Source: Actinomadura parmotrematis
GTDB lineage: Bacteria > Actinomycetota > Actinomycetes > Streptosporangiales > Streptosporangiaceae
Length of the DNA stretch: 64,000 bases
Direction of reading: 5' to 3'
NCBI RefSeq assembly: GCF_019458805.1
Contig: NZ_JAIBOA010000025.1
Coordinates: forward strand, 1-64,000
Below the pieces are notes generated by a model. That model worked only from the letters and a program-made list of their open reading frames with translations. It was not told the origin of the DNA and did no database searches. The position numbers and the translations under genes were made by a program. Below, one piece after another: positions 1-64,000 of the stretch. Position 1 is the first letter of the stretch. Each line of letters begins with the position of its first letter.

Positions 1-181
1 GGAGCACGACGCGGGGAGCACGACGCGGGGAGCACGACGCGGGGAGCACGACGCGGGGAGCACGGCGCGCGGCGCGCGGGGCGGGAAGCACGGAGCTGCG
101 CGGGGCGGGGAGCGCGGGCCAGGGAATATGGGGCGCGGAACTGCGCGGGGCGGGGAGCCGCATGGGGCAGGGAGCTGCGCG
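1..181. repeat. G-rich tandem repeats
   Basis: Four perfect head-to-tail copies of the 14-mer GGAGCACGACGCGG occupy bases 1-56, and a fifth degenerate copy follows. From there to about 181 the sequence keeps repeating a looser GGAGCTGCGCGGGGCGGG-type unit. The array probably starts before the window. No reading frame here is convincing: ORFs across it are repetitive Gly/Arg. The strand asymmetry (almost all G on the + strand) suggests slippage-grown intergenic DNA downstream of the TetR gene. The stretch 182-240 is similar G-rich DNA with nothing else seen. Confidence 0.85.
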
Positions 182-240
182 GGGTGCGTGTGCGGAAAGC
201 GGTGGGGGGGTGCGGTGGGGAGGGGGCCGGGGGCCGGGGG

Positions 241-825
241 TTAGGGATTGCTTTCGAAGCGGGAGAGGTAGCGTTCGACTACGGCGGTGGTTTCGGCGTG
301 GCCGAGGGTTACGCCCAGGTTCTTTTCCAGGGCTGTCATGCGGGACAGGCTCGTCATGAGGACGCCCAGGAAAGCGGCGGGGAACTCCTCCAAGTCGATC
401 CCGTAGCGTCCGGCGAGGCGCTCGAACGCCTCGTTCTGCATGGCCTGGAGCCGTTCGGCATAGCGGGCGATCTCGTCGCGCATCACCTTGCGGTGGTTGG
501 CGAGAGCGCTGTACTCCATCGTGAGAGCGCCGATGGAGGGGTCGGTGCTGAACTCCCAGAGGGCCCGCAGCGGCTGCGGGGAGGCGAGCGCCTCGGCCTG
601 GCGCTCGACGCCCTCCTCGGCGCGGCGCCGGAACGCGGCGAGGAACAGGTCGTCCATGGTGCGGAAGTAGTAGTGCACGAGCTGCGGTTTCAGGCCGGCA
701 CGGGCGGCGACCCGCCGGGACGTCACCGCGGCGTAGCCCTCTTCCAGCATGAGGGCCTCCGCCGCGTCCAGCAGGAGAGCCCGGTTCTTGGCGTCGGGTG
801 CCCCCATCCTGCGCGGCGACGACAT
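241..825 (-). CDS. TetR/AcrR family transcriptional regulator
   Basis: This 194-residue protein is the usual TetR length. An N-terminal helix-turn-helix lies at about residues 15-62, with the typical recognition-helix ending LVHYYFRTMDDLFLAAF, followed by a divergent all-helical ligand domain. TetR proteins are DNA-binding repressors released by small molecules; the ligand here is unknown. It is transcribed away from the sugar-transporter operon, and the 239-bp gap between them (826-1064) is a plausible shared control region, although no palindromic operator stood out. Regulation of that transporter is inference from position only. Confidence 0.9.
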   Translation of the reverse strand: MSSPRRMGAPDAKNRALLLDAAEALMLEEGYAAVTSRRVAARAGLKPQLVHYYFRTMDDLFLAAFRRRAEEGVERQAEALASPQPLRALWEFSTDPSIGALTMEYSALANHRKVMRDEIARYAERLQAMQNEAFERLAGRYGIDLEEFPAAFLGVLMTSLSRMTALEKNLGVTLGHAETTAVVERYLSRFESNP

Positions 826-1064
826 TCGGCCTTCCCTTCTGCGTCCGGGTTCGCGCGGGTTCGCCGCGCGCCTTCCGTGCGTTCGCCCGACATCGTAATC
901 CCGGTCGTTCGTGGGGCGCGGGCGGCAAGGTTCCGTTCCGCTGGTTCAAGGGGTGGTCAAAACGGCGTACCGAAAGTGATCACGCCGCGTCGCCGCCGGG
1001 GGCACGGGTAGTTCACCGGCATACCGGGCGCGGGGGTCCGGATGTCTACCGTCGGGGGGCCAAG

Positions 1065-2168
1065 GTGAGATCAAGGGCATACCAGGGTGTCGCGGGCGCG
1101 CTGTCGCTCGCCGCCGTCCTCGCGCTCGGCGCGTGCGGGAGCGCCAAGGAGTCGGACAACGGCTCGGGGAGCGGGTCGAGCGGCGGGTCCGTCGATGAGG
1201 GCTTCAAGATCGGGCTGCTGCTGCCGGAGACCAAGACGACCCGGTACGAGAAGTTCGACCGGCCGTACATCACGCAGGAGATCGCCAAGCTCTGCCCGAA
1301 GTGCACGGTCGTGTACAACAACGCCAACCAGGACCCGAACCTGCAGCAGCAGCAGGTCGACTCGATGCTCACCAACGGCGTCAAGGTGCTGATCCTGGAC
1401 GCGGTGGACGCCAAGGCGATCGCGGGGTCGGTGAGCAAGGCCAAGAACCAGGGCGTGAAGGTCCTCGCCTACGACCGGCTCGCGAGCGGCCCGATCGACG
1501 GCTACGTGTCGTTCGACAACCTCCAGGTCGGCAAGATGCAGGGGCAGGCGCTGCTGGACGCGATCAAGAAGGGCGGCGACCCCAAGCGCGGCCCGATCGT
1601 CATGATCAACGGTTCGCCGACCGACCCGAACGCCGCCGACTTCAAGAAGGGCGCGCACGAGGCCCTCGACGGCCAGGTCACCATCGGCAAGGAGTACGAC
1701 ACCCCGGACTGGTCGCCGGACCAGGCCAACACCGAGGCGGCCGGCGCGTTCACCGCGCTCGGCGCGAGCAAGGTCATCGGGGTGTACTCGGCCAACGACG
1801 GCATGGCGGCCGGTATCGCCAAGGCGATGCAGAACGCCGGCGTCAAGTCGGGCACGCCGCTGACCGGCCAGGACGCCGAGCTCACCGGCATCCAGCGGAT
1901 CCTGCTGGGCACCCAGACGATGACCATCTACAAGCCGATCAAGCCGGAGGCGCAGAGCGCCGCGCAGATGGCGGTCGACCTCGGCACCGGCAAGACCCCG
2001 ACCGGCAACCAGAAGGTCGGCGACAACGTCCCGGCGCAGATCATCACGCCGATCGTCGTCACCAAGGACAACATCAAGGACACCGTCGTCAAGGACGGCT
2101 TCTGGACCGTGCGGCAGATCTGCACCGGTTCGGCCGCCTCGGCGTGCGCGTCCGCGGGTCTGAGCTGA
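1065..2168 (+). CDS. Sugar ABC transporter substrate-binding lipoprotein (XylF/RbsB type)
   Basis: This is a periplasmic-binding-protein family 1 lipoprotein of about 367 residues that should capture a sugar, perhaps xylose-like, outside the cell. The start is the GTG at 1065, because translation from there gives a short basic stretch, a hydrophobic core and a lipobox ending LALGAC. Upstream in-frame codons carry no signal peptide. A Gly/Ser linker follows, then the mature domain with the XylF-like opening KIGLLLPETKTTRYEKFD, and AYDRL and VYSANDGMAAGI segments typical of pentose binders. It is first in an operon with the ATPase at 2176 and the permease at 2955. The exact sugar cannot be read from sequence. 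Confidence 0.88.
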   Translation: MRSRAYQGVAGALSLAAVLALGACGSAKESDNGSGSGSSGGSVDEGFKIGLLLPETKTTRYEKFDRPYITQEIAKLCPKCTVVYNNANQDPNLQQQQVDSMLTNGVKVLILDAVDAKAIAGSVSKAKNQGVKVLAYDRLASGPIDGYVSFDNLQVGKMQGQALLDAIKKGGDPKRGPIVMINGSPTDPNAADFKKGAHEALDGQVTIGKEYDTPDWSPDQANTEAAGAFTALGASKVIGVYSANDGMAAGIAKAMQNAGVKSGTPLTGQDAELTGIQRILLGTQTMTIYKPIKPEAQSAAQMAVDLGTGKTPTGNQKVGDNVPAQIITPIVVTKDNIKDTVVKDGFWTVRQICTGSAASACASAGLS

Positions 2169-2175
2169 GGCCGCG

Positions 2176-2958
2176 GTGACCGGCGAACCCGTCCTGCGGC
2201 TGCGGGGCGTCTCCAAGCGGTTCGGCGCCGTCCAGGCGCTGAGCGACATCGACCTGGACGTGGCGGCCGGCGAGGTCGTCGCGCTCGTCGGCGACAACGG
2301 CGCCGGCAAGTCCACCCTGGTCAAGGTGATCGCGGGCGTGGGGCCGCCGGACACCGGCGAGATCCGCTGGGAGGGCCGGCCGGTCACCATCGGCAGCCCG
2401 GCCGCCGCGCAGTCGCTCGGCGTCGCGACCGTCTACCAGGACCTCGCGCTCTGCGACAACCTCGACGTCGTCGCCAACCTGTTCCTCGGCCGCGAGCTCC
2501 AGCGCGTCGGGGTGCTGGACGAGGTGGCGATGGAGCGCCGCTCGCGGGACCTGCTGGACACCCTGTCCATCAAGATCCCGAGCGTGCGGATCCCGGTCGC
2601 CTCGCTGTCGGGCGGCCAGCGGCAGACCGTCGCGATCTCCCGCTCGCTGCTCGGCGAACCCAAGATCGTCATTCTGGACGAGCCGACCGCCGCGCTCGGC
2701 GTCGAGCAGACCGCGCAGGTGCTCGACCTGGTCGAGCGGCTCCGGGACCGCAACCTAGGGGTGATCCTCATCAGCCACAACATGGTGGACGTCAAGGCCG
2801 TCGCCGACCGGGTGGCGGTGCTGCGGCTCGGCCGCAACAACGGGTTCTTCGACGCGCGGACGACCTCGCAGGAGCAGCTCGTCGCCGCGATCACCGGCGC
2901 GACCGACAACGCGGTGACCCGCCGCCAGGCCCGCGGCACCGGGGAGGCGGACCGATGA
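2176..2958 (+). CDS. Sugar ABC transporter ATP-binding protein (single ABC domain)
   Basis: This 260-residue ATPase has Walker A GDNGAGKS at residues 39-46, signature LSGGQRQ near 144, Walker B IVILDEPTAALG and the switch His in LISHN. It powers import by the permease encoded next. RbsA/XylG-type sugar ATPases usually carry two fused ABC domains (about 500 residues). This one has a single domain, so two copies would have to pair, as in the FrcA-like subgroup. It starts with GTG 7 bp after the binding-protein gene, and its stop overlaps the permease start (ATGA at 2955), indicating translational coupling. Confidence 0.9.
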   Translation: MTGEPVLRLRGVSKRFGAVQALSDIDLDVAAGEVVALVGDNGAGKSTLVKVIAGVGPPDTGEIRWEGRPVTIGSPAAAQSLGVATVYQDLALCDNLDVVANLFLGRELQRVGVLDEVAMERRSRDLLDTLSIKIPSVRIPVASLSGGQRQTVAISRSLLGEPKIVILDEPTAALGVEQTAQVLDLVERLRDRNLGVILISHNMVDVKAVADRVAVLRLGRNNGFFDARTTSQEQLVAAITGATDNAVTRRQARGTGEADR

Positions 2959-4274
2959 GCACGAGCGCGGGCGAGCCGCCCGAGCCGCAGGGCGCGAGCC
3001 CGGCCGGCTCGACGGGCCCGGCCGGTCCGACCGGTCCCGCCGGGCTCGCGAAGGAGGCGCAGGTCGACCCGCGCCTGCTGGTGCGCGAGCAGGGCCTGAA
3101 GGGCTACCTCACCCAGTTCAAGCAGCGGATCCGCGGCGGCGAGCTCGGCTCGCTGCCGGTGATCGTCGGTCTGATCGTCATCTGGCTGGTGTTCCAGAGC
3201 CTGAACAGCCAGTTCCTGTCGGCGCAGAACCTGTCCAACCTGAGCGTGGACATCGTCGCGACGGGCCTCATCTCCGTCGGCATCGTGTTCGTGCTGCTGC
3301 TCGGGGAGATCGACCTGGCGGCCGGCTCGGTCAGCGGGGTGAGCGCCGCCGTCGTCGCGGTGCTGAACGTCAACCACGGCTGGAACCCGGTCCTGGCGAT
3401 CATCGTGGCGATCGCGGTCGGCGCGCTGCTCGGCCTGATCCACGGCCTGTTCTTCGCCAAGGTCGGCGTGCCGGCGTTCGTCGTCACGCTGGCCGGCCTG
3501 CTCGCCTGGAACGGCCTGCAGCTGCGCATCCTCGGCGCGAACGGCACGATCAACCTGGACAACAACGGGCTGGTCTCCAAGCTGACCAACACCTACTTCA
3601 GCCAGGTGATCGCCGCCTACGGGCTCGCGCTGATCGGCACCGTCGCGTTCTTCGCCATCTCCTACTTCGGCAACCAGCGCCGCAAGGCGGCGGGCGTCCC
3701 GTCGCGCACGATGGGCGACCTGCTGGTGCGGACGGCGGGCCTGGCGATCGTGGCGTTCGCCGTCGCCTACGTCCTCAACCAGTACAAGGGCCTGCCGCTG
3801 GCGCTGCTGATCTTCCTGATCGTGGTGGTGGCGACCGACTTCGTGCAGCGCCGCACCACCTACGGCCGCAAGGTGTTCGCGGTCGGCGGCAACATCGAGG
3901 CGGCCCGCCGCGCCGGCATCAACGTCGCGCTGATCCGCATCTCGGTCTTCGTGATCTCGGGCGCGTTCGCCGCGGCGGGCGGCCTGTTCGCCGCGTCCCG
4001 GATCTCCTCGGCCAGCCAGGCGACCGGCCAGAGCAACACCCTGCTGCTCGCCATCGCCGCCGCCGTCATCGGCGGCACCAGCCTGTTCGGCGGCCGCGGC
4101 AGCACCTACTCGGCGCTGCTCGGCATGCTGGTGATCCAGTCGATCACCTCGGGCATGGCGCTGCAGGGCGTCAGCAACTCCATCCAGTTCATGGTGACGG
4201 GCGCGGTGCTGCTCGCCGCCGTCGTCATCGACTCGCTGTCCCGCCGCACCCAGAAGGCCACCGGCCGCACCTAG
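2955..4274 (+). CDS. Sugar ABC transporter permease (XylH/RbsC type)
   Basis: This 439-residue inner-membrane permease belongs to the BPD_transp_2 family. The first 35 or so residues are a Pro/Gly/Ala-rich cytoplasmic tail, followed by a series of hydrophobic segments. The family landmark loops GEIDLAAGSVSG and GNIEAARRAGINV are visible, as is the C-terminal GGTSLFGGRGS motif. The extra length and the additional mid-protein loop (FGNQRRKAAGVPSR) are typical of XylH-like permeases. It ends the three-gene operon; a strong hairpin follows. Confidence 0.9.
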   Translation: MSTSAGEPPEPQGASPAGSTGPAGPTGPAGLAKEAQVDPRLLVREQGLKGYLTQFKQRIRGGELGSLPVIVGLIVIWLVFQSLNSQFLSAQNLSNLSVDIVATGLISVGIVFVLLLGEIDLAAGSVSGVSAAVVAVLNVNHGWNPVLAIIVAIAVGALLGLIHGLFFAKVGVPAFVVTLAGLLAWNGLQLRILGANGTINLDNNGLVSKLTNTYFSQVIAAYGLALIGTVAFFAISYFGNQRRKAAGVPSRTMGDLLVRTAGLAIVAFAVAYVLNQYKGLPLALLIFLIVVVATDFVQRRTTYGRKVFAVGGNIEAARRAGINVALIRISVFVISGAFAAAGGLFAASRISSASQATGQSNTLLLAIAAAVIGGTSLFGGRGSTYSALLGMLVIQSITSGMALQGVSNSIQFMVTGAVLLAAVVIDSLSRRTQKATGRT

Positions 4275-4291
4275 CCCGGCGGCCGGTCCGG

Positions 4292-4320
4292 AGCCCCGCC
4301 CCTCACCGAGGGGCGGGGCT
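4292..4320. terminator. Bidirectional hairpin terminator
   Basis: A perfect 13-bp inverted repeat (arms 4292-4304 and 4308-4320, loop ACC) lies between two convergent genes, the sugar permease and the DUF429 gene. The stem is nearly all G/C and there is no long T-run, as is common in actinobacteria. Its right arm abuts the DUF429 stop codon at 4321. Confidence 0.8.
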
Positions 4321-5061
4321 TCACTGCGTCAGGGCGGCCAGGGGGCCGGTGGGGAGGGCTATCCAGCCTTCGGTGAGGGCGGCGGGGTGCTGGGCGGAGG
4401 TGGGGGTGGTGGTCTGGTTCAGGGTGGCGGCGCGGGCGGTGAGGGCGGCGATGACGGCGTCGAAGGCGTCGTCGGAGGTGCGGCACAGGGGTTCGGCGGC
4501 GGCGAGGTCCAGCCAGGGGGCGGCGGCTTGCAGGGCGTCGACGAGGTCGGCGAGGCGCGCGGCGTTCGCGGCGCGTTTGTAGCCGCGGTGCGTCAGGTTC
4601 CAGCGGCGCAGGGACGCGGCCGGGTAGACCTCGACGACCGCGCCGGTGCCGTCGCGGCGCACGTCCGTGCCGCGACGGGACAGCTCGGCCAGCAGGGGGG
4701 CGCAGCGGAGCGCCGGGTGGGCGATGCGGTCGGCGGCGACGCTCAGCGGGACGAGCTTGGTCTGCTCGCGCACCACCAGGTCCGTCACGCGGTTCACCAG
4801 GGGACGCCGCCACTGCGGGTCGTCCTGTTGCGGGGGGACGTGGCCGGTGCGGTGGGCGGCGATGAAGTCGGCGAAGAGGTCCGGCCATCCGAAGGGGCAG
4901 TCGATGCCGGTCTTCGCCGCTTCCGGGACGGCGTCGAGGATGGCCGCGTCGTCCACCCCGACGACAACGCCCTCCACGCGGGCGCCGCCCGGCGTCCAGC
5001 GGACGCGGGCGAGCGCCGTCCGGGCCGCATCGGCGGCGAGGTCCACACCGACAGTCAGCAT
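4321..5061 (-). CDS. DUF429 family protein
   Basis: This 246-residue protein matches the DUF429 family, which has an RNase H-like fold of predicted nuclease type. Visible features are the N-terminal strand with acidic residue MLTVGVDLAAD, the conserved GIDCPFGWPDLFADFIAAHR segment, and a C-terminal SDDAFDAVIAALTARA stretch that supplies another acidic position. Its function is not established. It is monocistronic, converges on the sugar transporter and shares the hairpin terminator. The upstream gap 5062-5218 shows nothing recognisable. Confidence 0.8.
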   Translation of the reverse strand: MLTVGVDLAADAARTALARVRWTPGGARVEGVVVGVDDAAILDAVPEAAKTGIDCPFGWPDLFADFIAAHRTGHVPPQQDDPQWRRPLVNRVTDLVVREQTKLVPLSVAADRIAHPALRCAPLLAELSRRGTDVRRDGTGAVVEVYPAASLRRWNLTHRGYKRAANAARLADLVDALQAAAPWLDLAAAEPLCRTSDDAFDAVIAALTARAATLNQTTTPTSAQHPAALTEGWIALPTGPLAALTQ

Positions 5062-5218
5062 GCCACCACTCTAGGACGTCGCTAAGGGAGCGTTCTGAGC
5101 CGGAGGGCCGTTGCCGATGCGGCGTTGACCAGCAGGGCTGCGCGGACGGCCCAGGCGGCGGGGATCAGGTGCAGCAGCGCGGAAGAGGAGGTGCGCCCCC
5201 GAGTATGCGCCGCGTGGG

Positions 5219-6019
5219 TCAGGCGGCGGGCTTGCGGCCGACCGCGACGGCGCCGAGGCCGGCGATGTCGTCGCCCGGCTCCTCCTCGGCCGGCGCCTGG
5301 TCGGGGCGCCAGCGGAAGGGGTCGACGATGCCGGGGTCGAGGAGCTCGAAGTCGCCGAACAGGGCGCGGATCTCCTCCGGGCCGCGCAGCGTGCCGAGGC
5401 CCATCGCGCCCTGGTAGGCGGCGGCGACGTCCCGCAGCGCGGGCAGCACGTGGCTGATCGTCAGGAAGCTGCCGGGGGCGAGCCGCTCGCGGAGGCGGGC
5501 GAGGAGGTCGCCGGGCACCGGGTCGGGCAGGAAGTGGAACAGGGCGAGCGCGCTGACGGCGACGGGCCGGTCGAAGTCCAGCGTCCCGGCGGCCCTGTCC
5601 AGGATGCGGTCGATGTCGGCGACGTCGGAGTCGATGTAGGCGGTCGCGCCCTCCGGGCGGCTGGTCAGCAGCGCGCGGGCGTGGGTGAGGACGATCGGGT
5701 CGTTGTCGACGTACACCGCGCGCGACTCCGGTGCGATCCCCTGGGCGACCTCGTGCAGGTTCGGCGACGTCGGCAGGCCGGTGCCGAGGTCGAGGAACTG
5801 CCGGACGCCGTGCTCGCCCGCGAGGACGGCGACGGACCGGGCCAGGAACCGGCGGTTGGCGAGCGCCAGCGGCCGGAGCTGCGGGCAGATGGTGAGGATC
5901 CGCTTCCCGAACTCGCGGTCGGCGCGGTAATGGTCCTTGCCGCCGAGGTAGAAGTCGTACACCCGCGCGGGGTGCGGCTCGTCGGTGCGCAGGTTGACCG
6001 AGGGCGGGGTGTCGCTCAT
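5219..6019 (-). CDS. DUF574-type SAM-dependent methyltransferase
   Basis: This 266-residue protein belongs to the actinomycete family Methyltransf_19/DUF574. The diagnostic N-terminus reads PHPARVYDFYLGGKDHYRAD, followed by FLDLGTGLPTS (SAM-binding loop), VYVDNDPIVLTHARALL and a YIDSD segment. Genomes of this group carry many such paralogues, often without known substrates. It is divergent from the membrane protein at 6309 across a 289-bp gap. No operon partner is apparent, so the substrate cannot be inferred. Confidence 0.88.
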   Translation of the reverse strand: MSDTPPSVNLRTDEPHPARVYDFYLGGKDHYRADREFGKRILTICPQLRPLALANRRFLARSVAVLAGEHGVRQFLDLGTGLPTSPNLHEVAQGIAPESRAVYVDNDPIVLTHARALLTSRPEGATAYIDSDVADIDRILDRAAGTLDFDRPVAVSALALFHFLPDPVPGDLLARLRERLAPGSFLTISHVLPALRDVAAAYQGAMGLGTLRGPEEIRALFGDFELLDPGIVDPFRWRPDQAPAEEEPGDDIAGLGAVAVGRKPAA

Positions 6020-6308
6020 GGGGGCACGTCCTGGGGGAAGAACAAGGGCGGCGGGGTGACAGCAGCGTAACGGCGGCCGGACGCCCCGGACGGCGCCGCG
6101 GCTCGCCCCGCCCCGGCGGGAAGAGGCCCAGGGCCGTCCGAACCATGCAATCGGTCTCTGGGTGCTTTACGGAGAGCGGATTCATCGTTTGGAACGCACC
6201 CGAAACACCGCAACGAAAATGATCACCTGGGGGCGGGGTGCTCAGCGGCATCTGAGTATCCGCGCCCATCCCCGGGCGCGGCCGGGCCGCCACGCTGGAG
6301 GCATGCAC

Positions 6309-6968
6309 ATGACGATCTGGCGGGCGACGGCGCTCTCGTCCAAGGCGGCGCTCGCCGCGCTCCTCGCGCTCGCCCTGCTGTTCCCGCACTGGGACCGGTT
6401 CGCCGACAAGGCCATGGGCACCCGCGCGGTCGCCTACCCCGCGGCCGCCCTGCTGGTCGCGCTCGTCTGGGCGCTGCGCGGCCGCCGCGGCGCCTACCCG
6501 TGGGACGTCGACGCGCTGCTGACGGCGCCGTTCCTGATCGACGTCGCGGGCAACGCCGCCGACCTGTACGACGCGGTCGGCTGGTTCGACGACGCCTGCC
6601 ACTTCGGCAACTGGGCGCTGCTGACGGCCGCCGCCGGCGTCGCGCTGCGCCGCTGGAGCGCGCTGCCGCCCTGGGCGCTCGCGCTGGCCTGCGCGGGCAT
6701 CGGCGCGATCACCGCGATCCTGTGGGAGTTCGCGGAGTTCGCCCTGTTCATCCTGGACACTCCCGAAACCACGACGATCTACCGGGACACCGTCGGCGAC
6801 CTGATGCTCGGCCTCACCGGCTCGACCGCCGCCGGTCTCGTCGTCGCTCTCCGTAACCGGACGCGCGGGAAGATCGAAAAATGCCGCCACCCGTCGCGGG
6901 ATGTCGCTATCGTCCGTACCGCTCGGGTTTTTGACACCACCGGGGCGCCGTTTGTTAAGGGCCGGTAA
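6309..6968 (+). CDS. YjdF/DUF2238-like integral membrane protein
   Basis: This protein of about 219 residues has five or six hydrophobic segments. Two ATGs lie at 6303 and 6309; I prefer 6309, because GGAGG at 6297-6301 is then 7 bases away rather than one. Conserved-looking polar residues lie in membrane regions: WFDDACHFGNW, ILWEFAEFALF and DTVGDLMLG. This is the His/Glu/Asp pattern of the YjdF (DUF2238) family of unknown function. The C-terminal 35 residues are basic and unstructured, and the stop lies inside a short sequence element (6960-6982) repeated elsewhere in the window. Confidence 0.7.
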   Translation: MTIWRATALSSKAALAALLALALLFPHWDRFADKAMGTRAVAYPAAALLVALVWALRGRRGAYPWDVDALLTAPFLIDVAGNAADLYDAVGWFDDACHFGNWALLTAAAGVALRRWSALPPWALALACAGIGAITAILWEFAEFALFILDTPETTTIYRDTVGDLMLGLTGSTAAGLVVALRNRTRGKIEKCRHPSRDVAIVRTARVFDTTGAPFVKGR

Positions 6969-6982
6969 AGCCGCAGGCCACG
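6960..6982. other. Shared 23-nt element, copy 1
   Basis: The sequence reads GGCCGGTA, then AAGCC, then GCAGGCCACG. A second copy at 20760-20782 has the same two blocks around TAAAC, giving 20 of 23 positions identical. This copy lies about 90 bases before the VOC/O-methyltransferase gene and overlaps the stop of the membrane-protein gene. Its nature is unknown; a cis-regulatory RNA or binding site is possible. Confidence 0.5.
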
Positions 6983-7072
6983 GTGAGCCGCCCCCCTCTT
7001 TGCTACGCAGAGTGACCACCGTCCGGCCGCGCGGTGCACGGAGAGGCGTCCGCGCCGATCGCAGGGGATGAC

Positions 7073-8650
7073 ATGGTGAGGAGCACGGTCAGCGCGTTGC
7101 ACGAGACCGACGTCCGGCGGGTCGCCACGATGGCGCGGGTCGCGGCGGACGGCGAGCAGCGCCTCTACGGGCTGCGGTTCGACCACGTGGGCCTGCTGGT
7201 GTTCCCCGAGTCGGTGGACGCCGCGCTCGCCGGGCTCGCGGACGCGGGGCTGCGGGCCGTGCGGACGCTGCCGAGCGTGGTGGTCCGCGACCGGCTCGCC
7301 GAGCGGTACGGGCTGGACCGGCCCGCGGTGACGATCGCCCACCTGGACGCCGGGGAGGGCCGGACGCTGGAGCTGTTCCTCGCGACCGGCTGCCCCGAGG
7401 AGGTCGCCGAGGACGAGCGGGCCGCCGAGCGCGAGCGGCACCTGGCGTTCGAGGCGGCGCCCGGGTCGCTCGGCGTGCTGGCCGCGCTGCGGGCCGACGG
7501 CCTGGCCCCCGACGGCGGCGGGTTCAACCCGTCCGAGAGCGACGGGGGCCGCAGCGTCTTCTACTTCCGCCGCCCCGACGGCGGTCTCGCCGACCGCGTC
7601 GAGGTCGTCGTGCCGGGGCACCGGCGGGACGAGCTGGCCGGCCACCTGCACGCCGCCGACCCCCGCCGGGAGATGCTGGAGATGCTCACCGGCGCGTGGC
7701 GGACGCAGGCGCTGCGCGCCGCCGCCGAACTCGGCGTCGCCGACCGCCTCTTCGCCCGCGACCGCACGGTCGGCGAGCTCGCCGCCGCCACCGGATGCCC
7801 CGCCGACCGGCTGGAGCGGCTGCTCGGCTACCTGGCCCGGCTCGGCGTCGTGGCGCTGCAGGGCGCCGGGCGGGACGGGAAGGTCGCGCTGACGCCGCTC
7901 GGGACGACGCTGGCCGGGGAGTCGCCGCTCTCCCTCGCGGGCCTCGCCCGCCTGTACGGGGGGCTGTTCTACCGCAGCTTCGGCGAGCTGCCCGCGACGG
8001 TCGCGGGCGACGCCAGCGGGTTCGAGCTCGCCTACGGCCGGACGCCGTTCGCGCACCTGGAGGACCATCCGGCCGACGCGGCGGTCTTCCAGCAGGCGAT
8101 GGCCGACCAGTGCCGGGAGGTGTTCGACGCGGCGGCGGACCGGCTCGACCTCGCCGGTGTCGGCACCGTCACCGACATCGGCGGCGGGACCGGCGCGCTG
8201 CTGTCGTGCGTGCTGGCCGCCGCGCCGCACGCGTCCGGCGTCCTGTTCGACACGCCCGCGACCGTCCGCGCCGCCCGCCCCCGCCTGGACGCCGAGCGGA
8301 TCACCGCGGTCGGCGGCGACATGTTCGCCGCGGTGCCGGGCGGCGACCTGCTGGTGCTGTCGCGGATCCTGCACGACTGGGACGACGCGGCGTGCGCGCG
8401 CATCCTGGCGCGCTGCCGCGCCGCCGTCCGCCCCGGCGCGCGGCTGGTGCTGCTGGAGCGGGTGCTGCCCGACCCGCTCGCGGTCGCCTGGGACGTCCAC
8501 ATGATGGTCAACAACGACGGCGGCCGGGAGCGCACCCTGGAGGAGTACCGGGAGCTGCTGGCGGCGGCCGGGTTCGAGCTGCGCGGCTGGACGGGCCTGC
8601 CGCTGGAGGTGCGGATGCTGGAGGCGGTGGCGGTCCCGTGCGGAACGTGA
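7073..8650 (+). CDS. VOC-domain/O-methyltransferase fusion protein
   Basis: This protein of about 525 residues has two parts. Residues 1-190 resemble a glyoxalase/VOC metalloenzyme domain (YGLRFDHVGLLVF, then a Glu-containing GRTLELFLATG and a second half ending ADRVEVVVPG). From about residue 195 it is a plant-type O-methyltransferase: a winged-helix dimerisation domain, then SAM-binding TDIGGGTGALL, the ILHDWDDA motif with the usual catalytic-region His, and LVLLERVLPD. The ATG at 7073 is chosen because GCAGGGGA precedes it by five bases. Small-molecule O-methylation is likely; the N-terminal domain may bind or rearrange the substrate. It converges closely (10 bp) on the ABC operon. Confidence 0.82.
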   Translation: MVRSTVSALHETDVRRVATMARVAADGEQRLYGLRFDHVGLLVFPESVDAALAGLADAGLRAVRTLPSVVVRDRLAERYGLDRPAVTIAHLDAGEGRTLELFLATGCPEEVAEDERAAERERHLAFEAAPGSLGVLAALRADGLAPDGGGFNPSESDGGRSVFYFRRPDGGLADRVEVVVPGHRRDELAGHLHAADPRREMLEMLTGAWRTQALRAAAELGVADRLFARDRTVGELAAATGCPADRLERLLGYLARLGVVALQGAGRDGKVALTPLGTTLAGESPLSLAGLARLYGGLFYRSFGELPATVAGDASGFELAYGRTPFAHLEDHPADAAVFQQAMADQCREVFDAAADRLDLAGVGTVTDIGGGTGALLSCVLAAAPHASGVLFDTPATVRAARPRLDAERITAVGGDMFAAVPGGDLLVLSRILHDWDDAACARILARCRAAVRPGARLVLLERVLPDPLAVAWDVHMMVNNDGGRERTLEEYRELLAAAGFELRGWTGLPLEVRMLEAVAVPCGT

Positions 8651-8660
8651 CCGCCGCCGG

Positions 8661-9488
8661 TCACGCGTCGCCGGTGCCGGGCCGGTGCCCGGACTTGGCC
8701 TGCTGGACGAGCTTGTAGACGCGGGCGCGCAGCTCGGCGAAGCGCGGGTCGGAGCGGGTGGCGAGCTGGTCGCGCTCGGCCGGCAGGTCCACCGCGACCT
8801 CCTCCAGCACGACCGTCGGGGAGTTCGACAGCACGATGACGCGCTGGCCGAGGTACACCGACTCGTCGATGTCGTGGGTGACGAACAGGACGGTCACGCC
8901 GAGCCGCTTCCAGAGGTCGCGGACGAGGTCCTCCAGGTCGGCGCGGGTCTGCGCGTCGACCGCGGCGAACGGCTCGTCCATCAGCAGCACGTGCGGCTCG
9001 TAGGCGACGGCGCGGGCGATCGCGACGCGCTGCTGCATGCCGCCCGACAGCTGCCAGGGGTGGGCGTGCCGCGCCTCGCCGAGCCCGACGGCGTCCAGCG
9101 CCTCGTCCACGAGCTCGCGGCGCCGCGCCTTCGGGACGCGGCGCTCCTTCAGCGGCAGCTCGACGTTCTGCCGCACCGTCATCCACGGGAACAGGCTGCG
9201 CCCGTACTCCTGGAACACCACGGCCATGCCGGGCGGCGGCCCGGTCACCCGGGCGCCCTCCAGGACGACCTCGCCGCCGGTGCAGCCGAGCAGCCCGGCC
9301 ACGCACTTCAGCAGCGTCGTCTTGCCCGCGCCCGACGGGCCGACGATGCAGGCGAACTCGCCCGCCGCGACGCCGAAGGTGAGGTCGCGGACGGCCTCGA
9401 CGCTGCGGCCCGCGCCCTCGTAGACCTTGCGCACGTGCCGGACGTCCAGCAGCGCGGTGCCGGCGGTGCCGGCCGGTGCAGCGGTCAT
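8661..9488 (-). CDS. ABC importer ATP-binding protein (SsuB/TauB type)
   Basis: This 275-residue ATPase belongs to the nitrate/sulfonate/taurine importer family. It has Walker A GPSGAGKT, Q-loop VVFQEYGRSLFPW, signature LSGGMQQR, Walker B VLLMDEPFAAVD and the switch histidine in FVTHD. It is the last gene of a four-gene operon transcribed from about 12037, starting one base after the second permease. It energises uptake through the two permeases encoded upstream. The order (binding protein, permease, permease, ATPase) differs from the ssu-like operon at 42492, so this is a separate system. Confidence 0.92.
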   Translation of the reverse strand: MTAAPAGTAGTALLDVRHVRKVYEGAGRSVEAVRDLTFGVAAGEFACIVGPSGAGKTTLLKCVAGLLGCTGGEVVLEGARVTGPPPGMAVVFQEYGRSLFPWMTVRQNVELPLKERRVPKARRRELVDEALDAVGLGEARHAHPWQLSGGMQQRVAIARAVAYEPHVLLMDEPFAAVDAQTRADLEDLVRDLWKRLGVTVLFVTHDIDESVYLGQRVIVLSNSPTVVLEEVAVDLPAERDQLATRSDPRFAELRARVYKLVQQAKSGHRPGTGDA

Positions 9489-9489
9489 C

Positions 9490-10272
9490 TCAACCCTCTC
9501 GCTCGGACCCGCGCAGGCCGGTGTACCAGCGCAGCGCCCAGGACTCGACCAGCTGGAACAGCAGCGACAGCACGACGCCGATGAGGCCGAGCAGGATGAT
9601 GCCGGTCCACATCTGCGGGATCGCGAAGCCGCGCTGGAACTGCACGATGGTGAACCCGACGCCGTCGCCGGCGGCGAACATCTCGCTGATCACCATCAGG
9701 ATGATCCCGATGGACAGCGCCTGCCGGGCGCCCGCGGCGATCTGCGGGCTCGCACCGCGCAGCACCAGGTGGACGTAGCGCGAGTGCGGCCGCATCCGGT
9801 AGCAGCGCGCGGTGTCGCCGAGCACCTCGTCGAGCGCCCGCACGCCCTCCACGGTGTTCAGCAGCACCGGCCAGACGCAGCCGGAGACGATCACCAGGAT
9901 CTTCATGCCGGTGCCGATGCCGGCGAACAGCATGAGGATCGGGACGAGCACCGGCGGCGGGATCGCCCGGAAGAACTCCAGCACCGGTTCCAGCAGCGCG
10001 CGGAGCGTCCGCACCGACCCGATCGCGGTGCCGAGCCCGACGCCGATCACCAGCGCCAGCAGGTAGCCCGCCAGCAGGCGGCCGACGCTCGGCAGCACGT
10101 CGCGGGTGAACCGGCCGTGGAACCAGGTGTCGTCGAAGGCGCCGAGGATCTGGCTGAGCGGCGGCCAGAAGAAGTCGGTGCTGCCCGCGGTGAGCAGCCA
10201 CCAGGCCGCGACGAGCAGCGCCGGCACCGCCAGCAGCAGCGCGGCGCGGCGGAGCAGGCCGAGGGCGCTCAC
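9490..10272 (-). CDS. ABC importer permease 2 (SsuC/TauC type)
   Basis: This 260-residue BPD_transp_1 permease has about six hydrophobic segments and a clear coupling (EAA) loop region around ALDEVLGDTARCYRMRPHSRY. Its start overlaps the stop of the preceding permease by four bases (10269-10272). Encoding two different permeases suggests a heterodimeric channel, unlike the single-permease ssu system later in the window. Confidence 0.9.
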   Translation of the reverse strand: MSALGLLRRAALLLAVPALLVAAWWLLTAGSTDFFWPPLSQILGAFDDTWFHGRFTRDVLPSVGRLLAGYLLALVIGVGLGTAIGSVRTLRALLEPVLEFFRAIPPPVLVPILMLFAGIGTGMKILVIVSGCVWPVLLNTVEGVRALDEVLGDTARCYRMRPHSRYVHLVLRGASPQIAAGARQALSIGIILMVISEMFAAGDGVGFTIVQFQRGFAIPQMWTGIILLGLIGVVLSLLFQLVESWALRWYTGLRGSEREG

Positions 10273-11090
10273 GCGACCGCCTCCCGGCGGACCGACGGGT
10301 GCCAGCGCAGCACGCGCCGCTCTGTGGCGCGGGCCAGCAGGTTCACCGCCACGCCGATCAGGCCGACCACGATGACCAGGGCGTACATGGCGTCGACCGC
10401 GCCGGACGTCTGCGCCACCGCGATCCGCTCGCCGAGCCCCGGCGACCCGATCACCAGCTCGCCGGTGATCTCCAGGATGAGCGCGACGGCCGCGCCGAGG
10501 CGGAAGCCCGTCATGACGTAGGGCAGCGCGGTCGGCCAGATCACCGTGCGGACCCGCGTCAGCGTCCGGAACCGGTAGGAGCGCGCCGTCTCGCGGGCGA
10601 CGGGGTCGACGTCGCGCACCCCGTACAGCACCTGCACGAGCACCTGCCAGAACGAGGCGTACACGACGAGCAGCAGCGTGGAGCGCGCCCCCGTCCCGTA
10701 CAGCAGCACCGCCAGCGGGATCAGCGCGACCGACGGGATCGGCCGCAGGAACTCGATCGTGGACGCGAGCGCGGCGCGCAGCAGCGGGACGCCGCCGATC
10801 GCGATGCCGAGCACCACGCCCGCCGCCAGCGCGATCGCGAGGCCGGTCGCCCAGCCGCGCAGCGTGTCCAGCAGCGCCCGCCAGAACGCGCCGGTGCCCG
10901 CCTGGTCGGCCAGGGACGACACCATGGTGCTGAACGGCGGCAGGTAGCGCCGCTGCACCAGGCCGGCGCGCGGCGCGAGCTCGACGGCCGCCATCAGGCC
11001 GGCGAGGCCGAGCAGGCCGAGGCCCCAGGCGGACGAGGGGCGGTGGCGGCGCCGCCCCGCGCCGCGTCCGGAGGCGCCCGCCGCCGTCAC
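10269..11090 (-). CDS. ABC importer permease 1 (SsuC/TauC type)
   Basis: This permease has about 273 residues when started at the GTG at 11090, which overlaps the binding-protein stop (GTGA). An arginine-rich N-terminal tail precedes the first membrane segment (WGLGLLGLAGLMAAVEL). The EAA loop is visible at GVRDVDPVARETARSYRF. A longer open frame exists upstream but runs antisense through the binding-protein gene region and is not credible. Confidence 0.88.
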   Translation of the reverse strand: MTAAGASGRGAGRRRHRPSSAWGLGLLGLAGLMAAVELAPRAGLVQRRYLPPFSTMVSSLADQAGTGAFWRALLDTLRGWATGLAIALAAGVVLGIAIGGVPLLRAALASTIEFLRPIPSVALIPLAVLLYGTGARSTLLLVVYASFWQVLVQVLYGVRDVDPVARETARSYRFRTLTRVRTVIWPTALPYVMTGFRLGAAVALILEITGELVIGSPGLGERIAVAQTSGAVDAMYALVIVVGLIGVAVNLLARATERRVLRWHPSVRREAVA

Positions 11091-12037
11091 GGCAGCAGCC
11101 CGCCGGTGTCGGGCACCGTCTTGATCAGCCCGTCCTGCTGGGCGAGCCTGGCGAGCGTGTCGACCGACGCGCGGTCCACGCTCGCCGGCCACTTCGGCAG
11201 GATCAGCGCGCTCGCCACCGCCGGGCTGATCTTGGTGTAGGCGGCCAGCACCTTGCGCGCCGCGTCGGGGTGGGCCGCGGCGTACCGCAGCGACTCCTGC
11301 AGCGCGGCGCTGAACTTCTTCACCAGCTCGGGCTTGGACGAGGCGGTCTTCTGCGAGGTGAAGTAGCCCGCGATGGTGAGGTTCGGCGCGGTGTCGACGT
11401 AGTTGGAGGCGACGAGGCGGTCGCCCGCCTTCAGCCCGGTGGTGAGGAACGGCTCCACCACCTGCACGGCGTCCACGTTGCCCTTGTCGAGGGCGGCGAG
11501 CATGTCGGGGAAGGCCAGCTCGGTGAACCTGACGTTCGCGGGGTCGCCGCCGGCCTTGCGGATGGACGCGCGGACCGTCGTGTCGTTGATGTTGTTGAGC
11601 GTGTTGACCGCGACGCGCTTGCCGGCCAGGTCCTTCGGCGTCCTGATCGGGCTGCCGGCCTTCACCAGCACGCCGCCGAAGTCCTTGCCGGCCTGCCCGG
11701 TGGAGGCGTTGCCCGGCCCGACCACCTTCAGCGGCAGGCCCTTGGACCTGGCGAGGATCAGCGAGGTGTAGTTGCTGAACCCGAAGTCGACCTGGCCGCT
11801 GACGACGGCGGGGACGATCGCCGCGCCGCCCTGCGCGGTCACGATCTGCAGCTTCAGGCCCTGCTCGGCGAAGAAGCCCTGCTGCTGCCCCAGGTAGATC
11901 GGCGCCACGTCCACGATCGGGATGACGCTGAGCTTCAGCGTGGCGGGTCCGCCGCCGGAGTCGGAGTCGTTCCCGCTCCCGCACGCGGAGAGCAGGAGAA
12001 GGCCGGCGGCGGCGAGGGCCGCCCGGAATCTGGTCAC
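11087..12037 (-). CDS. ABC importer substrate-binding lipoprotein (NMT1/SsuA-like)
   Basis: This is a lipoprotein of about 316 residues. The GTG at 12037 gives a signal peptide with lipobox LLLLSAC, and upstream in-frame codons lack signal character. The fold is NMT1/SsuA-like: it opens VIPIVDVAPIYLGQQQGFFAEQGL, followed by VSGQVDFGFSNYTSL and KDLAGKRVAVNTLNN. Ligands of this family include sulfonates, nitrate, HMP precursors and aromatic compounds, so the substrate is unresolved. The upstream region carries an operator-like element (12217-12243) and a GntR-regulator remnant, suggesting former or trans GntR control. Confidence 0.87.
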   Translation of the reverse strand: MTRFRAALAAAGLLLLSACGSGNDSDSGGGPATLKLSVIPIVDVAPIYLGQQQGFFAEQGLKLQIVTAQGGAAIVPAVVSGQVDFGFSNYTSLILARSKGLPLKVVGPGNASTGQAGKDFGGVLVKAGSPIRTPKDLAGKRVAVNTLNNINDTTVRASIRKAGGDPANVRFTELAFPDMLAALDKGNVDAVQVVEPFLTTGLKAGDRLVASNYVDTAPNLTIAGYFTSQKTASSKPELVKKFSAALQESLRYAAAHPDAARKVLAAYTKISPAVASALILPKWPASVDRASVDTLARLAQQDGLIKTVPDTGGLLP

Positions 12038-12216
12038 GGTGCTACTCCAGGACGTCGGTCGGAGGGGGTGAGAGGTTGACGTCGGCCTGTCCGCACTTCC
12101 ACCGGCGCGGGACGTGCCGCTCGTCCGCGCCGGGTCCCCGGCGGCGGGCCGACCGTCCGGTGTCCCCCCGATGGCACCGCTGGCAGTGGGTTCGATGCTA
12201 GGAACGGCCCCATCGA

Positions 12217-12243
12217 TTGTCAACAATTTGGTCGCCAAATTGG
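12217..12243. promoter_or_regulatory. Operator-like element A (paired with 12538-12564)
   Basis: This AT-rich 27-mer sits in GC-rich DNA and contains three nested dyads: ATTGT-CA-ACAAT (12216-12227), ATTTGG-TCG-CCAAAT (12226-12240) and CCAA-A-TTGG. It lies about 180 bases upstream of the ABC binding-protein start. The same arrangement recurs at 12538. Palindromes built on TTGT/ACAA and TGGTC/GACCA resemble sites bound by FCD-type GntR regulators; the binder is inferred. Confidence 0.55.
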
Positions 12244-12263
12244 TCGGGCGGTTCCGCTCCCGC

Positions 12264-12479
12264 GCCGGCCTCGGCGAGCCGGGCGATGACGTCGTCCAGG
12301 TGCGCGCGCACCGCGGCCCGCGCGGCGGCCGGGTCGCGGGCGACGATCGCGTCAGCGCCAGTCCGGAACTGGTGGCGAACGAGCCGGGCGCGCAGCCGGG
12401 CGAGGACCGCGCGGACCGTGCGCCGCCCGGCAATCTCCTCGACGAGCGCGTGCAGCGCGGCGTTCAGCTCCGAGTAGGC
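12264..12479 (-). pseudogene. Remnant of GntR/FCD-family regulator
   Basis: On the minus strand this stretch translates as an FCD-domain tail: SELNAALHALVEEIAG, then GADAIVARDPAAARAAVRAH, which match the end of FadR-like FCD domains. The winged-helix DNA-binding domain and the metal-binding D/H residues in the early helices are absent, and a segment between the two matching blocks appears deleted. The open frame continues to 12713 and 12198 but codes for nothing recognisable there. I infer a decayed regulator of the neighbouring ABC importer. Confidence 0.5.
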
Positions 12480-12537
12480 GAGCCGCTCCCACGCCCCTCC
12501 CCTCCGCCCGCGCCGCGAGGGACTTCTACGGACGATT

Positions 12538-12564
12538 TTGTTGACAATGTGGTCGACCAAATGG
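12538..12564. promoter_or_regulatory. Operator-like element B (paired with 12217-12243)
   Basis: It contains TTGT-TG-ACAA (12538-12547) followed by the perfect decamer palindrome TGGTCGACCA (12550-12559). Aligned directly with element A, most positions agree, including ACAAT, TGGTCG and the final TGG. It lies about 80 bases upstream of the gene at 12643, on the other side of the GntR remnant. Confidence 0.55.
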
Positions 12565-12642
12565 CCGCCGGCAAGCCCGGCTCCGGGCATTGATCGCCCC
12601 ACTGTGGGTAATCGATCTGTCACAGTCGTGAAGGGGGGCGCG

Positions 12643-13086
12643 ATGCAGACGTTCCTGCCGTGCAAGGACTTCGCCGAGAGCGCGCGGGTGCTGGACCGGC
12701 TGCGGCTCGGCAAGCAGCGCGTGGAGACGCTCCAGGTGCTCCGGGGGCTGACCGTGCCCGGCTACGGATGGCGGCACCACCCCGCCGTCAGGATGTGGAA
12801 GGGCCACGAGGAGGCGCTCGTGCGCTACGGACTGGAGATCTGCCGCCAGTGGTGCGAACGCGGCCACACCGACACCTGCGCCGCGTCCCTGGAGTCACAA
12901 GCGGGCTTCCTGCGCGTCCGGACCCAGCACGAACTCGCCGCCGCAGGCGCCCTCCCGCCCTGGCTGGGAGACCCGGCGTTCCACCGGAGCCACCAGTCCT
13001 CGCTCGTCCGCAAGGACCCCGAGCACTACCGCCCGTTCTTCCCCGACGTCCCGGACGACCTCCCCTACGTCTGGCCCCTGCCCTGA
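12643..13086 (+). CDS. MSMEG_6728-family protein (pyrimidine-dimer glycosylase-like)
   Basis: This 147-residue protein opens MQTFLPCKDFAESARVLD and contains RLGKQRVETLQVL, the W-R-H-H-P-A-V-RMWKGHE block and FHRSHQSSLVRKDPEHYRP. These match the MSMEG_6728 family, related to the T4 endonuclease V-like Pyr_excise domain. A role in DNA base excision is predicted for the family but not proven. The ATG at 12643 follows AAGGGGGG by four bases. Expression may fall under operator-like element B upstream. Confidence 0.8.
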   Translation: MQTFLPCKDFAESARVLDRLRLGKQRVETLQVLRGLTVPGYGWRHHPAVRMWKGHEEALVRYGLEICRQWCERGHTDTCAASLESQAGFLRVRTQHELAAAGALPPWLGDPAFHRSHQSSLVRKDPEHYRPFFPDVPDDLPYVWPLP

Positions 13087-13102
13087 CCGCCGGGGGGACG
13101 CC

Positions 13103-14530
13103 TCAGAAGGTGCAGGCGGGGATGTCGGGGACCGTGCCGTCCTGCCAGGTGGAGGAGACCGACGCGGCGGGGAACCAGCCCCAGCCCTGGTTCTCGTAGC
13201 GCTCGTCGCCCTGCGTGTAGAGCCAGGTCGTGCCCCGCCCCTGCGGAGCGGGGTCGCCCTCCTCCTGGCACGCGAACCAGTTCCGCGACGACGTGATGTA
13301 GCCGGTGGTGGCACCGTCCGTGCGCTGCTCGTAGAGCGGGCCGCGCCGCTCGGTGTCGCACGTCCAGGTCGGGAACACGCGGCCTTCGGGGTCGGTCACC
13401 GTCCGGCCGCCTGGGGTGCAGCGCGCCACCGGGGTGCTCGCGGCCGTCGAGACGGTCACCGTGGGCGTCGCGACCGCCTGCCTCGGCGGCGTGCTCTGCA
13501 GGGACCACGCGACCAGCCCGCCGACGACCACCGCCGCGGCCATCGCACCGCCCGCCGCCGCCCAGACCGGCCACCTGCGGCGGCCGCCCGCCGGCGCCGT
13601 GGCCGCAGGCGCCGGGCCGGCGGGCGACTCCCAGCCGTCGGCGACGGCGGTCGGGGCGAGGGTCGGCGCCCGCTCGTCCTGGACGAGGCGGGTGACGGGC
13701 TCGGGCAGCCAGTCGCCGACGGCCCCGGCCATGCCTGCGAGGCCCAGGCGGTCCAGGATCGCCGGCGGCTCGGGCCGCGCGCCCGGGTCCTTGGCGAGGC
13801 AGTCCGCGACCAGCCCGCGCAGCCCGGCGGGCAGCCCCGCGAGGTCCGGTTCGGCGTGCACGACCCGGTAGAGCAGCGTCGCCGCGTTGCCCTCGCCGAA
13901 GGGGCGGACGCCGGCGGCGTGGCACAGCACCGCGCCGAGCGCGAACACGTCCGCGGGCGGCCCGGCAGCCTCCCCCGCCAGGTACTCGGGGGCCATGAAG
14001 CCGGGCGTGCCGATCGAGGACCCGTCGGCGGTGAGCGCGGTGCCCTCGGCGGCCCGCGCGATGCCGAAGTCGATGACGCGGGGCCCGTCGGCGGCCAGCA
14101 GGATGTTGGACGGCTTCAGGTCGCGGTGCACCAGCCCGGCCGCGTGGATCGCCTCCAGCGCCTCGGCGAGGCCGCCGCCGAGCACCCGCAGCGACCGTTC
14201 GGGCAGCGGGCCGAACGCGACGAGCACCGCCTCCAGCGACGGCCCCGGCACGTACGCGGTGACCAGCCAGGGCGGATCGGCGTCCACATCGGCGTCCACG
14301 ACTTGCGCGGTGTGGAACCCGCCGACGCGGCGCGCGGCCTCCACCTCGTGCGCGAACCGCCGCCGGAACCCCGCGTCGGACGCCAGCCCGGCGCGGACGA
14401 CCTTCACCGCGACGGGGCGGCCGCCCGGCGAGTACCCGAGGAACACCTCGCCCATCCCGCCGCCGCCGAGCCGGCCTGCCAGGCGGTAGCGGCCCGCCGA
14501 CGGCGGGTCGCCCGGCCTCAACGGTTCCAT
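13103..14530 (-). CDS. Membrane Ser/Thr protein kinase (PknB-like)
   Basis: This 475-residue kinase has a glycine loop RLGGGGMGEVFLG, the VAVKVV lysine, catalytic loop HRDLKPSNILL and DFG in VIDFGIARAAEG, with the APE-like FMAPEYLAGE in the first 270 residues. A Pro/Ala-rich juxtamembrane region and one transmembrane helix (about 330-352) follow. The remaining 120 residues are extracytoplasmic, rich in Trp/Tyr and Cys, with no PASTA repeats, so the sensed signal is unknown. It is monocistronic and converges on the MSMEG_6728 gene. The two-FHA transporter at 36672 is a conceivable phospho-partner, but no link is shown. Confidence 0.92.
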   Translation of the reverse strand: MEPLRPGDPPSAGRYRLAGRLGGGGMGEVFLGYSPGGRPVAVKVVRAGLASDAGFRRRFAHEVEAARRVGGFHTAQVVDADVDADPPWLVTAYVPGPSLEAVLVAFGPLPERSLRVLGGGLAEALEAIHAAGLVHRDLKPSNILLAADGPRVIDFGIARAAEGTALTADGSSIGTPGFMAPEYLAGEAAGPPADVFALGAVLCHAAGVRPFGEGNAATLLYRVVHAEPDLAGLPAGLRGLVADCLAKDPGARPEPPAILDRLGLAGMAGAVGDWLPEPVTRLVQDERAPTLAPTAVADGWESPAGPAPAATAPAGGRRRWPVWAAAGGAMAAAVVVGGLVAWSLQSTPPRQAVATPTVTVSTAASTPVARCTPGGRTVTDPEGRVFPTWTCDTERRGPLYEQRTDGATTGYITSSRNWFACQEEGDPAPQGRGTTWLYTQGDERYENQGWGWFPAASVSSTWQDGTVPDIPACTF

Positions 14531-14653
14531 GCGTTCCCCCGAACTCCGCCGTCACGGGCACCGGTGCACCGATCTTCCATGACTACCACGCGCGACCGGA
14601 CGATCTCCATCCGGATGCGCGCGGCGGACCGTCCGCAACCGGACCGTCCGGGT

Positions 14654-15487
14654 TCAGCCGGCGGGGAGGACGCGGACGGGGCCGCGGGGGGCGTCGCCGC
14701 GGCGGCGCCACTCGCGGGGGTAGCCGACCGAGACCTCCTCGAAGCGCACCCCGTCCTTCCACATCGTGCGCGGGATGTGCAGGTGCCCGTAGACGACGGC
14801 GGCGGCGTTGTAGCGGGTGTGCCAGTCGGCGGTGCGCTCGCTGCCGCACCACTGCGCGAACTCGGGGTACCAGAGGACGCGCGTCGGGTCGCGGGTCAGC
14901 GGGAAGTGGTTGACCAGCACCGTGGCCGTGCCCGGGGCCAGCTCGCCGAGCCGCCGCTCCGTGTAGGAGATGCGCGCGTCGCACCAGGCGTCGCGCGTCG
15001 GGTAGGGGTCGGGGTGCAGCAGCGCCTCGTCGGTGCACACCACCCCCGCGGCGTATGCGATCTTGAGGGCTTCCTCCTTCGTGGCGGCGCCCTCGGGGCG
15101 GAAGGTGTAGTCGTACAGCACGAACAGCGGCGCGACCGTCACCGGCCCGGCCGTGCCGCCGCCGTCCCAGACGGGGTAGGGGTCCTCGGGGGTCAGGACG
15201 CCGAGCCCGCGGCACATCTCGACGAGCCGCCGGTAGCGCGCCTCGCCGCGCAGCTGGACGGGGTCGCTCTTCGGCGTCCACAGCTCGTGGTTGCCCGGCA
15301 CCCACACCACCGTCGCGAACCGGCGGGCGAGCGCCGCGAGGGTCCGCTCGACGTCCTCGAAGCGCTCGGCCACGTCCCCGGCGACGATCAGCCAGTCGTC
15401 GTCCGCGCCGGGCCGGAGGCCCTCGGCGAACGCGCGGTTCTCCTTGTGCCCGACGTGCAGGTCGCTGATCGCGTAAAGGCCGCCCAT
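14654..15487 (-). CDS. Calcineurin-like metallophosphoesterase
   Basis: This 277-residue protein carries the metallophosphoesterase blocks: ISDLHVGHKEN (D-x-H), VAGDVAERF (GD), VWVPGNHELW (GNHE), VNHFPLT and VYGHLHIPRTM (GHxH). These residues bind two metals. Its physiological substrate is unknown; relatives hydrolyse phosphoesters or cyclic nucleotides. The 123-bp gap to the kinase gene shows nothing notable, and it is transcribed in the same direction as the kinase without overlap. Confidence 0.9.
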   Translation of the reverse strand: MGGLYAISDLHVGHKENRAFAEGLRPGADDDWLIVAGDVAERFEDVERTLAALARRFATVVWVPGNHELWTPKSDPVQLRGEARYRRLVEMCRGLGVLTPEDPYPVWDGGGTAGPVTVAPLFVLYDYTFRPEGAATKEEALKIAYAAGVVCTDEALLHPDPYPTRDAWCDARISYTERRLGELAPGTATVLVNHFPLTRDPTRVLWYPEFAQWCGSERTADWHTRYNAAAVVYGHLHIPRTMWKDGVRFEEVSVGYPREWRRRGDAPRGPVRVLPAG

Positions 15488-15520
15488 GCCCCGATCTTAA
15501 AGAGCGGCCCAGGGCCCCGG

Positions 15521-15940
15521 TCAGCGCCCGGCGCGCGCCACCCGGCCCGTCACCACGTCGGCGAGGCGGCCGAGCGACTCCTCCAGCATCGCCTGCACCG
15601 CGTTGCGCTCCTTCCCCGACGGGTGCGCCTGCGGGTGGTCGCCGAGGAACGACAGGTGGACGGTGACGCTGCTGGCGCCGTCCGCGCGGTCGGCGACCTG
15701 GAGCCAGCCGGTGTAGTCGGGCGTGCGGCGCGTCCCCCACTCCAGGCGGAGCTGGTCCGGGACGACGCGCATCAGCACGCCCTCGGCGACGCCCGCCTCC
15801 TCTCCCTCGACCAGGTCCGAGGCGATCGCGTGAACGTGGATATCGGCCGGCAGCCAGCGGCCGAGCGCCGACGCGTCGGACGCGACGTCGAAGACGGTGC
15901 GGCTGTCGGCGGGCATGGCCCGCTCGCTCTCGTACTCCAT
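15521..15940 (-). CDS. SRPBCC-family (START-like) protein
   Basis: This 139-residue protein starts at the ATG at 15940, which is preceded by GGGGGAG. It has the SRPBCC/polyketide-cyclase-like beginning (MEYESERAMPADSRTVFDVA, then ALGRWLP) and a C-terminal long helix. The family forms a hydrophobic ligand cavity; some members are toxins, cyclases or lipid carriers. No enzymatic residue can be assigned. It sits in tandem with the phosphoesterase. Confidence 0.72.
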   Translation of the reverse strand: MEYESERAMPADSRTVFDVASDASALGRWLPADIHVHAIASDLVEGEEAGVAEGVLMRVVPDQLRLEWGTRRTPDYTGWLQVADRADGASSVTVHLSFLGDHPQAHPSGKERNAVQAMLEESLGRLADVVTGRVARAGR

Positions 15941-16050
15941 GGCTCTCCCCCCGGGGCCGCCCCCGCGGCCCCCTCCGCCGGTATACCCGCAGGCCGGACG
16001 GGGTAGGCGTCCGGGGAGAGGAGACACCGGACAGCAGCGAGGAGACCGCC

Positions 16051-16416
16051 ATGACCGACCGCAACGACCCCGAGACCGAGGCCCTGTGGGCCGAGTTCCA
16101 CGAAGCGGTCAACATGAACTCCCAGGAGCTGCGGACCTGGCTGCTGACCGAGGCCGCCGGCCCGGACGGCATGCCCGCCGACCCCGACATGGGCCTGGAC
16201 GAGCGCGGCCGCCGCATCGTCCGCCTGCTCCGCAAGCGCAAGGTCGACCTGACCGGCGACGACGTCGAGGTCATGCGCGAGGTCCGCGACGAGATCCGGG
16301 ACCTGCTGTCCCGCCGCCCGGAGAACGGCGCGGCCGACGAGGAATGGCGCCACGCCCTCATGGACCTCGGCCACACCCCCTCCAGCCCGCCTAGACCCGC
16401 ACGGGCAGGGCGGTGA
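16051..16416 (+). CDS. DUF3140 family protein
   Basis: This 121-residue protein matches DUF3140: FHEAVNMNSQELRTWLLTE, then ERGRRIVRLLRKRKVDLTGD and EEWRHALMDLGH. The family is helical, common in actinobacteria and without known function. GAGGAG at 16036-16041 supports the ATG at 16051. Its last 26 bases overlap the convergent P450 gene, so the Pro/Arg-rich tail is probably a late addition. Confidence 0.8.
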   Translation: MTDRNDPETEALWAEFHEAVNMNSQELRTWLLTEAAGPDGMPADPDMGLDERGRRIVRLLRKRKVDLTGDDVEVMREVRDEIRDLLSRRPENGAADEEWRHALMDLGHTPSSPPRPARAGR

Positions 16417-17581
16417 GGCCGCGGACGATGGAGCCGGTCCGCTGGTAGTGGAGCTGCTCGGCCGGGACCGCCAGGGCCAGGTCCGGGAAGCGGTCCAGCA
16501 GGCCCCCGATCGCGATCTGCCCTTCCAGGCGGGCGAGCGGGGCGCCGAGGCAGAAGTGGATGCCGTGACCGAACCCCAGGTGCCGCCCGGAGGAGCGTGC
16601 GACGTCCAGGACGTCCGGTTCCGGATGGGCGGCCGGGTCGCGGCCGGCGGCGCCGAGCGAGACGTGCACCCAGGCGCCCTTGGGGACGGGCACGCCAGCG
16701 ATCTCCATGTCCTCCAGCGCGATGCGCTGGGTGGCGCGCTCGACCGGCCCGTCGAACCGGATCAGCTCCTCGACCGCCGCGGGCAGCAGCTCGGGCCGCT
16801 CGCGCAGGGCGCGGAGCTGGTCCGGCGCGCCGAGCAGCGCCAGCACGCCGTTGCCGATGAGGTTCACGGTGGTGTCGTGGCCTGCGACGATCAGCAGCAC
16901 GATGCCCGACAGGAGCTCGTCCCCGCTGAGCGCGTCGCCGTCGTCGTGCGCGGCGATCAGGGCGCTGACCAGGTCGTCGCGCGGCGCGGCCCGGCGCTCG
17001 GCCACGATCCCGGTCAGGTAGCCGAAGAACGCGCGGGCGACGTCCCGCCGGCGCGCGAGCGCGTCCGCGTCCAGGGGCGGCGCGGTGATGACGGCCGTCC
17101 AGGCGCGGAACCGGTCGCGGTCCTCGGCCGGCACGCCGAGCAGCTCGCAGATGACCTGCACGGGCAGCGGGACCGCGAACTCCTCGATGAGGTCGCCGCC
17201 GCCGCGCTCGGCGAGCCCGTCCAGCAGCCCGTCCGCGATCTCCTGGACGCGCGGCCGCAGCCCCTCGACCCGCCGCGGCGTGAACGCCCTGGCCATGAGG
17301 CGCCGCAGCCGGGTGTGGTCGGGCGGATCGGCGCCGAGCACGGTGCCGCCGAAGAACACCTCGGCGTCCACCGGCAGCGCGCTGTGCGCGGTGTCCTTGC
17401 TGAGCCGCGGATCGGTCAGCGCCGCCCGCCCGTGCTCGTGGTCCACGACCAGGAACCCGGCCGCGCCGGGCGGGAAGTCGACCGCGTGCACCGGCCCGAG
17501 CGCCCGCAACCGCGCGTACTCGCGGTAGGGATCCCGGTTGAACTGACGCGCCAAGAAGAACCCCGCCGGCAGCTGCTCCAC
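16391..17581 (-). CDS. Cytochrome P450
   Basis: This is a 396-residue bacterial class I P450 with a GTG start. The I-helix reads IVAGHDTTVN (acid-alcohol pair present), the K-helix EELIR gives ExxR, and the haem-thiolate loop is FGHGIHFCLG. It needs ferredoxin and ferredoxin reductase partners, which are not adjacent. Its order of motifs and length resemble CYP107/CYP105-like secondary-metabolism P450s, but subfamily and substrate are not determinable by eye. Confidence 0.93.
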   Translation of the reverse strand: MEQLPAGFFLARQFNRDPYREYARLRALGPVHAVDFPPGAAGFLVVDHEHGRAALTDPRLSKDTAHSALPVDAEVFFGGTVLGADPPDHTRLRRLMARAFTPRRVEGLRPRVQEIADGLLDGLAERGGGDLIEEFAVPLPVQVICELLGVPAEDRDRFRAWTAVITAPPLDADALARRRDVARAFFGYLTGIVAERRAAPRDDLVSALIAAHDDGDALSGDELLSGIVLLIVAGHDTTVNLIGNGVLALLGAPDQLRALRERPELLPAAVEELIRFDGPVERATQRIALEDMEIAGVPVPKGAWVHVSLGAAGRDPAAHPEPDVLDVARSSGRHLGFGHGIHFCLGAPLARLEGQIAIGGLLDRFPDLALAVPAEQLHYQRTGSIVRGLTALPVRV

Positions 17582-17628
17582 GCCCCAGAGCCTAGAAAGC
17601 CCCCCACCACCCCGTCCAGATCGGGCGG

Positions 17629-17853
17629 TCAGTCGCCGTCGGGGCGGGCGGGGGTGGTGCCGGGGTCGAGTTCGACGCCGGCGATGGGGTTGCCGCTGCG
17701 GGTGCCGTCGCTGGGCTCGGCGTTGTCGTAGCCCTCGGCGGCGCTGCCCATGCCCGGGATGACGCGCTCGTGCGGCAGGTCCTCGTGGCCGGACTGCGCG
17801 CCGGGGCCGCGGTCGGCGGGCTCGTCGCCGGTGGGCTTCAGGTCGTCCTTCAT
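17629..17853 (-). CDS. Small acidic hypothetical protein
   Basis: This 74-residue, highly polar protein (Asp/Glu/Gly/Pro rich, no membrane segment) opens MKDDLKPTGDEP and contains HERVIPGMGSAAEGYDNAEPSD. A GGAGGAAG ribosome-binding site precedes the ATG. It is likely intrinsically disordered. I do not recognise a family. It lies between the P450 and the glycosyltransferase gene in the same orientation. Confidence 0.6.
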   Translation of the reverse strand: MKDDLKPTGDEPADRGPGAQSGHEDLPHERVIPGMGSAAEGYDNAEPSDGTRSGNPIAGVELDPGTTPARPDGD

Positions 17854-17905
17854 GCTTCCTCCCGTGTCGGTGCTCTCGCCCGCCCCTGCCCGGCGCGGCC
17901 GGTCC

Positions 17906-20035
17906 CTAACGTCGCGGGGCGGGCGCGGCGGCGTCCGGCTCGACCAGGGCGCCGAGGCCGCCGGTGCGCTGGAGCTTGTGCCAGCGCAGCCGCATGCCGC
18001 CCACCGCGGTGATCATCGACTGGATGAGCACCGCGTACATGAGCTGCCGGTAGACGAACTGCTGCACCGGCAGGGCCCACAGGGCGCGGAGCGGCTCGCG
18101 GTCGAGGCGGAAGGCGTAGGCGGCGCCCGCGAGCTGCACGCCGAGGACGCCGAGCCAGACGCCCGCCGTCGTCACCGGGTCCAGGAACAGCAGGCCGTAG
18201 AGGAGCAGCACGTCCACCAGCGGCGCGAGCAGCGGCAGCAGCACCTGGAACAGCGCCAGGTGGGCGAGGCCGAGGCGGCCGAAACGCCCGGACGGGCCGC
18301 GCTCGACGACGGCGCGCCGGTGCTTCCACATCGACTGCATCGTCCCGTACGACCAGCGGTAGCGCTGCCGCCAGAGCTGCCCGAGGGTCGCGGGCGCCTC
18401 GGTCCAGGCGACCGCGTCGGGGCGGCAGACGACCCACCAGCCCGCGCGGACGAGCGCCATGGTGAGGTCGGTGTCCTCGGCGAGGGTGTCGTCGCTGACG
18501 CCGCCGACCTCGTGCAGGGCGCTCCGCCGGAACGCGCCGACGGCGCCCGGGACCGTCGGCATGCAGCGGGCCAGGTCGTAGACGCGCCGGTCGATGCTGA
18601 ACCCGATGACGTACTCGATGTGCTGGAAGCGCGCCACGAGCCCCCTGCGGTTGGCGACCTTGGCGTTGCCGGCGACCGCCCCGACGTCGGGGTCGGCGAA
18701 CGGCTGGACGAGGTCGCCGACGGTGTCGGGGGTGAAGACGGTGTCGCCGTCCATCATGACGACCAGCTCGGTGCGGGCGGCGGCGATGCCGGCGTTCAGC
18801 GCCGACGGCTTGCCGCCGTTCGACCTGCGGAGGACGCGGACCCCGGGCAGCCCGAGGCCCTCGGCGATGTCGGCGGTGCCGTCGGTGGACCCGTCGTCCA
18901 CCACGATGATCTCGATGGGGTGGCGGCTGCGCTTCAGCGACCGGACGGTGTCGGCGATGCAGGCGCTCTCGTTGTAGGCGGGCACGATGACGGTCGCGGG
19001 CCCGGTGACCGGCGGCCCCCAAGAATGGCCGCGCCGGGACCGGACGTGGCGGCGCGCGACGGCGAGCATCAGCAGCAGCCGGGCGACCATGAGCGCGCCG
19101 ACGACCAGGAGCAGCAGGGCGAGGCCGTCGGTGACGCCGGCCGCGACCGACACGGTGGTGAGCAGCAGCCCGCCGCGCCGCCGCTCGTCCGGCGCGGCCG
19201 CCGGGTTCACCGTCGGCTGCCGCATGGCCCCGGCGACGGTGCTGAACCGGTAGCCGCGCGCCTGCAAGCGCGGGATGAGCCGGTCCAGCGCCTCGACGGT
19301 CTGGGCGCGGTCACCGCCCGCGTCGTGGAACAGCAGCACCTGGCCCCGGCCGTCGCGCGGGGTGGCGTTCGCGACGATGCGGTCGACGCCGGGCCGCCGC
19401 CAGTCCTCGGAGTCGAGGGTGGTGAGCACCGTCGTGTAGCCGCCGGCGCCGAGGTCGCCGAGGACCCGCCACTCGCCGTCGTCGATGCCGGCGGTGGTGG
19501 AGGAGTAGGGCGGGCGGACGAGCGAGCTCGTCACGCCGAGGGCTCCCGCGACCGCGAGCTGGCTCTGCGACAGTTCGGCCCGCACCCGCCAGTCCGGCAC
19601 GGCGGACAGGTCGGCGTGGGTGAAGGTGTGCAGGCCGATCTCGCCGCCCGCGGCGCGGATCTGCCGGGCGACGCCGGGGTGGCGGGCCACCGCGGACCCG
19701 ACGACGAAGAACGTGGCGGGCACCCGGTGGCGGCGCAGCACCTCCAGGATCCGCGGCGTCCAGCGCGGATCGGGGCCGTCGTCGAACGTCAGCACGAGCG
19801 TGCGGTCGGGCACGCGGTACAGCTTCGGCGGGCCGTGCGCGGTGTCGACGATCGGGCCGCCGCCCGCGACGCCGGCGGGCACCGCGCGGTTGCCGCCGGG
19901 CGCCCCGGCCTTGCCGTCCGCGCCGAACCCGGCGGTCACGATCCCGTTGACCGCCAGCACGCAGCCGAACGCCAGCGCGACCAGCGCCATGATCACCCAG
20001 CGGACGCCGGGGGCGCCCGGACGCCGCCGCGCCAT
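17906..20035 (-). CDS. Bifunctional polysaccharide deacetylase/GT2 glycosyltransferase
   Basis: This protein of about 709 residues starts at the ATG at 20035, which shares a base with the upstream stop (TGATG). After one N-terminal membrane helix comes a NodB deacetylase domain: LTFDDGPDP, HTFTH and VRPPYSS. A transmembrane stretch then leads to a family 2 glycosyltransferase: VPAYNES, VVDDGSTDGT, MMDGDTVF (DxD), AEDTDLT and the QRYRW processivity motif, ending in several membrane helices. This is the architecture of PgaB/PgaC-like activities in one chain, so it probably makes and N-deacetylates a beta-linked amino-sugar polymer at the cell surface. Confidence 0.9.
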   Translation of the reverse strand: MARRRPGAPGVRWVIMALVALAFGCVLAVNGIVTAGFGADGKAGAPGGNRAVPAGVAGGGPIVDTAHGPPKLYRVPDRTLVLTFDDGPDPRWTPRILEVLRRHRVPATFFVVGSAVARHPGVARQIRAAGGEIGLHTFTHADLSAVPDWRVRAELSQSQLAVAGALGVTSSLVRPPYSSTTAGIDDGEWRVLGDLGAGGYTTVLTTLDSEDWRRPGVDRIVANATPRDGRGQVLLFHDAGGDRAQTVEALDRLIPRLQARGYRFSTVAGAMRQPTVNPAAAPDERRRGGLLLTTVSVAAGVTDGLALLLLVVGALMVARLLLMLAVARRHVRSRRGHSWGPPVTGPATVIVPAYNESACIADTVRSLKRSRHPIEIIVVDDGSTDGTADIAEGLGLPGVRVLRRSNGGKPSALNAGIAAARTELVVMMDGDTVFTPDTVGDLVQPFADPDVGAVAGNAKVANRRGLVARFQHIEYVIGFSIDRRVYDLARCMPTVPGAVGAFRRSALHEVGGVSDDTLAEDTDLTMALVRAGWWVVCRPDAVAWTEAPATLGQLWRQRYRWSYGTMQSMWKHRRAVVERGPSGRFGRLGLAHLALFQVLLPLLAPLVDVLLLYGLLFLDPVTTAGVWLGVLGVQLAGAAYAFRLDREPLRALWALPVQQFVYRQLMYAVLIQSMITAVGGMRLRWHKLQRTGGLGALVEPDAAAPAPRR

Positions 20036-20679
20036 CAGCCGGCCGTTCCGGCGGCCGGTGCGGCCGGCGTCGCTGTCCCGCTGGCGGCGGGCGACGGGGC
20101 GGGCGTCGCGGTGCCCTGCCCGCCGCGCCCGTAGCGGCGGCGGACGGTCGGGGACGCCGAGGGCGACGCGGACGGCGCGGCGGGCGGCGGCGGGGTCGCC
20201 GCCGGGGGCGGCTTCGGCGCGGCCGAGGACGACGGCGCCGCGCGCCGCGCCGCCGGGGCGGCGGACGCGGTGGACGGCGCGGGCGCCCGCCCGGCCGGGG
20301 CGGGCGGCACGGCCCCGGCCGGCCGCGCGGGCGGCGGCGCGGCGGGACGCGACGGCGCGACCCGGTGGCCCTTCGGCCCCGCCTCGCCGACGGCGGCCTT
20401 CTCGGGGACGCCCGGCAGGGGCAGCAGCACGCGCGGCGAGACCGGCCCGCCCGCCAGGCTGACGCCGAGCATGGCGGCGTAGCCGCAGCACGCCAGGCCG
20501 AGGACCGCGCCCGCGAGGCGCAGGCGGCGCCGGCGCCGCCCGGTCGCGTCCACGAAGACCGGCGCCGGATCCGCCGTCGACGAGTCCAGCACCTCTGGCG
20601 AGTGGGTCACCGCACCGTCCCCCGTATTCCTGGAAATGCCATCGATCGGCGAAGTTAGCAATGAAGGGGGACGTTTCAC
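20035..20679 (-). CDS. Membrane-anchored Pro/Ala-rich protein
   Basis: This protein has up to 214 residues, with one transmembrane helix (LAGAVLGLACCGYAAMLGVS) after a basic RRRRRLR stop-transfer, then about 130 residues of low-complexity Pro/Ala/Ser ending in a Thr/Ala/Pro tail. It is translationally coupled to the deacetylase/glycosyltransferase, suggesting an accessory or cell-wall-spanning role in the same polysaccharide system. The start may be the GTG at 20610 rather than 20679. No family is recognised. Confidence 0.65.
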   Translation of the reverse strand: MKRPPSLLTSPIDGISRNTGDGAVTHSPEVLDSSTADPAPVFVDATGRRRRRLRLAGAVLGLACCGYAAMLGVSLAGGPVSPRVLLPLPGVPEKAAVGEAGPKGHRVAPSRPAAPPPARPAGAVPPAPAGRAPAPSTASAAPAARRAAPSSSAAPKPPPAATPPPPAAPSASPSASPTVRRRYGRGGQGTATPAPSPAASGTATPAAPAAGTAG

Positions 20680-20759
20680 AGGCGAAGGAGAAATTTACAG
20701 CGACCTTTCAGGAAGAGTCGCCCGGACATCATTGACCAGCGCCGTCGAATCGAAAGACC

Positions 20760-20782
20760 GGCCGGTATAAACGCAGGCCACG
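20760..20782. other. Shared 23-nt element, copy 2
   Basis: The sequence reads GGCCGGTA, then TAAAC, then GCAGGCCACG, matching copy 1 at 6960-6982. It lies about 80-150 bases upstream of the polysaccharide-synthesis genes (which run away on the minus strand) and 400 bases from the + strand oxygenase gene. The same downstream trinucleotide context (a GACCAYCG stretch about 40-55 bases further on) can be seen at both loci. Confidence 0.5.
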
Positions 20783-20952
20783 ACCGCACGCGCAACCTTT
20801 CCCGCTGATCATTTTCGAGGATCGACCATCGCGGCCTTCATTCGCTTTTCCGAATTTTCCGGCAAGCCGCTCAATGGCCCCAAAAGGGGCGGACAGCTCG
20901 GCCCGGCCGCCCCTCAGCCCCTGTCCGGCAAGGGATCGCGCCCTCATCGCCC

Positions 20953-20985
20953 CCCGATCGTGATGTGGCCCACATCACGATCGGG
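20953..20985. promoter_or_regulatory. 33-bp perfect dyad, probable operator
   Basis: A 16-bp arm CCCGATCGTGATGTGG (20953-20968) and its exact complement (20970-20985) are separated by one base. With a one-base centre it cannot form a normal terminator loop without losing several pairs, and no U-run follows, so a dimer binding site is more likely. The core GTGATGTG/CACATCAC resembles CRP/FNR-like half-sites. It lies 200 bases upstream of the oxygenase gene at 21184. Confidence 0.6.
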
Positions 20986-21183
20986 CGGCCCGGCGGCGCG
21001 CGTCCCGGTCCCGCTCTCGAACTCCCTGGTCATCACCATCGGGCTAGATATTTCCGCCGGTTCGAGCGGTCTCCTGTAGCACCCGCTTGACAAGGTCGGG
21101 CGTGTTAAGAATCTTCTGAGCGCCGCGGTGCGGACGGCGTCCGGACCGTCCCCGGCGGCCGGATCGCGTGGAGAGGACCTCCC

Positions 21184-22053
21184 ATGAGCACGTCGGAGAG
21201 CAGGACGGTCGAGCAGGTGGTCGACACCGCCCGCCACCCCCTTTCCGAGCCCGGCGGCCCTGCCTGGAACGACCTGGTCGCGCGGGTCCGCGGCGAGCTG
21301 GACGCGAGCGGCTGCTCGGTGCTCGCCGACTTCGTCCGGCCGGAGCTGCGCGAGGTGCTGCGCCGCGAGGGCGCGTCCGTCGAGCCGTCGGCGCACTTCG
21401 ACGTGGAGACGGTGAACGCCTACAACACCGACGTGACGGCGCCGCTGCCCGCCGGGCACCCCGGCCGCATCACCTACGAGCGCGGCAACGCGTTCGTGCC
21501 CCGCGACCGGCTGCCCGCCGGCCTGATCGTCCAGCGGCTCTACGCCGACCCGCTGTTCCAGCGGTTCGTCGCCGCCTGCTTCGGGCTGCCGCGCGTGCAC
21601 GAGCTCGCCGACCCGCTGGCCGGGCTCTGCCTGAACGTCGTCGCGCCCGGCATGGAGCACCCCTGGCACTTCGACACCAACGAGTTCACGGTGAGCATGC
21701 TGACGCAGCTCCCCGACGACGGCGGCGTCTTCGAGTACTGCCCGCAGATCCGCTCGGCGGAGTCGGAGAACTTCGACGACGTGCGCGCCGTCCTGGAGGG
21801 CCGCGGCGAGCACCTCGTCCGGCGGCTCACCCTGCGCCCCGGCGACCTCCAGCTGTTCAAGGGCCGCTACGCGCTGCACCGCGTCAGCGCCGTGCGCGGC
21901 GCGACCGCCCGGCACACCGCGATCTTCGCCTACAGCGAGCGGCCCGGCGTGGTCGGCAGCGTGCCGCGCACCCGCCAGCTGTTCGGCCGGGTGCTGCCCG
22001 AGCACCTGGCCGCCGCGGGCAACGCCGTGCGCGGCGACCTGCTCCTCGACTGA
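21184..22053 (+). CDS. 2OG-Fe(II) dioxygenase (ArpA/BesD-HalD-like fold)
   Basis: This 289-residue protein has the non-haem iron triad H162-x-D164 (in HPWHFDTNEF) and H232 (FKGRYALHRV), with R243 suited to bind 2-oxoglutarate. The pattern GDLQLFKGRYALHRV followed by AYSERPG matches the ArpA/HalD group, whose halogenase members replace the Asp by Gly. Here Asp is retained, so hydroxylation rather than chlorination is predicted. GGAGAGGAC precedes the ATG. It is first in a likely operon with a methyltransferase and a carnitine-type acyltransferase. The substrate may be an amino acid, by family analogy. Confidence 0.82.
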   Translation: MSTSESRTVEQVVDTARHPLSEPGGPAWNDLVARVRGELDASGCSVLADFVRPELREVLRREGASVEPSAHFDVETVNAYNTDVTAPLPAGHPGRITYERGNAFVPRDRLPAGLIVQRLYADPLFQRFVAACFGLPRVHELADPLAGLCLNVVAPGMEHPWHFDTNEFTVSMLTQLPDDGGVFEYCPQIRSAESENFDDVRAVLEGRGEHLVRRLTLRPGDLQLFKGRYALHRVSAVRGATARHTAIFAYSERPGVVGSVPRTRQLFGRVLPEHLAAAGNAVRGDLLLD

Positions 22054-22160
22054 CCGCCCGGCCCGCCCGGCCCGACCGAACGCCCACCCCCATGGTTCCC
22101 GGACCGCCGACGTTCCTGGACCGGCTCCCCCGCCCGGACGCCCGCGAGAGGAACCCGCCC

Positions 22161-23057
22161 GTGCCCTCGAAGACCCCCGGAAAGATCAGCCTCGACCACA
22201 TCTACACGCAGCCCGACCCGCGCCCCTACTTCAGCACCCTGCGCGAGCTGGACTACCGCATCCCCCAGCTCGCCAAGCCGTACTTCACCCGGCTGATCCA
22301 GGAGCACCGCGACGCGACCCGCTCCGCCACCACCACCGTCCTGGACGTCGGCTGCTCCTACGGCATCAACGCGGCGCTGCTGAAATGCGACGCCACCATG
22401 GACGACCTGTACGAGCGCTACAGCGGGCCGGTCGCCGACGCGCAGAGCCGCGCCGAACTGCTCGCGGGCGACCGCGAACGCGTCCGCGCGGACGGGCGGC
22501 TGCGCGGTGTCCGCTTCATCGGGCTGGACAGCTCCTTCCAGGCGCTCTCCTATGGGCTCATGGCCGGTTACCTGGACGCGGGCGTGCACGCCGACCTGGA
22601 GCGCCGCGACCCGACCGAGCGCGAGCGCGCGCTGCTCGCCGAGGCCGACCTCGTCGTGTCCACCGGCTGCCTCGGCTACGTGACCGAGCGGACGGTGCAG
22701 CGCGTCGTGGACGCCCACGGCGGCGGCGCGGACCGGCCCTGGATGGCGCACTTCGTGCTGCGCATGTTCCCCTTCGACCCCGTCGCGGACGTCCTCGCCG
22801 CCGCCGGCTACGAGACCGTCCTGCTGGAGCGGGTCTTCCGGCAGCGGATGTTCGCCGGCGCCGAGGAGCAGGCGCAGGTGATCGAGACGCTGTCGGGCCT
22901 CGGCGTCGACCCGCGCGGCCTGGAGACCGACGGGTGGCTCTATGCCCGCCTCTACGTCTCGCGGCCGGGCGGCGCCGGGAAGCGTACGATCCTGGACCTC
23001 GCGGCGAACGCCCTCTCCCCCTCACCTTCACCCATCCGGAACGAGGACCGACCATGA
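22161..23057 (+). CDS. Class I SAM-dependent methyltransferase
   Basis: This protein of about 298 residues has the SAM-binding loop TTVLDVGCSYGINAALL, an acidic segment FIGLDSSFQALSYGL in place of the usual strand-2 acidic end, and STGCLGYVTERTVQRVV. I chose the GTG at 22161 (GAGAGGA eight bases before); the in-frame ATG at 22092 has no Shine-Dalgarno sequence. Its stop overlaps the acyltransferase start (ATGA, 23054-23057). Not EgtD-like by eye; the acceptor is unknown. Coupling to the neighbours implies methylation of a shared intermediate. Confidence 0.82.
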   Translation: MPSKTPGKISLDHIYTQPDPRPYFSTLRELDYRIPQLAKPYFTRLIQEHRDATRSATTTVLDVGCSYGINAALLKCDATMDDLYERYSGPVADAQSRAELLAGDRERVRADGRLRGVRFIGLDSSFQALSYGLMAGYLDAGVHADLERRDPTERERALLAEADLVVSTGCLGYVTERTVQRVVDAHGGGADRPWMAHFVLRMFPFDPVADVLAAAGYETVLLERVFRQRMFAGAEEQAQVIETLSGLGVDPRGLETDGWLYARLYVSRPGGAGKRTILDLAANALSPSPSPIRNEDRP

Positions 23058-24835
23058 CCGACCCCGACGCGCCCGCCCCGACCTTCGGGAACGAGGGGCT
23101 GCTGCCCCGCGTGCCGCTGCCGGCGCTGGAGGACACCTGCGACCGGTTCCTCGCCTGGTGCGCGCCGCTGCTGACTCCCGAGGAGCTCGCCGCGACCGAG
23201 GCGGAGGTGAGCGCGTTCCGCGCGCCCGGCGGCCCCGGCCCGAAGCTGCACGCCGAGCTCGCCGCCTACGACGCCGCCGAGGGCGTGCACAGCTGGCTGG
23301 ACACCTTCTGGCCCTACCGCTACCTCGGCCGCCGCGACCGCATCGCGCTGAACGCCAACTTCTTCTTCCTGTTCCAGGACGAGGGCCTCGGCCAGATCGA
23401 GCGGGCCGCGTCGCTCGTCGTGCGCGCCGTCGACTACAAGCTGCGCCTGGACGGCGAGCGGATCCCGCCGGTGGTGCTGCGCGGGCAGCCGCTCACGATG
23501 GAGCAGAACAAGTACCTGTTCTCGGCGACGCGCATTCCCGGCGCCGTCCAGGACACCGTCCGCGTCCCCTACACCGACGCCTGGCCGGGCCCGTCCACCG
23601 CGCGCCACATCATCGTGTTCTGGAAGGGCGCGCCCTACCGCGTCGAGGTGCTGGACGAGGCGCAGCGCCCTTACGGCGCGCGCGCGATCGCGACCGCGCT
23701 GGACGCCGTCGTCAAGAACGGGCCCGCCGAGCCCGACACCTCCGTCGGGCACCTGACGACCAAGGCCCGCGCCGAGTGGGCGGCGTCCCGCGCGACGCTG
23801 CGCGCCCTCGATCCGGCCAACGCCGCGGCGCTGGAGGAGATCGAGACGGCGCTGTTCTGCGTCTGCCTGGAGGACGCGGCGCCCGCCGGCGACCTGGACG
23901 CCGCCGACCGGCTGCTGCACGGCGACAGCGCGAACCGCTGGTTCGACAAGGCCGTCTCGCTGATCGTGTTCGCCGACGGGCAGGCCGGCATCAACGTCGA
24001 GCACTGCGGCCTGGACGGCACCACCATCCTCGCCTTCGTCGACGACCTGTTCGCGCAGGGCCCCCAGGGGGCCGCGGCGGGCGGCGCGGACGGGACGCCC
24101 GCCGTCGCGCCCGTGGCGTTCGTCCTGGACGGCGCGCTGCGCGTCGACGTCCGCGACGCCGGGCGCGCGTTCGCCGGCTACGCGGCGGCGACCGCGACGC
24201 GGACGGTGTCGTTCGAGGACTTCGGGACGGCCCGCGCCAAGGCCCTGAAGATCTCCCCGGACGCGTTCGTGCAGATGGCGTACCAGCTCGCGCACCAGCG
24301 GTCCAAGGGCCTGATCGGCGCCACCTACGAGTCGATCGCGACGCGCCAGTACCGGCACGGCCGCACCGAGGCGATGCGGGTCGTGACGCCCGAGGTGCTC
24401 GACTTCGTCACGGCGATGGAGTCGCCGTCGGCGGGCACGGCGGGCCGCCGCGCGGCGTTCCGCGCGGCCGCCGCCGCGCACGTCGCGCGCGCCAAGGACT
24501 GCCAGTCGGGGCGGGCGCCCGAGCAGCACCTCTGGGAGCTCCAGCTCATTGCCAGGCGGCGCGGCGACGACGACCCGGCGCTGTTCTCCTCCCCCGGCTG
24601 GCGGGTCATGCGCGACGACTACCTGAGCACCAGCTCGGCGCCGTCGGTCAACATCCGCTACTTCGGGTTCGGGTCGACGAGCGAGCAGTGCATCGGCGTC
24701 GCCTACGTGCTGCTGCCCGACCGCTTCAACCTCTACCTCAGCACGCCGCGCCCGGTCGCGGCCGCGATGGAGGACTTCGCGGCGCGGCTGCGGGAGGCGG
24801 TGACCGAGCTGCAGGACCTCCTCGCCTCCGAGTAG
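23054..24835 (+). CDS. Choline/carnitine O-acyltransferase family protein
   Basis: This 593-residue protein has the length of eukaryotic carnitine acetyltransferases. The catalytic-His motif is INVEHCGLDGTT with H317, and the C-terminal STS region reads STSSAPSVNIRYFGFGSTSEQ. The N-terminus (LPRVPLPALEDTCDRFL) is the family tunnel-domain opening. Members move acyl groups between CoA and the hydroxyl of a trimethylammonium alcohol. Bacterial copies are uncommon. Its position after an oxygenase and methyltransferase suggests acylation of a locally made hydroxylated, N-methylated compound (inference). Confidence 0.88.
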   Translation: MTDPDAPAPTFGNEGLLPRVPLPALEDTCDRFLAWCAPLLTPEELAATEAEVSAFRAPGGPGPKLHAELAAYDAAEGVHSWLDTFWPYRYLGRRDRIALNANFFFLFQDEGLGQIERAASLVVRAVDYKLRLDGERIPPVVLRGQPLTMEQNKYLFSATRIPGAVQDTVRVPYTDAWPGPSTARHIIVFWKGAPYRVEVLDEAQRPYGARAIATALDAVVKNGPAEPDTSVGHLTTKARAEWAASRATLRALDPANAAALEEIETALFCVCLEDAAPAGDLDAADRLLHGDSANRWFDKAVSLIVFADGQAGINVEHCGLDGTTILAFVDDLFAQGPQGAAAGGADGTPAVAPVAFVLDGALRVDVRDAGRAFAGYAAATATRTVSFEDFGTARAKALKISPDAFVQMAYQLAHQRSKGLIGATYESIATRQYRHGRTEAMRVVTPEVLDFVTAMESPSAGTAGRRAAFRAAAAAHVARAKDCQSGRAPEQHLWELQLIARRRGDDDPALFSSPGWRVMRDDYLSTSSAPSVNIRYFGFGSTSEQCIGVAYVLLPDRFNLYLSTPRPVAAAMEDFAARLREAVTELQDLLASE

Positions 24836-24866
24836 GCCCGAGGGGCCGCGGGCGCCGCCCGGCCCG

Positions 24867-26474
24867 TCAGCGCGTGTCGTTGCGCAGGTCCAGCCTGCGC
24901 ATGACGCGGTCGACGAGGTCGGGCGGCATGCCCGGCTCCAGGCGGGCGTCCAGGGCCTCGCGGCGGCCGGCCGCGAGCACGTCCTGCTGGATCTCGCGGA
25001 CCTGCTTCACCCGCTTCAGGGCGAGCCTGGCGTTGGCGACGGCGTCCTCGTCGGCGGCCTCGGGGTCGGCGGTGGCGAGCCGGTGCAGGAACCCGGCGCG
25101 GAGCCGCTCGTACAGGTCGTCGGGCAGGTCCCGCTCGCGCGCGATCTCCTTCAGGCGGGCGAGCTCGGCGCCCAGCACCCGCGCCCAGAGGCGCCGCTCC
25201 ATCGCGCGCTCCTCGGCGGTGTCGGCGCTCACGCCCGTCCACCGGACGACGAGCGGCAGCGTCGGCCCCTGCACGAGCAGGGTGAACAGCACGACGCCGA
25301 ACGCGGAGAACAGGATCTCCCCCCGGTAGGGGAACGCCTCCCCGGCGTCGGTGGTGAGCGGGATGGCGAGCGCCAGCGCGACCGTCGCGACCCCGCGCAT
25401 CCCCGCCCACCAGGTGACCAGGGCCTCCCGCCAGTTGCGGGGCTCGTCGAGCGCGCCGCCCCGGTGCAGGACGTTGACGACCGCGCCGACGCCGAGCAGC
25501 CAGACCAGCCGGAGCAGCACCACCACCGCGATGATGACCGCCGCGTGCGGCACCAGGTGCGTCCAGCCCTGCCCGCTGGCGGCCGGGTCGGTGGTGCGCA
25601 GGACGGTGGCGAGCTCCAGCCCGATCAGCCCGAACGCGAAGCCGCCCACGAGCAGCTCGGTGATCTCCCAGAAGGACTCGCCGACCAGCCGGTAGGAGCT
25701 GTCGTCGGTCTTCGCCGCCGCGTCGGTCAGGTAGAGGGCGCAGACGAGGACGGCGAGGACGGCCGAGCCGCTCCACTCCTCGGCGACGCCGTAGGCGGCG
25801 AACGGCACGAGCAGGCTGAGCGCGACCTTCCAGACCGCCTCCTCCAGCCGCTCCATGATGCGGCTGGTCACCCAGCCGAGGACGGCGCCGACGGCGACCG
25901 CGACGACCGCCGACAGCACGAACTCCCCGAGCGCCTCCCACGCCGAGAAAGCGCCGGTCAGCACCGCGTGCGCGCCGACGCCGTACACCACGATCGCGGT
26001 GACGTCGTTGAACAGGCCCTCGCCCTCCAGCAGCGACACGAGGCGCCGCGGCAGGCCGAGCCTGCTCGCGATCGCCGTCGCCGCGATCGGGTCGGGCGGC
26101 GCGACCATCGCGCCGAGCACGACGGCGGCGCCGATCGGCGCGGCCGGGTGCTGCCAGTGGAACACCGCGGCGACGGCGGCGATGGTGAGCAGCACGAGCA
26201 CGACGGCGCGCGCCGTGATCGCGACCCAGTCCGCGCGGAACGCCCGCCAGGACGTGCGCCGCGCCGCCGCGTACAGCAGCGGCGGCAGCACCAGCGGCAG
26301 GATCAGGTGCGGCTCGATCCGCACGTCCGGGATCGCCGGGATCAGCGCCAGCACGCACCCGAACACCGTCATCAGGACCGGCGACGACACCCCGATCCGG
26401 CGGCCGGCCGGCTCGGCGAGGACGGCGGCGAGCAGGACGACGAACACCAGCCCCAACTGATCCACGATGACCAT
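24867..26474 (-). CDS. CPA1-family Na+/H+ antiporter
   Basis: This 535-residue protein has about twelve membrane segments and the CPA1 motifs APPDPIAATAIASRLGLPRR and EGEGLFNDVTAIVVY (the acidic ND-type ion site). The C-terminal 120 residues are cytoplasmic, charged and helical. It exports Na+ or K+ in exchange for protons. It converges on the acyltransferase gene; the 31-bp gap contains a short GC-rich repeat only. A single gene, without a recognised regulator. Confidence 0.9.
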   Translation of the reverse strand: MVIVDQLGLVFVVLLAAVLAEPAGRRIGVSSPVLMTVFGCVLALIPAIPDVRIEPHLILPLVLPPLLYAAARRTSWRAFRADWVAITARAVVLVLLTIAAVAAVFHWQHPAAPIGAAVVLGAMVAPPDPIAATAIASRLGLPRRLVSLLEGEGLFNDVTAIVVYGVGAHAVLTGAFSAWEALGEFVLSAVVAVAVGAVLGWVTSRIMERLEEAVWKVALSLLVPFAAYGVAEEWSGSAVLAVLVCALYLTDAAAKTDDSSYRLVGESFWEITELLVGGFAFGLIGLELATVLRTTDPAASGQGWTHLVPHAAVIIAVVVLLRLVWLLGVGAVVNVLHRGGALDEPRNWREALVTWWAGMRGVATVALALAIPLTTDAGEAFPYRGEILFSAFGVVLFTLLVQGPTLPLVVRWTGVSADTAEERAMERRLWARVLGAELARLKEIARERDLPDDLYERLRAGFLHRLATADPEAADEDAVANARLALKRVKQVREIQQDVLAAGRREALDARLEPGMPPDLVDRVMRRLDLRNDTR

Positions 26475-26509
26475 GCTAGGTGCCGCCGATCAGCCTCTCA
26501 CCTGCGGGT

Positions 26510-27739
26510 TCACCCTGCGGCGGCCGCCAGCGCGGCCGCGCGGCCCTCGAGGTGGCGGCGCTCGGGCAGGCTCGTGGTGAGGCGCGCGGCCGTCCGGTAG
26601 TCCGCCAGGGCGGCGGCGGTGTCGCCCGCCCGCTCGTGCAGGTGGGCGCGGACGGCGGCGAGCCGGTGGTGGCCGGCCGTCCGGTCGTCGGCGGCCAGCG
26701 GCTCCAGGTGGGCGAGGCCGGCGCGCGGGCCGTGCACCATCGCGACGGCGACGGCCTCGTTGAGCGTCACCATCGGGTTCGGCGCGAGCCGCGACAGCAG
26801 CCGGTAGAGGGCGAGGATCTGCGGCCAGTCGGTGCCGGCGGCGCTCGGCGCCTCGGCGTGCACGGCGGCGATCGCGGCCTGGAGCTGGTACGGGCCGGGC
26901 GGCGACCAGGTGAGGGCGTCGCTGATGAGCGCGGCGCCCTCGGCGATCGCGGCGGCGTCCCAGCGGGACCGGTCCTGGTCCTCCAGCGGGACGAGCGCCC
27001 CGCCGGGCCCGGTGCGGGCGGCGCGGCGGGCGTCGGTCAGCAGCATCAGCGCGAGCAGCCCGGCGGCCTCGCCGTCGCCGGGCAGCAGCGCATGCAGGGC
27101 GCGGGCCAGGCGGATCGCCTCGGCGGCGAGGTCGGCGCGCTGCAGGTCGGCGCCGCCGGACGCGGTGTAGCCCTCGTTGAAGACCAGGTAGAGGGCGTGC
27201 AGGACGGCGCCGAGGCGGCCGGCGCGCTCGCCGGGCGGCGGCAGCTCGAACCGCGCCCCCGCCGCCTTGATCTTGGCTTTGGCGCGGCTGATGCGCTGGC
27301 CCATCGTCGTCTCGGGCACCAGGAACGCCCGCGCGATCTCGCCGGTGGTGAGGCCGCCGACCGCCCGCAGCGTCAGCGCGACCTGCGAGGACGGCGTCAG
27401 CGCCGGATGGCAGCAGAGGAACAGCAGCGCCAGCGTGTCGTCCCGGCCCGCGACCTCGCCCGGCTCCACCCGTTCCTTGAGCGCCACGGCGGCCTCCCGG
27501 CCGCGGCGGGCGCTCTCGCTGCGCCACAGGTCGGTGAGGCGGCGTGCCGCGACGGTGGTGAGCCACGCCTGCGGGTCGTCCGGGACGCCCTCGTGCGGCC
27601 ACTGCACGGCGGCGGCGAGCAGCGCCTCCTGGACGGCGTCCTCGCAGGCGTCGAACTGCCCGTGCCGCCGCACCAGGGTGCCGAGCACCCGCGGCGCGAG
27701 GTCGCGCAGCAGGTGCTCGGCGGGCCCGGCGGTGCTCAC
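26510..27739 (-). CDS. ECF-type RNA polymerase sigma factor with C-terminal extension (ECF42-like)
   Basis: This 409-residue sigma factor has region 2 (DACEDAVQEALLAA, then DPQAWLTTVAARRLTDLWR), region 4 (LTLRAVGGLTTGEIARAFLVPETTMGQR) and a long C-terminal TPR-like extension (EAIRLARALHALLPGDGEAAGLLALMLL). The combination with an adjacent YCII/DGPF protein is the ECF42 hallmark; no anti-sigma factor is expected, and the extension is thought to act as the regulatory part. The GTG at 27739 overlaps the YCII stop. Confidence 0.9.
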   Translation of the reverse strand: MSTAGPAEHLLRDLAPRVLGTLVRRHGQFDACEDAVQEALLAAAVQWPHEGVPDDPQAWLTTVAARRLTDLWRSESARRGREAAVALKERVEPGEVAGRDDTLALLFLCCHPALTPSSQVALTLRAVGGLTTGEIARAFLVPETTMGQRISRAKAKIKAAGARFELPPPGERAGRLGAVLHALYLVFNEGYTASGGADLQRADLAAEAIRLARALHALLPGDGEAAGLLALMLLTDARRAARTGPGGALVPLEDQDRSRWDAAAIAEGAALISDALTWSPPGPYQLQAAIAAVHAEAPSAAGTDWPQILALYRLLSRLAPNPMVTLNEAVAVAMVHGPRAGLAHLEPLAADDRTAGHHRLAAVRAHLHERAGDTAAALADYRTAARLTTSLPERRHLEGRAAALAAAAG

Positions 27740-28101
27740 ATGTCCGCCGCGGCGTCGTGCATGACGGCGCGCACCTCCATGGCGCCGCCGTACTTCACGT
27801 CCGGCCAGCGCGAGGCGATCTCCACGGCGCGCTCCTCGGTCTCGCAGTCGACCATGACGGTGCCGGCGAACACCTCGCGCGACTCCAGGAACGGCCCGTC
27901 GGTGACGGCCGGGACGCCGTCGCGCGCCCGGATCGTCCGGGTGGCGTCCGGCCCGGCGAGCGCCTGGCCGCCGACGAGCTCGCCGCGCTCGGTGAGCTCC
28001 TTCATGATGGCGTCGACCTCGCCGAACAGGCCGGTGCGCTCGTCCTCGGTCAGCTCCTCCAGGAAACCGGGCCGGTTGTAGATCAGCAGCATGTACTTCA
28101 T
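27736..28101 (-). CDS. YCII (DGPF) domain protein
   Basis: This 121-residue protein opens MKYMLLIYNRPGFLEEL and has the TDGPFLESREVFAGTVMVD core, the DGPF-type YCII-related fold. Such proteins accompany ECF42 sigma factors and are often their targets. The gene is translationally coupled to the sigma-factor gene. The biochemical activity is unknown. Confidence 0.88.
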   Translation of the reverse strand: MKYMLLIYNRPGFLEELTEDERTGLFGEVDAIMKELTERGELVGGQALAGPDATRTIRARDGVPAVTDGPFLESREVFAGTVMVDCETEERAVEIASRWPDVKYGGAMEVRAVMHDAAADM

Positions 28102-28199
28102 CGTCGGTGCTCCTTCGTCGGCGGGCGTCCGGTGACGCTCTCACACGTTGGTCGGAGCCCTCGACGCCGCCTCGACATCCGGCACCGGATTTCTTTCGC

Positions 28200-29729
28200 C
28201 TAGAACGGCCGCGGGCCGTCCTCGCAGGTCGTGCCCTTCGGCAGGTGCCCGGTGAGCAGGTAGTGGTCGACCTTGCCGCGGCCGCACGGCGTCTGGATGC
28301 CGTGCCCGAAGCCCTCGATGGTGATCAGGCGGGTCTCGCCGAGGCGGCGCGCCATGGTCCGCGCCCACGCCAGCGGCGTCGCGTGGTCCCAGCGCTCGTT
28401 CAGCAGCAGGATCGGGCGGCGGCCGGCGCCCCAGCCGCCGGCGTGGCGGGCGCCGTAGGCGGTCCAGGACGCGCACATCGACCGGTCCAGCACCGAGCCC
28501 GTCCCGAACGTCGTCGCCTGCCGGTCGGCGGCGCGGGCGGCGCGCACCCAGGCGGACCGGTCGTGCGTCATGCGCCCGGCGTCCGAGCAGAGCGTGGCGT
28601 CGCGGACGTTGCCGGAGTTGGTCTCCTCGCCCGTCCCCCGGACGATCGGCCGCTGGGGCTTGGCGGCCTGCTCCAGCAGCGTCGGCGACTCGGCCGAACG
28701 GCGCCGGAGCAGCTCGTTGTAGGCGGCCTGGAGCTGCTCGGCGGCCGGCCGGGACGCCTGCGGCACCCCCACCGCCATCTGGTGGGCGAGGCGGTTCAGG
28801 CCGGTGAACATCCGCGAGTCGTGCGCGGCGAGGCTGCGCTTCCGCACCACCGCCAGCAGCTCGGCGTACTTGGCGGTCGCGCGCGGTGCGAACGCGCAGT
28901 TCTTCGGCGCGGCGTCGCAGGCGCGCAGCGTCGCGGCGAACGTCCGTTCCAGCTCGCGGGCGTCGTCCTTGGTGAACACGAAGGTCGGCTTGGACCACGT
29001 CACCGAGTCCACGACGCCGTGCAGCACGAGCGCCCGGTAGCGGCCGGGGTACAGGTTGGCGTAGACGGCGCCGATCACCGTCCCGTAGGAGATCCCCACG
29101 TAGCCGAGCCGCTTGTCGCGGACCGCCTGCCGCAGCCGGTCGAGGTCGCGCACGTTGTCGACGGTCGTCACATACGGCGTGAGCGGCCGCTTCGCGCAGC
29201 GCCGGGCGATGTCGGCGGAGGCGTTCAGCCGGTGCCGCATCTCGCGCTCGGTGAGGACGGCGTCGGGCGGCGACGCCTTCTCGTACTGCGCGTCCGTCGT
29301 GCAGCGCAGCGCCTTCCGGCTCGGGATCACCCCGCGCGGCGCCCAGGTGACGAGGTCGTAGGAGCGGCGGACGGACGCCCCGACGTACTCCTTCCAGAGC
29401 GACGCGGCGTCCAGCCCGCTGCCGCCCGGTCCGCCGGGGTTGAAGAACACCGACCCCTTGGACCTCCCCTTGGCGGGCAGCCGCGCCAGCGCCAGGCTGA
29501 GCGTCCCACCGCCCGGCCGCGCGTAGTCGCGCGGCACCGGGTACATCGCGCACTGCCACCCGGCCGGCATGCCCCACGTCGCCGGGCAGTCGTGCCACGC
29601 GGGCCGCGGCACCTCCCCGTCCCCGCCGGCGGGCGCCCGCACGGGCGACGCGGCGGCTGGCACGGCCGCGAGCGGCACGGCGGCCGCCACCAGGACCGCG
29701 AGCACCCGCGGCCGACTCTTGATCATCAC
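28200..29729 (-). CDS. Secreted alpha/beta hydrolase with TAP-like C-terminus
   Basis: This 509-residue exported protein has a signal peptide ending near AAASPVRA, then an alpha/beta hydrolase with oxyanion segment VFFNPGGPGGSG, nucleophile elbow GISYG and, in the TAP-like C-terminus, LLLNERWDHATPL and FGHGI, which supply the acid and histidine. Family members of this type (tripeptidyl aminopeptidase-like) remove N-terminal peptides. It is monocistronic; 28102-28199 upstream of the YCII gene shows nothing notable. Confidence 0.9.
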   Translation of the reverse strand: MMIKSRPRVLAVLVAAAVPLAAVPAAASPVRAPAGGDGEVPRPAWHDCPATWGMPAGWQCAMYPVPRDYARPGGGTLSLALARLPAKGRSKGSVFFNPGGPGGSGLDAASLWKEYVGASVRRSYDLVTWAPRGVIPSRKALRCTTDAQYEKASPPDAVLTEREMRHRLNASADIARRCAKRPLTPYVTTVDNVRDLDRLRQAVRDKRLGYVGISYGTVIGAVYANLYPGRYRALVLHGVVDSVTWSKPTFVFTKDDARELERTFAATLRACDAAPKNCAFAPRATAKYAELLAVVRKRSLAAHDSRMFTGLNRLAHQMAVGVPQASRPAAEQLQAAYNELLRRRSAESPTLLEQAAKPQRPIVRGTGEETNSGNVRDATLCSDAGRMTHDRSAWVRAARAADRQATTFGTGSVLDRSMCASWTAYGARHAGGWGAGRRPILLLNERWDHATPLAWARTMARRLGETRLITIEGFGHGIQTPCGRGKVDHYLLTGHLPKGTTCEDGPRPF

Positions 29730-29825
29730 CCTCGGTGTATGGCCCTCCGGCGCCCCTCCCCAACGACCCTTTCCGGACCTTTACCACCCTCTGCCCACTT
29801 CCAGGACGAAAGCCCGGACGGGGGG

Positions 29826-30450
29826 TCAGGGGACCGTCCAGGACAGGGCGGGCGTGGACTGGAGCCAGGAGAGGAGGCACATGCCGGCCAGGAAGAGCAG
29901 GCTCCAGGCGATGACGCGTCTGCAGGGCGCCGAACAGCGAGTTCGACGAGGTGTCCGAGCCGGTGACGGCGGTGCCGAGCCAGCCGAGGACCGGCGAGAG
30001 CAGCGCGAACGCGGCGCCCGCGCCGGCCGTCCAGGTGCCGAGAGTGATCGTCTGCCCGGAGGCGTTCATCACGAAGGCCAGGGCGAGGACGGCCATGACG
30101 GTGAGGATCGCCCACTTGAGCTGGGCGAGGGTGGTGCCGTAGGCGCGCAGCGCGCGGCCCGCGCCGATGCGGAGGGCGAGCAGGGTGAGCAGGCCCGCGA
30201 CGAGCATCTGCGTGCCGGGGGTGGTCAGGTAGTTGAAGGTGAAGGTGACGAGGCCGAGCTTCTTGCCCGACGGCCCCTCCAGGTGCAGGCCGGGCCAGTC
30301 GAAGGTGCGGATGGCCTCGTTCAGCCACGCCTTGACGCGGTCGATCTGGCAGACCACGAACACCGCGATGATGATCGCGTAGGGGGTGTAGGCGCGGGCG
30401 GTCTCACCGCGGGAGTCGGGCCGGCGGACGCGCTCGGCGAAGCCGGGGCC
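29826..30450 (-). pseudogene. Decayed L-lactate permease (lldP/lctP) fragment
   Basis: One minus-strand frame encodes RPDSRGETARAYTPYAIIIA through to the lactate-permease signature TGSDTSSNSLFGALQ. There homology breaks (near 29930) and resumes in another frame with the family C-terminus AWSLLFLAGMCLLSWLQ, ending in a TGA at 29826. Intact LldP has about 550 residues; the N-terminal half is missing and an internal block with a frame change is lost. The 5' junction lies within 100 bp of the end of the dehydrogenase operon. No functional permease can be made from this. Confidence 0.82.
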
Positions 30451-30538
30451 GGCTCGCCGGCGGCGCCGCCCGCGACGGGGCCCGCCCCTACGGCCGCCGC
30501 CCCCCGTTCTGGCGCCACCTGCCCGCCCCCGGCGGCGG

Positions 30539-32584
30539 TCAGAGGTTGGTGAGGACGGCGGCCGGGGTGAGGGGGAGGTCCCTCAGGCGGAGGCCGGTGG
30601 CGTGGTGCAGGGCGTTGGCGACGGCGGCCGCCGCGCCGACGATGCCGATCTCGCCGATGCCCTTGGTGCCCATGGGGTTCAGGTGCGGGTCGCTCTCCTC
30701 GATCCAGACGGCGTCGATGTCGCGGACGTCGGCGCAGGCCGGCACGTGGTACTGGGCGAGGTCGTGGTTGACGTAGTCGCCGAACCGCTCGTCCATCGTG
30801 CTCTCCTCCATGAGCGCCATGCCGAGCCCCATCGTCATGCCTCCGATGAACTGCGAGCGGGCCCGCTGCGGGTCGACGATGCGGCCGGCGGCGAACACCC
30901 CGAGCATGCGCGGGACGCGGATCTCGCCGGTGTCCACGTCGACCTCGACCTCGGCGAACTGGGCGCCGAAGGCGTGCCGGGCGTAGTCGCCGCGCGCCTT
31001 CACCTCCTCGGTGGTGTCGGCGGACGCCTCGACGGGCGGGGACGCGCCGCCGTCCAGGTCCGCGCGCAGCGCCTCGCAGGCCCGCGTCACCGCGAAGCCC
31101 CAGCTCGCGGTGCCCATCGAGCCGCCCGCCAGGGGCGCCTTCGGCAGCGCGCTGTCGCCGATTTCGACGGTGACGCGCGACGCGTCGGTCTTGAGCGCTT
31201 CCGCGGCGATGGCGGTGAGCGCGGTGCGGGCGCCGGTGCCGATATCGGCGGCGGCGATCCGCACGGTGAAAGTGCCGTCGGGTGCGGCGGCGGCGGTCGC
31301 CTTGCTCGGCGACAGGTTGGCGGGGTAGGTCGCGGACGCGACGCCCGTCCCGTACATCTTGCGGCCGCGGCGGCGCACGGACGGCGCGGGGTCGCGGTCG
31401 TCCCAGCCGAACAGTTCGGCGCCGCGCCGCAGGCACGCCACCAGGTTGCGGGAGCTGAACGGCAGGCCGCTCTCGGGCTCGGTGTCGGGCTCGTTGCGGA
31501 CGCGCAGCTCGATCGGGTCGACGCCGGCGGCGAAGGCCAGCTCGTCCATCGCGCACTCCAGCGCGAACATGCCGGGCGTCTCGCCGGGCGCCCGCATCCA
31601 CGACGGCGTCGGCACGTCCAGGCGGGCCAGCCGGTGCGCGGTGCGGCGGTGCGGCGCCCGGTACATCATCCGGGTCGGGGTGGCGGCCTGCTCGGCGAAC
31701 TCGCGGACGGTCGAGGTCTGCTCCACGACCTCGTGGACGATCGTGGTGAGCGTCCCGTCGGCGTCGGCGCCGAGCCGGACGCGCTGGATCGTGGGCGTCC
31801 GGTAGCCGGTGGTGGCGAACATCTGCTGGCGGGTGAAGGCGAACTTCACCGGCCGCCCGGTGACGCGCGCCGCCATCGCCGCGAGCACCACGTTCGGGCG
31901 CGGCGTGCCCTTGGACCCGAAGCCGCCGCCGACGTGCGGCGCCACCACGCGCACCTGCGCGGGCTCCAGGTCGAACAGCTCGGCGAGCGTGGCGGCGACG
32001 GTGGACGCGCCCTGGTTGGAGTCGTGGAGGGTGAGGCCGCCGTCGCGCCACTCGGCGATCGTCGCGTGCGGCTCCATCGGGTTGTTGTGCTCGGCGGGCG
32101 TCGTGTAGGTGGCGTCGATCCGCACGGCGGACGCGCCGAACGCCTCGTCCGGGTCCCCCTGCCCGGTGTCGGCGGGGAAGGACGGGTTGACCTCCTCGGG
32201 CTTGTAGAGCCCGGGGTCGCCGGGGCTGAGGCGGACCTTCGGCGGCCGGTCGTCGTAGTCGACGCGCAGCAGCCGGGCGGCCTCGCGGGCGGTGTCGAGG
32301 GTCTCGGCGACGACGGCCGCGACGACCTGCCCCCGGTAGGCGACCTCGTCGGACTGGAACAGCGCCAGCTCGCCGTCCTCGACGGGCTTGAGCGCGGGCG
32401 CGTTGCGGTGCGACAGCACCGCGATCACGCCGGGCAGCGCGAGGACCTCCTCGTCGTGCACGGCGGTGACGCGGCCCGGCCCGGCCGCGGCCTGCACCGC
32501 GAAGGCGTACGCGGCGCCCGCCACGGGGTACTCGTAGGCGTACCGGGCGGTACCGGTGACCTTCTCGCGTCCCTCGACCCTCAC
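30539..32584 (-). CDS. Molybdopterin-binding subunit of xanthine/aldehyde dehydrogenase (PaoC-like)
   Basis: This 681-residue large subunit binds the Mo cofactor. It has the hammerhead start VEGREKVTGTARYAYEYPV, HVGGGFGSKG, SWMRAPGETPGMFALE and the catalytic-glutamate motif GTKGIGEIGIVG near the C-terminus. It oxidises aldehydes or N-heterocycles using water, passing electrons to the FeS and FAD subunits. The GTG at 32584 overlaps the FAD-subunit stop. The overall pattern resembles YagR/PaoC. No XdhC/PaoD or MobA-like maturation gene is nearby, so maturation must be supplied elsewhere. Confidence 0.92.
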   Translation of the reverse strand: MRVEGREKVTGTARYAYEYPVAGAAYAFAVQAAAGPGRVTAVHDEEVLALPGVIAVLSHRNAPALKPVEDGELALFQSDEVAYRGQVVAAVVAETLDTAREAARLLRVDYDDRPPKVRLSPGDPGLYKPEEVNPSFPADTGQGDPDEAFGASAVRIDATYTTPAEHNNPMEPHATIAEWRDGGLTLHDSNQGASTVAATLAELFDLEPAQVRVVAPHVGGGFGSKGTPRPNVVLAAMAARVTGRPVKFAFTRQQMFATTGYRTPTIQRVRLGADADGTLTTIVHEVVEQTSTVREFAEQAATPTRMMYRAPHRRTAHRLARLDVPTPSWMRAPGETPGMFALECAMDELAFAAGVDPIELRVRNEPDTEPESGLPFSSRNLVACLRRGAELFGWDDRDPAPSVRRRGRKMYGTGVASATYPANLSPSKATAAAAPDGTFTVRIAAADIGTGARTALTAIAAEALKTDASRVTVEIGDSALPKAPLAGGSMGTASWGFAVTRACEALRADLDGGASPPVEASADTTEEVKARGDYARHAFGAQFAEVEVDVDTGEIRVPRMLGVFAAGRIVDPQRARSQFIGGMTMGLGMALMEESTMDERFGDYVNHDLAQYHVPACADVRDIDAVWIEESDPHLNPMGTKGIGEIGIVGAAAAVANALHHATGLRLRDLPLTPAAVLTNL

Positions 32585-33558
32585 GGCCGTCCCCCTTCGC
32601 CCGATGCCAGATCCGACAGCGTCCGGCAGACCAGGTTCGCCGTCAGCGGCACCTTGTAGCCGTTGTCGCGGAGCGGTTCGGCGTTCTCCATCTCGGCGAG
32701 CGCGGCCCGCCGGAAGCTCTCCTCGGTCGCCGGCATCCCGGTCAGCAGCCGCTCGGCGCGGTAGGCGCGCCACGGGCGGTGCGCGACGCCGCCGAGCGCG
32801 ATCCGGCAGCCGCGGACGGCGCCGTCCGCGACGTCCAGCGCGACCGCCGCCGACACCAGCGCGAACGCGTACGACGCGCGCTCGCGGACCTTGCGGTAGG
32901 CCGACGGCATGCCGGGCGGCGGCACCTCCACGGCGGTGATCAGGTCGCCGGGCGCGAGGGTGGTGTCGCGGGAGGCGTCGTCGTGCGGCAGCCGGTACAG
33001 CTCGGCGAGCGGCAGCGGATCCCTGCCGTGCAGGTGCACGCTCGCGTCCAGCGCGGTGAGCGCGACGGCCATGTCGGACGGGTGCGTCGCCACGCAGGTG
33101 AGCGTGTGCCCGAGGATCGCGTGGTTGTGGTTCTCGCCGTCGCGGGCCGCGCAGCCGCTGCCCGGCTCGCGCTTGTTGCAGGGCTTGGTGACGTCCTGGA
33201 AGTAAGGGCAGCGGGTGCGCTGCAGCAGGTTCCCGCCGGTCGTCGCCTGGTTGCGGATCTGCCCGGACGCCCCGGCGAGCACGGCCTGCGAGAGGACGGG
33301 CAGCTCGGCGCGGACGGTCCGGTCGGCGGCCAGGTCGCTGTTGCGGACGCCCGCGCCGATCACGATCGCGCCGTCGTCGCGGCGCTCGATCCGGTCGTGC
33401 GCGAGGCCCGACACGTCGATCAGCCGGTCCGGGACGGCGACGCCGAGGCGCATGAGGTCGACGAGGTTGGTGCCGCCGCCGAGGTAGGCGGCGTCACCGG
33501 TGTGGGCGGCGCGGGCGGCGCCCGCGGTCGTGGCCCGCTCGTAGGCGAAGGGCCTCAC
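32581..33558 (-). CDS. FAD-binding subunit of xanthine/aldehyde dehydrogenase (PaoB-like)
   Basis: This 325-residue subunit has the FAD signature YLGGGTNLVDLMR and GNLLQRTRCPYF, and a four-cysteine insert (TRCPYFQDVTKPCNKREPGSGC) like the extra [4Fe-4S] site known in PaoB of E. coli. Its GTG start overlaps the stop of the [2Fe-2S] subunit. It relays electrons to an unknown acceptor, possibly ferredoxin or oxygen. Confidence 0.9.
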   Translation of the reverse strand: MRPFAYERATTAGAARAAHTGDAAYLGGGTNLVDLMRLGVAVPDRLIDVSGLAHDRIERRDDGAIVIGAGVRNSDLAADRTVRAELPVLSQAVLAGASGQIRNQATTGGNLLQRTRCPYFQDVTKPCNKREPGSGCAARDGENHNHAILGHTLTCVATHPSDMAVALTALDASVHLHGRDPLPLAELYRLPHDDASRDTTLAPGDLITAVEVPPPGMPSAYRKVRERASYAFALVSAAVALDVADGAVRGCRIALGGVAHRPWRAYRAERLLTGMPATEESFRRAALAEMENAEPLRDNGYKVPLTANLVCRTLSDLASGEGGRP

Positions 33559-34091
33559 CGGGCCGCCTCCCCCGCCGCGGCCCGCACCGCGGCGACGATG
33601 TTGACGTAGGCGCCGCAGCGGCACAGGTTGCCGCTCATCCGCTCGCGGATCTCGGCGTCGTCGAGCTCGGGCGGGCCGTCGCCCGGCGGGGTGACGGCGG
33701 ACGGCCGGCCGCGGGCGGCCTCGTCGAGCATCCCGGTCGCCGAGCAGAGCTGGCCGGGCGTGCAGTAGCCGCACTGGAAGGCGTCCTCGTCCAGGAACGC
33801 CTGCTGGAGGGGGCTCAGCCGGTCGCCGCCCGCGAGGCCCTCGACGGTGACGACCTCGGCGCCGTCCTGCGCGACGGCGAGGGCGAGGCAGGCGTTGGCG
33901 CGGCGGCCGTCCAGCAGGACGGTGCAGGCGCCGCACTGCCCGTGGTCGCAGCCCTTCTTCGCGCCGGTGAGGCCGAGTTCCTCGCGGAGCAGGTCGAGCA
34001 GGGAGACGCGCGTGTCCACGCGCAGCCGCCGCGCCGCCCCGTTCACCGTCACCGTGATCTCGGCGTGCACCACGCCGTCCCCGCTGTCCAT
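33555..34091 (-). CDS. [2Fe-2S] subunit of xanthine/aldehyde dehydrogenase (PaoA-like)
   Basis: This protein of about 178 residues has a plant-ferredoxin cluster GCDHGQCGACTV with a later Cys, and a second helical cluster domain, CGYCTPGQ and LCRCGAY. The ATG at 34091 fits the usual start of the mature domain. E. coli PaoA carries a Tat signal; none is visible here, so the enzyme is likely cytoplasmic. It is first in the operon; the upstream gap 34092-34278 shows no clear promoter. Confidence 0.9.
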   Translation of the reverse strand: MDSGDGVVHAEITVTVNGAARRLRVDTRVSLLDLLREELGLTGAKKGCDHGQCGACTVLLDGRRANACLALAVAQDGAEVVTVEGLAGGDRLSPLQQAFLDEDAFQCGYCTPGQLCSATGMLDEAARGRPSAVTPPGDGPPELDDAEIRERMSGNLCRCGAYVNIVAAVRAAAGEAAR

Positions 34092-34278
34092 GATCGGGGT
34101 ACTACCCCGGTTTCGGCGGCTGAGACCGCCGGGTCCGGCCGGGCCGCTATGCGGCCGGACCCGGCGGTCCCTCAAGGGGGCTCCCGGCGCGTCCCCCGCC
34201 GGGCGTCCGGGAGCGCCTCCAGGATGCGGCCCGCGCGCCCCGCCCCGGATACCCGAATCCGGGTAATCCGCGGGCGGT

Positions 34279-34680
34279 TCAGGGCTCCCCGCCCGCGCAG
34301 AGCCCGAGCCGCCGCGCCCAGAGGCGCGCCGCCGTCTGCGGCTTCAGCTCCATGCCGTCGAGCGGGTCGCCGGGCAGCCGCAGCAGCCACCGGCCGACGT
34401 CGCGGAGCGCGTCGGGCGGATGCTCGCCGACCTTGTCGGCGGGAACGGCGGCGCCGCTCGTCCGGCGGCGGCAGCCGCCGCCCGCGGCGAGCGCCTCCAG
34501 CACCTGCCGGTGCGGCGCGGCGTGCGAGAACAGCAGCACCCGCCAGCCGAGGTCGAGCGGGCGGCGGACGGCGGGCGGCCCCATCAGGCCGCCGTGTTCG
34601 AGGCGGATGTCGCAGATGGCGACGCAGCCCTCCGCCGGGGCGGCCGGGACGTCCTCCACGGCCCGGCGCGGCGGCAGCAC
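34279..34680 (-). CDS. Receiver-domain-like protein, start unclear
   Basis: Codon bias is clearly coding from the stop at 34279 back to about 34720. The product resembles a response-regulator receiver: VAICDIRLEHGGLMG (phospho-acceptor-like Asp), WRVLLFSHAAPHRQVLEALAAGG and a lysine near ADKVGEH. The first strand with its acidic pair is absent in this frame, and the only usable start (GTG 34680) lacks a Shine-Dalgarno sequence. A GTG at 34726 is in another frame, so an N-terminal frameshift is possible. It follows the DUF4388-like gene. Confidence 0.5.
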   Translation of the reverse strand: MLPPRRAVEDVPAAPAEGCVAICDIRLEHGGLMGPPAVRRPLDLGWRVLLFSHAAPHRQVLEALAAGGGCRRRTSGAAVPADKVGEHPPDALRDVGRWLLRLPGDPLDGMELKPQTAARLWARRLGLCAGGEP

Positions 34681-34754
34681 CTCCCAGCCGCGCGGGCCGA
34701 GCAGGCCCGCCGGGCGATGCGTCCACCTCGCAGGCGCCCCCGGCCGGGCCGGGC

Positions 34755-35675
34755 TCAGCGGGGGACGACGATCCGGCCGTCGCGGGCGAGGTCGGCGAGG
34801 TCGGCCAGCACCGCGTACAGGCCGCGGCCGAGGGTGAAGGCGATGTCGCGGGCGTTGCGGCGGCCGTCCACCCGGTCGAGGATCTGCCGCCGGACGGGCC
34901 CGACCGGCCCCGGCGGCGCGTCGTCGGCGCGGCGCGGCCGGGTGGTGAGGCCGAGCCCCGCGCCCGCCCAGCGCTCGGCCGTGGCCAGCCGCCGCGCGAC
35001 GTCGCGGAGCAGCGGGCCGGCCTCGACGCCCGGCTCGGCGGGCAGCAGCGGCGGGGTCCGGGCGCCCGCGGGCTCGGCGGCGCACGAGCGCACCCCGCAG
35101 AGCGCGATCGCGAAGACCGCGTCGGCGAGGGCGGTGCGGGTCAGCACCTCGACGCCGGTCGCGCCGAGCAGGCCGCGCCGCACGAGCTCGGCGGCGAGCC
35201 GCCCGTCCGGGGCGGCCGCGGCGTACGCCTCGCTCCACTCCTGCTCGGGGATGCGGCCCGAGCGCAGGATCAGCGACTCGGGGCCGGGCGCGGCGGGCGA
35301 GGACGCGGCGACCACCCGGCCCTCCGCCAGCGTGATCGTCCCGCTCTGCGGACCCTCCAGCACCAGGGTGCCGGTGAAGCCCTCGGCGGCGCGGCGCGCG
35401 AGGGCGCGGGTCAGCAGGTCGGGGCGGTCCGGGCCGGCGTCCGGGTCCGGGGCCGGGGGCGCCGGGTCCAGCGGGCCGTCCGGCGCGACCTCGGCGCGGC
35501 GCCGGGGCAGCAGGCCGCGGAAGGAGCCGTCCAGGGGGTGCGGTGCGGTCACGTCGTCCACGTCATCGTCCAGCGGGTGCCATCGATCATCGGAGGGAGC
35601 GCCATCATGCCAGGTCGTACGGACGTAAAGGGACGTCGCGGGCGGCCGCGGCGCCTTGACCGGCGGCCCGGACAC
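34755..35675 (-). CDS. DUF4388-like protein
   Basis: This protein has up to 306 residues. After a variable N-terminus, residues 95-170 look like a DUF4388/PATAN-like domain (GFTGTLVLEGPQSGTITLAEGRVVAASS, then AAELVRRGLLGATGVEVLT). The C-terminus has a winged-helix-like ILDRVDGRRNARDIAFTLGRGLYAVLADLADLA. Such proteins occur with MglB/roadblock small-GTPase systems; two roadblock genes lie just across the divergent promoter region. The true start may be internal (for example near 35606). Confidence 0.65.
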   Translation of the reverse strand: MSGPPVKAPRPPATSLYVRTTWHDGAPSDDRWHPLDDDVDDVTAPHPLDGSFRGLLPRRRAEVAPDGPLDPAPPAPDPDAGPDRPDLLTRALARRAAEGFTGTLVLEGPQSGTITLAEGRVVAASSPAAPGPESLILRSGRIPEQEWSEAYAAAAPDGRLAAELVRRGLLGATGVEVLTRTALADAVFAIALCGVRSCAAEPAGARTPPLLPAEPGVEAGPLLRDVARRLATAERWAGAGLGLTTRPRRADDAPPGPVGPVRRQILDRVDGRRNARDIAFTLGRGLYAVLADLADLARDGRIVVPR

Positions 35676-35706
35676 CGGGCGGCATCCGAGTCAGTCGTTA
35701 GCGACG

Positions 35707-35749
35707 TTACACTTTGTGGGAAAAGGATCCATAATGTGCGGTCCGCACA
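35707..35749 (+). promoter_or_regulatory. Promoter with overlapping palindrome
   Basis: TTACAC (35707-35712) and CATAAT (35730-35735) are spaced 17 bases and fit a housekeeping-type promoter for the roadblock genes. Immediately at the -10 end lies the perfect inverted repeat TGTGCGG-T-CCGCACA (35735-35749), placed where a repressor would block initiation. The AT-rich context stands out strongly against the neighbours. Confidence 0.55.
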
Positions 35750-35840
35750 CTCGTGTCGGAGGTCACTCCAGGGGCCGGGGCGCCGCGCCGCCCGCCCCCT
35801 CCCGCGCCTGCCCGGCCCCTCGCACCCCCTAGGAGCACGC

Positions 35841-36206
35841 ATGGACATCGAGACCGCGCTCAAAGAGGCCATGGCCATCGACGGCGCCGTCGGCGTCGCG
35901 CTCGTCGACTACGAGAGCGGCATGTGCCTCGGGACCTCGGGCGGCGGCCACGGTCTCGACCTGGAGGTCGCCGCGGCCGGCAACACCGAGGTCGTGCGGG
36001 CCAAGATGCGCACCCTGGAGTCGCTGGCGATCGACGACGAGATCGAGGACATCCTCATCACGCTGAACCGCCAGTACCACATCATCCGGCTGCTCACCCG
36101 CGGCGGCAGCCAGCTGTTCCTCTACCTCGCCCTGGACCGGGAGCGCTCGAACCTCGCCCTCGCCCGGCACACGCTGCGGCGCATCGACGGCGAACTCGGC
36201 ATCTGA
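35841..36206 (+). CDS. Roadblock/LC7-like protein 1
   Basis: This 121-residue protein has AGGAG six bases before its ATG. The alpha-beta pattern (MDIETALKEAMAIDGAVGVALVDYESGMCLG, then IEDILITLNRQYHIIRLL and LFLYLALDRERSNLALARHTL) fits the roadblock/LC7 fold that in bacteria regulates small Ras-like GTPases. It is followed within 50 bp by a second roadblock gene, and they may form a heterodimer. No GTPase gene is adjacent. Confidence 0.75.
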   Translation: MDIETALKEAMAIDGAVGVALVDYESGMCLGTSGGGHGLDLEVAAAGNTEVVRAKMRTLESLAIDDEIEDILITLNRQYHIIRLLTRGGSQLFLYLALDRERSNLALARHTLRRIDGELGI

Positions 36207-36253
36207 ACGGCCGGCGCCGCGCCGCGGCGCCGACATCGGGGAGGGGAACGGCA

Positions 36254-36631
36254 GTGGTGGACGACGGGGTCAAGGGGTCGGTGCTCGGCGAGCTGCACGC
36301 CCTGCGCGACCAGGTCACCGGGGTGACCGACTCGGCGGTGGCCTCCGCCGACGGCCTGCTCATCGCGGCCGACACCGGCGACGTCCGGCCGGACGTGCTG
36401 GCGGCGATGGCGGCCGCCGCGCTCGGGCTCGGCAAGAGCACCGCCGACGAGGTCGGCATGGGCGAGCTGCGCGAGGTGGTGACCCGCTGCCAGAGCGGCC
36501 ACATCGCCATCTACGCGATCGACCGCACCTGCCTGCTCGTCGTGCTCGGCGACGAGGGGCTCGACATCGCCCGGCTGCACCTGCAGTCGCGGCCCGCGGT
36601 GACGCGGCTCGCCGGCCTGCTGGCGGCCTGA
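36254..36631 (+). CDS. Roadblock/LC7-like protein 2
   Basis: This 125-residue protein starts at a GTG preceded by GAGGGGA. It is a canonical bacterial roadblock domain: VTGVTDSAVASADGLLIAADT, LAAMAAAALGLGKSTADEVG and a C-terminal IARLHLQSRPAVTRLAGLL helix. Relatives (MglB, CvnB) are GTPase-activating or scaffold proteins. It probably works with roadblock protein 1 and possibly with GTPases encoded elsewhere, such as the conservon at 53089. Confidence 0.85.
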   Translation: MVDDGVKGSVLGELHALRDQVTGVTDSAVASADGLLIAADTGDVRPDVLAAMAAAALGLGKSTADEVGMGELREVVTRCQSGHIAIYAIDRTCLLVVLGDEGLDIARLHLQSRPAVTRLAGLLAA

Positions 36632-36671
36632 CGCCGGGACCGCCGCACGCGAGCGGCGGCCCGGCGGCCCG

Positions 36672-39068
36672 TCAGCGGCGGCGCGGGCGGAGGCGCTCCA
36701 GGCGCCACCAGGTGAGGATCACGAACAGCAGGCCGAGGCCGCACTCGATGCCGATGTTCATCAGCCAGTTGGCCTGGGTGTGCTTCCACAGCGGGTCGGG
36801 CGGCCCGGCGCCCTGCTGGATGACGCCGAGGTCGATGGTGGACGCGGCCGCGCCGAGCCCCCACCGCGACGGGGAGATCCAGGCGAGCTGCTCCAGCCCG
36901 GCCTTGCCGTTCAGCGCGATCAGCGCGCCGCAGAGCACCAGCTGCCCCATGCTCGACACGATCAGCAGCGGCAGCGTCTTCTCCGAGCTGTTCACCGACG
37001 CCGACATGAGCAGGCCGAGCGCCAGCGACACCCAGCCGAGCACCGCCATCGCGATCATGATCTCCGGCAGCACCGGCAGGAACAGCCCGCTGTCGGGGGT
37101 CTTGGCGCCGATGAGGCCGATGCCGACCAGCACGACCGCCTGGATGCCGGTGATGACCCCGAGCACGATCAGCTTCGACATCAGGTAGACGGCGGCGGAC
37201 AGGCCCGCCGCCCGTTCTCGCTGGTAGATCGTGCGTTCCTTGACCAGCTCGCGGATCGCGTTGCCGGCCCCGACGAAACAGGCCGCGAACACCAGCACCA
37301 TCATCTTGGACGGCGCGTCGACGTTCGTGCCCGGCGGCCCGACCAGCCCCTTGCCCGCCGGGATCGCCAGGATCAGCCCGCCGAGGAGCAGCGGCATGAT
37401 GCCGATCAGCGCCAGGTAGGAGCGGTCCGAGGCGATGACCGCCAGGTAGCGGCGGCAGAGCGTCGACAGCTGGCCGAACTTGGACTGCTGCGGCGGCGGC
37501 GGCGACGGGCGCGCGGCGTCGTTCTGGCCGCCGCCGCCGCCGGTGAGGCCCGACGCGACGTAGCGCTGGTAGCGCGCCGAGGCGCGGAACTCGCCCGACC
37601 AGTCGCGGGCGGGCTCGCGCTCGAACGCTTGGAACACCTCGGCCCAGGTGCGCTTGCCGAAGTGCTCCAGCCCCTCGGCGGGCGGGCCGTAGTAGGCCAG
37701 CTTGCCGCCCGGGACGAGCACCAGCAGCCGGTCGCAGGTGTCGAGGTTGGCGACGCTGTGAGTCACGACGATGACGGTGCGGCCGTCGTGCGCGAGGCCC
37801 GACAGCATCTCCATGACGGTCTTGTCCAGGCCCGGGTCCAGGCCGGACGTCGGCTCGTCCAGGAACAGCAGCGACGGCTTGGTGAGCAGCTCCAGCGCCA
37901 CGCTGACGCGCTTGCGCTGCCCGCCCGACAGCTTGTCGATGCGGGTCTTGGCGTGCGCGGTGAGGCCGAGCTCGCCGATCACCTCGTCCACCCGCCGCTC
38001 GCGCTCCTCGCGCTTGGTGTCGCCGGGGAACCGCAGCTCGGCGGCGAACGCCAGCGCCTGCCGGGTGGCGAGCTGGGTGTGCAGGATGTCGTCCTGCGGG
38101 ACCAGGCCGATGCGGTGCCGCAGCTCGTCGTAGTCGCGGTACAGGTCGCGGCCGTCGTAGTGGACGCTGCCCTCGGTCGCCGGGCGCATGCCGGTGACCG
38201 CGCCGAGCAGCGTGGACTTGCCGGCGCCGGACGGGCCGATCACCGCGACCAGCGACCGCTCGGGGATCGGGAACCCGACCCCGTCCATGATCACCTTGCC
38301 GTCGCCGGTGCGCACCACCAGGTCCTGCACCTGCACCGACACGTCGCCGGTGTCGATGAACTCGCGCAGCTCCGAGCCGACGAGCTGGAACGTGGCGTGC
38401 CCGACGCCGAGCAGGTCGTTCTCGGTGAACGGCGAGGACTGCACCCGCACGCCGTTGACGTAGGTGCCGTTGTGGCTGCCGAGGTCGCGGATCTCGTGCC
38501 GGCCCGGGCCGAGCGTGCGCAGCTCGGCGTGGTGCCGCGACACGACCAGGTCGGCGACCACGACGTCGTTGTCGGCGCCGCGGCCGATGCGCAGGGTGCG
38601 CGGCGCGACCCGGATGATCTGGCTCGGCCGCCGGTCCACCCACTGCCGCGGCGGGCCCTGCTGGGGCGGCGGCGGGCCGTAGGACGGCGGCGGCTGCTGT
38701 TGCCGGGGCTGCGGACGCTGCGGCTGCTGCTGCGGGCGCGGCGGCTGCCCGACGATGCACCGCAGCTCGGTGCCGTCGGTGGCGTTGCCGAGCCGGAACG
38801 TCTGCTCGCCGCTGATGGCGAGCCGGGTGATCCGCCGGCCGTCGAGGAAGGTGCCGTTGCTGCTGGCGTCCTCGATCGTCCAGTGGTCGCGCTCCGCGCG
38901 GATGAGGGCGTGCCGCCAGGACACGCGCGCCTCGTTGATCACGATGTCGGAACCGGGATCCCGGCCGACCTGGTAGACGCCGCCCGGCCGCAGGCGGTGC
39001 TCGCCCGCCCGCGTGCGGACGACGAGCACCGGAGCGGCGAGGGGTTCGGCGGAAGGACCGGCCGTCAT
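36672..39068 (-). CDS. FHA-domain ABC transporter, fused ATPase and ABC-2 permease
   Basis: This 798-residue protein has two FHA domains (GRDPGSDIVINEARVSWRHALI near residue 35; GRGADNDVVVADLVVSRHHAEL near 170) separated by a Gln/Pro-rich linker. The ABC ATPase follows (GPSGAGKS, LSGGQRKRVSVALELL, LLFLDEPTSGLDPG), then an ABCG-like ABC-2 permease with six helices. FHA domains bind phosphothreonine, so control by Ser/Thr kinases is expected, as for mycobacterial Rv1747. The exported substrate is unknown. Confidence 0.93.
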   Translation of the reverse strand: MTAGPSAEPLAAPVLVVRTRAGEHRLRPGGVYQVGRDPGSDIVINEARVSWRHALIRAERDHWTIEDASSNGTFLDGRRITRLAISGEQTFRLGNATDGTELRCIVGQPPRPQQQPQRPQPRQQQPPPSYGPPPPQQGPPRQWVDRRPSQIIRVAPRTLRIGRGADNDVVVADLVVSRHHAELRTLGPGRHEIRDLGSHNGTYVNGVRVQSSPFTENDLLGVGHATFQLVGSELREFIDTGDVSVQVQDLVVRTGDGKVIMDGVGFPIPERSLVAVIGPSGAGKSTLLGAVTGMRPATEGSVHYDGRDLYRDYDELRHRIGLVPQDDILHTQLATRQALAFAAELRFPGDTKREERERRVDEVIGELGLTAHAKTRIDKLSGGQRKRVSVALELLTKPSLLFLDEPTSGLDPGLDKTVMEMLSGLAHDGRTVIVVTHSVANLDTCDRLLVLVPGGKLAYYGPPAEGLEHFGKRTWAEVFQAFEREPARDWSGEFRASARYQRYVASGLTGGGGGQNDAARPSPPPPQQSKFGQLSTLCRRYLAVIASDRSYLALIGIMPLLLGGLILAIPAGKGLVGPPGTNVDAPSKMMVLVFAACFVGAGNAIRELVKERTIYQRERAAGLSAAVYLMSKLIVLGVITGIQAVVLVGIGLIGAKTPDSGLFLPVLPEIMIAMAVLGWVSLALGLLMSASVNSSEKTLPLLIVSSMGQLVLCGALIALNGKAGLEQLAWISPSRWGLGAAASTIDLGVIQQGAGPPDPLWKHTQANWLMNIGIECGLGLLFVILTWWRLERLRPRRR

Positions 39069-39110
39069 GCCCCGGAGTTTAAGTCTTTCCCGTCCATTCG
39101 TGGGAGGTCA

Positions 39111-39139
39111 TTGACATATCGACTTTCACGGATTTGAGT
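39111..39139 (+). promoter_or_regulatory. Putative promoter of LmeA-like gene
   Basis: TTGACA (39111-39116), 17 bases, then TTGAGT (39134-39139), ending 26 bases before the GTG at 39166, in an AT-rich patch between divergent genes. The -35 match is perfect and the -10 weak. Confidence 0.45.
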
Positions 39140-39165
39140 GTTTCCATGCCGACGCGACCGGTCCG

Positions 39166-39861
39166 GTGACCGCCACGCGCGAGGAGCGGCTGCCCGCCCG
39201 CCGGGCGCGCCGGTGGCCGTACATCCTCGTCATCGTCCTCGCCGTCCTGCTCGGCCTCCTCGTGGTGGGCGACCGCGGCGCGAAAGCGTACGCCGAGAGC
39301 ACCATGGCGGACGAGATCCAGAAGGAGGGATTTCCGGCCAAGCCGGAAGTCCAGATCAAGGGCTTCCCTTTCCTGACGCAGGCGCTCTCCCGGCACTTCG
39401 GCGACGTGCGGTTGAAGGCCAAGGACATCAAGACCGGTCCGCTGTCCATCACCAGCCTCGACGTGCGCGCGCGCGACGTGCGGGTGAACTCCGACTTCGC
39501 CAGCGGCACCCTCGGCTCGGTGGACGGCACCGCCTTCGTCAGCTTCGGCGCGCTCGCCGGCGCGAGCGACACCCCGGGCCTGCAGCTCACCGCCGACGGC
39601 CCGACCAAGGTCCGCGCCAAGATGAACCTCGGCATCACCGACGCCACGGCGGTCGCCTCGGTGACCAAGGAGGGGAACAACATCCACGTCAAGGCCGAGT
39701 CGGTGGAGGACCTGCCGCTGGAGGAGCTCGGTGAGCCGCTGGACTTCACCGTCCCGGTCAGCGGGCTGCCGCTGGGGATGCAGTTCCAGAGCCTGAACGT
39801 CACCTCCAAAGGCGTGACGCTGCGCATCACCGGTTCCAAGGTGGCCTTCAGCGACCAGTGA
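39166..39861 (+). CDS. DUF2993/LmeA-like lipid-binding protein
   Basis: This 231-residue protein has one N-terminal transmembrane helix (YILVIVLAVLLGLLVVG) and an extracytoplasmic DUF2993 domain (FPAKPEVQIKGFPFLTQAL, DVRLKAKDIKTGPLSITSLDVRA). The mycobacterial member LmeA binds phospholipid and is needed for lipomannan elongation; here a cell-envelope role is inferred. The GTG start is the only one in frame ahead of the membrane helix. Confidence 0.85.
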   Translation: MTATREERLPARRARRWPYILVIVLAVLLGLLVVGDRGAKAYAESTMADEIQKEGFPAKPEVQIKGFPFLTQALSRHFGDVRLKAKDIKTGPLSITSLDVRARDVRVNSDFASGTLGSVDGTAFVSFGALAGASDTPGLQLTADGPTKVRAKMNLGITDATAVASVTKEGNNIHVKAESVEDLPLEELGEPLDFTVPVSGLPLGMQFQSLNVTSKGVTLRITGSKVAFSDQ

Positions 39862-39869
39862 GACGGCGC

Positions 39870-40427
39870 TCAGGCGCGCAGTGCGGCGCGGACGTCCATG
39901 AGCGCGAAGCCGAGCAGGTTCAGGCCGCGCCACGTCGCGGCCCGCGCGGCCCGCTCGTCGTCGGCGGCGAGCCCGATGCCCCAGATGCGGTCGACGGGGC
40001 TCGCCTCCACCAGCACGCGGCCGGCCGAGCCGAGCAGGAACCCTCCGATGTCGGGGTGCTGCCCGAACTTGGCGAGATTGCCGCGCGCGACGATGGCGCT
40101 GCGGTGCTCCCTCCAGGCCGCCTCGTCGAAGCCGCGCACCCGGCCGCCGAGCTCCTTCGCCTCGCGCGGATGGCCCGCCGCCAGGACGCGCTCCTCCATC
40201 TCCGCGTCGCCGAACAGGCGGGCCTTGCCGGCCATCATGTAGTGCTCGGCGGTGGCGTAGGCGACGCCGTCCACGGTGAACGGATGCCCCTGCCACCACT
40301 GGCTGAGGCAGGACGCGGTCGGCGCGCCGTCGCGAGACGGCCGGTGCCCCCAGAAGAAGAGGAACTCCACGCCCTCCCCGGCCTCCTGGGCCTTCACCAC
40401 ACCGTCGACGTCCCTCGGCTCGCTCAT
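39870..40427 (-). CDS. NADAR family protein (YbiA-like)
   Basis: This 185-residue NADAR-domain protein has FLFFWGHRPS, CLSQWWQGHPFTVDGVAYATAEHYMMAGKA, NLAKFGQHPDIGGFLLGS and DRIWGIGL, all family hallmarks. NADAR members are N-glycosidases acting on ADP-ribosylated or riboflavin-derived substrates, and some reverse guanine ADP-ribosylation of DNA. It stands alone here, with no DarT-like partner. It converges on the LmeA-like gene with an 8-bp gap. Confidence 0.92.
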   Translation of the reverse strand: MSEPRDVDGVVKAQEAGEGVEFLFFWGHRPSRDGAPTASCLSQWWQGHPFTVDGVAYATAEHYMMAGKARLFGDAEMEERVLAAGHPREAKELGGRVRGFDEAAWREHRSAIVARGNLAKFGQHPDIGGFLLGSAGRVLVEASPVDRIWGIGLAADDERAARAATWRGLNLLGFALMDVRAALRA

Positions 40428-40481
40428 GGGGAGCGATCATGCCAGCGGCGCGGCGTCGCGGACCAGCGCTTATCCGCCGCC

Positions 40482-40512
40482 TTGACCTGGAGCGCGCTCC
40501 AGGAACTTCACT
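40482..40512 (+). promoter_or_regulatory. MerR-type promoter with 18-bp palindrome
   Basis: The -35 hexamer TTGACC (40482-40487) and -10 TTCACT (40507-40512) are 19 bp apart, the over-long spacing characteristic of MerR-activated promoters. The spacer is filled by the perfect palindrome CCTGGAGCGCGCTCCAGG (40486-40503). Transcription should begin at or next to the ATG at 40520, giving a leaderless mRNA. No merR gene is adjacent. Confidence 0.75.
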
Positions 40513-40519
40513 GATCGTC

Positions 40520-41506
40520 ATGGAGTACACGCAGCTCGGACGCACCGGCCTGAAGGTCGGGCGCATCGTCCTCGGCACCATGAACTTCGGCTCGCTGACC
40601 GACGAGGCCGGCAGCCACGCCCTGCTGGACGCCGCGCTCGACGCCGGGATCAACCTCGTCGACACCGCGAACATCTACGGCGACGACGGGCGGCGCGGCC
40701 TCACCGAGGAGCTCCTCGGGTCCTGGTTCGCGCGCGGCGGCGGCCGCCGCGACCGCACCGTCCTCGCGACCAAGGGCTACCTGCCGATGACCGACGGCGA
40801 GCCGTGGCCGAACCACGACCGGCTGTCGGCGGCGGCGATCCGCCGGGCCGTGGACGCCAGCCTGCGGCGGCTGCGCACCGACCGCATCGACCTCTACCAG
40901 TTCCACCACATCGACCGGGCGACGCCGGTCGAGGAGATCTGGCAGGCGATGGACGTCCTGATCGCCCAGGGCAAGGTGCTGTACGTCGGCTCGTCCAACT
41001 TCCCCGGCTGGGGCATCGCGCGCGCCAACGAGCGGCGCCGCGGGCGCCTCGGCCTGGTCAGCGAGCAGTGCTTCTACAACCTGCTGGAGCGGCGCGCCGA
41101 GATGGACGTCATCCCGGCCGCGCGCGAGTACGGCCTCGGCGTCATCCCGTGGTCGCCGCTGAACCAGGGGCTGCTCGGCGGCGCGCTCCGCAAGGAGCGC
41201 GAGGGCGCGGGCGAGCGCACGAAGATCGGCCGGTCGGCGCGCGGCCTCGCCGACCCGGCGGTGCGGGCGAAGGTGCAGGCGTACGAGGACGCGGTCGCCG
41301 CGCACGGCCTGGAACCGGGCGAGGTCGCCCTCGCCTGGCTGCTCACCCGGCCCGGCGTCACCGGCCCGATCGTCGGCCCGCGCACCCCCGGGCACCTGGA
41401 GTCCGCGCTCCGGGCCGTCGACCTGGACCTGCCCGCCGAACTGCTGGCCACCCTGGACGACATCTTCCCCGGCCCCGCCCCCTCCCCCGAGTCCTTCGCC
41501 TGGTAG
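40520..41506 (+). CDS. Aldo/keto reductase
   Basis: This 328-residue AKR is an NADPH-dependent carbonyl reductase. The catalytic tetrad is visible: Asp and Tyr in DTANIYG, Lys in ATKGYL, His in FHHIDRA; GSSNFPGWGIA and VIPWSPLNQGLLGG line the barrel. There is no Shine-Dalgarno sequence, consistent with leaderless expression from the MerR-type promoter just upstream. Control of an AKR by a MerR factor usually signals detoxification of reactive aldehydes or quinones. Confidence 0.92.
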   Translation: MEYTQLGRTGLKVGRIVLGTMNFGSLTDEAGSHALLDAALDAGINLVDTANIYGDDGRRGLTEELLGSWFARGGGRRDRTVLATKGYLPMTDGEPWPNHDRLSAAAIRRAVDASLRRLRTDRIDLYQFHHIDRATPVEEIWQAMDVLIAQGKVLYVGSSNFPGWGIARANERRRGRLGLVSEQCFYNLLERRAEMDVIPAAREYGLGVIPWSPLNQGLLGGALRKEREGAGERTKIGRSARGLADPAVRAKVQAYEDAVAAHGLEPGEVALAWLLTRPGVTGPIVGPRTPGHLESALRAVDLDLPAELLATLDDIFPGPAPSPESFAW

Positions 41507-41521
41507 CCGCGCCGGCCGCTC

Positions 41522-41944
41522 CTATTCCTCGCCGAGGACCATCCACTTTCCCGGGTCGGCGAGCGGTACGAACCCGACCTTGCGGTAGACGTCGTGGGCG
41601 TCAGCGGTGGCGAGCAGGATCCGCCGCAGCCCGAACCCCGCGAGATGGTCGCGGACGGCCGCGGCGAACGCCGTCCCGAGCCCCTGGCCGCGCAGCGCCG
41701 GATCGATGAACACGTCGCACAGCCACGCGAACGTGACCCCGTCGGTGACGACGCGGGCGTATCCGGCCTGCGCGCCCGAGGCGGTGTCGTAGAGCCCGAA
41801 GTTGAGCGACCCCGCGATGGCCCGCTCCTGCTTCTCGCGCGGACGACCCTTCGCCCAGTACGCCCCTTCCGACAACCACCCGTGCACGCGCTCGACGTCC
41901 AGCCGTGCCGGGTCGGTATCGACCTCGTATCCCTCGGGCAGCAC
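41522..41944 (-). CDS. GNAT family N-acetyltransferase
   Basis: This 140-residue GNAT has the core GYARVVTDGVTFAWLCDVFIDPALRGQGLGTAF with the acetyl-CoA loop RGQGLG, and the late strand RRILLATADAHDVYRKVGFVPL. The acceptor is unknown. It converges on the aldo/keto reductase (15-bp gap). Confidence 0.9.
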   Translation of the reverse strand: MLPEGYEVDTDPARLDVERVHGWLSEGAYWAKGRPREKQERAIAGSLNFGLYDTASGAQAGYARVVTDGVTFAWLCDVFIDPALRGQGLGTAFAAAVRDHLAGFGLRRILLATADAHDVYRKVGFVPLADPGKWMVLGEE

Positions 41945-42263
41945 GCTCGCCCTCCCTCTCTCGGCTCGGACAGCGGCTTTCGATGGGGTCGAGCATGCCG
42001 TAGGGGGCGAGGGCGGGCTTCTGGTTTTCGTTCGCGCTGTAATTACCGAGAGTGACTATCGGAAGTGACCGCTGGGTGGAGACAGGTGGCAGAAGGGTGA
42101 GACCTTCGTCACCTTGGGGGCCGAGGAGAGGGCGGGCCGAGCGATGTATTCCCTGGTAAATCGGTAGGTTTTGTTGAATTTAGGGAGTCGGTGGATCCCG
42201 TCGCACGTCAGAAGGCTGATCCACCCCCTAGGCAGGGGTCGGGCGGTCCTGCATGATGGGCGC
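41945..42263. promoter_or_regulatory. Control region of the sulfonate/AprAB-like operon
   Basis: This 319-bp stretch has no credible gene. AT-rich patches at 42030-42060 and 42150-42185 (TAAATCGGTAGGTTTTGTTG) are likely promoter or regulator sites. An 8-bp inverted repeat GGTGGATC/GATCCACC (42190-42197, 42218-42225) and a hairpin CCCCT-AGGC-AGGGG (42225-42238) precede the leader peptide. Which element is the promoter is not certain. Confidence 0.5.
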
Positions 42264-42335
42264 ATGGACGCAGCGATCGACCTCGTGGCACGGCGCCACA
42301 TCGATCTGCTCCGCGTGTGCAGCGCCCGCTGTTGA
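42264..42335 (+). CDS. Cysteine-containing leader peptide
   Basis: This 23-codon ORF ends RRHIDLLRVCSARC and then stops. The pattern R-H-I-D-L-x-R-V-x-S-A-x-C is that of the conserved actinobacterial leader peptide found before sulfur-assimilation operons. There, ribosome progress through the cysteine codons is thought to report cysteine supply (cysteine-codon leaders are shown to act this way in mycobacteria). It lies 156 bases before the sulfonate permease gene. The intervening leader is C-rich and G-poor in places, compatible with Rho-dependent attenuation (inference). Confidence 0.82.
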   Translation: MDAAIDLVARRHIDLLRVCSARC

Positions 42336-42491
42336 GCCCTCCCAACGCCGCACCGTGCCCGGCCCGCCCGGCCCGTCCGTCACTCCGCGCGACGATGCGC
42401 GTCCGCCTTCACGGCTTCCTTTTCCCCTGACTCCGCCCCCCAGCGCCCGGCCCCGGCTTGCCCCCGCCCGCCCCGGAGGTGTTCCCCCACC

Positions 42492-43349
42492 ATGTCCGTC
42501 GACGTCCTCGATCCACCCGCCGGTGCGCCGGCGTCCGCCGCGGGGCCGCCGGTCCCGGCGGCCCGGCGCCGCGCCGCCGCCCGGTCCCGCTCGCTCGCGC
42601 GCACCGCGCGCCGCCTCAGCGGCCTGGTGATCGTCCTGGCGGCCTGGCAGGCCGGCGCGTCGGCCGGGCTGCTCGGCTCGACGACGCCCTCGCCCGCGCA
42701 GGTCGTCGCGGCGGCCGGGCGGCTGGTGGAGTCCGGCGAGCTGGCCGCCAACCTCGGCGTCTCGCTGCTGCGGGTGCTGAAGGGCCTGGCGATCGGCCTG
42801 TCCGCCGGGCTGGTGCTCGGCCTCGCCGCCGGGCTCGCGCGGCTCGGCGAGGACCTGGTGGACGCGCCCGTGCAGGCGGTGCGGATGCTGCCGCACCTCG
42901 CGCTCGTGCCGCTGTTCATCATCTGGTTCGGCATCGGCGAGACCTCCAAGGTGTCGCTCATCGCCGTCGGCGTGGTGTTCCCGCTCTACATCAACGTCTT
43001 CCACGGCATCCGCGGCGTGGACGAGCGGCTCGTCGAGTCGGCGCGGTCCTGCGGCGTCGGCCGGTTCGGCCTCATCACCAAGGTGGTGCTGCCGGGCGCG
43101 CTGCCGCAGATCCTCGTCGGCCTGCGGCAGGCGCTCGGCGTCGCCTGGCTCAGCCTCGTCGTCGCCGAGCAGTCGGCGACGAGCGCGGGCATCGGCTACC
43201 TGATCAACCAGGCGACGCAGTTCATGCGGACCGACGAGGTGTTCGTCGTCCTCGTCGTCTACGCGCTGCTCGGCCTGGCCACCGACCTGCTGGTGCGCGC
43301 CGTGGAGCGGCGGGCGCTGGCCTGGCGGCGGGGGCTGGTCGCGCGATGA
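42492..43349 (+). CDS. Sulfonate-type ABC importer permease (SsuC-like)
   Basis: This 285-residue BPD_transp_1 permease has a basic Ala/Arg-rich tail of about 45 residues and about six membrane helices. The coupling loop is GVDERLVESARSCGVGRFG. It is the first structural gene after the leader peptide and overlaps the ATPase gene by four bases. Sulfonate specificity is inferred from the leader peptide and the family. Confidence 0.9.
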   Translation: MSVDVLDPPAGAPASAAGPPVPAARRRAAARSRSLARTARRLSGLVIVLAAWQAGASAGLLGSTTPSPAQVVAAAGRLVESGELAANLGVSLLRVLKGLAIGLSAGLVLGLAAGLARLGEDLVDAPVQAVRMLPHLALVPLFIIWFGIGETSKVSLIAVGVVFPLYINVFHGIRGVDERLVESARSCGVGRFGLITKVVLPGALPQILVGLRQALGVAWLSLVVAEQSATSAGIGYLINQATQFMRTDEVFVVLVVYALLGLATDLLVRAVERRALAWRRGLVAR

Positions 43350-44062
43350 CCGTCACCCTGCACGAGGGCGTGCGCGTCCGCGGCCTCTCCCGGTCCTTCG
43401 GGGACCGGACGGTGCTGGACCGCGTCGACCTCGACATCGCGCCCGGCGAGTTCGTCGCGCTGCTCGGCGCGAGCGGCTCGGGCAAGAGCACGCTGCTGCG
43501 CGCGCTCGGCGGCCTCGACCCGCAGGCGGGCGGCGACCTCGGCCTGCCCGACCGCAAGGCCGTCGTCTACCAGGAGCACCGCCTGCTGCCCTGGGCGCGG
43601 GTGTGGAAGAACGTCGTCCTCGGGGTGAAGGGCCCGGATCTGAAGGCCCGCGCCGTCGCCGCCCTCACCGAGGTCGGGCTGAAGGACCGCGCGGAGGCGT
43701 GGCCGCTCACCCTGTCGGGCGGCGAGTCGCAGCGCGTCGCCCTCGCCCGCGCCCTGGTGCGCACCCCGCAGCTGCTGCTGCTGGACGAGCCGTTCGGCGC
43801 GCTCGACGCGCTCACCCGGATGAAGGCGCAGGAGCTCGTCGCCGACCTGTGGGCCGAGCACCGGCCCGCCGTCCTGCTCGTCACCCACGACGTCGAGGAG
43901 GCCCTCCTGCTCGCCGACCGGGCGCTGCTGCTCGCGGACGGCCGCCTCGCCGAGGAGATCACCGTCGACCTGCCGCGCCCCCGCGCCCTGGACCACCCCG
44001 ACTTCGTCGCGCTGCGGCGCCGGCTGCTGAGCGGCCTCGGCGTCGAGAAGGAGAACCGATGA
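43346..44062 (+). CDS. Sulfonate-type ABC importer ATPase (SsuB-like)
   Basis: This 238-residue protein has Walker A GASGSGKS, Q-loop VVYQEHRLLPW, signature LSGGESQR, Walker B LLLLDEPFGALD and switch LVTHD. It is a complete single-domain ATPase working with the permease at 42492 and the binding protein at 46057. Its stop overlaps the start of the first AprA-like gene (ATGA), so transport and redox genes are translationally coupled. Confidence 0.92.
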   Translation: MTVTLHEGVRVRGLSRSFGDRTVLDRVDLDIAPGEFVALLGASGSGKSTLLRALGGLDPQAGGDLGLPDRKAVVYQEHRLLPWARVWKNVVLGVKGPDLKARAVAALTEVGLKDRAEAWPLTLSGGESQRVALARALVRTPQLLLLDEPFGALDALTRMKAQELVADLWAEHRPAVLLVTHDVEEALLLADRALLLADGRLAEEITVDLPRPRALDHPDFVALRRRLLSGLGVEKENR

Positions 44063-45657
44063 GCGAACTGGACCTGACCGCCGACGTCGTCGTCGCGGGG
44101 GGCGGCCCGGCCGCCGCGTGGGCGGCGGTGAAGGCCGCCGAGGCCGGCGCCGACGTCCTGGTGGTCGACAAGGGCCACCTCGGGACGTCCGGCGCGACCG
44201 CCGCCGCCGGCACCGGCGTCTGGTACGTCGCGCCGGACGCGGACGCGCGGGCCGCCGCCAAGGCGAGCCGCGAGACGCTCGGCGGCCACCTCGCCGACCA
44301 CGCCTGGATGGACCGCGTCCTCGACCAGACCTACGCCAACATGAACGAGCTCGCCGAGGTCGGCCGCTACCCGTTCCCCGTCGGGGCGGACGGGGCGCAG
44401 ATCCGCCGCGGGCTGCAGGGGCCGGAGTACATGCGGCGGATGCGGACGCGGGTGAAGCGCGCGGGCGCGCGCATCCTCGACCACAGCCCCGTCACCGAGC
44501 TGCTGGTGGACGCCGAGGGCGCCGTCGCGGGGCTCGCCGGGTACCGGCGGCAGCACGACCAGTCCTACCGGGTGCGCGCGGGGGCCGTCGTGCTGGCGAC
44601 GGGCGGCTGCGCGTTCCTCAGCAAGGCGCTCGGCTGCAACGTCAACACCGGCGACGGGGCGCTGTTCGCGGCTGAGGCGGGCGCGGACCTGTCCGGCATG
44701 GAGTTCTCCAACGCCTACGCGATCGCGCCGGAGTTCACCTCCGTCACCAAGACGGCGTTCTACTCGTTCGCGACGTTCTACCGGGGCGACGGCAGCGTCC
44801 TGGAGGGCGCGGGCAGCCAGCGCGGCCGGTCGGTGATCGCGCGGACGCTGCTGAGCGAGAAGGTCTACGCCCGCCTCGACCAGGCGACGCCCGAGGACAT
44901 GCTCGCGATGCGGCTCGCCCAGCCCAACTTCTTCCTGCCCTTCGACCGGCAGGGCATCGACCCGTTCCGCGACCTGTTCGCGGTGACGATGCTCGCCGAG
45001 GGCACCGTCCGCGGCACCGGCGGCATCCGCCTCACCGGCTTCGACTGCGCCACGTCCGTCCCCGGCCTGTACGCGGCGGGCGACGCGGCGACGCGCGAAC
45101 CCATCTGCGGCGGCTTCACCGGCGGCGGCAGCCACAACTCCGCCTGGGCCATGTCGTCGGGCACCTGGGCAGGGCAGGGCGCCGCGCGCCACGCACGCTC
45201 CCTCGGCTCGCGCGCGCTTGCCCGCACCACGCACGGCCTCGGCGGCGCCGGACTGCGCCCGGCCGGGACGCCCGGCGACCCGTCGGCCTTCAACGACGTC
45301 ATCAAGGCCGTGCAGAACGAGGTCATCCCCTACGACAAGAACCTCCTGCGGCACGGCGACCGCCTCGCCCCCGCGCTGTCCGTCCTGGACGAGGTGTGGC
45401 GCGACGTGCGCGCGTCGCTGCACGGCGAGAACGGCGATGTCGTGCGCGCGCGCTCGGCGGCGGCCATGACGGCGCACGCCCGCTGGATGTACAACGCCGC
45501 GCTCGCCCGCACCGAGACGCGCGGCATGCACAAGCGCCAGGACTTCCCCGACCTCGACCCCGCCCAGCACCACCGGCTCCTCACCGGCGGCCTGGACGAG
45601 GTGTGGACGGCGCCCGAGCCGGCCGCCCGCGGCGGCCTCGCGGCGGTGGCGTCGTGA
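44059..45657 (+). CDS. AprA-like FAD-dependent oxidoreductase 1
   Basis: This 532-residue flavoprotein belongs to the fumarate reductase/APS-reductase alpha-subunit superfamily. It has the Rossmann FAD loop VVVAGGGPAAAWAAVKAAEAG with VVDKG, the histidyl-region ATGGCAFLSKALG, DLSGMEFSNAY, the EGTVRGTGGI capping motif and the FAD-ribityl end VPGLYAAGDAAT. The length is below dissimilatory AprA (over 600), so surface loops are reduced. It is immediately coupled to a two-cluster ferredoxin, as AprA is to AprB. The substrate may be an imported organosulfur compound or sulfite; this is inference. Confidence 0.82.
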   Translation: MSELDLTADVVVAGGGPAAAWAAVKAAEAGADVLVVDKGHLGTSGATAAAGTGVWYVAPDADARAAAKASRETLGGHLADHAWMDRVLDQTYANMNELAEVGRYPFPVGADGAQIRRGLQGPEYMRRMRTRVKRAGARILDHSPVTELLVDAEGAVAGLAGYRRQHDQSYRVRAGAVVLATGGCAFLSKALGCNVNTGDGALFAAEAGADLSGMEFSNAYAIAPEFTSVTKTAFYSFATFYRGDGSVLEGAGSQRGRSVIARTLLSEKVYARLDQATPEDMLAMRLAQPNFFLPFDRQGIDPFRDLFAVTMLAEGTVRGTGGIRLTGFDCATSVPGLYAAGDAATREPICGGFTGGGSHNSAWAMSSGTWAGQGAARHARSLGSRALARTTHGLGGAGLRPAGTPGDPSAFNDVIKAVQNEVIPYDKNLLRHGDRLAPALSVLDEVWRDVRASLHGENGDVVRARSAAAMTAHARWMYNAALARTETRGMHKRQDFPDLDPAQHHRLLTGGLDEVWTAPEPAARGGLAAVAS

Positions 45658-46013
45658 TCGAGATCGTCTCCCGGGACCGCTGCATCGCCTGCGACAAGTG
45701 CATCGAGGTCTGCCCGACCGACGTGTTCGAGCGCGGCCCCGACGGCGTCCCCGTCCTCGCCCGGCAGGGCGACTGCCAGACCTGCTTCATGTGCGAGGCG
45801 TACTGCCCCGCCGACGCGCTGTTCGTCGCCCCGCAGTCGCACCGGCTGCCCGCCGGCTCGGAGCTGCTGGACGAGGCCCGCCTCGCCGAGCAGGGCCGCC
45901 TCGGCAGCTACCGCGCGCAGATCGGCTGGGGCAAGGGCCGCACGCCCGGCGCCGCCCGCGCCATCGGCCCGGCCCTGCCCGGCGCCGGACCGCGCGCCCC
46001 CCTCACCTCCTGA
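45654..46013 (+). CDS. AprB-like ferredoxin 1 (two [4Fe-4S])
   Basis: This 119-residue protein starts with GTG overlapping the flavoprotein stop. Two CxxCxxCxxxCP sites are present, CIACDKCIEVCP and CQTCFMCEAYCP, as in AprB. A C-terminal tail of about 55 residues (LGSYRAQIGWGKGRTPGAA) could wrap the flavoprotein, as the AprB tail does. It is the electron carrier partner of the preceding flavoprotein. Confidence 0.88.
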   Translation: MIEIVSRDRCIACDKCIEVCPTDVFERGPDGVPVLARQGDCQTCFMCEAYCPADALFVAPQSHRLPAGSELLDEARLAEQGRLGSYRAQIGWGKGRTPGAARAIGPALPGAGPRAPLTS

Positions 46014-46056
46014 CCGCCCCTCCTCCCCGACGTTCCACCCCCCGAAAGGCACGCCC

Positions 46057-47028
46057 GTGACATCCCGGTTCCTCAAAGCCGCCCTCGCCGTCCTGCTGCC
46101 CGTCACCGGCGCGGCCGCGTGCGGCACCTCCGACGCGGCCGACGCCCTCACCCTGCGGATCGGCGTGATCAGCGCGGGCAAGGTCGTCAAGCTGGGCGGC
46201 GCCGCCGGCTACCTCGACAGCAAGGGCGAGCTGCTGCCCGAGCTGAAGGGCCTCGGCATCACCAAGATCAAGGTGGCGACGTTCCAGAACGGGCCCGACC
46301 TGAACCAGGCCCTCGCCGGCGGCTCCCTCGACCTCGGCGTCTACGGCGACACCCCCGCCCTCGTCGGCCGCGGCACGAAGCTGCCGACCCGCCTGATCTC
46401 GCAGCCGGGCGTCGGGCTGGACGCCGCCGTCGTCACCAAGAAGGGCGGCGTGTCCTCGCTGAAGGAGCTGGAGGGCAAGAAGATCGGCGTGCAGGTCGGC
46501 TCCTACATCCACCGCTACCTGCTCGGCGCCCTCCAGCAGGCCGGCGTGCACGCCACCCTCGTCAACATGTACACGCCCGCCATCGTCGCGGCCCTGGAGA
46601 AGGGCGCCATCGACGCCGGCGGCCTCGTCTCGGCCAACGTCGAGATCGAGCGCCGCAAGGGCCTGCCGGTGATCGACACGGCGTCCCGCGACCACCCCGA
46701 CCTGCTCGGCACCACCGCCACCGTCGTCACCCAGAAGTTCCTGGACGCCCACCCCGGCATCGTCAAGAGCTGGCAGAACGTCGAGCGGACGGGCGCGCGG
46801 GCCGCCAAGGCCGACTGGACCGGCTACACCGGCTACCTCGCCTCCATCGGCGGCTACCCCGCCGACATCACCGCCAAGACGACGCTGCGCAGCCAGGTCG
46901 CCGACCAGCCCTTCACCCCTCAAGGCCTGAAGCTGCTGGAGGGCACCAAGGCGTTCCTCGTCCAGCAGAAGCTCATCCCGGCCGACTACCCGCTGGACTC
47001 CTGGATCGCGCCGGGGGCGCGCGGGTGA
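46057..47028 (+). CDS. Sulfonate-type substrate-binding protein (SsuA/TauA-like)
   Basis: This 323-residue protein has a signal sequence and a weak lipobox (TGAAAC). The mature part has LTLRIGVISAGKVVKLGGA, NQALAGGSLDLGVYGDTPALVG and LEGKKIGVQVGSYIH, typical of aliphatic-sulfonate and taurine binders. It lies between the two AprAB-like pairs, 43 bp after ferredoxin 1, and overlaps flavoprotein 2 (GTGA), so all seven genes look like one operon. Confidence 0.88.
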   Translation: MTSRFLKAALAVLLPVTGAAACGTSDAADALTLRIGVISAGKVVKLGGAAGYLDSKGELLPELKGLGITKIKVATFQNGPDLNQALAGGSLDLGVYGDTPALVGRGTKLPTRLISQPGVGLDAAVVTKKGGVSSLKELEGKKIGVQVGSYIHRYLLGALQQAGVHATLVNMYTPAIVAALEKGAIDAGGLVSANVEIERRKGLPVIDTASRDHPDLLGTTATVVTQKFLDAHPGIVKSWQNVERTGARAAKADWTGYTGYLASIGGYPADITAKTTLRSQVADQPFTPQGLKLLEGTKAFLVQQKLIPADYPLDSWIAPGARG

Positions 47029-48707
47029 CGGCGACCGACCTGACCACCGACGTCCTGGTCCTCGGCGGCGGCCCCGCCGGGACCTGGGCGGCGGTGGCCG
47101 CCGCCGCGGCCGGCGCCCGCGTCGTCCTCGCCGACAAGGGCTACTGCGGGACGAGCGGCTCGGCCGCCGCGGGCGGCAACAACCTCTGGTACGTCCCGCC
47201 CGACCCCGCCGCCCGCGAGGCGGCGGTGACCGCGCGCCTGCGGAGCAGCCTCGGCCTCGCCGACACCGGCTGGATGGCGCGCGTCCTGGCGGAGACCCAC
47301 CTGCGCGTCGGCGACCTCGCCGCCTGGGGCTACCCCTTCCCCCGCGACGACGCGGGCGCCGAGCGGCGCGGCAGCCTCCAGGGACCGGAGTACATGCGGC
47401 GGATGCGCCGCCGCGTGCACCGCGGCGGCGTCACGATCCTGGACCACGCGCCCGCGCTGCGGCTGCTGCGCGGCGCGGACGGCGCCGCGGTGGGCGCCGC
47501 CGGCCTGCACCGGCAGGACGGCGGGCGGCCCTGGACGGTCCGCGCGGGCGCCGTCGTCCTCGCCACCGGCGGCTGCGCGTTCCTGTCCGGCGCGTTCGGC
47601 CTGAACGTCGACACCGGCGACGGGCACCTGATGGCCGCCGAGCTCGGCGCCGACCTGTCGGGCATGGAGTTCTCCGCCGCCTACGCCCTCTCGCCCGCCC
47701 ACGGCGCGCACACCAAGGGCCTGATGATGATGTTCGCGACCTACTCGCTGGACGACGGCACCGTCCTCGACCTGCCGGACCCCCTCGCCGGCCGCGACCG
47801 CGTCGCGGCGCTGCTCGCCGAGGGCCGCACGGTGCACGCGCGGCTCGACCGGGCGCCCGCGCACCTGCGGCAGGCCATGCGGCAGGCCCAGCCCAACTAC
47901 TTCCTGCCGCTGGACAAGGCCGGCATCGACCCCTTCCGCGACCGCTACCCCGTCCGCATGGTGCTGGAGGGCACCGTCCGCGGCACCGGCGGCCTCCGCA
48001 TCGCCGGCGCGGACTGCGCCACGTCCGTCCCCGGGCTGTTCGCCGCGGGCGACGTCGCCACCCGCGAGCTCGTCAGCGGCGCGGTCAGCGGCGGCGGCGC
48101 CTACAACGGCGCCTGGGCGATCTCCTCGGGCACCTGGGCGGGCCGCGGCGCCGCGGCCTTCGCCCGCGCCGGCGTCCAGGACGGCGCCCCGCCCGCCGGC
48201 GCCGCCGGCCTCGCGGCGGGCCGCACCCGGCCCGCCGACGTCGTCGAGGGCGTCCAGCGCGAGACCCTGCCCCTGGACCGCAACTACTTCCGCACCCCCG
48301 CCGGCCTCCGCCGCTCCCTCGCGGCCCTCGACGACCTCTGGCGCGCGACCCGCGAGGGCCTCGCCGCCCCCACCCACCGCGACCGCCTGCGCGCCCGCGA
48401 AGCGGCCGCCCTCGTCGCCCACGCCCGCTGGATGTACACCGCCGCCCTCGCCCGCCCCGAGACCCGCGGCCTCCACCGCCTGACCGGCCACCCCACCGAC
48501 CCCGCCCTCCGGCACCGCATCCGCGTCGGCGGCCTCGACGACCTCTGGACGTCCCCCGAGCCCTCCGCCCGCGAGACCAGCACGGTCGCCGGAACGACCG
48601 CAACGTCCCGGGCGGCCGCGGCGGTCGTAGGGCTTGGCACGACCGCCGCGGCGCCCGATGGGACAGCGGTGCCGGGCGCGTCCGCGGCGGCGGAGGCGGG
48701 ACGGTGA
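47025..48707 (+). CDS. AprA-like FAD-dependent oxidoreductase 2
   Basis: This 560-residue paralogue of the gene at 44059 has FAD loop LGGGPAGTWAAVAAAAAGARV and shared blocks LQGPEYMRRMR, VVLATGGCAFLS, EGTVRGTGG, DCATSVPGLFAAGD and SSGTWAGRGAA. A poorly conserved Ala/Thr-rich tail of about 50 residues follows the common end (DDLWTSPEP), a difference from copy 1. Retention of both copies with clear divergence suggests distinct substrates or a heteromeric complex rather than recent duplication. Confidence 0.82.
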   Translation: MTATDLTTDVLVLGGGPAGTWAAVAAAAAGARVVLADKGYCGTSGSAAAGGNNLWYVPPDPAAREAAVTARLRSSLGLADTGWMARVLAETHLRVGDLAAWGYPFPRDDAGAERRGSLQGPEYMRRMRRRVHRGGVTILDHAPALRLLRGADGAAVGAAGLHRQDGGRPWTVRAGAVVLATGGCAFLSGAFGLNVDTGDGHLMAAELGADLSGMEFSAAYALSPAHGAHTKGLMMMFATYSLDDGTVLDLPDPLAGRDRVAALLAEGRTVHARLDRAPAHLRQAMRQAQPNYFLPLDKAGIDPFRDRYPVRMVLEGTVRGTGGLRIAGADCATSVPGLFAAGDVATRELVSGAVSGGGAYNGAWAISSGTWAGRGAAAFARAGVQDGAPPAGAAGLAAGRTRPADVVEGVQRETLPLDRNYFRTPAGLRRSLAALDDLWRATREGLAAPTHRDRLRAREAAALVAHARWMYTAALARPETRGLHRLTGHPTDPALRHRIRVGGLDDLWTSPEPSARETSTVAGTTATSRAAAAVVGLGTTAAAPDGTAVPGASAAAEAGR

Positions 48708-49057
48708 TCGAGGTCGTTCGCGCCGGGGCCTGCGTGGCGTGCGACATCTGCATCAAGGTGTGCCCGACCGACGTGTTCGAGCGGGGCGCGGACGGCGTCC
48801 CCGTCATCGCGCGGCAGCCGGACTGCCAGACCTGCTTCATGTGCGAGGCCAACTGCCCGACCGACGCGCTGTACGTCGCGCCGCTCTCCGGCCCGGCGCC
48901 CGCCGGGTCGCCGCAGGCCGACCAGGCCGCGCTGGAGGAGGCGGGCGCGTTCGGCGCCTACCGGGAGCTGATCGGCTGGGGCGGGGGCCGCACGCCGGGC
49001 AGCCGCCTGGACCGCAACCACGTGTTCACCGCGATGCTGGAGCGCGGCGGCCCCTGA
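48704..49057 (+). CDS. AprB-like ferredoxin 2 (two [4Fe-4S])
   Basis: This 117-residue paralogue of ferredoxin 1 has cluster sites CVACDICIKVCP and CQTCFMCEANCP and the common tail FGAYRELIGWGGGRTPGS. It is translationally coupled to flavoprotein 2 and ends the operon. The shared phrase IGWG-x-GRTPG in both ferredoxin tails marks this AprB-like subfamily. Confidence 0.88.
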   Translation: MIEVVRAGACVACDICIKVCPTDVFERGADGVPVIARQPDCQTCFMCEANCPTDALYVAPLSGPAPAGSPQADQAALEEAGAFGAYRELIGWGGGRTPGSRLDRNHVFTAMLERGGP

Positions 49058-49141
49058 TCCGGCAGTTTCGATCTTGCTGCGCGGCGGCGTCCGGCGACCC
49101 GGTACGTTTCTCCCGAGCAGGTGGATCGAAGGTGGGGGCTG

Positions 49142-50479
49142 GTGAGAGCGGTCATCGACGGGCCCGGCTGGGCGGTACGCGGGCCGGGGCGGACAGCGGC
49201 GGACCGTCCCCCGGACGTCGGGCGGGCCCTGGCCGGCGAGGCCGGCCGCCTCGCCCCCGGCGTCACCGCCGCCACGCCCCTGCTGCGCCCCTACGCCCTG
49301 TACGCGGCGCTCGCCGCGCACGCCGGGCGGGCGGGGCTGGACGCGGCGGCGTCGCGGCGGCTCGCCCGCCGCGCCGAGGCGATCATGCTGGCGGTCTCGC
49401 TGCTGCACGACGACGGCGCCGCCCCCGGCGCGGCGCTGGTCGAGCCCTGGCTCGGCGACGACCTCGACGTGGCCGGCGCGGCGGGCGCGGCGCTGCCGGG
49501 CTGGGACGCCTACGCCTGGCCGAGCGCCGTCCTCGGCACGATCGCGTTCCGCGACGGCGCCCTGCGGCCGGGGCGGCACACCTGCCCGCCGTCGGTGCGC
49601 GCCCTGTTCGCGCCGCTGATCGAGGCCGCCGCGGAGGACCGCCTCGGCTGGGAGCGGCTCGACGCGCTGCGCGCCGTCGCGCCGGGCTCCGCCGAGGCGC
49701 CCGAGGCGTCCTGGCTGAGCGGCGTGTTCACCGCCGTCCGCGCCGGGCGCCACGACCCGGCCGAGTGGACGCCCGAGGACCTGCGGCGCCGCGGCACGCT
49801 GCGCGTCCTCGCCCGCGCCGCGGCGCTGCACGGCGACCCGTCCGCGAGCTGGGACGACGTGACGGCCTCGGCGGTCGCCTTCGGCGGCCAGGCCGCGACC
49901 GACCCGGTGCTCGCCGCGCTCCCCGAGACCCTCGGCTGGCGCGGCGTGCTGCTGCGCGCCCACTCGGTGCGGGCCTGGCAGCGGATCTGGGCGGAGTCCC
50001 GCGAGGCCCCGGACGCGCTGCCCGACGCCCTGCCCGCCGTCGGCACCCGCGCGTTCCTGAACGACCTGCCGCCGACGACGCGCGGCGGCCACCCGTCGCC
50101 GATCGAGCGGATCGTCCTCGCCGGCGGCGACGACGCCCTCACCCACTTCGGGCTGCTGCTGATCGGCGGGCGCCGCGCCGGGGAGCTGGACGGCGCCGCC
50201 CGCGCGGCCTTCGTCGGGCCGCCGACCGAGATCCTCAACCCGGTCTGGGTGGCGCTCCGCACCGAGGAGCACCTCGACCGCCCCGTCCGCGACCTGGCCG
50301 TCCGCCTCCAAGCCGACCTGGCCGGCCAGGCCCGGCGCGAGCGCCTGGACGCCCGTCCCCCGGCCGCCGGCGGGACCGGCCTCGCCGCGCTGGCGTCGCT
50401 CGGCGCACGGCTCGGCCTGCTCACCCCGGGCGCGTCCGTGACACCGCTCGGCTCGACGCTCTTGGGAGTGGACGCGTGA
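49142..50479 (+). CDS. Unrecognised protein paired with PLD-like gene
   Basis: This protein of about 445 residues has no family I recognise. It is mainly predicted helical and Ala/Leu/Arg rich, with notable conserved-looking phrases DVGRALAGEAGRLAPGVTAA, MLAVSLLHDDG and RGGHPSPIERIVLAGGDDAL. There are no membrane segments, signal peptide or nucleotide-binding loops. The GTG at 49142 follows a G-rich Shine-Dalgarno-like stretch; a GTG at 49121 is also possible. Its stop overlaps the start of the PLD-like gene, so the two act together. Confidence 0.75.
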   Translation: MRAVIDGPGWAVRGPGRTAADRPPDVGRALAGEAGRLAPGVTAATPLLRPYALYAALAAHAGRAGLDAAASRRLARRAEAIMLAVSLLHDDGAAPGAALVEPWLGDDLDVAGAAGAALPGWDAYAWPSAVLGTIAFRDGALRPGRHTCPPSVRALFAPLIEAAAEDRLGWERLDALRAVAPGSAEAPEASWLSGVFTAVRAGRHDPAEWTPEDLRRRGTLRVLARAAALHGDPSASWDDVTASAVAFGGQAATDPVLAALPETLGWRGVLLRAHSVRAWQRIWAESREAPDALPDALPAVGTRAFLNDLPPTTRGGHPSPIERIVLAGGDDALTHFGLLLIGGRRAGELDGAARAAFVGPPTEILNPVWVALRTEEHLDRPVRDLAVRLQADLAGQARRERLDARPPAAGGTGLAALASLGARLGLLTPGASVTPLGSTLLGVDA

Positions 50480-52704
50480 CCCTCGCCTCGCCTCTGACGC
50501 TGCTGGAGGAGTGGACGCGCCGCACAGGCGGCGCCCGGCTGCGCGACCTGCTGCTCCTCGGCCACGACGTGGACCTGGCGTTCCTGGAGCGGACCGCCGT
50601 CCCGGCCGCCCGCGCCCTCGGCGCGCGCGTCACCGTGATCGGCGACGCGGCGGGCGCCTCCTCCGAGGCCGTGGACGTGCGCCTCGCGGGCCGCGACTAC
50701 CTGCACGCCCTGGCCGCGGTGCCCGGCCTGTTCCACGCGCGCCTCGCCCTGCTCGTCGGCGACGGCGAGGCCGTCGCCGCCCTCGGCTCCGGCGACCCGA
50801 CGCCCGCGGGCTGGAACGGCGCCGACGAGCTCTGGACCGTCCTGCGCGGCGGCGCCGCCCTCGGCGACATCGGCATGTGGCTGCTCCAGCTCACCGAGAC
50901 GATCGCCCTCCCCGGCCACGCCGCGACCGTCCTGGAAGACATCGCCGCCTCCCTCCCCACCGCCGACCCGGACGGCGGGGACGGCCATGTCGCCGTTCGG
51001 GTGCTGCACAACCTGGACGAGGGGCTGCTGGCGCGGCTTCCCGCCGGGCCGGTGGACGAGCTGGTGCTGTACGCGCCGGTGCTCGACCCGTCCGGGGAGA
51101 CCCTGGACGGGGTGTTGGACCGCTTCTCGCCCGCGCGGACGGTGCTCGGGCTGCAGCCGGAGCTCGGTGCCTACGAGGGCGACGCGATCGTGCTGGCCGC
51201 GGGCGACCGGCCGCTGGAGGTCCGGCTGCTGCCGGAGGAGCGGCCGCGGCACGGGCGGCTGCTGGAGTGGGCGGTGGACGGGCGCCGCCACGCGCTGGTC
51301 GGCGGGTCGGAGCTGACCGCCGCCGCGCTGACCTCGACGGCGGCCGAGGGGAACTGCGAGCTCGTCGTGCTGGCGCCCGTGAACGCGTCGCTGCTGCCAG
51401 CGGGAACCTCCTTTCCCCTGGCCGAGCTGGAGGGCCGCCGCCGGGAGCGCCCGGCGGCACGGCCGGCCCGCTCGGCGATCGGGGCGCTGGTCACCGAGAG
51501 TGGCCTGCGTGTCACGCTAGCGGCCGCCTACGACACTTCGGTGCCCGTGCGCGTCTCCCCCGACGGCGCGCCCGCCTCCTGGACCGCGCTCGGCACCGTC
51601 ACGGCGCGCGAGCGCGTGAAGGTCTTCGACGCCGACGTCAGGCCGGGTTCCGCCGTGCAGACCGGCGCCGACTCCGCGCCGGTGTTCGCCGCCGCCACCT
51701 CCACGGGCGCCTTCGAGACCGGCTACGACGAGGCGGCGATCCTCGCCGACCCCTTCGTCGCCGCCCGCTTCCGCGGTGACTACCTGGACGATCCCGGCGG
51801 CTGCGCGGAGCGCCTCGCCAACGCGGCGCCCGAGCCGCATTGGGGGCTCGCGCCCGCGCCCGGCACGGTCGAGATCCCCGACCCGGACGCCTGGCGCGCC
51901 TGGGTCCCCGAGGCCGCCGCGACGCCGCTGCTCGGCCGCCTGCTGGTCCTGTTGCTCGGCCATGGCGTCTGGGCGCCGGACGACCCGTCCTGGCGGCCCG
52001 AGCTCGCCCGCGTCATCGCCGCGCTGGCCGGCGACCCGGCGCAGCACGTCCTCACCGCCGTCTGCGTCGGCCTGCTGCGCGGCGGCGGCCCGGCCGACGA
52101 CGCCCTGGCCGAACGCGCCTGGGACCTGGCGCGCGGCGCGGTCGCCGCCGCCGATCCCGACGGGGCCGGGGACCTGCTCATCGCGTCCGCCGCACCGCGG
52201 GCGCGCGTGCTGACCCGCGCCGCGCTCGGCGAGCTGCACGACGAGGCGGGGGTGTCCGACCCGCTCGTGAGCGCGACCGCCGAACTCGCCGGAACCGGCT
52301 GGGACCTGGAGCTGGACGACGGCCTCTACACCGTCTCGGGCACCTTCACCAACCCCGTGCCCGTCGCCGCTCGCGTCGCGACGATGCTCGGCGAGGAGCA
52401 GGACACCGTCCTCGTGCGCGCCGTCGGCACCGACCGGCGGTGGGCCTTCATCGCCTGGCGGCGCCCCGACCTGCTGCTGGCCAGCCACCCCGCGGGCAGC
52501 GCCTGGCGCCTCTACCGGCTGAGCGGCGGCGCCACCCCGGAATCGCGCCTCGCGGGAGGCGACGGGCTGAACCGCATCGGCCTCGTCGGCAACCCCGTCC
52601 GCCTCGGCCAGGCCCCGCCGCCCGCGGCCCAGCGCCTCCTCACCGAGGCCGGCACCGACCACCTCACCCTCCTCCGCCGCCTCACTTCGGACGACCGAAG
52701 GTAA
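50476..52704 (+). CDS. PLD-superfamily-like protein with HxR motifs
   Basis: This 742-residue protein has two half-sites resembling phospholipase D nuclease motifs. The first is LFHARLALL with GSGDPTPAGWNGADELWTV (cf. HxK...GSxNLT..G...N.E). The second is HGRLLEWAV with ALVGGSELTAAAL and NCELVVLA. In both, the catalytic Lys of HxK is Arg, so catalysis may be altered or lost. The N-terminal TLLEEWTRRTGGARLRDLLLLGHDVDLAFLERTAVPAA resembles helicase-linked PLD nucleases. The C-terminal 300 residues are unassigned. A nucleic-acid or phage-defence role is speculative. Confidence 0.68.
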   Translation: MTLASPLTLLEEWTRRTGGARLRDLLLLGHDVDLAFLERTAVPAARALGARVTVIGDAAGASSEAVDVRLAGRDYLHALAAVPGLFHARLALLVGDGEAVAALGSGDPTPAGWNGADELWTVLRGGAALGDIGMWLLQLTETIALPGHAATVLEDIAASLPTADPDGGDGHVAVRVLHNLDEGLLARLPAGPVDELVLYAPVLDPSGETLDGVLDRFSPARTVLGLQPELGAYEGDAIVLAAGDRPLEVRLLPEERPRHGRLLEWAVDGRRHALVGGSELTAAALTSTAAEGNCELVVLAPVNASLLPAGTSFPLAELEGRRRERPAARPARSAIGALVTESGLRVTLAAAYDTSVPVRVSPDGAPASWTALGTVTARERVKVFDADVRPGSAVQTGADSAPVFAAATSTGAFETGYDEAAILADPFVAARFRGDYLDDPGGCAERLANAAPEPHWGLAPAPGTVEIPDPDAWRAWVPEAAATPLLGRLLVLLLGHGVWAPDDPSWRPELARVIAALAGDPAQHVLTAVCVGLLRGGGPADDALAERAWDLARGAVAAADPDGAGDLLIASAAPRARVLTRAALGELHDEAGVSDPLVSATAELAGTGWDLELDDGLYTVSGTFTNPVPVAARVATMLGEEQDTVLVRAVGTDRRWAFIAWRRPDLLLASHPAGSAWRLYRLSGGATPESRLAGGDGLNRIGLVGNPVRLGQAPPPAAQRLLTEAGTDHLTLLRRLTSDDRR

Positions 52705-52724
52705 GGCGCCGCCCCGCTCCCCGC

Positions 52725-52824
52725 GACCACCCGGTCATCACATGTTGAGATGCGGCGTGTTGGGCACTTTCGATCTTCGAAGTGCCCAACACGCCGCATC
52801 TCAACGTGCAGCGACCGGGTGGTC
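52725..52824. repeat. Symmetric 100-nt palindrome (12-7-26-10-26-7-12)
   Basis: The outer arms GACCACCCGGTC (52725-52736) and GACCGGGTGGTC (52813-52824) are exact complements. Inside are perfect 26-bp arms at 52744-52769 and 52780-52805, with a 10-base centre and 7-base internal loops on both sides; a few of the inner loop bases can also pair. It starts 21 bases after the PLD-like stop. The length and symmetry exceed an ordinary terminator and fit a mobile-element footprint, a structured RNA or a recombination/replication site. Confidence 0.85.
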
Positions 52825-52876
52825 ATTGCCGGCGGCGCGGGGATGAATGGATCAAATCACCCATAGATGAATGGTT

Positions 52877-52905
52877 TTGACATGGCGGTCAAATACGAAT
52901 AGGTA
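52877..52905 (+). promoter_or_regulatory. Putative promoter of the conservon
   Basis: TTGACA (52877-52882), 17 bases, then TAGGTA (52900-52905), within an AT-rich tract (52845-52960) in otherwise GC-rich DNA. A second TTGACA at 52934-52939 has only poor -10 candidates. Nothing else is seen between the palindrome and the start codon at 53089. Confidence 0.5.
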
Positions 52906-53088
52906 CGGCGGCGGGGGCGGGTTTTTAGGGGAATTGACATGCCCGGCCATTCGGTGTGTTGCATGCTCGGGTACGTGCCCGTTTGTTTTGCGGCTCATCG
53001 TGCGCGAGGCGCCCGCCGCCGCTGCGCGGGGCGGTGGCGCCCTCCGGTCCGGACTCGTCCTGCCCGCACTTCCCCGAGGACCTGAACT

Positions 53089-54741
53089 ATGTCAGCACAC
53101 GCATTCGAGGTGGATCGTTCACCGCTGGAGCGGGCGCTCGTCGTCTGGCTCGCGGCGGTGACCGTGCTCGGCGCGGCCTGGCTGTGGGCGCTGTTCGCCG
53201 CCGACCAGGACGACAAGGCCATGGTCGCCTGGGGCGGCGGCGGAGCCAGCCTGCTGGTCGCGCTCGCGCTCGCGGTCGCCGCCTACTACGCGGCGGCGGC
53301 GCGGAGCGCCCGCGAGCGGGCCGCGGCCCTCGCCGGCGAGGGCGCCCGGCTGGAGCGGCAGATCGTCGACCTGCTGGAGAACACGCTGCCGACGGCCGTG
53401 CGCCGCGTCCGCGAGGGCGCGTCGCCCGACGGCGCGCTCACGGATCTGGCGCGGCCCGGCAACCCGGCGTTGCAGCGGATGCTGCACACCGTCACGCACG
53501 AGATCGCCGCCGCCGAGCGCGCCGCCGCGACCGCCAAGGCGCTCACCGCGGCGCTGGAGGACGAGCTGCGGCTCATCGTCGAGGAGACGCTGCCGGCGGC
53601 GATCCAGCGGATCCGCACCAAGCGCGTCAACGCCGACCGCATCCTGTTCGAGGCGCCGAAGCCCGCGAACGCGCTGGCCGCGCAGCTCCTGCACGACGCG
53701 GTGCACGGCGTCTCGATGACCGAGCGGATCAACGCCTCGACGCTGTCGGCCTGCGCGAGCGCGGGCGCCCGGCTCCAGGCGATGGCGACCAGCATGCTGG
53801 CCGAGCTGCGCGAGCTGGAGTTCCGCTACGACGAGCAGCCGGTCTTCCACGACCTGCTCGCGCTCGACCACCGGGTCTCGCAGATGGGGCGCTTCGCCGA
53901 CGGCGTCGCGCTCCTGTCGGGCGGCCGGTCCGGGCGGCGCTGGACCAAGCCGATCCGGATGGAGAGCATCCTGCGCGGCGCGCTCGGGCGCATCAACGAC
54001 TACACCCGCGTCCAGCTGCACAACACCTGCGGCGCGGCCGTCGCCGGGCACGCCGCCGAGGGCGTCATGCACGCGCTCGCCGAGCTGATGGACAACGCCG
54101 CCAACTTCTCCGCCCGCAACACCGACGTGCACGTCTACGTCGAGGAGGAGGACGCGGGCGTCGTCGTGGTGCTGGAGGACAGCGGCCTCGGGATGCGCAG
54201 CCGCGAGCGCGACCGCGCGCAGCGGGCGGTGTCGCAGCCCATCTCGCTGGACAACCTGCCGAGCGCGCGGATCGGCCTCACCGTCGTCGGCAAGCTCGCG
54301 GCCAAGCACGGGCTGCGGGTCAACTACCGGCCGTCGGCGCGCGGCGGCATCGGCGTCGTCGTGATGATCCCCCGCACCCTCATCACGCAGCCGCGGGAGG
54401 ACTTCCTGTTCAGCGGCACGCGCTCGCCGCTGAGCACCCCGCCGCGCGCCAACCCGCTGCCGCAGGCCGTCCCGGCCACCGCCCCGATCGCGGCTCCGGT
54501 CCCGGTCCCCGGCGCCCCGGCGGACGCGGTCCCGGCCGGCGGCAGCGACGGCGGCGGCGGCGAGGACGACGGGGGGTTCGTGCTGCCGCAGCGCAAGGCC
54601 GGCGAGACGCTCGCCAACTCGCCCTACCCGGTCTCGGGTCCCAACTTCGAGCCGGTGCACGAGGCCCCGCCCCCGCGCGGGGACGGCGCCGCCCGTTTCG
54701 CCGCGTTCCGGCAGGCCGGCCGCGACCGCGACGCCAAGTGA
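53089..54741 (+). CDS. cvnA: Conservon sensor histidine kinase-like ATPase (CvnA)
   Basis: This 550-residue protein has two N-terminal membrane helices (about 18-40 and 45-68), then a long helical region and a GHKL ATPase: ALAELMDNAANFS (N box), DSGLGM (G1) and GLTVVGKLAAKHGLRV (G2). No phospho-accepting His box is obvious, as usual in CvnA. The Pro/Gly-rich C-terminal 120 residues are disordered. CvnA is the membrane component of conservons, which resemble eukaryotic G-protein systems. Confidence 0.92.
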   Translation: MSAHAFEVDRSPLERALVVWLAAVTVLGAAWLWALFAADQDDKAMVAWGGGGASLLVALALAVAAYYAAAARSARERAAALAGEGARLERQIVDLLENTLPTAVRRVREGASPDGALTDLARPGNPALQRMLHTVTHEIAAAERAAATAKALTAALEDELRLIVEETLPAAIQRIRTKRVNADRILFEAPKPANALAAQLLHDAVHGVSMTERINASTLSACASAGARLQAMATSMLAELRELEFRYDEQPVFHDLLALDHRVSQMGRFADGVALLSGGRSGRRWTKPIRMESILRGALGRINDYTRVQLHNTCGAAVAGHAAEGVMHALAELMDNAANFSARNTDVHVYVEEEDAGVVVVLEDSGLGMRSRERDRAQRAVSQPISLDNLPSARIGLTVVGKLAAKHGLRVNYRPSARGGIGVVVMIPRTLITQPREDFLFSGTRSPLSTPPRANPLPQAVPATAPIAAPVPVPGAPADAVPAGGSDGGGGEDDGGFVLPQRKAGETLANSPYPVSGPNFEPVHEAPPPRGDGAARFAAFRQAGRDRDAK

Positions 54742-54789
54742 CGTCCACCTACAGGCAGGAGGCAGGGGCACGCGCGGCCCCGCGAACCC

Positions 54790-55236
54790 ATGAGCTCCCA
54801 CGATCGCGATCTCGGCTGGATGCTGGAGAACATGCTGACCAAGGCGCCCGGCGGCCGGCACGCCCTGGTGCTGTCCAAGGACGGCCTGAAGGTCTGCTAC
54901 ACCCCCGGCCTCAGCGTCGACGCCGCCGACCAGCTGTCGGCGATCGCCGCGGGCATCCAGAGCCTCGCGCTGAGCGCGTCCGGCGAGTTCGGCGAGGGCC
55001 TCGGCGCCGGGCAGTCGATGGTGGAGTTCCGCGGCGGCGTGCTGCTGATCGTGCCGGCCGGGGAGGGCGCCCACCTGGCGGTGGTCACCACCGAGGACGC
55101 CGAGGTCGGCCTCGTCGCGCACTTCATGAACGAGCTGGTCGACCAGATCGGCGACCACCTCACCGCGCCGCCGCGCCGCCCGCAGGCCGCCCCGCAGCCG
55201 CCGGACGGGGCCCGGCCCCCGTCCGGCACGTCGTGA
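54790..55236 (+). CDS. cvnB: Conservon roadblock protein (CvnB)
   Basis: This 148-residue roadblock/LC7 protein has LGWMLENMLTKAPGGRHALVLSKDGLKVCYT, the AAGIQSLALSASGEFGEG helix and LLIVPAGEGAHLAVVTTEDAEVGLVAHFMNEL. It is thought to modulate the partner GTPase (CvnD). Its end overlaps the start of the DUF742 gene (GTGA). Confidence 0.93.
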   Translation: MSSHDRDLGWMLENMLTKAPGGRHALVLSKDGLKVCYTPGLSVDAADQLSAIAAGIQSLALSASGEFGEGLGAGQSMVEFRGGVLLIVPAGEGAHLAVVTTEDAEVGLVAHFMNELVDQIGDHLTAPPRRPQAAPQPPDGARPPSGTS

Positions 55237-55646
55237 ACACCCGGCAGGTCGGCGGCGAGGACCCCGACCGGCTGTACATCGTCACCGGCGGCCGCCTCGT
55301 CGCCCGCGCCGCCGCCCACCAGGACGCGCTGCGCCGGGACGGGGCGCCGAACCCGCGCGACGCGGTGCTCGACCTGGTGACGCTGGTAGTCGGGGTCGGC
55401 GTGCCGCCGCCGGGGCTGCCCACCGAGCACGCCGCGATCCTGCGGCTCTGCTCGGACGGGCCGCTGTCGCTGGCCGAGCTGTCGTCGTACCTGGCACTGC
55501 CGGTGACGGTGGTGAAGCTGCTGCTGCGCGATCTGCTGGCGGTCGGCCGGATCGCCGTCCGGCCGCCCGTCTCGGCGCCCGCCCCGGACCGGCTGCCCGA
55601 CCTGGAAACCCTGAAGCAGGTGCTCGTTGGACTCCAGAACCTCTGA
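55233..55646 (+). CDS. cvnC: Conservon DUF742 protein (CvnC)
   Basis: This 137-residue DUF742 protein has PDRLYIVTGGRL near the start, then a winged-helix-like ILRLCSDGPLSLAELSSYLALPVTVVKLLLRDLLAVG and the family ending ETLKQVLVGLQNL. Its coding sequence overlaps the GTPase start by 20 bases, the normal conservon arrangement. The role is unknown; it binds other conservon components in studied cases. Confidence 0.93.
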   Translation: MNTRQVGGEDPDRLYIVTGGRLVARAAAHQDALRRDGAPNPRDAVLDLVTLVVGVGVPPPGLPTEHAAILRLCSDGPLSLAELSSYLALPVTVVKLLLRDLLAVGRIAVRPPVSAPAPDRLPDLETLKQVLVGLQNL

Positions 55647-56268
55647 CCCGTCCGCCCCCACGGTGGTGCAGCGCGCCGCCGCCGTCCGGAGCGGGCCGCC
55701 GCTCCGCGCCACCGTCGGCGACGCCCTGAAGATCGTGATCGTGGGCGGGTTCGGCGCCGGCAAGACGACCCTGGTCGGCGCGGTGAGCGAGATCCCGCCG
55801 CTGTCCACCGAGGAGATCATGACGACGGCGGGCGTCGGCATCGACGACCCGGCCGCGGTCGCCGACAAGAACACCACGACCGTCGCGTTCGACTTCGGCC
55901 GCATCACCCTGAACGACCGCCAGGTGCTGTACCTGTTCGGCGCGCCCGGCCAGCAGCGGTTCTGGTTCCTGTGGGATCAGCTGTTCGGCGGCAGCCTCGG
56001 CGCCGTCGTGCTCGTCGACACCCGCCGCATCGCCGACTCCTGGTACGCCATCGACCGGCTGGAGCACCACGGGATGCCGTTCATCGTGGCGGTGAACCGC
56101 TTCGACGGGCCGCGCCCGCCGCTGGCGCGCGTCCGGCAGGCGCTCGACCTCAGCCCGCGCATCCCGCTCATCGAGTGCGACGCCCGCGCGCGCCGCTCGG
56201 CCAAGCACGTCCTGATCGACCTCGTCGCCCACCTCACCGACCTCCACTCCGCGGAGCGCACGCCGTGA
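55627..56268 (+). CDS. cvnD: Conservon Ras-like GTPase (CvnD)
   Basis: This 213-residue GTPase has P-loop GGFGAGKT near residue 40, the G3 motif LFGAPGQQRF (DxxGQ-like with Ala-Pro-Gly) and the G4-like VNRFDG. The start shown is a TTG inside cvnC; a later GTG is possible. It is the switch protein regulated by the roadblock partner. Confidence 0.92.
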   Translation: MDSRTSDPSAPTVVQRAAAVRSGPPLRATVGDALKIVIVGGFGAGKTTLVGAVSEIPPLSTEEIMTTAGVGIDDPAAVADKNTTTVAFDFGRITLNDRQVLYLFGAPGQQRFWFLWDQLFGGSLGAVVLVDTRRIADSWYAIDRLEHHGMPFIVAVNRFDGPRPPLARVRQALDLSPRIPLIECDARARRSAKHVLIDLVAHLTDLHSAERTP

Positions 56269-57593
56269 CCGACTCCCTCACCTCCCCCGACCCGTCCGCC
56301 GGACCCTCCGGCCCCGGCGCCGCCGCCGCGGGCCGCCCGCCGCATCCGGGCCACCCCCGCCCCACGCGGGTGTACGGCCCGGCGATCGCCGGCGACCCCG
56401 ACCGGCTGTACACGGCGCTCCGCCGCGAGTACGGGCCGGTCGCGCCGGTGCTGCTGGACGGCGACGTGCCCGCCTGGTTCGTCCTCGGCTACCGCGAGGT
56501 CAGCCACGTCACCGGCAACCCGCGGCTGTTCGCGCGCGACTGCCGGCGCTGGAACGCCTGGGACCTCATCCCCGACGACTGGCCGCTGATGCCCTACGTC
56601 GGCTGGACGCCGTCGGTGATGTTCGCCGAGGGCCCCGAGCACCGGCGGCGGGCGGGCGCGATCGGCGACGCCCTGGACGCCGTCGACCGCACCGAGCTCG
56701 CCGACCTGTGCGCCGAGGTGTCCGACGGGCTGATCGACGCGTTCGCCGGGCGGGGCCGCGCCGACCTCGTGGAGGAGTTCGCGCTGCGCGTCCCGCTGCT
56801 GGTGATGGCGCAGCTGTACGGGCTGCCGCCCGCCGACATCCCGGCGCTGGTCGCCGACATCGCCGAGTCGCTCGACAGCGGCGAGAAGGCCGCCGCCGCG
56901 CACGGCCGCATCCACGCCCGGATGCAGGGCCTGGTCGCCGACAGGAACCGGCGGCCCGGCCTGGACGTGCCGTCCCGGCTGCTCCGGCACCCGGCGGGGC
57001 TGACCGAGGACGAGGTCGTCATCGACCTGCTGGTGGTGATGGCGGCGGCGCAGCAGCCGACGGGCAACTGGATCGGCAACACGCTGCGGCTGATGCTGAC
57101 CGACGACCGGTTCTCGGTGACGCTGCAGGGCGGCCGGTCCAGCATCAAGCAGGCGCTCGGCGAGGTGCTGTGGGAGAACACCCCGACGCAGAACTTCATC
57201 GGCCGCTGGGCGGTGCAGGACTGCAAGCTCGGCGAGCAGCACATCCGCGGCGGCGACCTGGTCGTCCTCGGGCTCGCCGCCGCCAACACCGACCCGGACG
57301 TGTGCCCGCGCGACCGCGCGCCCGACCCGCAGCCGGCGGGCCCGGACGGCAACCAGGCGCACATGTCGTTCGGGAACGGCGAGCACGGCTGCCCGTTCCC
57401 GGCGCCCGAGCTCGCCGAGGTGATCGCGCGCACGGCGGTGGAGGTGCTGCTGGACCGGCTGCCGGACGTGGAGCTGGCGGTGCCGGTGCCGTCGCTGCGC
57501 TGGCGCCCGTCGGTGTGGATGCGCGGGCTGTTCGAGCTGCCGGTGGCCTACACCCCGTCGGGCGGCGGGCCCGCCGGGGACGGCGGCCGGTGA
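56265..57593 (+). CDS. cvnE: Conservon cytochrome P450 lacking ExxR (CYP157-like, CvnE)
   Basis: This 442-residue P450 is coupled to the GTPase gene by a GTGA overlap. The haem loop FGNGEHGCPF is present. The K-helix reads EVLWENTPTQ, so the normally invariant ExxR is absent, and the I-helix AAAQQPTGNW lacks the acid-alcohol pair. Loss of ExxR is the known hallmark of the CYP157 family found in Streptomyces conservons. A signalling or non-canonical catalytic role is likely; the reaction is unknown. Confidence 0.88.
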   Translation: MTDSLTSPDPSAGPSGPGAAAAGRPPHPGHPRPTRVYGPAIAGDPDRLYTALRREYGPVAPVLLDGDVPAWFVLGYREVSHVTGNPRLFARDCRRWNAWDLIPDDWPLMPYVGWTPSVMFAEGPEHRRRAGAIGDALDAVDRTELADLCAEVSDGLIDAFAGRGRADLVEEFALRVPLLVMAQLYGLPPADIPALVADIAESLDSGEKAAAAHGRIHARMQGLVADRNRRPGLDVPSRLLRHPAGLTEDEVVIDLLVVMAAAQQPTGNWIGNTLRLMLTDDRFSVTLQGGRSSIKQALGEVLWENTPTQNFIGRWAVQDCKLGEQHIRGGDLVVLGLAAANTDPDVCPRDRAPDPQPAGPDGNQAHMSFGNGEHGCPFPAPELAEVIARTAVEVLLDRLPDVELAVPVPSLRWRPSVWMRGLFELPVAYTPSGGGPAGDGGR

Positions 57594-57599
57594 CGGCGG

Positions 57600-58817
57600 T
57601 CAGCCGGCGGGCGTGAAGACGATCGGCAGGGCGGCCGGGCCGCGGGTGAACACGCCCTGCTCCTGCGGGACGAACCCGTCGGGCAGCCGCATGTCGGGCA
57701 TCGCGTCGAGGAGGTGGTTCGCGCCGACCTCGACCTCGGTCTTGGCGAGCAGCGCGCCGACGCAGAAGTGGCGGCCGAGCGCGAACGCCAGGTGGTCGGC
57801 GGCGGCGGAGAACGCCGTGGTGGTCTCCAGGTCGGTGCGGAAGACGTCGAAGCGGTCGGGGTCGGCGTAGCGGGTGGCGTCCCGGTTGGCGGCGCCGATC
57901 AGCGCGGTGACGGTGCTGCCGGCCGGGATGGTACCGCCGGTGACCTCGACGTCCGCGGCGGGCTGCCGCATGATCATGTGGACCGGGGGGCTGTACCGCA
58001 GCGTCTCGGCGAACGCCCGCGGGATCAGCGTCCGGTCGGCGCGGACGGCGGCGAGCTGGTCGGGGTGGGCGAGCAGGTTCGCGAACAGCGCCGCGACGGC
58101 CTTGTCGGTGGTCTCGCCGCCGGCGGCGAGCAGCAGGCTGCAGAACGCCTTGACGTCCTCGTCGCTCATGGAGGTGCCGTCGATCTCGGCGCGGCAGAGC
58201 GTGGACAGCAGGTCGTCGCCGGGGTGCGCGCGCCGCTCCCGGATGACGGGGATCAGGTAGGCGGCGAGCTCGCGGCGGGTCCGCTCGCCCGCCGCGGCGA
58301 CCTCGGGGTCCTGGGCGAGGTTGCCGAGGAACGCGATGATCGAGGTGTACCAGCGCTGGAAGCGGGCGTGGTCGGCCGGGTCGAGGCCGAGCATGTCGAC
58401 GATCACGTTGATCGGGAAGTGCCGGCTGTAGTCGGCGACCAGCTCGACGCGGCCGGCGGCGCGGAAGCCGTCGACGAGCCGCCGCGAGTTGGCCTCGATC
58501 ACCGGCAGGAAGGTGCTCTGGAGCTCGGCGCCGCGGAAGGCGGGGGCGACGAGGGCGCGCCGCACGGCGTGCTCGCGGCCGCTCAGTTGCAGGATGGTGC
58601 GGCCGTGCACGGGTTCGAGCTGCCAGTCGTAGTTGGCGGTGGTGAAGACCGGATCGCGGAAGGCGCGGGCGACGTCCTCGTAGCGGGACACGATGTAGCT
58701 CTGCATGCCCTCGTGCCAGAGGAGCGGCGCCTCCTCGCGGAGCGCCCGGTACGCGCCGTAGGGGTCGGCGGCGAACTCCTCCGACAGGATGTCCGGCATC
58801 TCGCGAGCGGTGGTCAT
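57600..58817 (-). CDS. Cytochrome P450 (canonical)
   Basis: This 405-residue P450 starts at the ATG at 58817, with GAGGGAG upstream. All usual motifs are present: LLAAGGETTDKA in the I helix, ETLR, and haem loop FALGRHFCVG. It converges on the CYP157-like gene with a 6-bp gap, and its promoter region faces that of the small peptide gene at 59186. Conservon CYP157 genes often neighbour a CYP154; family assignment of this one needs alignment. Confidence 0.92.
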   Translation of the reverse strand: MTTAREMPDILSEEFAADPYGAYRALREEAPLLWHEGMQSYIVSRYEDVARAFRDPVFTTANYDWQLEPVHGRTILQLSGREHAVRRALVAPAFRGAELQSTFLPVIEANSRRLVDGFRAAGRVELVADYSRHFPINVIVDMLGLDPADHARFQRWYTSIIAFLGNLAQDPEVAAAGERTRRELAAYLIPVIRERRAHPGDDLLSTLCRAEIDGTSMSDEDVKAFCSLLLAAGGETTDKAVAALFANLLAHPDQLAAVRADRTLIPRAFAETLRYSPPVHMIMRQPAADVEVTGGTIPAGSTVTALIGAANRDATRYADPDRFDVFRTDLETTTAFSAAADHLAFALGRHFCVGALLAKTEVEVGANHLLDAMPDMRLPDGFVPQEQGVFTRGPAALPIVFTPAG

Positions 58818-59136
58818 GGCCCTGGCTCCCTCGTACGTCGAACGGCCGGCGGCAGGCATCGAGCGTAGGTAGCCCCCGCCCGCCGCGTCCAGGTTGCAGC
58901 GCTCCAACGCCATTTACGGTCTGTATTCCTTTGTATCCGTAATGTCGCCATCTAGTCCGTAATCCGGCGCCGGTCCGGGGGCGCCGCCCCGCCGGCCGGA
59001 TGAAACCGGACCCCGCCGGCGTTGATCCACTGCGGAGGGGGCGTCCCGGACGTCCCGCCCGCACGGCGGGCCCGGGTCCGCGGGGGCCGCGGACGGCGAG
59101 GTCTAGACCATGTTGCCGAACAGGGTGGGTCATCCG
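58818..59136. other. Intergenic region upstream of the P450 and peptide genes
   Basis: This 319-bp divergent control region has no credible gene. The AT-richer part (58905-58965) carries three CCGTAA/TTACGG half-sites. The 10-bp palindrome GGTCTAGACC lies at 59100-59109, just before the structured leader of the peptide gene. The middle (58970-59095) is plain GC-rich sequence. Confidence 0.5.
58914..58962. promoter_or_regulatory. Iterated CCGTAA half-sites
   Basis: TTACGG (58914-58919) faces CCGTAA at 58937-58942, and a second direct CCGTAA follows at 58957-58962, 20 bp on (two helical turns). The last two are in the longer context TCCGTAAT. They lie about 100-145 bp upstream of the P450 start, in position for an activator or repressor. 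Confidence 0.45.
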
Positions 59137-59174
59137 GGAGGATCTCCTCCTACCTCGTAGGTTCCACAGGAGGA
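59137..59174 (+). promoter_or_regulatory. Structured leader with competing Shine-Dalgarno pairings
   Basis: TCCTCC (59145-59150) can pair with GGAGGA at 59137-59142 (2-base loop, strained) or with the real Shine-Dalgarno GGAGGA at 59169-59174. The adjacent hairpin CCTAC-CTC-GTAGG (59149-59161) shares two of those bases. The alternatives are mutually exclusive and would hide or expose the ribosome-binding site of the peptide gene. Confidence 0.5.
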
Positions 59175-59185
59175 CAGCGACAACG

Positions 59186-59329
59186 ATGAGCACCCCTCTG
59201 GCCAACCCGCGCCGCACGAAGCTCGACGTCTGGCCGACCTGGCGCCCGCAGGACCAGGACGCCCAGCAGGCCGCGACCGGCGGCGACGCCGCGCCGGCCA
59301 CGGCGGAAGACGACCAGACGACCTCGTGA
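59186..59329 (+). CDS. Small peptide gene, possible RiPP precursor
   Basis: This 47-codon gene has a near-perfect Shine-Dalgarno (AGGAGGA) 11 bases before its ATG. The product has a basic N-terminal part (MSTPLANPRRTK), an aromatic centre LDVWPTWRPQ and an acidic Ala/Asp/Gln/Thr tail; no Cys and no membrane segment. Two Trp residues spaced WxxW near a divergent P450 recall P450-crosslinked ribosomal peptides, but known precursors usually have C-terminal cores. No protease or transporter is next to it. The function is not known. Confidence 0.6.
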   Translation: MSTPLANPRRTKLDVWPTWRPQDQDAQQAATGGDAAPATAEDDQTTS

Positions 59330-59423
59330 CGCGGGCATCGGCCCGGTGGCGCCCGCGCGGCGCCGCCGGGCCGCCGCGTTCCCGGGGCGGTACGGGCCGT
59401 GCGAGAGCGGCGCCGCCCGGTCC

Positions 59424-59867
59424 TCAGCCGGCGATCTCCTCGCGCGGCAGCGACGCCAGCGCCTGGAGGGTGCGCAGGAACGCGGCGCGGTCGGCGGCGG
59501 GGACGCGGGCGAGCAGCCGCTCCTCGCGCTCGCGGATGGCCGCCCGCACCGCCTCCCGCACCCGCCGCCCCTCGGCGGTCAGCGACAGCAGGTGGACGCG
59601 GCGGTCGGCGGGGTCGGGGGCGCGCTCGATCAGCCCGCGCTCCTGGAGGCCGTCGAGGACGCCGATGATGCGGGTCTTGTCGGCGCCGATGTCGCGGGCG
59701 AGCGCGCTCTGCGTGCGGACGGGCTCGCCGCCGCCGAGGCCGAGCAGCACGCTGTAGCCCCACATCGTCAGCCCGTGCGCGTCGAGGGCCGGCCGCTCGG
59801 CCGCCATGAGGGCGCGCCCGAGCGGGACCATCATCGCCGCGAGATCGGGCCGGCCGTCGGTGCTCAT
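59424..59867 (-). CDS. MarR family transcriptional regulator
   Basis: This 147-residue MarR protein has the winged helix TQSALARDIGADKTRIIGVLDGLQERGLIERAPDPADRRVHLLSLT, with dimerisation helices at both ends. It is divergent from the TIGR03086 gene with 51 bp between the starts, and an inverted repeat there (59893-59927) is a likely operator controlling both genes. Confidence 0.92.
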   Translation of the reverse strand: MSTDGRPDLAAMMVPLGRALMAAERPALDAHGLTMWGYSVLLGLGGGEPVRTQSALARDIGADKTRIIGVLDGLQERGLIERAPDPADRRVHLLSLTAEGRRVREAVRAAIREREERLLARVPAADRAAFLRTLQALASLPREEIAG

Positions 59868-59892
59868 GGCCCCAGCCTAGGGCTGGACAGAT

Positions 59893-59927
59893 GATAGGCA
59901 TCTGCTTACGATCGGCGCATGCCTATC
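59893..59927. promoter_or_regulatory. Inverted repeat, likely MarR operator
   Basis: GATAGGCAT (59893-59901) and ATGCCTATC (59919-59927) are exact 9-bp complements spaced 17 bases. The right arm contains the start codon of the gene at 59919 and the left arm lies 26 bases from the MarR start, so binding would block both genes. Confidence 0.6.
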
Positions 59928-60515
59928 GCTGATCCGCGCCCCCTCGACGCGCGCGCCGTCCGCACCTGCGCCGCGCTGGTCGCCGCCGCGGGCTCCGCCG
60001 ACCCGGCCCTCCCCACCCCCTGCGCCGGCTGGACCCTCGCCGACCTCGTCGGCCACCTGACCGCGCAGCACCGCGGTTTCGCCGCCGCCGCGCGCGGCGA
60101 CGGGGCCGACCTCGCGCACTGGGCCGTACGCCCCGGCGACGACCACGCGGCGGCGGCCGAGGACGTGATCGCCGCGTTCGCGGACGACGGCGTCCTGGAC
60201 CGCGACCTCGACCTGCCCGAGTTCGGCCCCGGCGCACGCTTCCCCGGCGCGCTCGCGGTGTCCTTCCACTTCATCGACTACGTGGTGCACGGCTGGGACG
60301 TCGCCCGCACGCTCGGCCTCCCCTACACGCTGGACGACGACCTCGCCGCGCCCGCCCTGGAGGTCGCGCTCGCCGTCCCGGGCGGTGATTTCCGCACCGC
60401 GCCGGGCGCCGCGTTCGCCCCCGAGCGGCCCGCGGAACCGGGCGCGGGCGCGCTGGACCGGATCCTGGCCCATCTCGGACGATCTCCAGGCTGGACCGCA
60501 CCGCAAAACGGGTAA
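59919..60515 (+). CDS. TIGR03086-family (mycothiol-dependent isomerase/DinB-like) protein
   Basis: This 198-residue protein of the maleylpyruvate-isomerase N-terminal/DinB-like metal-binding fold has TPCAGWTLADLVGHLTAQHRGFAAA and VSFHFIDYVVHGWDVARTLG, which contain the three metal-binding histidines (VGHL, HF, VHGWD). Members may use mycothiol; most are uncharacterised. It is probably repressed by the divergent MarR. Confidence 0.88.
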   Translation: MPIADPRPLDARAVRTCAALVAAAGSADPALPTPCAGWTLADLVGHLTAQHRGFAAAARGDGADLAHWAVRPGDDHAAAAEDVIAAFADDGVLDRDLDLPEFGPGARFPGALAVSFHFIDYVVHGWDVARTLGLPYTLDDDLAAPALEVALAVPGGDFRTAPGAAFAPERPAEPGAGALDRILAHLGRSPGWTAPQNG

Positions 60516-60528
60516 AAGACCTCATGCT

Positions 60529-61647
60529 GTGACAGAACAGAGCATGGTCCGTGGCGCGTCCCGGCGCCGGTGGCTCCTGGTCGCGACGCTGGCGGCGGCC
60601 CTGTGCGGAGCCCCGTTCGCGTTCGCCGCGCTCCCGGCCCGCTCCGCCGCCGTGCCCCCGGCGGCGCTCCGCGCCCGCGTCCTCGCCTCCGCCCGCGTCC
60701 CCTACCAGGGCCTCGTGGAGACCCGGGGCGCGATCGCGCTGCCGCCGCTGCCCGGCATGGCGGACACGGCCGCGCTCCTCGGCGCCGCCTCGCGCGTCCG
60801 CGTGTGGGACGACGCGCCGCGACGGTCCCGCGTCGCGCTGCTCGCGCCGACCGGCGAGCGCGACTACTACCAGGACGGCCGGGGCCTCGCCATCTGGGAC
60901 TACGAGCGCGCCCTGCGCACCACCGTCGTCGGCGACCCCGCCGTCCGCCTGCCGCGCCCCGGCGACCTGCTGCCGCCCGTCCTCGCCCGCCGCCTGCTCG
61001 GCTACGCGCGCCCCGGCGACGCGCTGACCGCGCTCGCGCCGCGCCGGGTGGCGGGCCGCGGCGTGCCGGGCGTCCGGGTGGTGCCCGCCGACGCCGGCAC
61101 CACGATCGCCGCGGTCGAGGTGTGGGCCGACCCCGCCGACGGGCTCGCGCTGGAGGTCCGGGTCCTCGCCAAGGGGGCGCGCGGACCCGTCCTCACCACC
61201 CGCTTCCTCGACCTCGACCGCGCCCGCCCGGACGCGGGCACGGTCACCGCGCGGCCCGCACCCGGCGTCGCGACCGTCCGCGTCGAGACGCCCGACCTCA
61301 TCTCCCGCCTCGCCGCCCGCACCACCGACCCGCTGCCCGCGGCGCTGGCGGGGCGGCGGGCCCTGCCCGGCACCGCGTCGGTCGCCAACGTGCGCGCCTA
61401 CCAGGGCGGTTTCTCCTCCTTCGCCGTCGTGCCGCTGCCCGGCCGCTACGGCCTGCACGTCCTGGACACCGCCCGCGCCGCCGGCGCGGCCCCGCTCGGC
61501 GTGACCGGCGGCGAGGCGCTGCTGCTCCGCTCGGCCGGGCTCACCGCCGCGATCGTGCACGTCCCGGCGGGCGACCGCACCTTCCTCGTCGCCGGCCCCG
61601 TCACCGACGCGCTGGCCGCCCGGGTGGCCCGCGAGCTCATCTCATGA
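60529..61647 (+). CDS. Secreted LolA/RseB-like protein
   Basis: This protein of about 372 residues (or 367 from the ATG at 60544) has a signal peptide (RRRWLLVATLAAALCGAPFAFA). The mature part resembles the LolA/RseB lipoprotein-carrier fold (PYQGLVETRGAIALPPLP, then DYYQDGRGLAIWDYERALRTTVV). Such proteins sense or carry lipids. It overlaps the ABC ATPase gene by four bases, so it is probably an accessory of that exporter. Its Shine-Dalgarno sequence is poor. Confidence 0.7.
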   Translation: MTEQSMVRGASRRRWLLVATLAAALCGAPFAFAALPARSAAVPPAALRARVLASARVPYQGLVETRGAIALPPLPGMADTAALLGAASRVRVWDDAPRRSRVALLAPTGERDYYQDGRGLAIWDYERALRTTVVGDPAVRLPRPGDLLPPVLARRLLGYARPGDALTALAPRRVAGRGVPGVRVVPADAGTTIAAVEVWADPADGLALEVRVLAKGARGPVLTTRFLDLDRARPDAGTVTARPAPGVATVRVETPDLISRLAARTTDPLPAALAGRRALPGTASVANVRAYQGGFSSFAVVPLPGRYGLHVLDTARAAGAAPLGVTGGEALLLRSAGLTAAIVHVPAGDRTFLVAGPVTDALAARVARELIS

Positions 61648-62543
61648 TCACCACCAGCGGGCTGACCAAGCGGTACGGCCGCGTCACCGCCGTCGACGGC
61701 GTCGCGCTCCGCGTCGGCGAGGGCGACCGGTACGGGCTGCTCGGCCCGAACGGCTCGGGCAAGACGACGCTCGTGCGGATGCTGCTCGGCCTGGTCTTCG
61801 CCACCTCCGGCGAGATCGAGATGATGGGCGAGCCCGTCCCCCGCCGCGTGCACCGCGTCCTGCCCGACGTCGGCGCCCTGGTCGAGGCGCCCGGCCTCTA
61901 CCCGCACCTGTCGGGCCGCGCCAACCTCGCCCACCTGGACGCCGCCGGCCCCGGCGGGCGGCGCGGGCGGCGCGCCCGCGTCGGCACGGCGCTGGAACGC
62001 GCCGGCCTCGGCGGCGTGGACGCCCGGCCCGTCCGGGCGTACTCGCTCGGCATGCGGCAGCGGCTCGGGCTCGCGGCGGCGCTGCTCCGCACGCCCCGGC
62101 TGCTCGTCCTCGACGAGCCGACCAACGGCCTGGACCCGCGCGGCATCCGCGAGATCCGCGACCTGCTCGCCGAGCTGAACGCCGCGGGCACCACCCTGCT
62201 GATCTGCAGCCACCTGCTCGCCGAGATCGAGGAGCTGTGCACCCACGTCGGCGTCATGGACGCCGGGCGCCTCGTCCTCCAGCGGCCGATGGGCGAGGTG
62301 CGCGCCCCGACCGGCCTCGTCGCCGTCCGCACCCCCGACGCCGGCCGGGTGCGGGCCCTGCTGGACGGGCGCGTGGAGCGGCACGACGGCGAGCGGCTGC
62401 TCGTCCGCGCCGCCGACGCCGCCGAGCTGAACGCCCGCCTCGTCCGCGCGGGCGTGCGCGTGCTGGAGCTGCGGCCCGAGCGCCGCACCCTGGAGGACGT
62501 GGTGCTGTCGGTGACCGGGCACGGCTCGGACCGGCCCGCGTGA
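61644..62543 (+). CDS. ABC-2 exporter ATP-binding protein (DrrA/CcmA type)
   Basis: This 299-residue ATPase has Walker A GPNGSGKT, a degenerate signature AYSLGMRQRLGLAAALL, Walker B LLVLDEPTNGLDPRG and the switch His in LICSHLLAEIEELC, plus a C-terminal DUF4162-like region. It pairs with the permease at 62540 (GTGA overlap) to export an unknown lipid or drug-like compound. Confidence 0.92.
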   Translation: MITTSGLTKRYGRVTAVDGVALRVGEGDRYGLLGPNGSGKTTLVRMLLGLVFATSGEIEMMGEPVPRRVHRVLPDVGALVEAPGLYPHLSGRANLAHLDAAGPGGRRGRRARVGTALERAGLGGVDARPVRAYSLGMRQRLGLAAALLRTPRLLVLDEPTNGLDPRGIREIRDLLAELNAAGTTLLICSHLLAEIEELCTHVGVMDAGRLVLQRPMGEVRAPTGLVAVRTPDAGRVRALLDGRVERHDGERLLVRAADAAELNARLVRAGVRVLELRPERRTLEDVVLSVTGHGSDRPA

Positions 62544-63373
62544 TCGCGGTCGAGCTGCGCGCGATGCTGCGGCGCCCCCGCACCTGGGCGTCGCTGCTGC
62601 TGCTCTGCGGGCTGCCCGCGATCGTCGCGGCGTTCCTGGCGGTGACCGGCATCGCCCCCGCGCCGGGGCAGGGCCCGGCGTTCCTGTCGGCGGTGCTGTC
62701 CAACGGGACGCTCTACCCGGCGGCGGCCCTCGCCATGGACCTGCCGCTGTTCCTGCCGGTGGCGGTCGCCGTCGCCGGCGGCGAGGCGATCGCCGGGGAG
62801 GCCGCCGCGGGCACCCTGCGCTACCTGCTGGTCCGCCCGGTCGGCCGGACCCGGCTGCTCGCCGCCAAGCTCGCCGCGCTCGCCGCGTACGTGCTGCTCG
62901 CCGTCGTCGCGATCACCGCGACCGCCTACCTGGCGGGCGTCCTGGCGTTCGGCAGCGCCCCGGCGGGCGCGCTGTCGGGGACGGGCCTCGCGGCGGTGTC
63001 GCTGTCGGGCACGGGCCTGTCGACGGGCGACCTGCTGCTGCGGGTGGCCTGCGCGATGCTCTACATCGGCGCCTGCATGCTCGGCGTCGGCACCGTCGCG
63101 CTCGCGCTGTCGACCTTCACCGACGCGCCGCTCGGCGCCGCGCTCGGCGCGCTCGCCGCGCTCGTCACCAGCCAGGTCCTGGTGTCCCTGGACGCCGCCG
63201 CGGCCGTCCACCCCTACCTGCCGACCCGGTACTGGCTCGGGTGGATCGACTTCTTCCGCGCGCCGATCCTCTGGCACGACATCCAGCGCGGGCTGGCGCT
63301 CCAGGCCGCCTACACGGCCTTCTTCCTGGCGCTCGCCTGGGCCAACTTCGCGACCCGCGACGTCACGAGCTGA
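62540..63373 (+). CDS. ABC-2 type permease
   Basis: This 277-residue membrane protein has six hydrophobic segments and the ABC-2 family loop GEAIAGEAAAGTLRYLLVRPVGRTRLLAAKL. It is the membrane half of the exporter with the preceding ATPase. Its last 11 bases overlap the convergent hydrolase gene. Confidence 0.9.
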   Translation: MIAVELRAMLRRPRTWASLLLLCGLPAIVAAFLAVTGIAPAPGQGPAFLSAVLSNGTLYPAAALAMDLPLFLPVAVAVAGGEAIAGEAAAGTLRYLLVRPVGRTRLLAAKLAALAAYVLLAVVAITATAYLAGVLAFGSAPAGALSGTGLAAVSLSGTGLSTGDLLLRVACAMLYIGACMLGVGTVALALSTFTDAPLGAALGALAALVTSQVLVSLDAAAAVHPYLPTRYWLGWIDFFRAPILWHDIQRGLALQAAYTAFFLALAWANFATRDVTS

Positions 63374-64000
63374 CCTGCCGGAGCGCCAGGCAGTCGCCGG
63401 GGCCGGGCGCGGGCAGGTCCGCCGAGCCGAGGGCGCGGAGCACGACGCCCGCGACGAGCGGGTCGTAGGGCAGGTCGGCGTGCCCGGTGCGGTCGTCGCC
63501 GCAGATCCGCTGCAGGTCCACTGCAGCCGCACCCGCGATCCTGGAGCTGGCCGGCGGGACCGTCTCGTCGTGCTCGCTCCACACCGACGTCCACCGCACC
63601 GGCCCGGCGACCCGGTCGCCGAGGCGGCGCAGCAGCGGGCTGCCGGGGGTCAGCTCCTGGCACGCCTGCGGGCAGGCGCCCGGCGCGAGCGCCAGCCCGG
63701 CGGCGGCGAGGTCGGCGCCGTGGTGCGGGGTGCCGAGCGTGACGACGCGGCGCGCCTTGCGGTCGCCGCCGCCCCGCACCCACAGCCGCGCGACGATGCC
63801 GCCCGCCGAGTGGGCGACCACGTCCACCGACGGCGCCCCGCCGCGCAGCGCGGCCTCCGCCGCCCGGTCGAGCGCCCCGGCCTGCTCCTCCAGCGGCCCC
63901 GTCCCGTCACCGGGCGGCGTCACCACCGACGCCGTCCGGCCCGCCGCCCGCAGCCGCGCCGCCAGCACCTCCAGCCCGTCCGCCGCCCCGCCGTAGCCGG
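63363..64000 (-). CDS. Lipase-class alpha/beta hydrolase, 5' end outside window
   Basis: The reading frame runs off the right edge. Its upstream part reads GYGGAADGLEVLAARLRAAG, the usual start of the fold after the HG oxyanion motif. The visible 210 or so residues have nucleophile elbow VVAHSAGGIVARLWV, VTLGTPHHGADLA and an acid/His pair in SVWSEHDETVPP and RTGHADLPYDP, typical of PGAP1/lipase class 2-like esterases. A signal peptide, if present, lies outside. Confidence 0.88.
   Translation of the reverse strand, partial: GYGGAADGLEVLAARLRAAGRTASVVTPPGDGTGPLEEQAGALDRAAEAALRGGAPSVDVVAHSAGGIVARLWVRGGGDRKARRVVTLGTPHHGADLAAAGLALAPGACPQACQELTPGSPLLRRLGDRVAGPVRWTSVWSEHDETVPPASSRIAGAAAVDLQRICGDDRTGHADLPYDPLVAGVVLRALGSADLPAPGPGDCLALRQVSS

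What the first reader, a model, noticed from the sequence alone, without database searches (positions are those of the whole stretch)
44059..49057. Two divergent AprA/AprB-like pairs built into a sulfonate-import operon
Seen: the order is permease, ATPase, flavoprotein 1, ferredoxin 1, binding protein, flavoprotein 2, ferredoxin 2, nearly all coupled by 4-base overlaps. Each ferredoxin has two CxxCxxCxxxCP sites and a tail containing IGWG-x-GRTPG; both flavoproteins share blocks such as ATGGCAFLS and EGTVRGTGG. Known: dissimilatory APS reductase AprAB interconverts APS and sulfite plus AMP, and ssu operons normally use the flavin monooxygenase SsuD, absent here. Inference: these pairs are an alternative redox step for imported organosulfur compounds, possibly sulfite/APS chemistry or reductive desulfonation, with two substrate specificities.
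Basis: partly seen in the sequence, partly recalled or inferred. Interest (0 to 1): 0.75.

Follow-up and report, generated by a model that had tools for sequence, protein, structure and literature searches.

The report
Sulfonate-uptake operon with two AsfAB pairs
This bacterium carries an operon, apparently controlled by cysteine supply, for scavenging sulfur from organic sulfonates, in which two copies of a known but poorly understood flavoprotein-ferredoxin pair (AsfAB), not an APS reductase and not an oxygenase, accompany the importer.

Summary
At 42492-49057 seven genes run permease, ATPase, flavoprotein 1, ferredoxin 1, binding protein, flavoprotein 2, ferredoxin 2; five of six junctions are 4-base overlaps. 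Relatives sit in sulfur-scavenging islands: 73 of 80 loci, against 0 of 18 arbitrary control regions.

They are not AprAB: AprA N74, W234 and H398 are kept in 0 of 50 rows and R265 in 1 of 50, while three AprA and two PAPS-reductase-like proteins keep all four; the ferredoxin lacks the AprB electron-transfer Trp. The pair matches AsfA/AsfB, the 'reductase-ferredoxin' that Pseudomonas putida S-313 needs for aromatic sulfonates (passages; placed).

What looks new: two long-diverged AsfAB pairs in one operon, the same layout in Paenibacillus, no oxygenase gene, and AsfA shown to be a fumarate-reductase-fold protein with its own invariant residues. I infer that AsfA is a catalytic subunit fed by AsfB rather than an NAD(P)H reductase. 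No substrate or reaction is shown.

The parts
42264..42335 (+). leader ORF of 23 codons plus stop, MDAAIDLVARRHIDLLRVCSARC
   Evidence: sequence; NCBIfam NF042936 Ms4527A Cys-rich leader peptide E 7.1e-9, 35.1 bits (cut-off 45), and NF042934 putative leader peptide E 8.7e-5, 22 bits (cut-off 27); near-identical leader (LLRVCSA type) in 13 of 80 relatives, any leader of this type in 24 of 80 relatives and 0 of 18 controls
42492..43349 (+). ABC permease, SsuC-like
   Evidence: PF00528; best NCBIfam SsuC 234.6 bits, cut-off 347
43346..44062 (+). ABC ATPase, SsuB-like
   Evidence: PF00005; best NCBIfam SsuB 242.1 bits, cut-off 395
44059..45657 (+). flavoprotein 1, AsfA-type (AsfA1)
   Evidence: FAD_binding_2 and Succ_DH_flav_C; AsfA match; tree; model pLDDT 86.4, pTM 0.90
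45654..46013 (+). 2[4Fe-4S] ferredoxin 1, AsfB-type (AsfB1)
   Evidence: two CxxCxxCxxxCP sites; Fer4 families; A4 alignment of 39 rows
46057..47028 (+). substrate-binding protein, SsuA/NMT1 type (position of AsfC)
   Evidence: PF09084; best NCBIfam SsuA_fam 102.3 bits, cut-off 163.5
47025..48707 (+). flavoprotein 2, AsfA-type of the second clade (AsfA2)
   Evidence: 55% identical to flavoprotein 1; separate clade
48704..49057 (+). 2[4Fe-4S] ferredoxin 2, AsfB-type (AsfB2)
   Evidence: 63% identical to ferredoxin 1; A4

Best explanation
The locus is an actinobacterial asf-type operon for using organic sulfonates as sulfur source. A leader ORF rich in rare Cys codons probably lets the operon be made when cysteine is scarce (inferred from the leader family). 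The SsuABC-like transporter imports the sulfonate (inferred from homology). AsfB, a cytoplasmic 2[4Fe-4S] ferredoxin, is the fixed electron partner of AsfA (gene coupling and co-divergence shown; electron flow inferred). AsfA, a fumarate-reductase-fold flavoprotein with a conserved Arg/Glu/Tyr set of its own, most likely acts directly on the imported sulfonate with electrons from AsfB, so that sulfite is released and enters the genome's own sulfite reductase (inferred). The two AsfAB pairs are long-diverged and probably handle different substrates or steps (inferred). My odds: asf-type sulfonate operon about 0.85; AsfA catalytic rather than an electron shuttle, given that, about 0.6; direction and chemistry of the step unknown.
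For: Sulfur context: SsuABC-, TauD-, LLM- or SfnB-type genes within 8 kb in 73 of 80 relatives, two or more types in 60, 0 of 18 controls; without the six loci that supplied reference sequences 67 of 74 and 55 of 74. Minimal unit: 19 of 80 loci have the whole transporter and no TauD/LLM/SfnB type. Leader; in this genome leaders of the type also precede an SsuD-like gene (C17), a sulfite reductase-CysH operon (C34) and a binding protein-permease-TauD operon (C9). AsfAB: PMC4267179 passage: asf cluster = binding protein, transporter, reductase/ferredoxin, LysR; an asfA mutant lost aromatic but not aliphatic sulfonates. PMC2864759 passages: AsfA/AsfB of Cupriavidus metallidurans CH34 = Rmet_4334/5 on CHR2; the one strong match on that replicon (848.5 bits; next 73.2) lies at 928 kb with the ferredoxin beside it, about 5 kb from the place interpolated for Rmet_4334 from six TauD genes. 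Pairing: 103 of 106 adjacent, distance matrices correlate r 0.874, 0 of 500 shuffles as high. Fold: SDH/FRD/NadB/PAPSR/APSR superfamily. Catalytic role: W21, Y124, R129, Y220, E314, T316, R318, R346, E347 and W363 identical in 50 of 50 rows, several at or beside the place of the superfamily's catalytic residues; only FAD-binding and SDH C-terminal domains are sensible Pfam hits.
Against: The review in PMC4267179 assigns the reductase/ferredoxin to electron transfer during oxygenation of the C-S bond and says asf complements ssu, so an oxygenase elsewhere in the cell may do the cleavage; 45 of 80 loci do carry an oxygenase-type gene, and this genome has SsuD-like and TauD genes elsewhere. AsfA identity rests on interpolation, not on a labelled sequence. 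No LysR gene (asfR) was found by Pfam among 9 neighbours in the window or 10 ORFs around the CH34 pair. Seven of 80 loci show none of the sought genes and three Nostoc loci lack the ferredoxin. The model is poor (pLDDT < 50) at 46-50, 185-196 and 316-320, which includes R318. No substrate is known for this operon.
Confidence: 0.6

Rival explanations
1. AsfAB is only an electron-transfer chain: AsfA takes electrons from a donor and AsfB passes them to an oxygenase (SsuD-, TauD- or another type) that cleaves the C-S bond, as the literature supposes for P. putida S-313.
For: Passages in PMC4267179 and PMC2864759; oxygenase-type genes in 45 of 80 loci; SsuD-like and TauD genes elsewhere in this genome.
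Against: AsfA has the fumarate-reductase fold, whose flavoprotein subunits carry the substrate site, with no NAD(P)H:ferredoxin-reductase domain among the Pfam hits; 19 of 80 loci have transporter plus AsfAB and no sought oxygenase type; two long-diverged copies are kept in one operon. TauD and SsuD are not known (recalled) to need a ferredoxin.
Confidence: 0.28
2. AprAB-like chemistry: the pairs interconvert sulfite plus AMP and APS (or reduce APS/PAPS).
For: Same two-subunit architecture (FAD subunit plus 2[4Fe-4S] subunit); Mt PAPS reductase alpha and beta are among the PDB matches; sulfur context.
Against: AprA N74, W234, H398 kept in 0 of 50 rows, R265 in 1 of 50; AprB Trp replaced by Gln and first Cys spacing different; TIGR02061 not reported for these genes at E <= 1e-3; 0 hits of Sat, QmoA, CysH or Sir queries at 1e-10 in 90 loci; long branch to AprA/PAPSR-like rows.
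Confidence: 0.03
3. The pair acts on the carbon skeleton (a dehydrogenase or reductase of the desulfonated product or of an intermediate), as its fumarate-reductase relatives do, and not on the sulfonate.
For: Fold and best family models are L-aspartate oxidase and fumarate reductase.
Against: Positions of the superfamily's dicarboxylate-binding His and Arg are not kept (Y220, V317, S/A358; the role of those positions is recalled); leader and context point to sulfur supply, where the carbon product is usually discarded (recalled).
Confidence: 0.09

Closest known systems
AsfA/AsfB of the asfRABC aromatic-sulfonate cluster (Pseudomonas putida S-313; AsfA/AsfB Rmet_4334/5 of Cupriavidus metallidurans CH34)
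   Same: Flavoprotein-ferredoxin gene pair; 60.7% identity of the CH34 flavoprotein to flavoprotein 1 over 92% of it and 48% for the ferredoxin; ABC sulfonate-type transporter; sulfur starvation context.
   Different: Two diverged pairs in one operon with the transporter; a Cys-leader and no LysR gene among tested neighbours; no oxygenase gene in the operon.
Dissimilatory APS reductase AprAB and Methanothermococcus PAPS reductase (8a8o)
   Same: FAD subunit of the fumarate-reductase superfamily plus a small 2[4Fe-4S] subunit with a C-terminal tail.
   Different: Active-site residues and the AprB Trp are absent; about 17-19% identity by structure alignment.
Fumarate reductase / succinate dehydrogenase flavoprotein and L-aspartate oxidase
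   Same: Fold: Z 40.2 (FrdA 6b58_C, rmsd 3.4, 480 aligned), 37.6 (NadB 1knp).
   Different: Substrate-binding His and Arg positions not kept; partner is a 2[4Fe-4S] ferredoxin.
ssuEADCB and tauABCD sulfonate operons
   Same: Same transporter type and starvation role.
   Different: AsfAB pairs stand where SsuD or TauD would be.

Membership tests
AsfAB (aromatic-sulfonate desulfurization pair) | AsfA homologue at the place reported for a named AsfA | tested here: met
   Single strong match on CH34 CHR2 (848.5 bits, next 73.2) at 928 kb; Rmet_4334 interpolated at 923 kb from six TauD genes assigned by order. The record carries no annotation, so this is by position and uniqueness.
AsfAB (aromatic-sulfonate desulfurization pair) | ferredoxin gene next to asfA | tested here: met
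   4-base overlaps at both pairs; 103 of 106 relatives
AsfAB (aromatic-sulfonate desulfurization pair) | sulfonate-type binding protein and transporter in the cluster | tested here: met
AsfAB (aromatic-sulfonate desulfurization pair) | required for growth on aromatic sulfonates | not testable with these tools
   known only for P. putida S-313 by the passage seen
asfRABC cluster as in P. putida S-313 | LysR regulator asfR next to asfA | tested here: not met
   no LysR family among 9 neighbouring ORFs scanned; I therefore file the genes as AsfAB-type, not the operon as a copy of asfRABC
AprAB | AprA residues N74, W234, R265, H398 | tested here: not met
   0, 0, 1 and 0 of 50 rows; residue roles from passages of PMC2211403
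AprAB | AprB Trp between cluster and FAD (Trp-B48) | tested here: not met
   CWEC/CWDC in AprB and PAPSR-like beta, CQTC in these ferredoxins
AprAB | curated model TIGR02061 over cut-off | tested here: not met
   not reported at E <= 1e-3
Fumarate reductase/SDH/NadB superfamily | fold of the flavoprotein | tested here: met
Ms4527A Cys-rich leader peptides | NCBIfam NF042936 cut-off 45 bits | tested here: not met
   35.1 bits, E 7.1e-9: related, not over the cut-off

The most novel reading that the evidence does not exclude
AsfAB is a ferredoxin-driven flavoenzyme that itself releases sulfite from sulfonates in a fumarate-reductase-fold active site, without a separate oxygenase: either a reduced-FAD attack on sulfur comparable in outline to APS reductase but evolved separately, or a ferredoxin-fed flavin monooxygenase; and this operon, with two diverged pairs and its own importer, is a complete sulfonate-to-sulfite module.
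Probability: 0.25. Interest if true: 0.75.

Novelty: new variant of a known kind. Interest (0 to 1): 0.48.

Why it matters
PMC4267179 describes sulfonates and sulfate esters as the major organic sulfur forms in soil and asfA as the marker gene for aromatic desulfonation, yet AsfA's own reaction was not described in the passages I saw. Placing AsfA in the fumarate-reductase superfamily, listing its invariant residues, and finding compact transporter-AsfAB operons without oxygenases makes the question 'shuttle or enzyme?' directly testable with two purified subunits.

Tried and rejected
AprAB membership: rejected. PAPS-reductase-type: rejected on the same residues, which two PAPSR-like proteins of this phylum keep. 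An AprA query hits three of the 90 loci, but the hit genes are another flavoprotein family (PRK13800-like), not the AsfA genes.

Results that weaken the case: the leader pattern alone is not specific (8 hits against 4 for the reversed control); only after reading the ORFs do five look like leaders. Reference sequences were partly taken from test loci, hence the recount. One search kept the best 80 of 495 relatives, so the 80 are the closest ones. The family is patchy: strong matches (E < 1e-100) in 11 of 100 genomes of the family, own included, and 2 of 296 in a phylum sample, own included, where only four candidates per genome were scored. The tree is a quick one (SH-aLRT only), with long-branch warnings. 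Catalytic-column counts depend on one MAFFT alignment; in a smaller one the N74 column carries W in these proteins.

Papers: passages only of PMC4633059, PMC8557817, PMC7661421, PMC2211403, PMC13236596, PMC4267179 (105, with its abstract), PMC2864759; passages and section 9 of PMC10322725. Vermeij 1999 and Canestrari 2020 were not read.

A mistake mended: the leader was first scanned one base out of frame, then correctly. Scripts 62 (crashed) and 84 (too verbose) gave little.
Full report
What is there. The transporter genes are nearest to SsuC, SsuB and SsuA-type models, below the curated cut-offs.

Relatives. One search found 495 relatives of the flavoproteins in the GTDB contigs and kept the best 80: mainly Streptomyces, Actinomadura, Nonomuraea, Nocardia, Rhodococcus, Lentzea, Saccharothrix, with Mycobacterium, Paenibacillus and Nostoc/Anabaena. 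Plasmid records add Rhizobium, Azospirillum, Paracoccus, Cupriavidus, Sphingobium and others (59 records); the nine annotated regions read of ten fetched show 'FAD-binding protein' and a ferredoxin or 4Fe-4S protein beside each other, mostly with ABC transporter, LLM, TauD, SfnB or other sulfur genes (the tenth has no annotation).

Pairing. Of 106 flavoprotein rows 103 have the ferredoxin gene directly downstream, 94 with a 4-base overlap; distance matrices of the two proteins correlate at r 0.874, 0 of 500 shuffles as high. This is what subunits of one enzyme look like.

Sulfur context. In 73 of 80 loci at least one of six sought types (SsuC-, SsuB-like, SsuA/NMT1-type, TauD, LLM, SfnB/DszC) lies within the fetched flank, in 60 two or more; 0 of 18 controls (without source loci 67 and 55 of 74). 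Curated support for single neighbours: SfnG over cut-off, SfnB over cut-off and an NtaA/DmoA monooxygenase over cut-off; the TauD-type best model is taurine dioxygenase, below cut-off. 58 of 80 loci have the complete transporter; 19 of these have no sought oxygenase type.

Regulation. The leader scores E 7e-9 against NCBIfam's Ms4527A Cys-rich leader, below its cut-off. Leaders of the type occur in 24 of 80 relatives and 0 of 18 controls. In this genome five ORFs look like such leaders; they precede this operon, an SsuD-like gene, a sulfite reductase-CysH operon, a binding protein-permease-TauD operon, and a HEAT-repeat gene. Passages of PMC4633059 propose Cys-rich uORFs as attenuators in mycobacteria, and PMC13236596 cites work showing it for cysteine genes. 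That our leader senses cysteine is inference.

What the proteins are not. Using three AprA proteins and two PAPS-reductase-like proteins found in the same phylum and residue roles from PMC2211403, the alignment of 50 flavoprotein rows keeps N74, W234 and H398 in none and R265 in one; all five reference proteins keep all four. The loop that carries W234 is missing. The ferredoxin has CQTC where AprB has CWEC. The tree puts AprA and PAPSR-like rows on a long separate branch.

What they are. Passages of PMC4267179 describe the P. putida S-313 asf cluster as binding protein, transporter, reductase/ferredoxin and LysR regulator, with asfA mutants losing aromatic but not aliphatic sulfonates. Passages of PMC2864759 give AsfA/AsfB of C. 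metallidurans CH34 as Rmet_4334/5, and six TauD genes with their numbers. The CHR2 record has exactly six TauD matches; assigning them by order, Rmet_4334 falls at 923 kb. The only strong match of my flavoprotein profile there is at 928 kb, with its ferredoxin beside it and a binding protein-ATPase-permease set next to that; I saw no other such pair by eye in the filtered ORF list of the 30 kb around. The assignment is therefore strong but positional.

Two pairs. 16 of 80 loci, one plasmid record and the window hold two flavoproteins. The second flavoproteins form a clade of their own (17 of 18 second copies in a 22-row set, support 98), which also holds three of four Paenibacillus second copies and single copies of Alphaproteobacteria and a Nostoc plasmid. 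So the two pairs are not a recent duplication, and the layout flavoprotein-ferredoxin-binding protein-flavoprotein-ferredoxin is shared with Paenibacillus. Transfer of the whole operon between phyla would explain this as well as common descent.

How it may work. AsfA folds like fumarate reductase, L-aspartate oxidase and the APS/PAPS reductase alpha subunits (model pLDDT 86.4, pTM 0.90). W21, Y124, R129, Y220, E314, T316, R318, R346, E347 and W363 are identical in 50 of 50 rows; V317 and the invariant R318 stand where the family's catalytic His stands, and Y220 where fumarate reductase and NadB have a His. R318 lies in a stretch the model does not place well (316-320). An anion-binding site is plausible, and no domain for NAD(P)H:ferredoxin reduction appears, so 'reductase' may be a misnomer. 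The catalytic reading is inference; the published view is electron transfer to an oxygenase.

Verdict. Observation confirmed; sulfur context right; AprAB wrong; family known (AsfAB); arrangement and structural placement look new.

Noticed in passing
L046 2435-5605, L031 2778-6053, L082 8826-9818 (partial), L010 and L018 (partial): A second, more AprA-like flavoprotein family (PRK13800-like, HEAT repeats at its C terminus) sits with binding protein, permease or ATPase genes in sulfonate islands; L046 keeps the AprA N74 and H398 positions but has Tyr and Leu at W234 and R265.
   Followed up: partly
own genome C13:88859-89707 (L192 6857-7747, - strand): A Cys-type leader ORF precedes a stand-alone HEAT-repeat gene that matches the C-terminal part of PRK13800 (177 bits), hinting at a sulfur role for that domain.
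   Followed up: partly
L068, L077, L079 (Nostoc): AsfA-type genes without a recognised ferredoxin gene in the fetched stretch; in L068 and L077 a further gene follows instead, in L068 an MFS-type transporter by eye.
   Followed up: no
L164 7081-8700 (- strand): A divergent family member of an unnamed actinobacterium with the EGTVRGTGG motif; no ferredoxin noticed beside it, not tested.
   Followed up: no
L159 2491-6908 and L160: Actinobacteriota with a PAPS-reductase-like alpha/beta pair; in L159 an ATP-sulfurylase-like ORF follows.
   Followed up: partly
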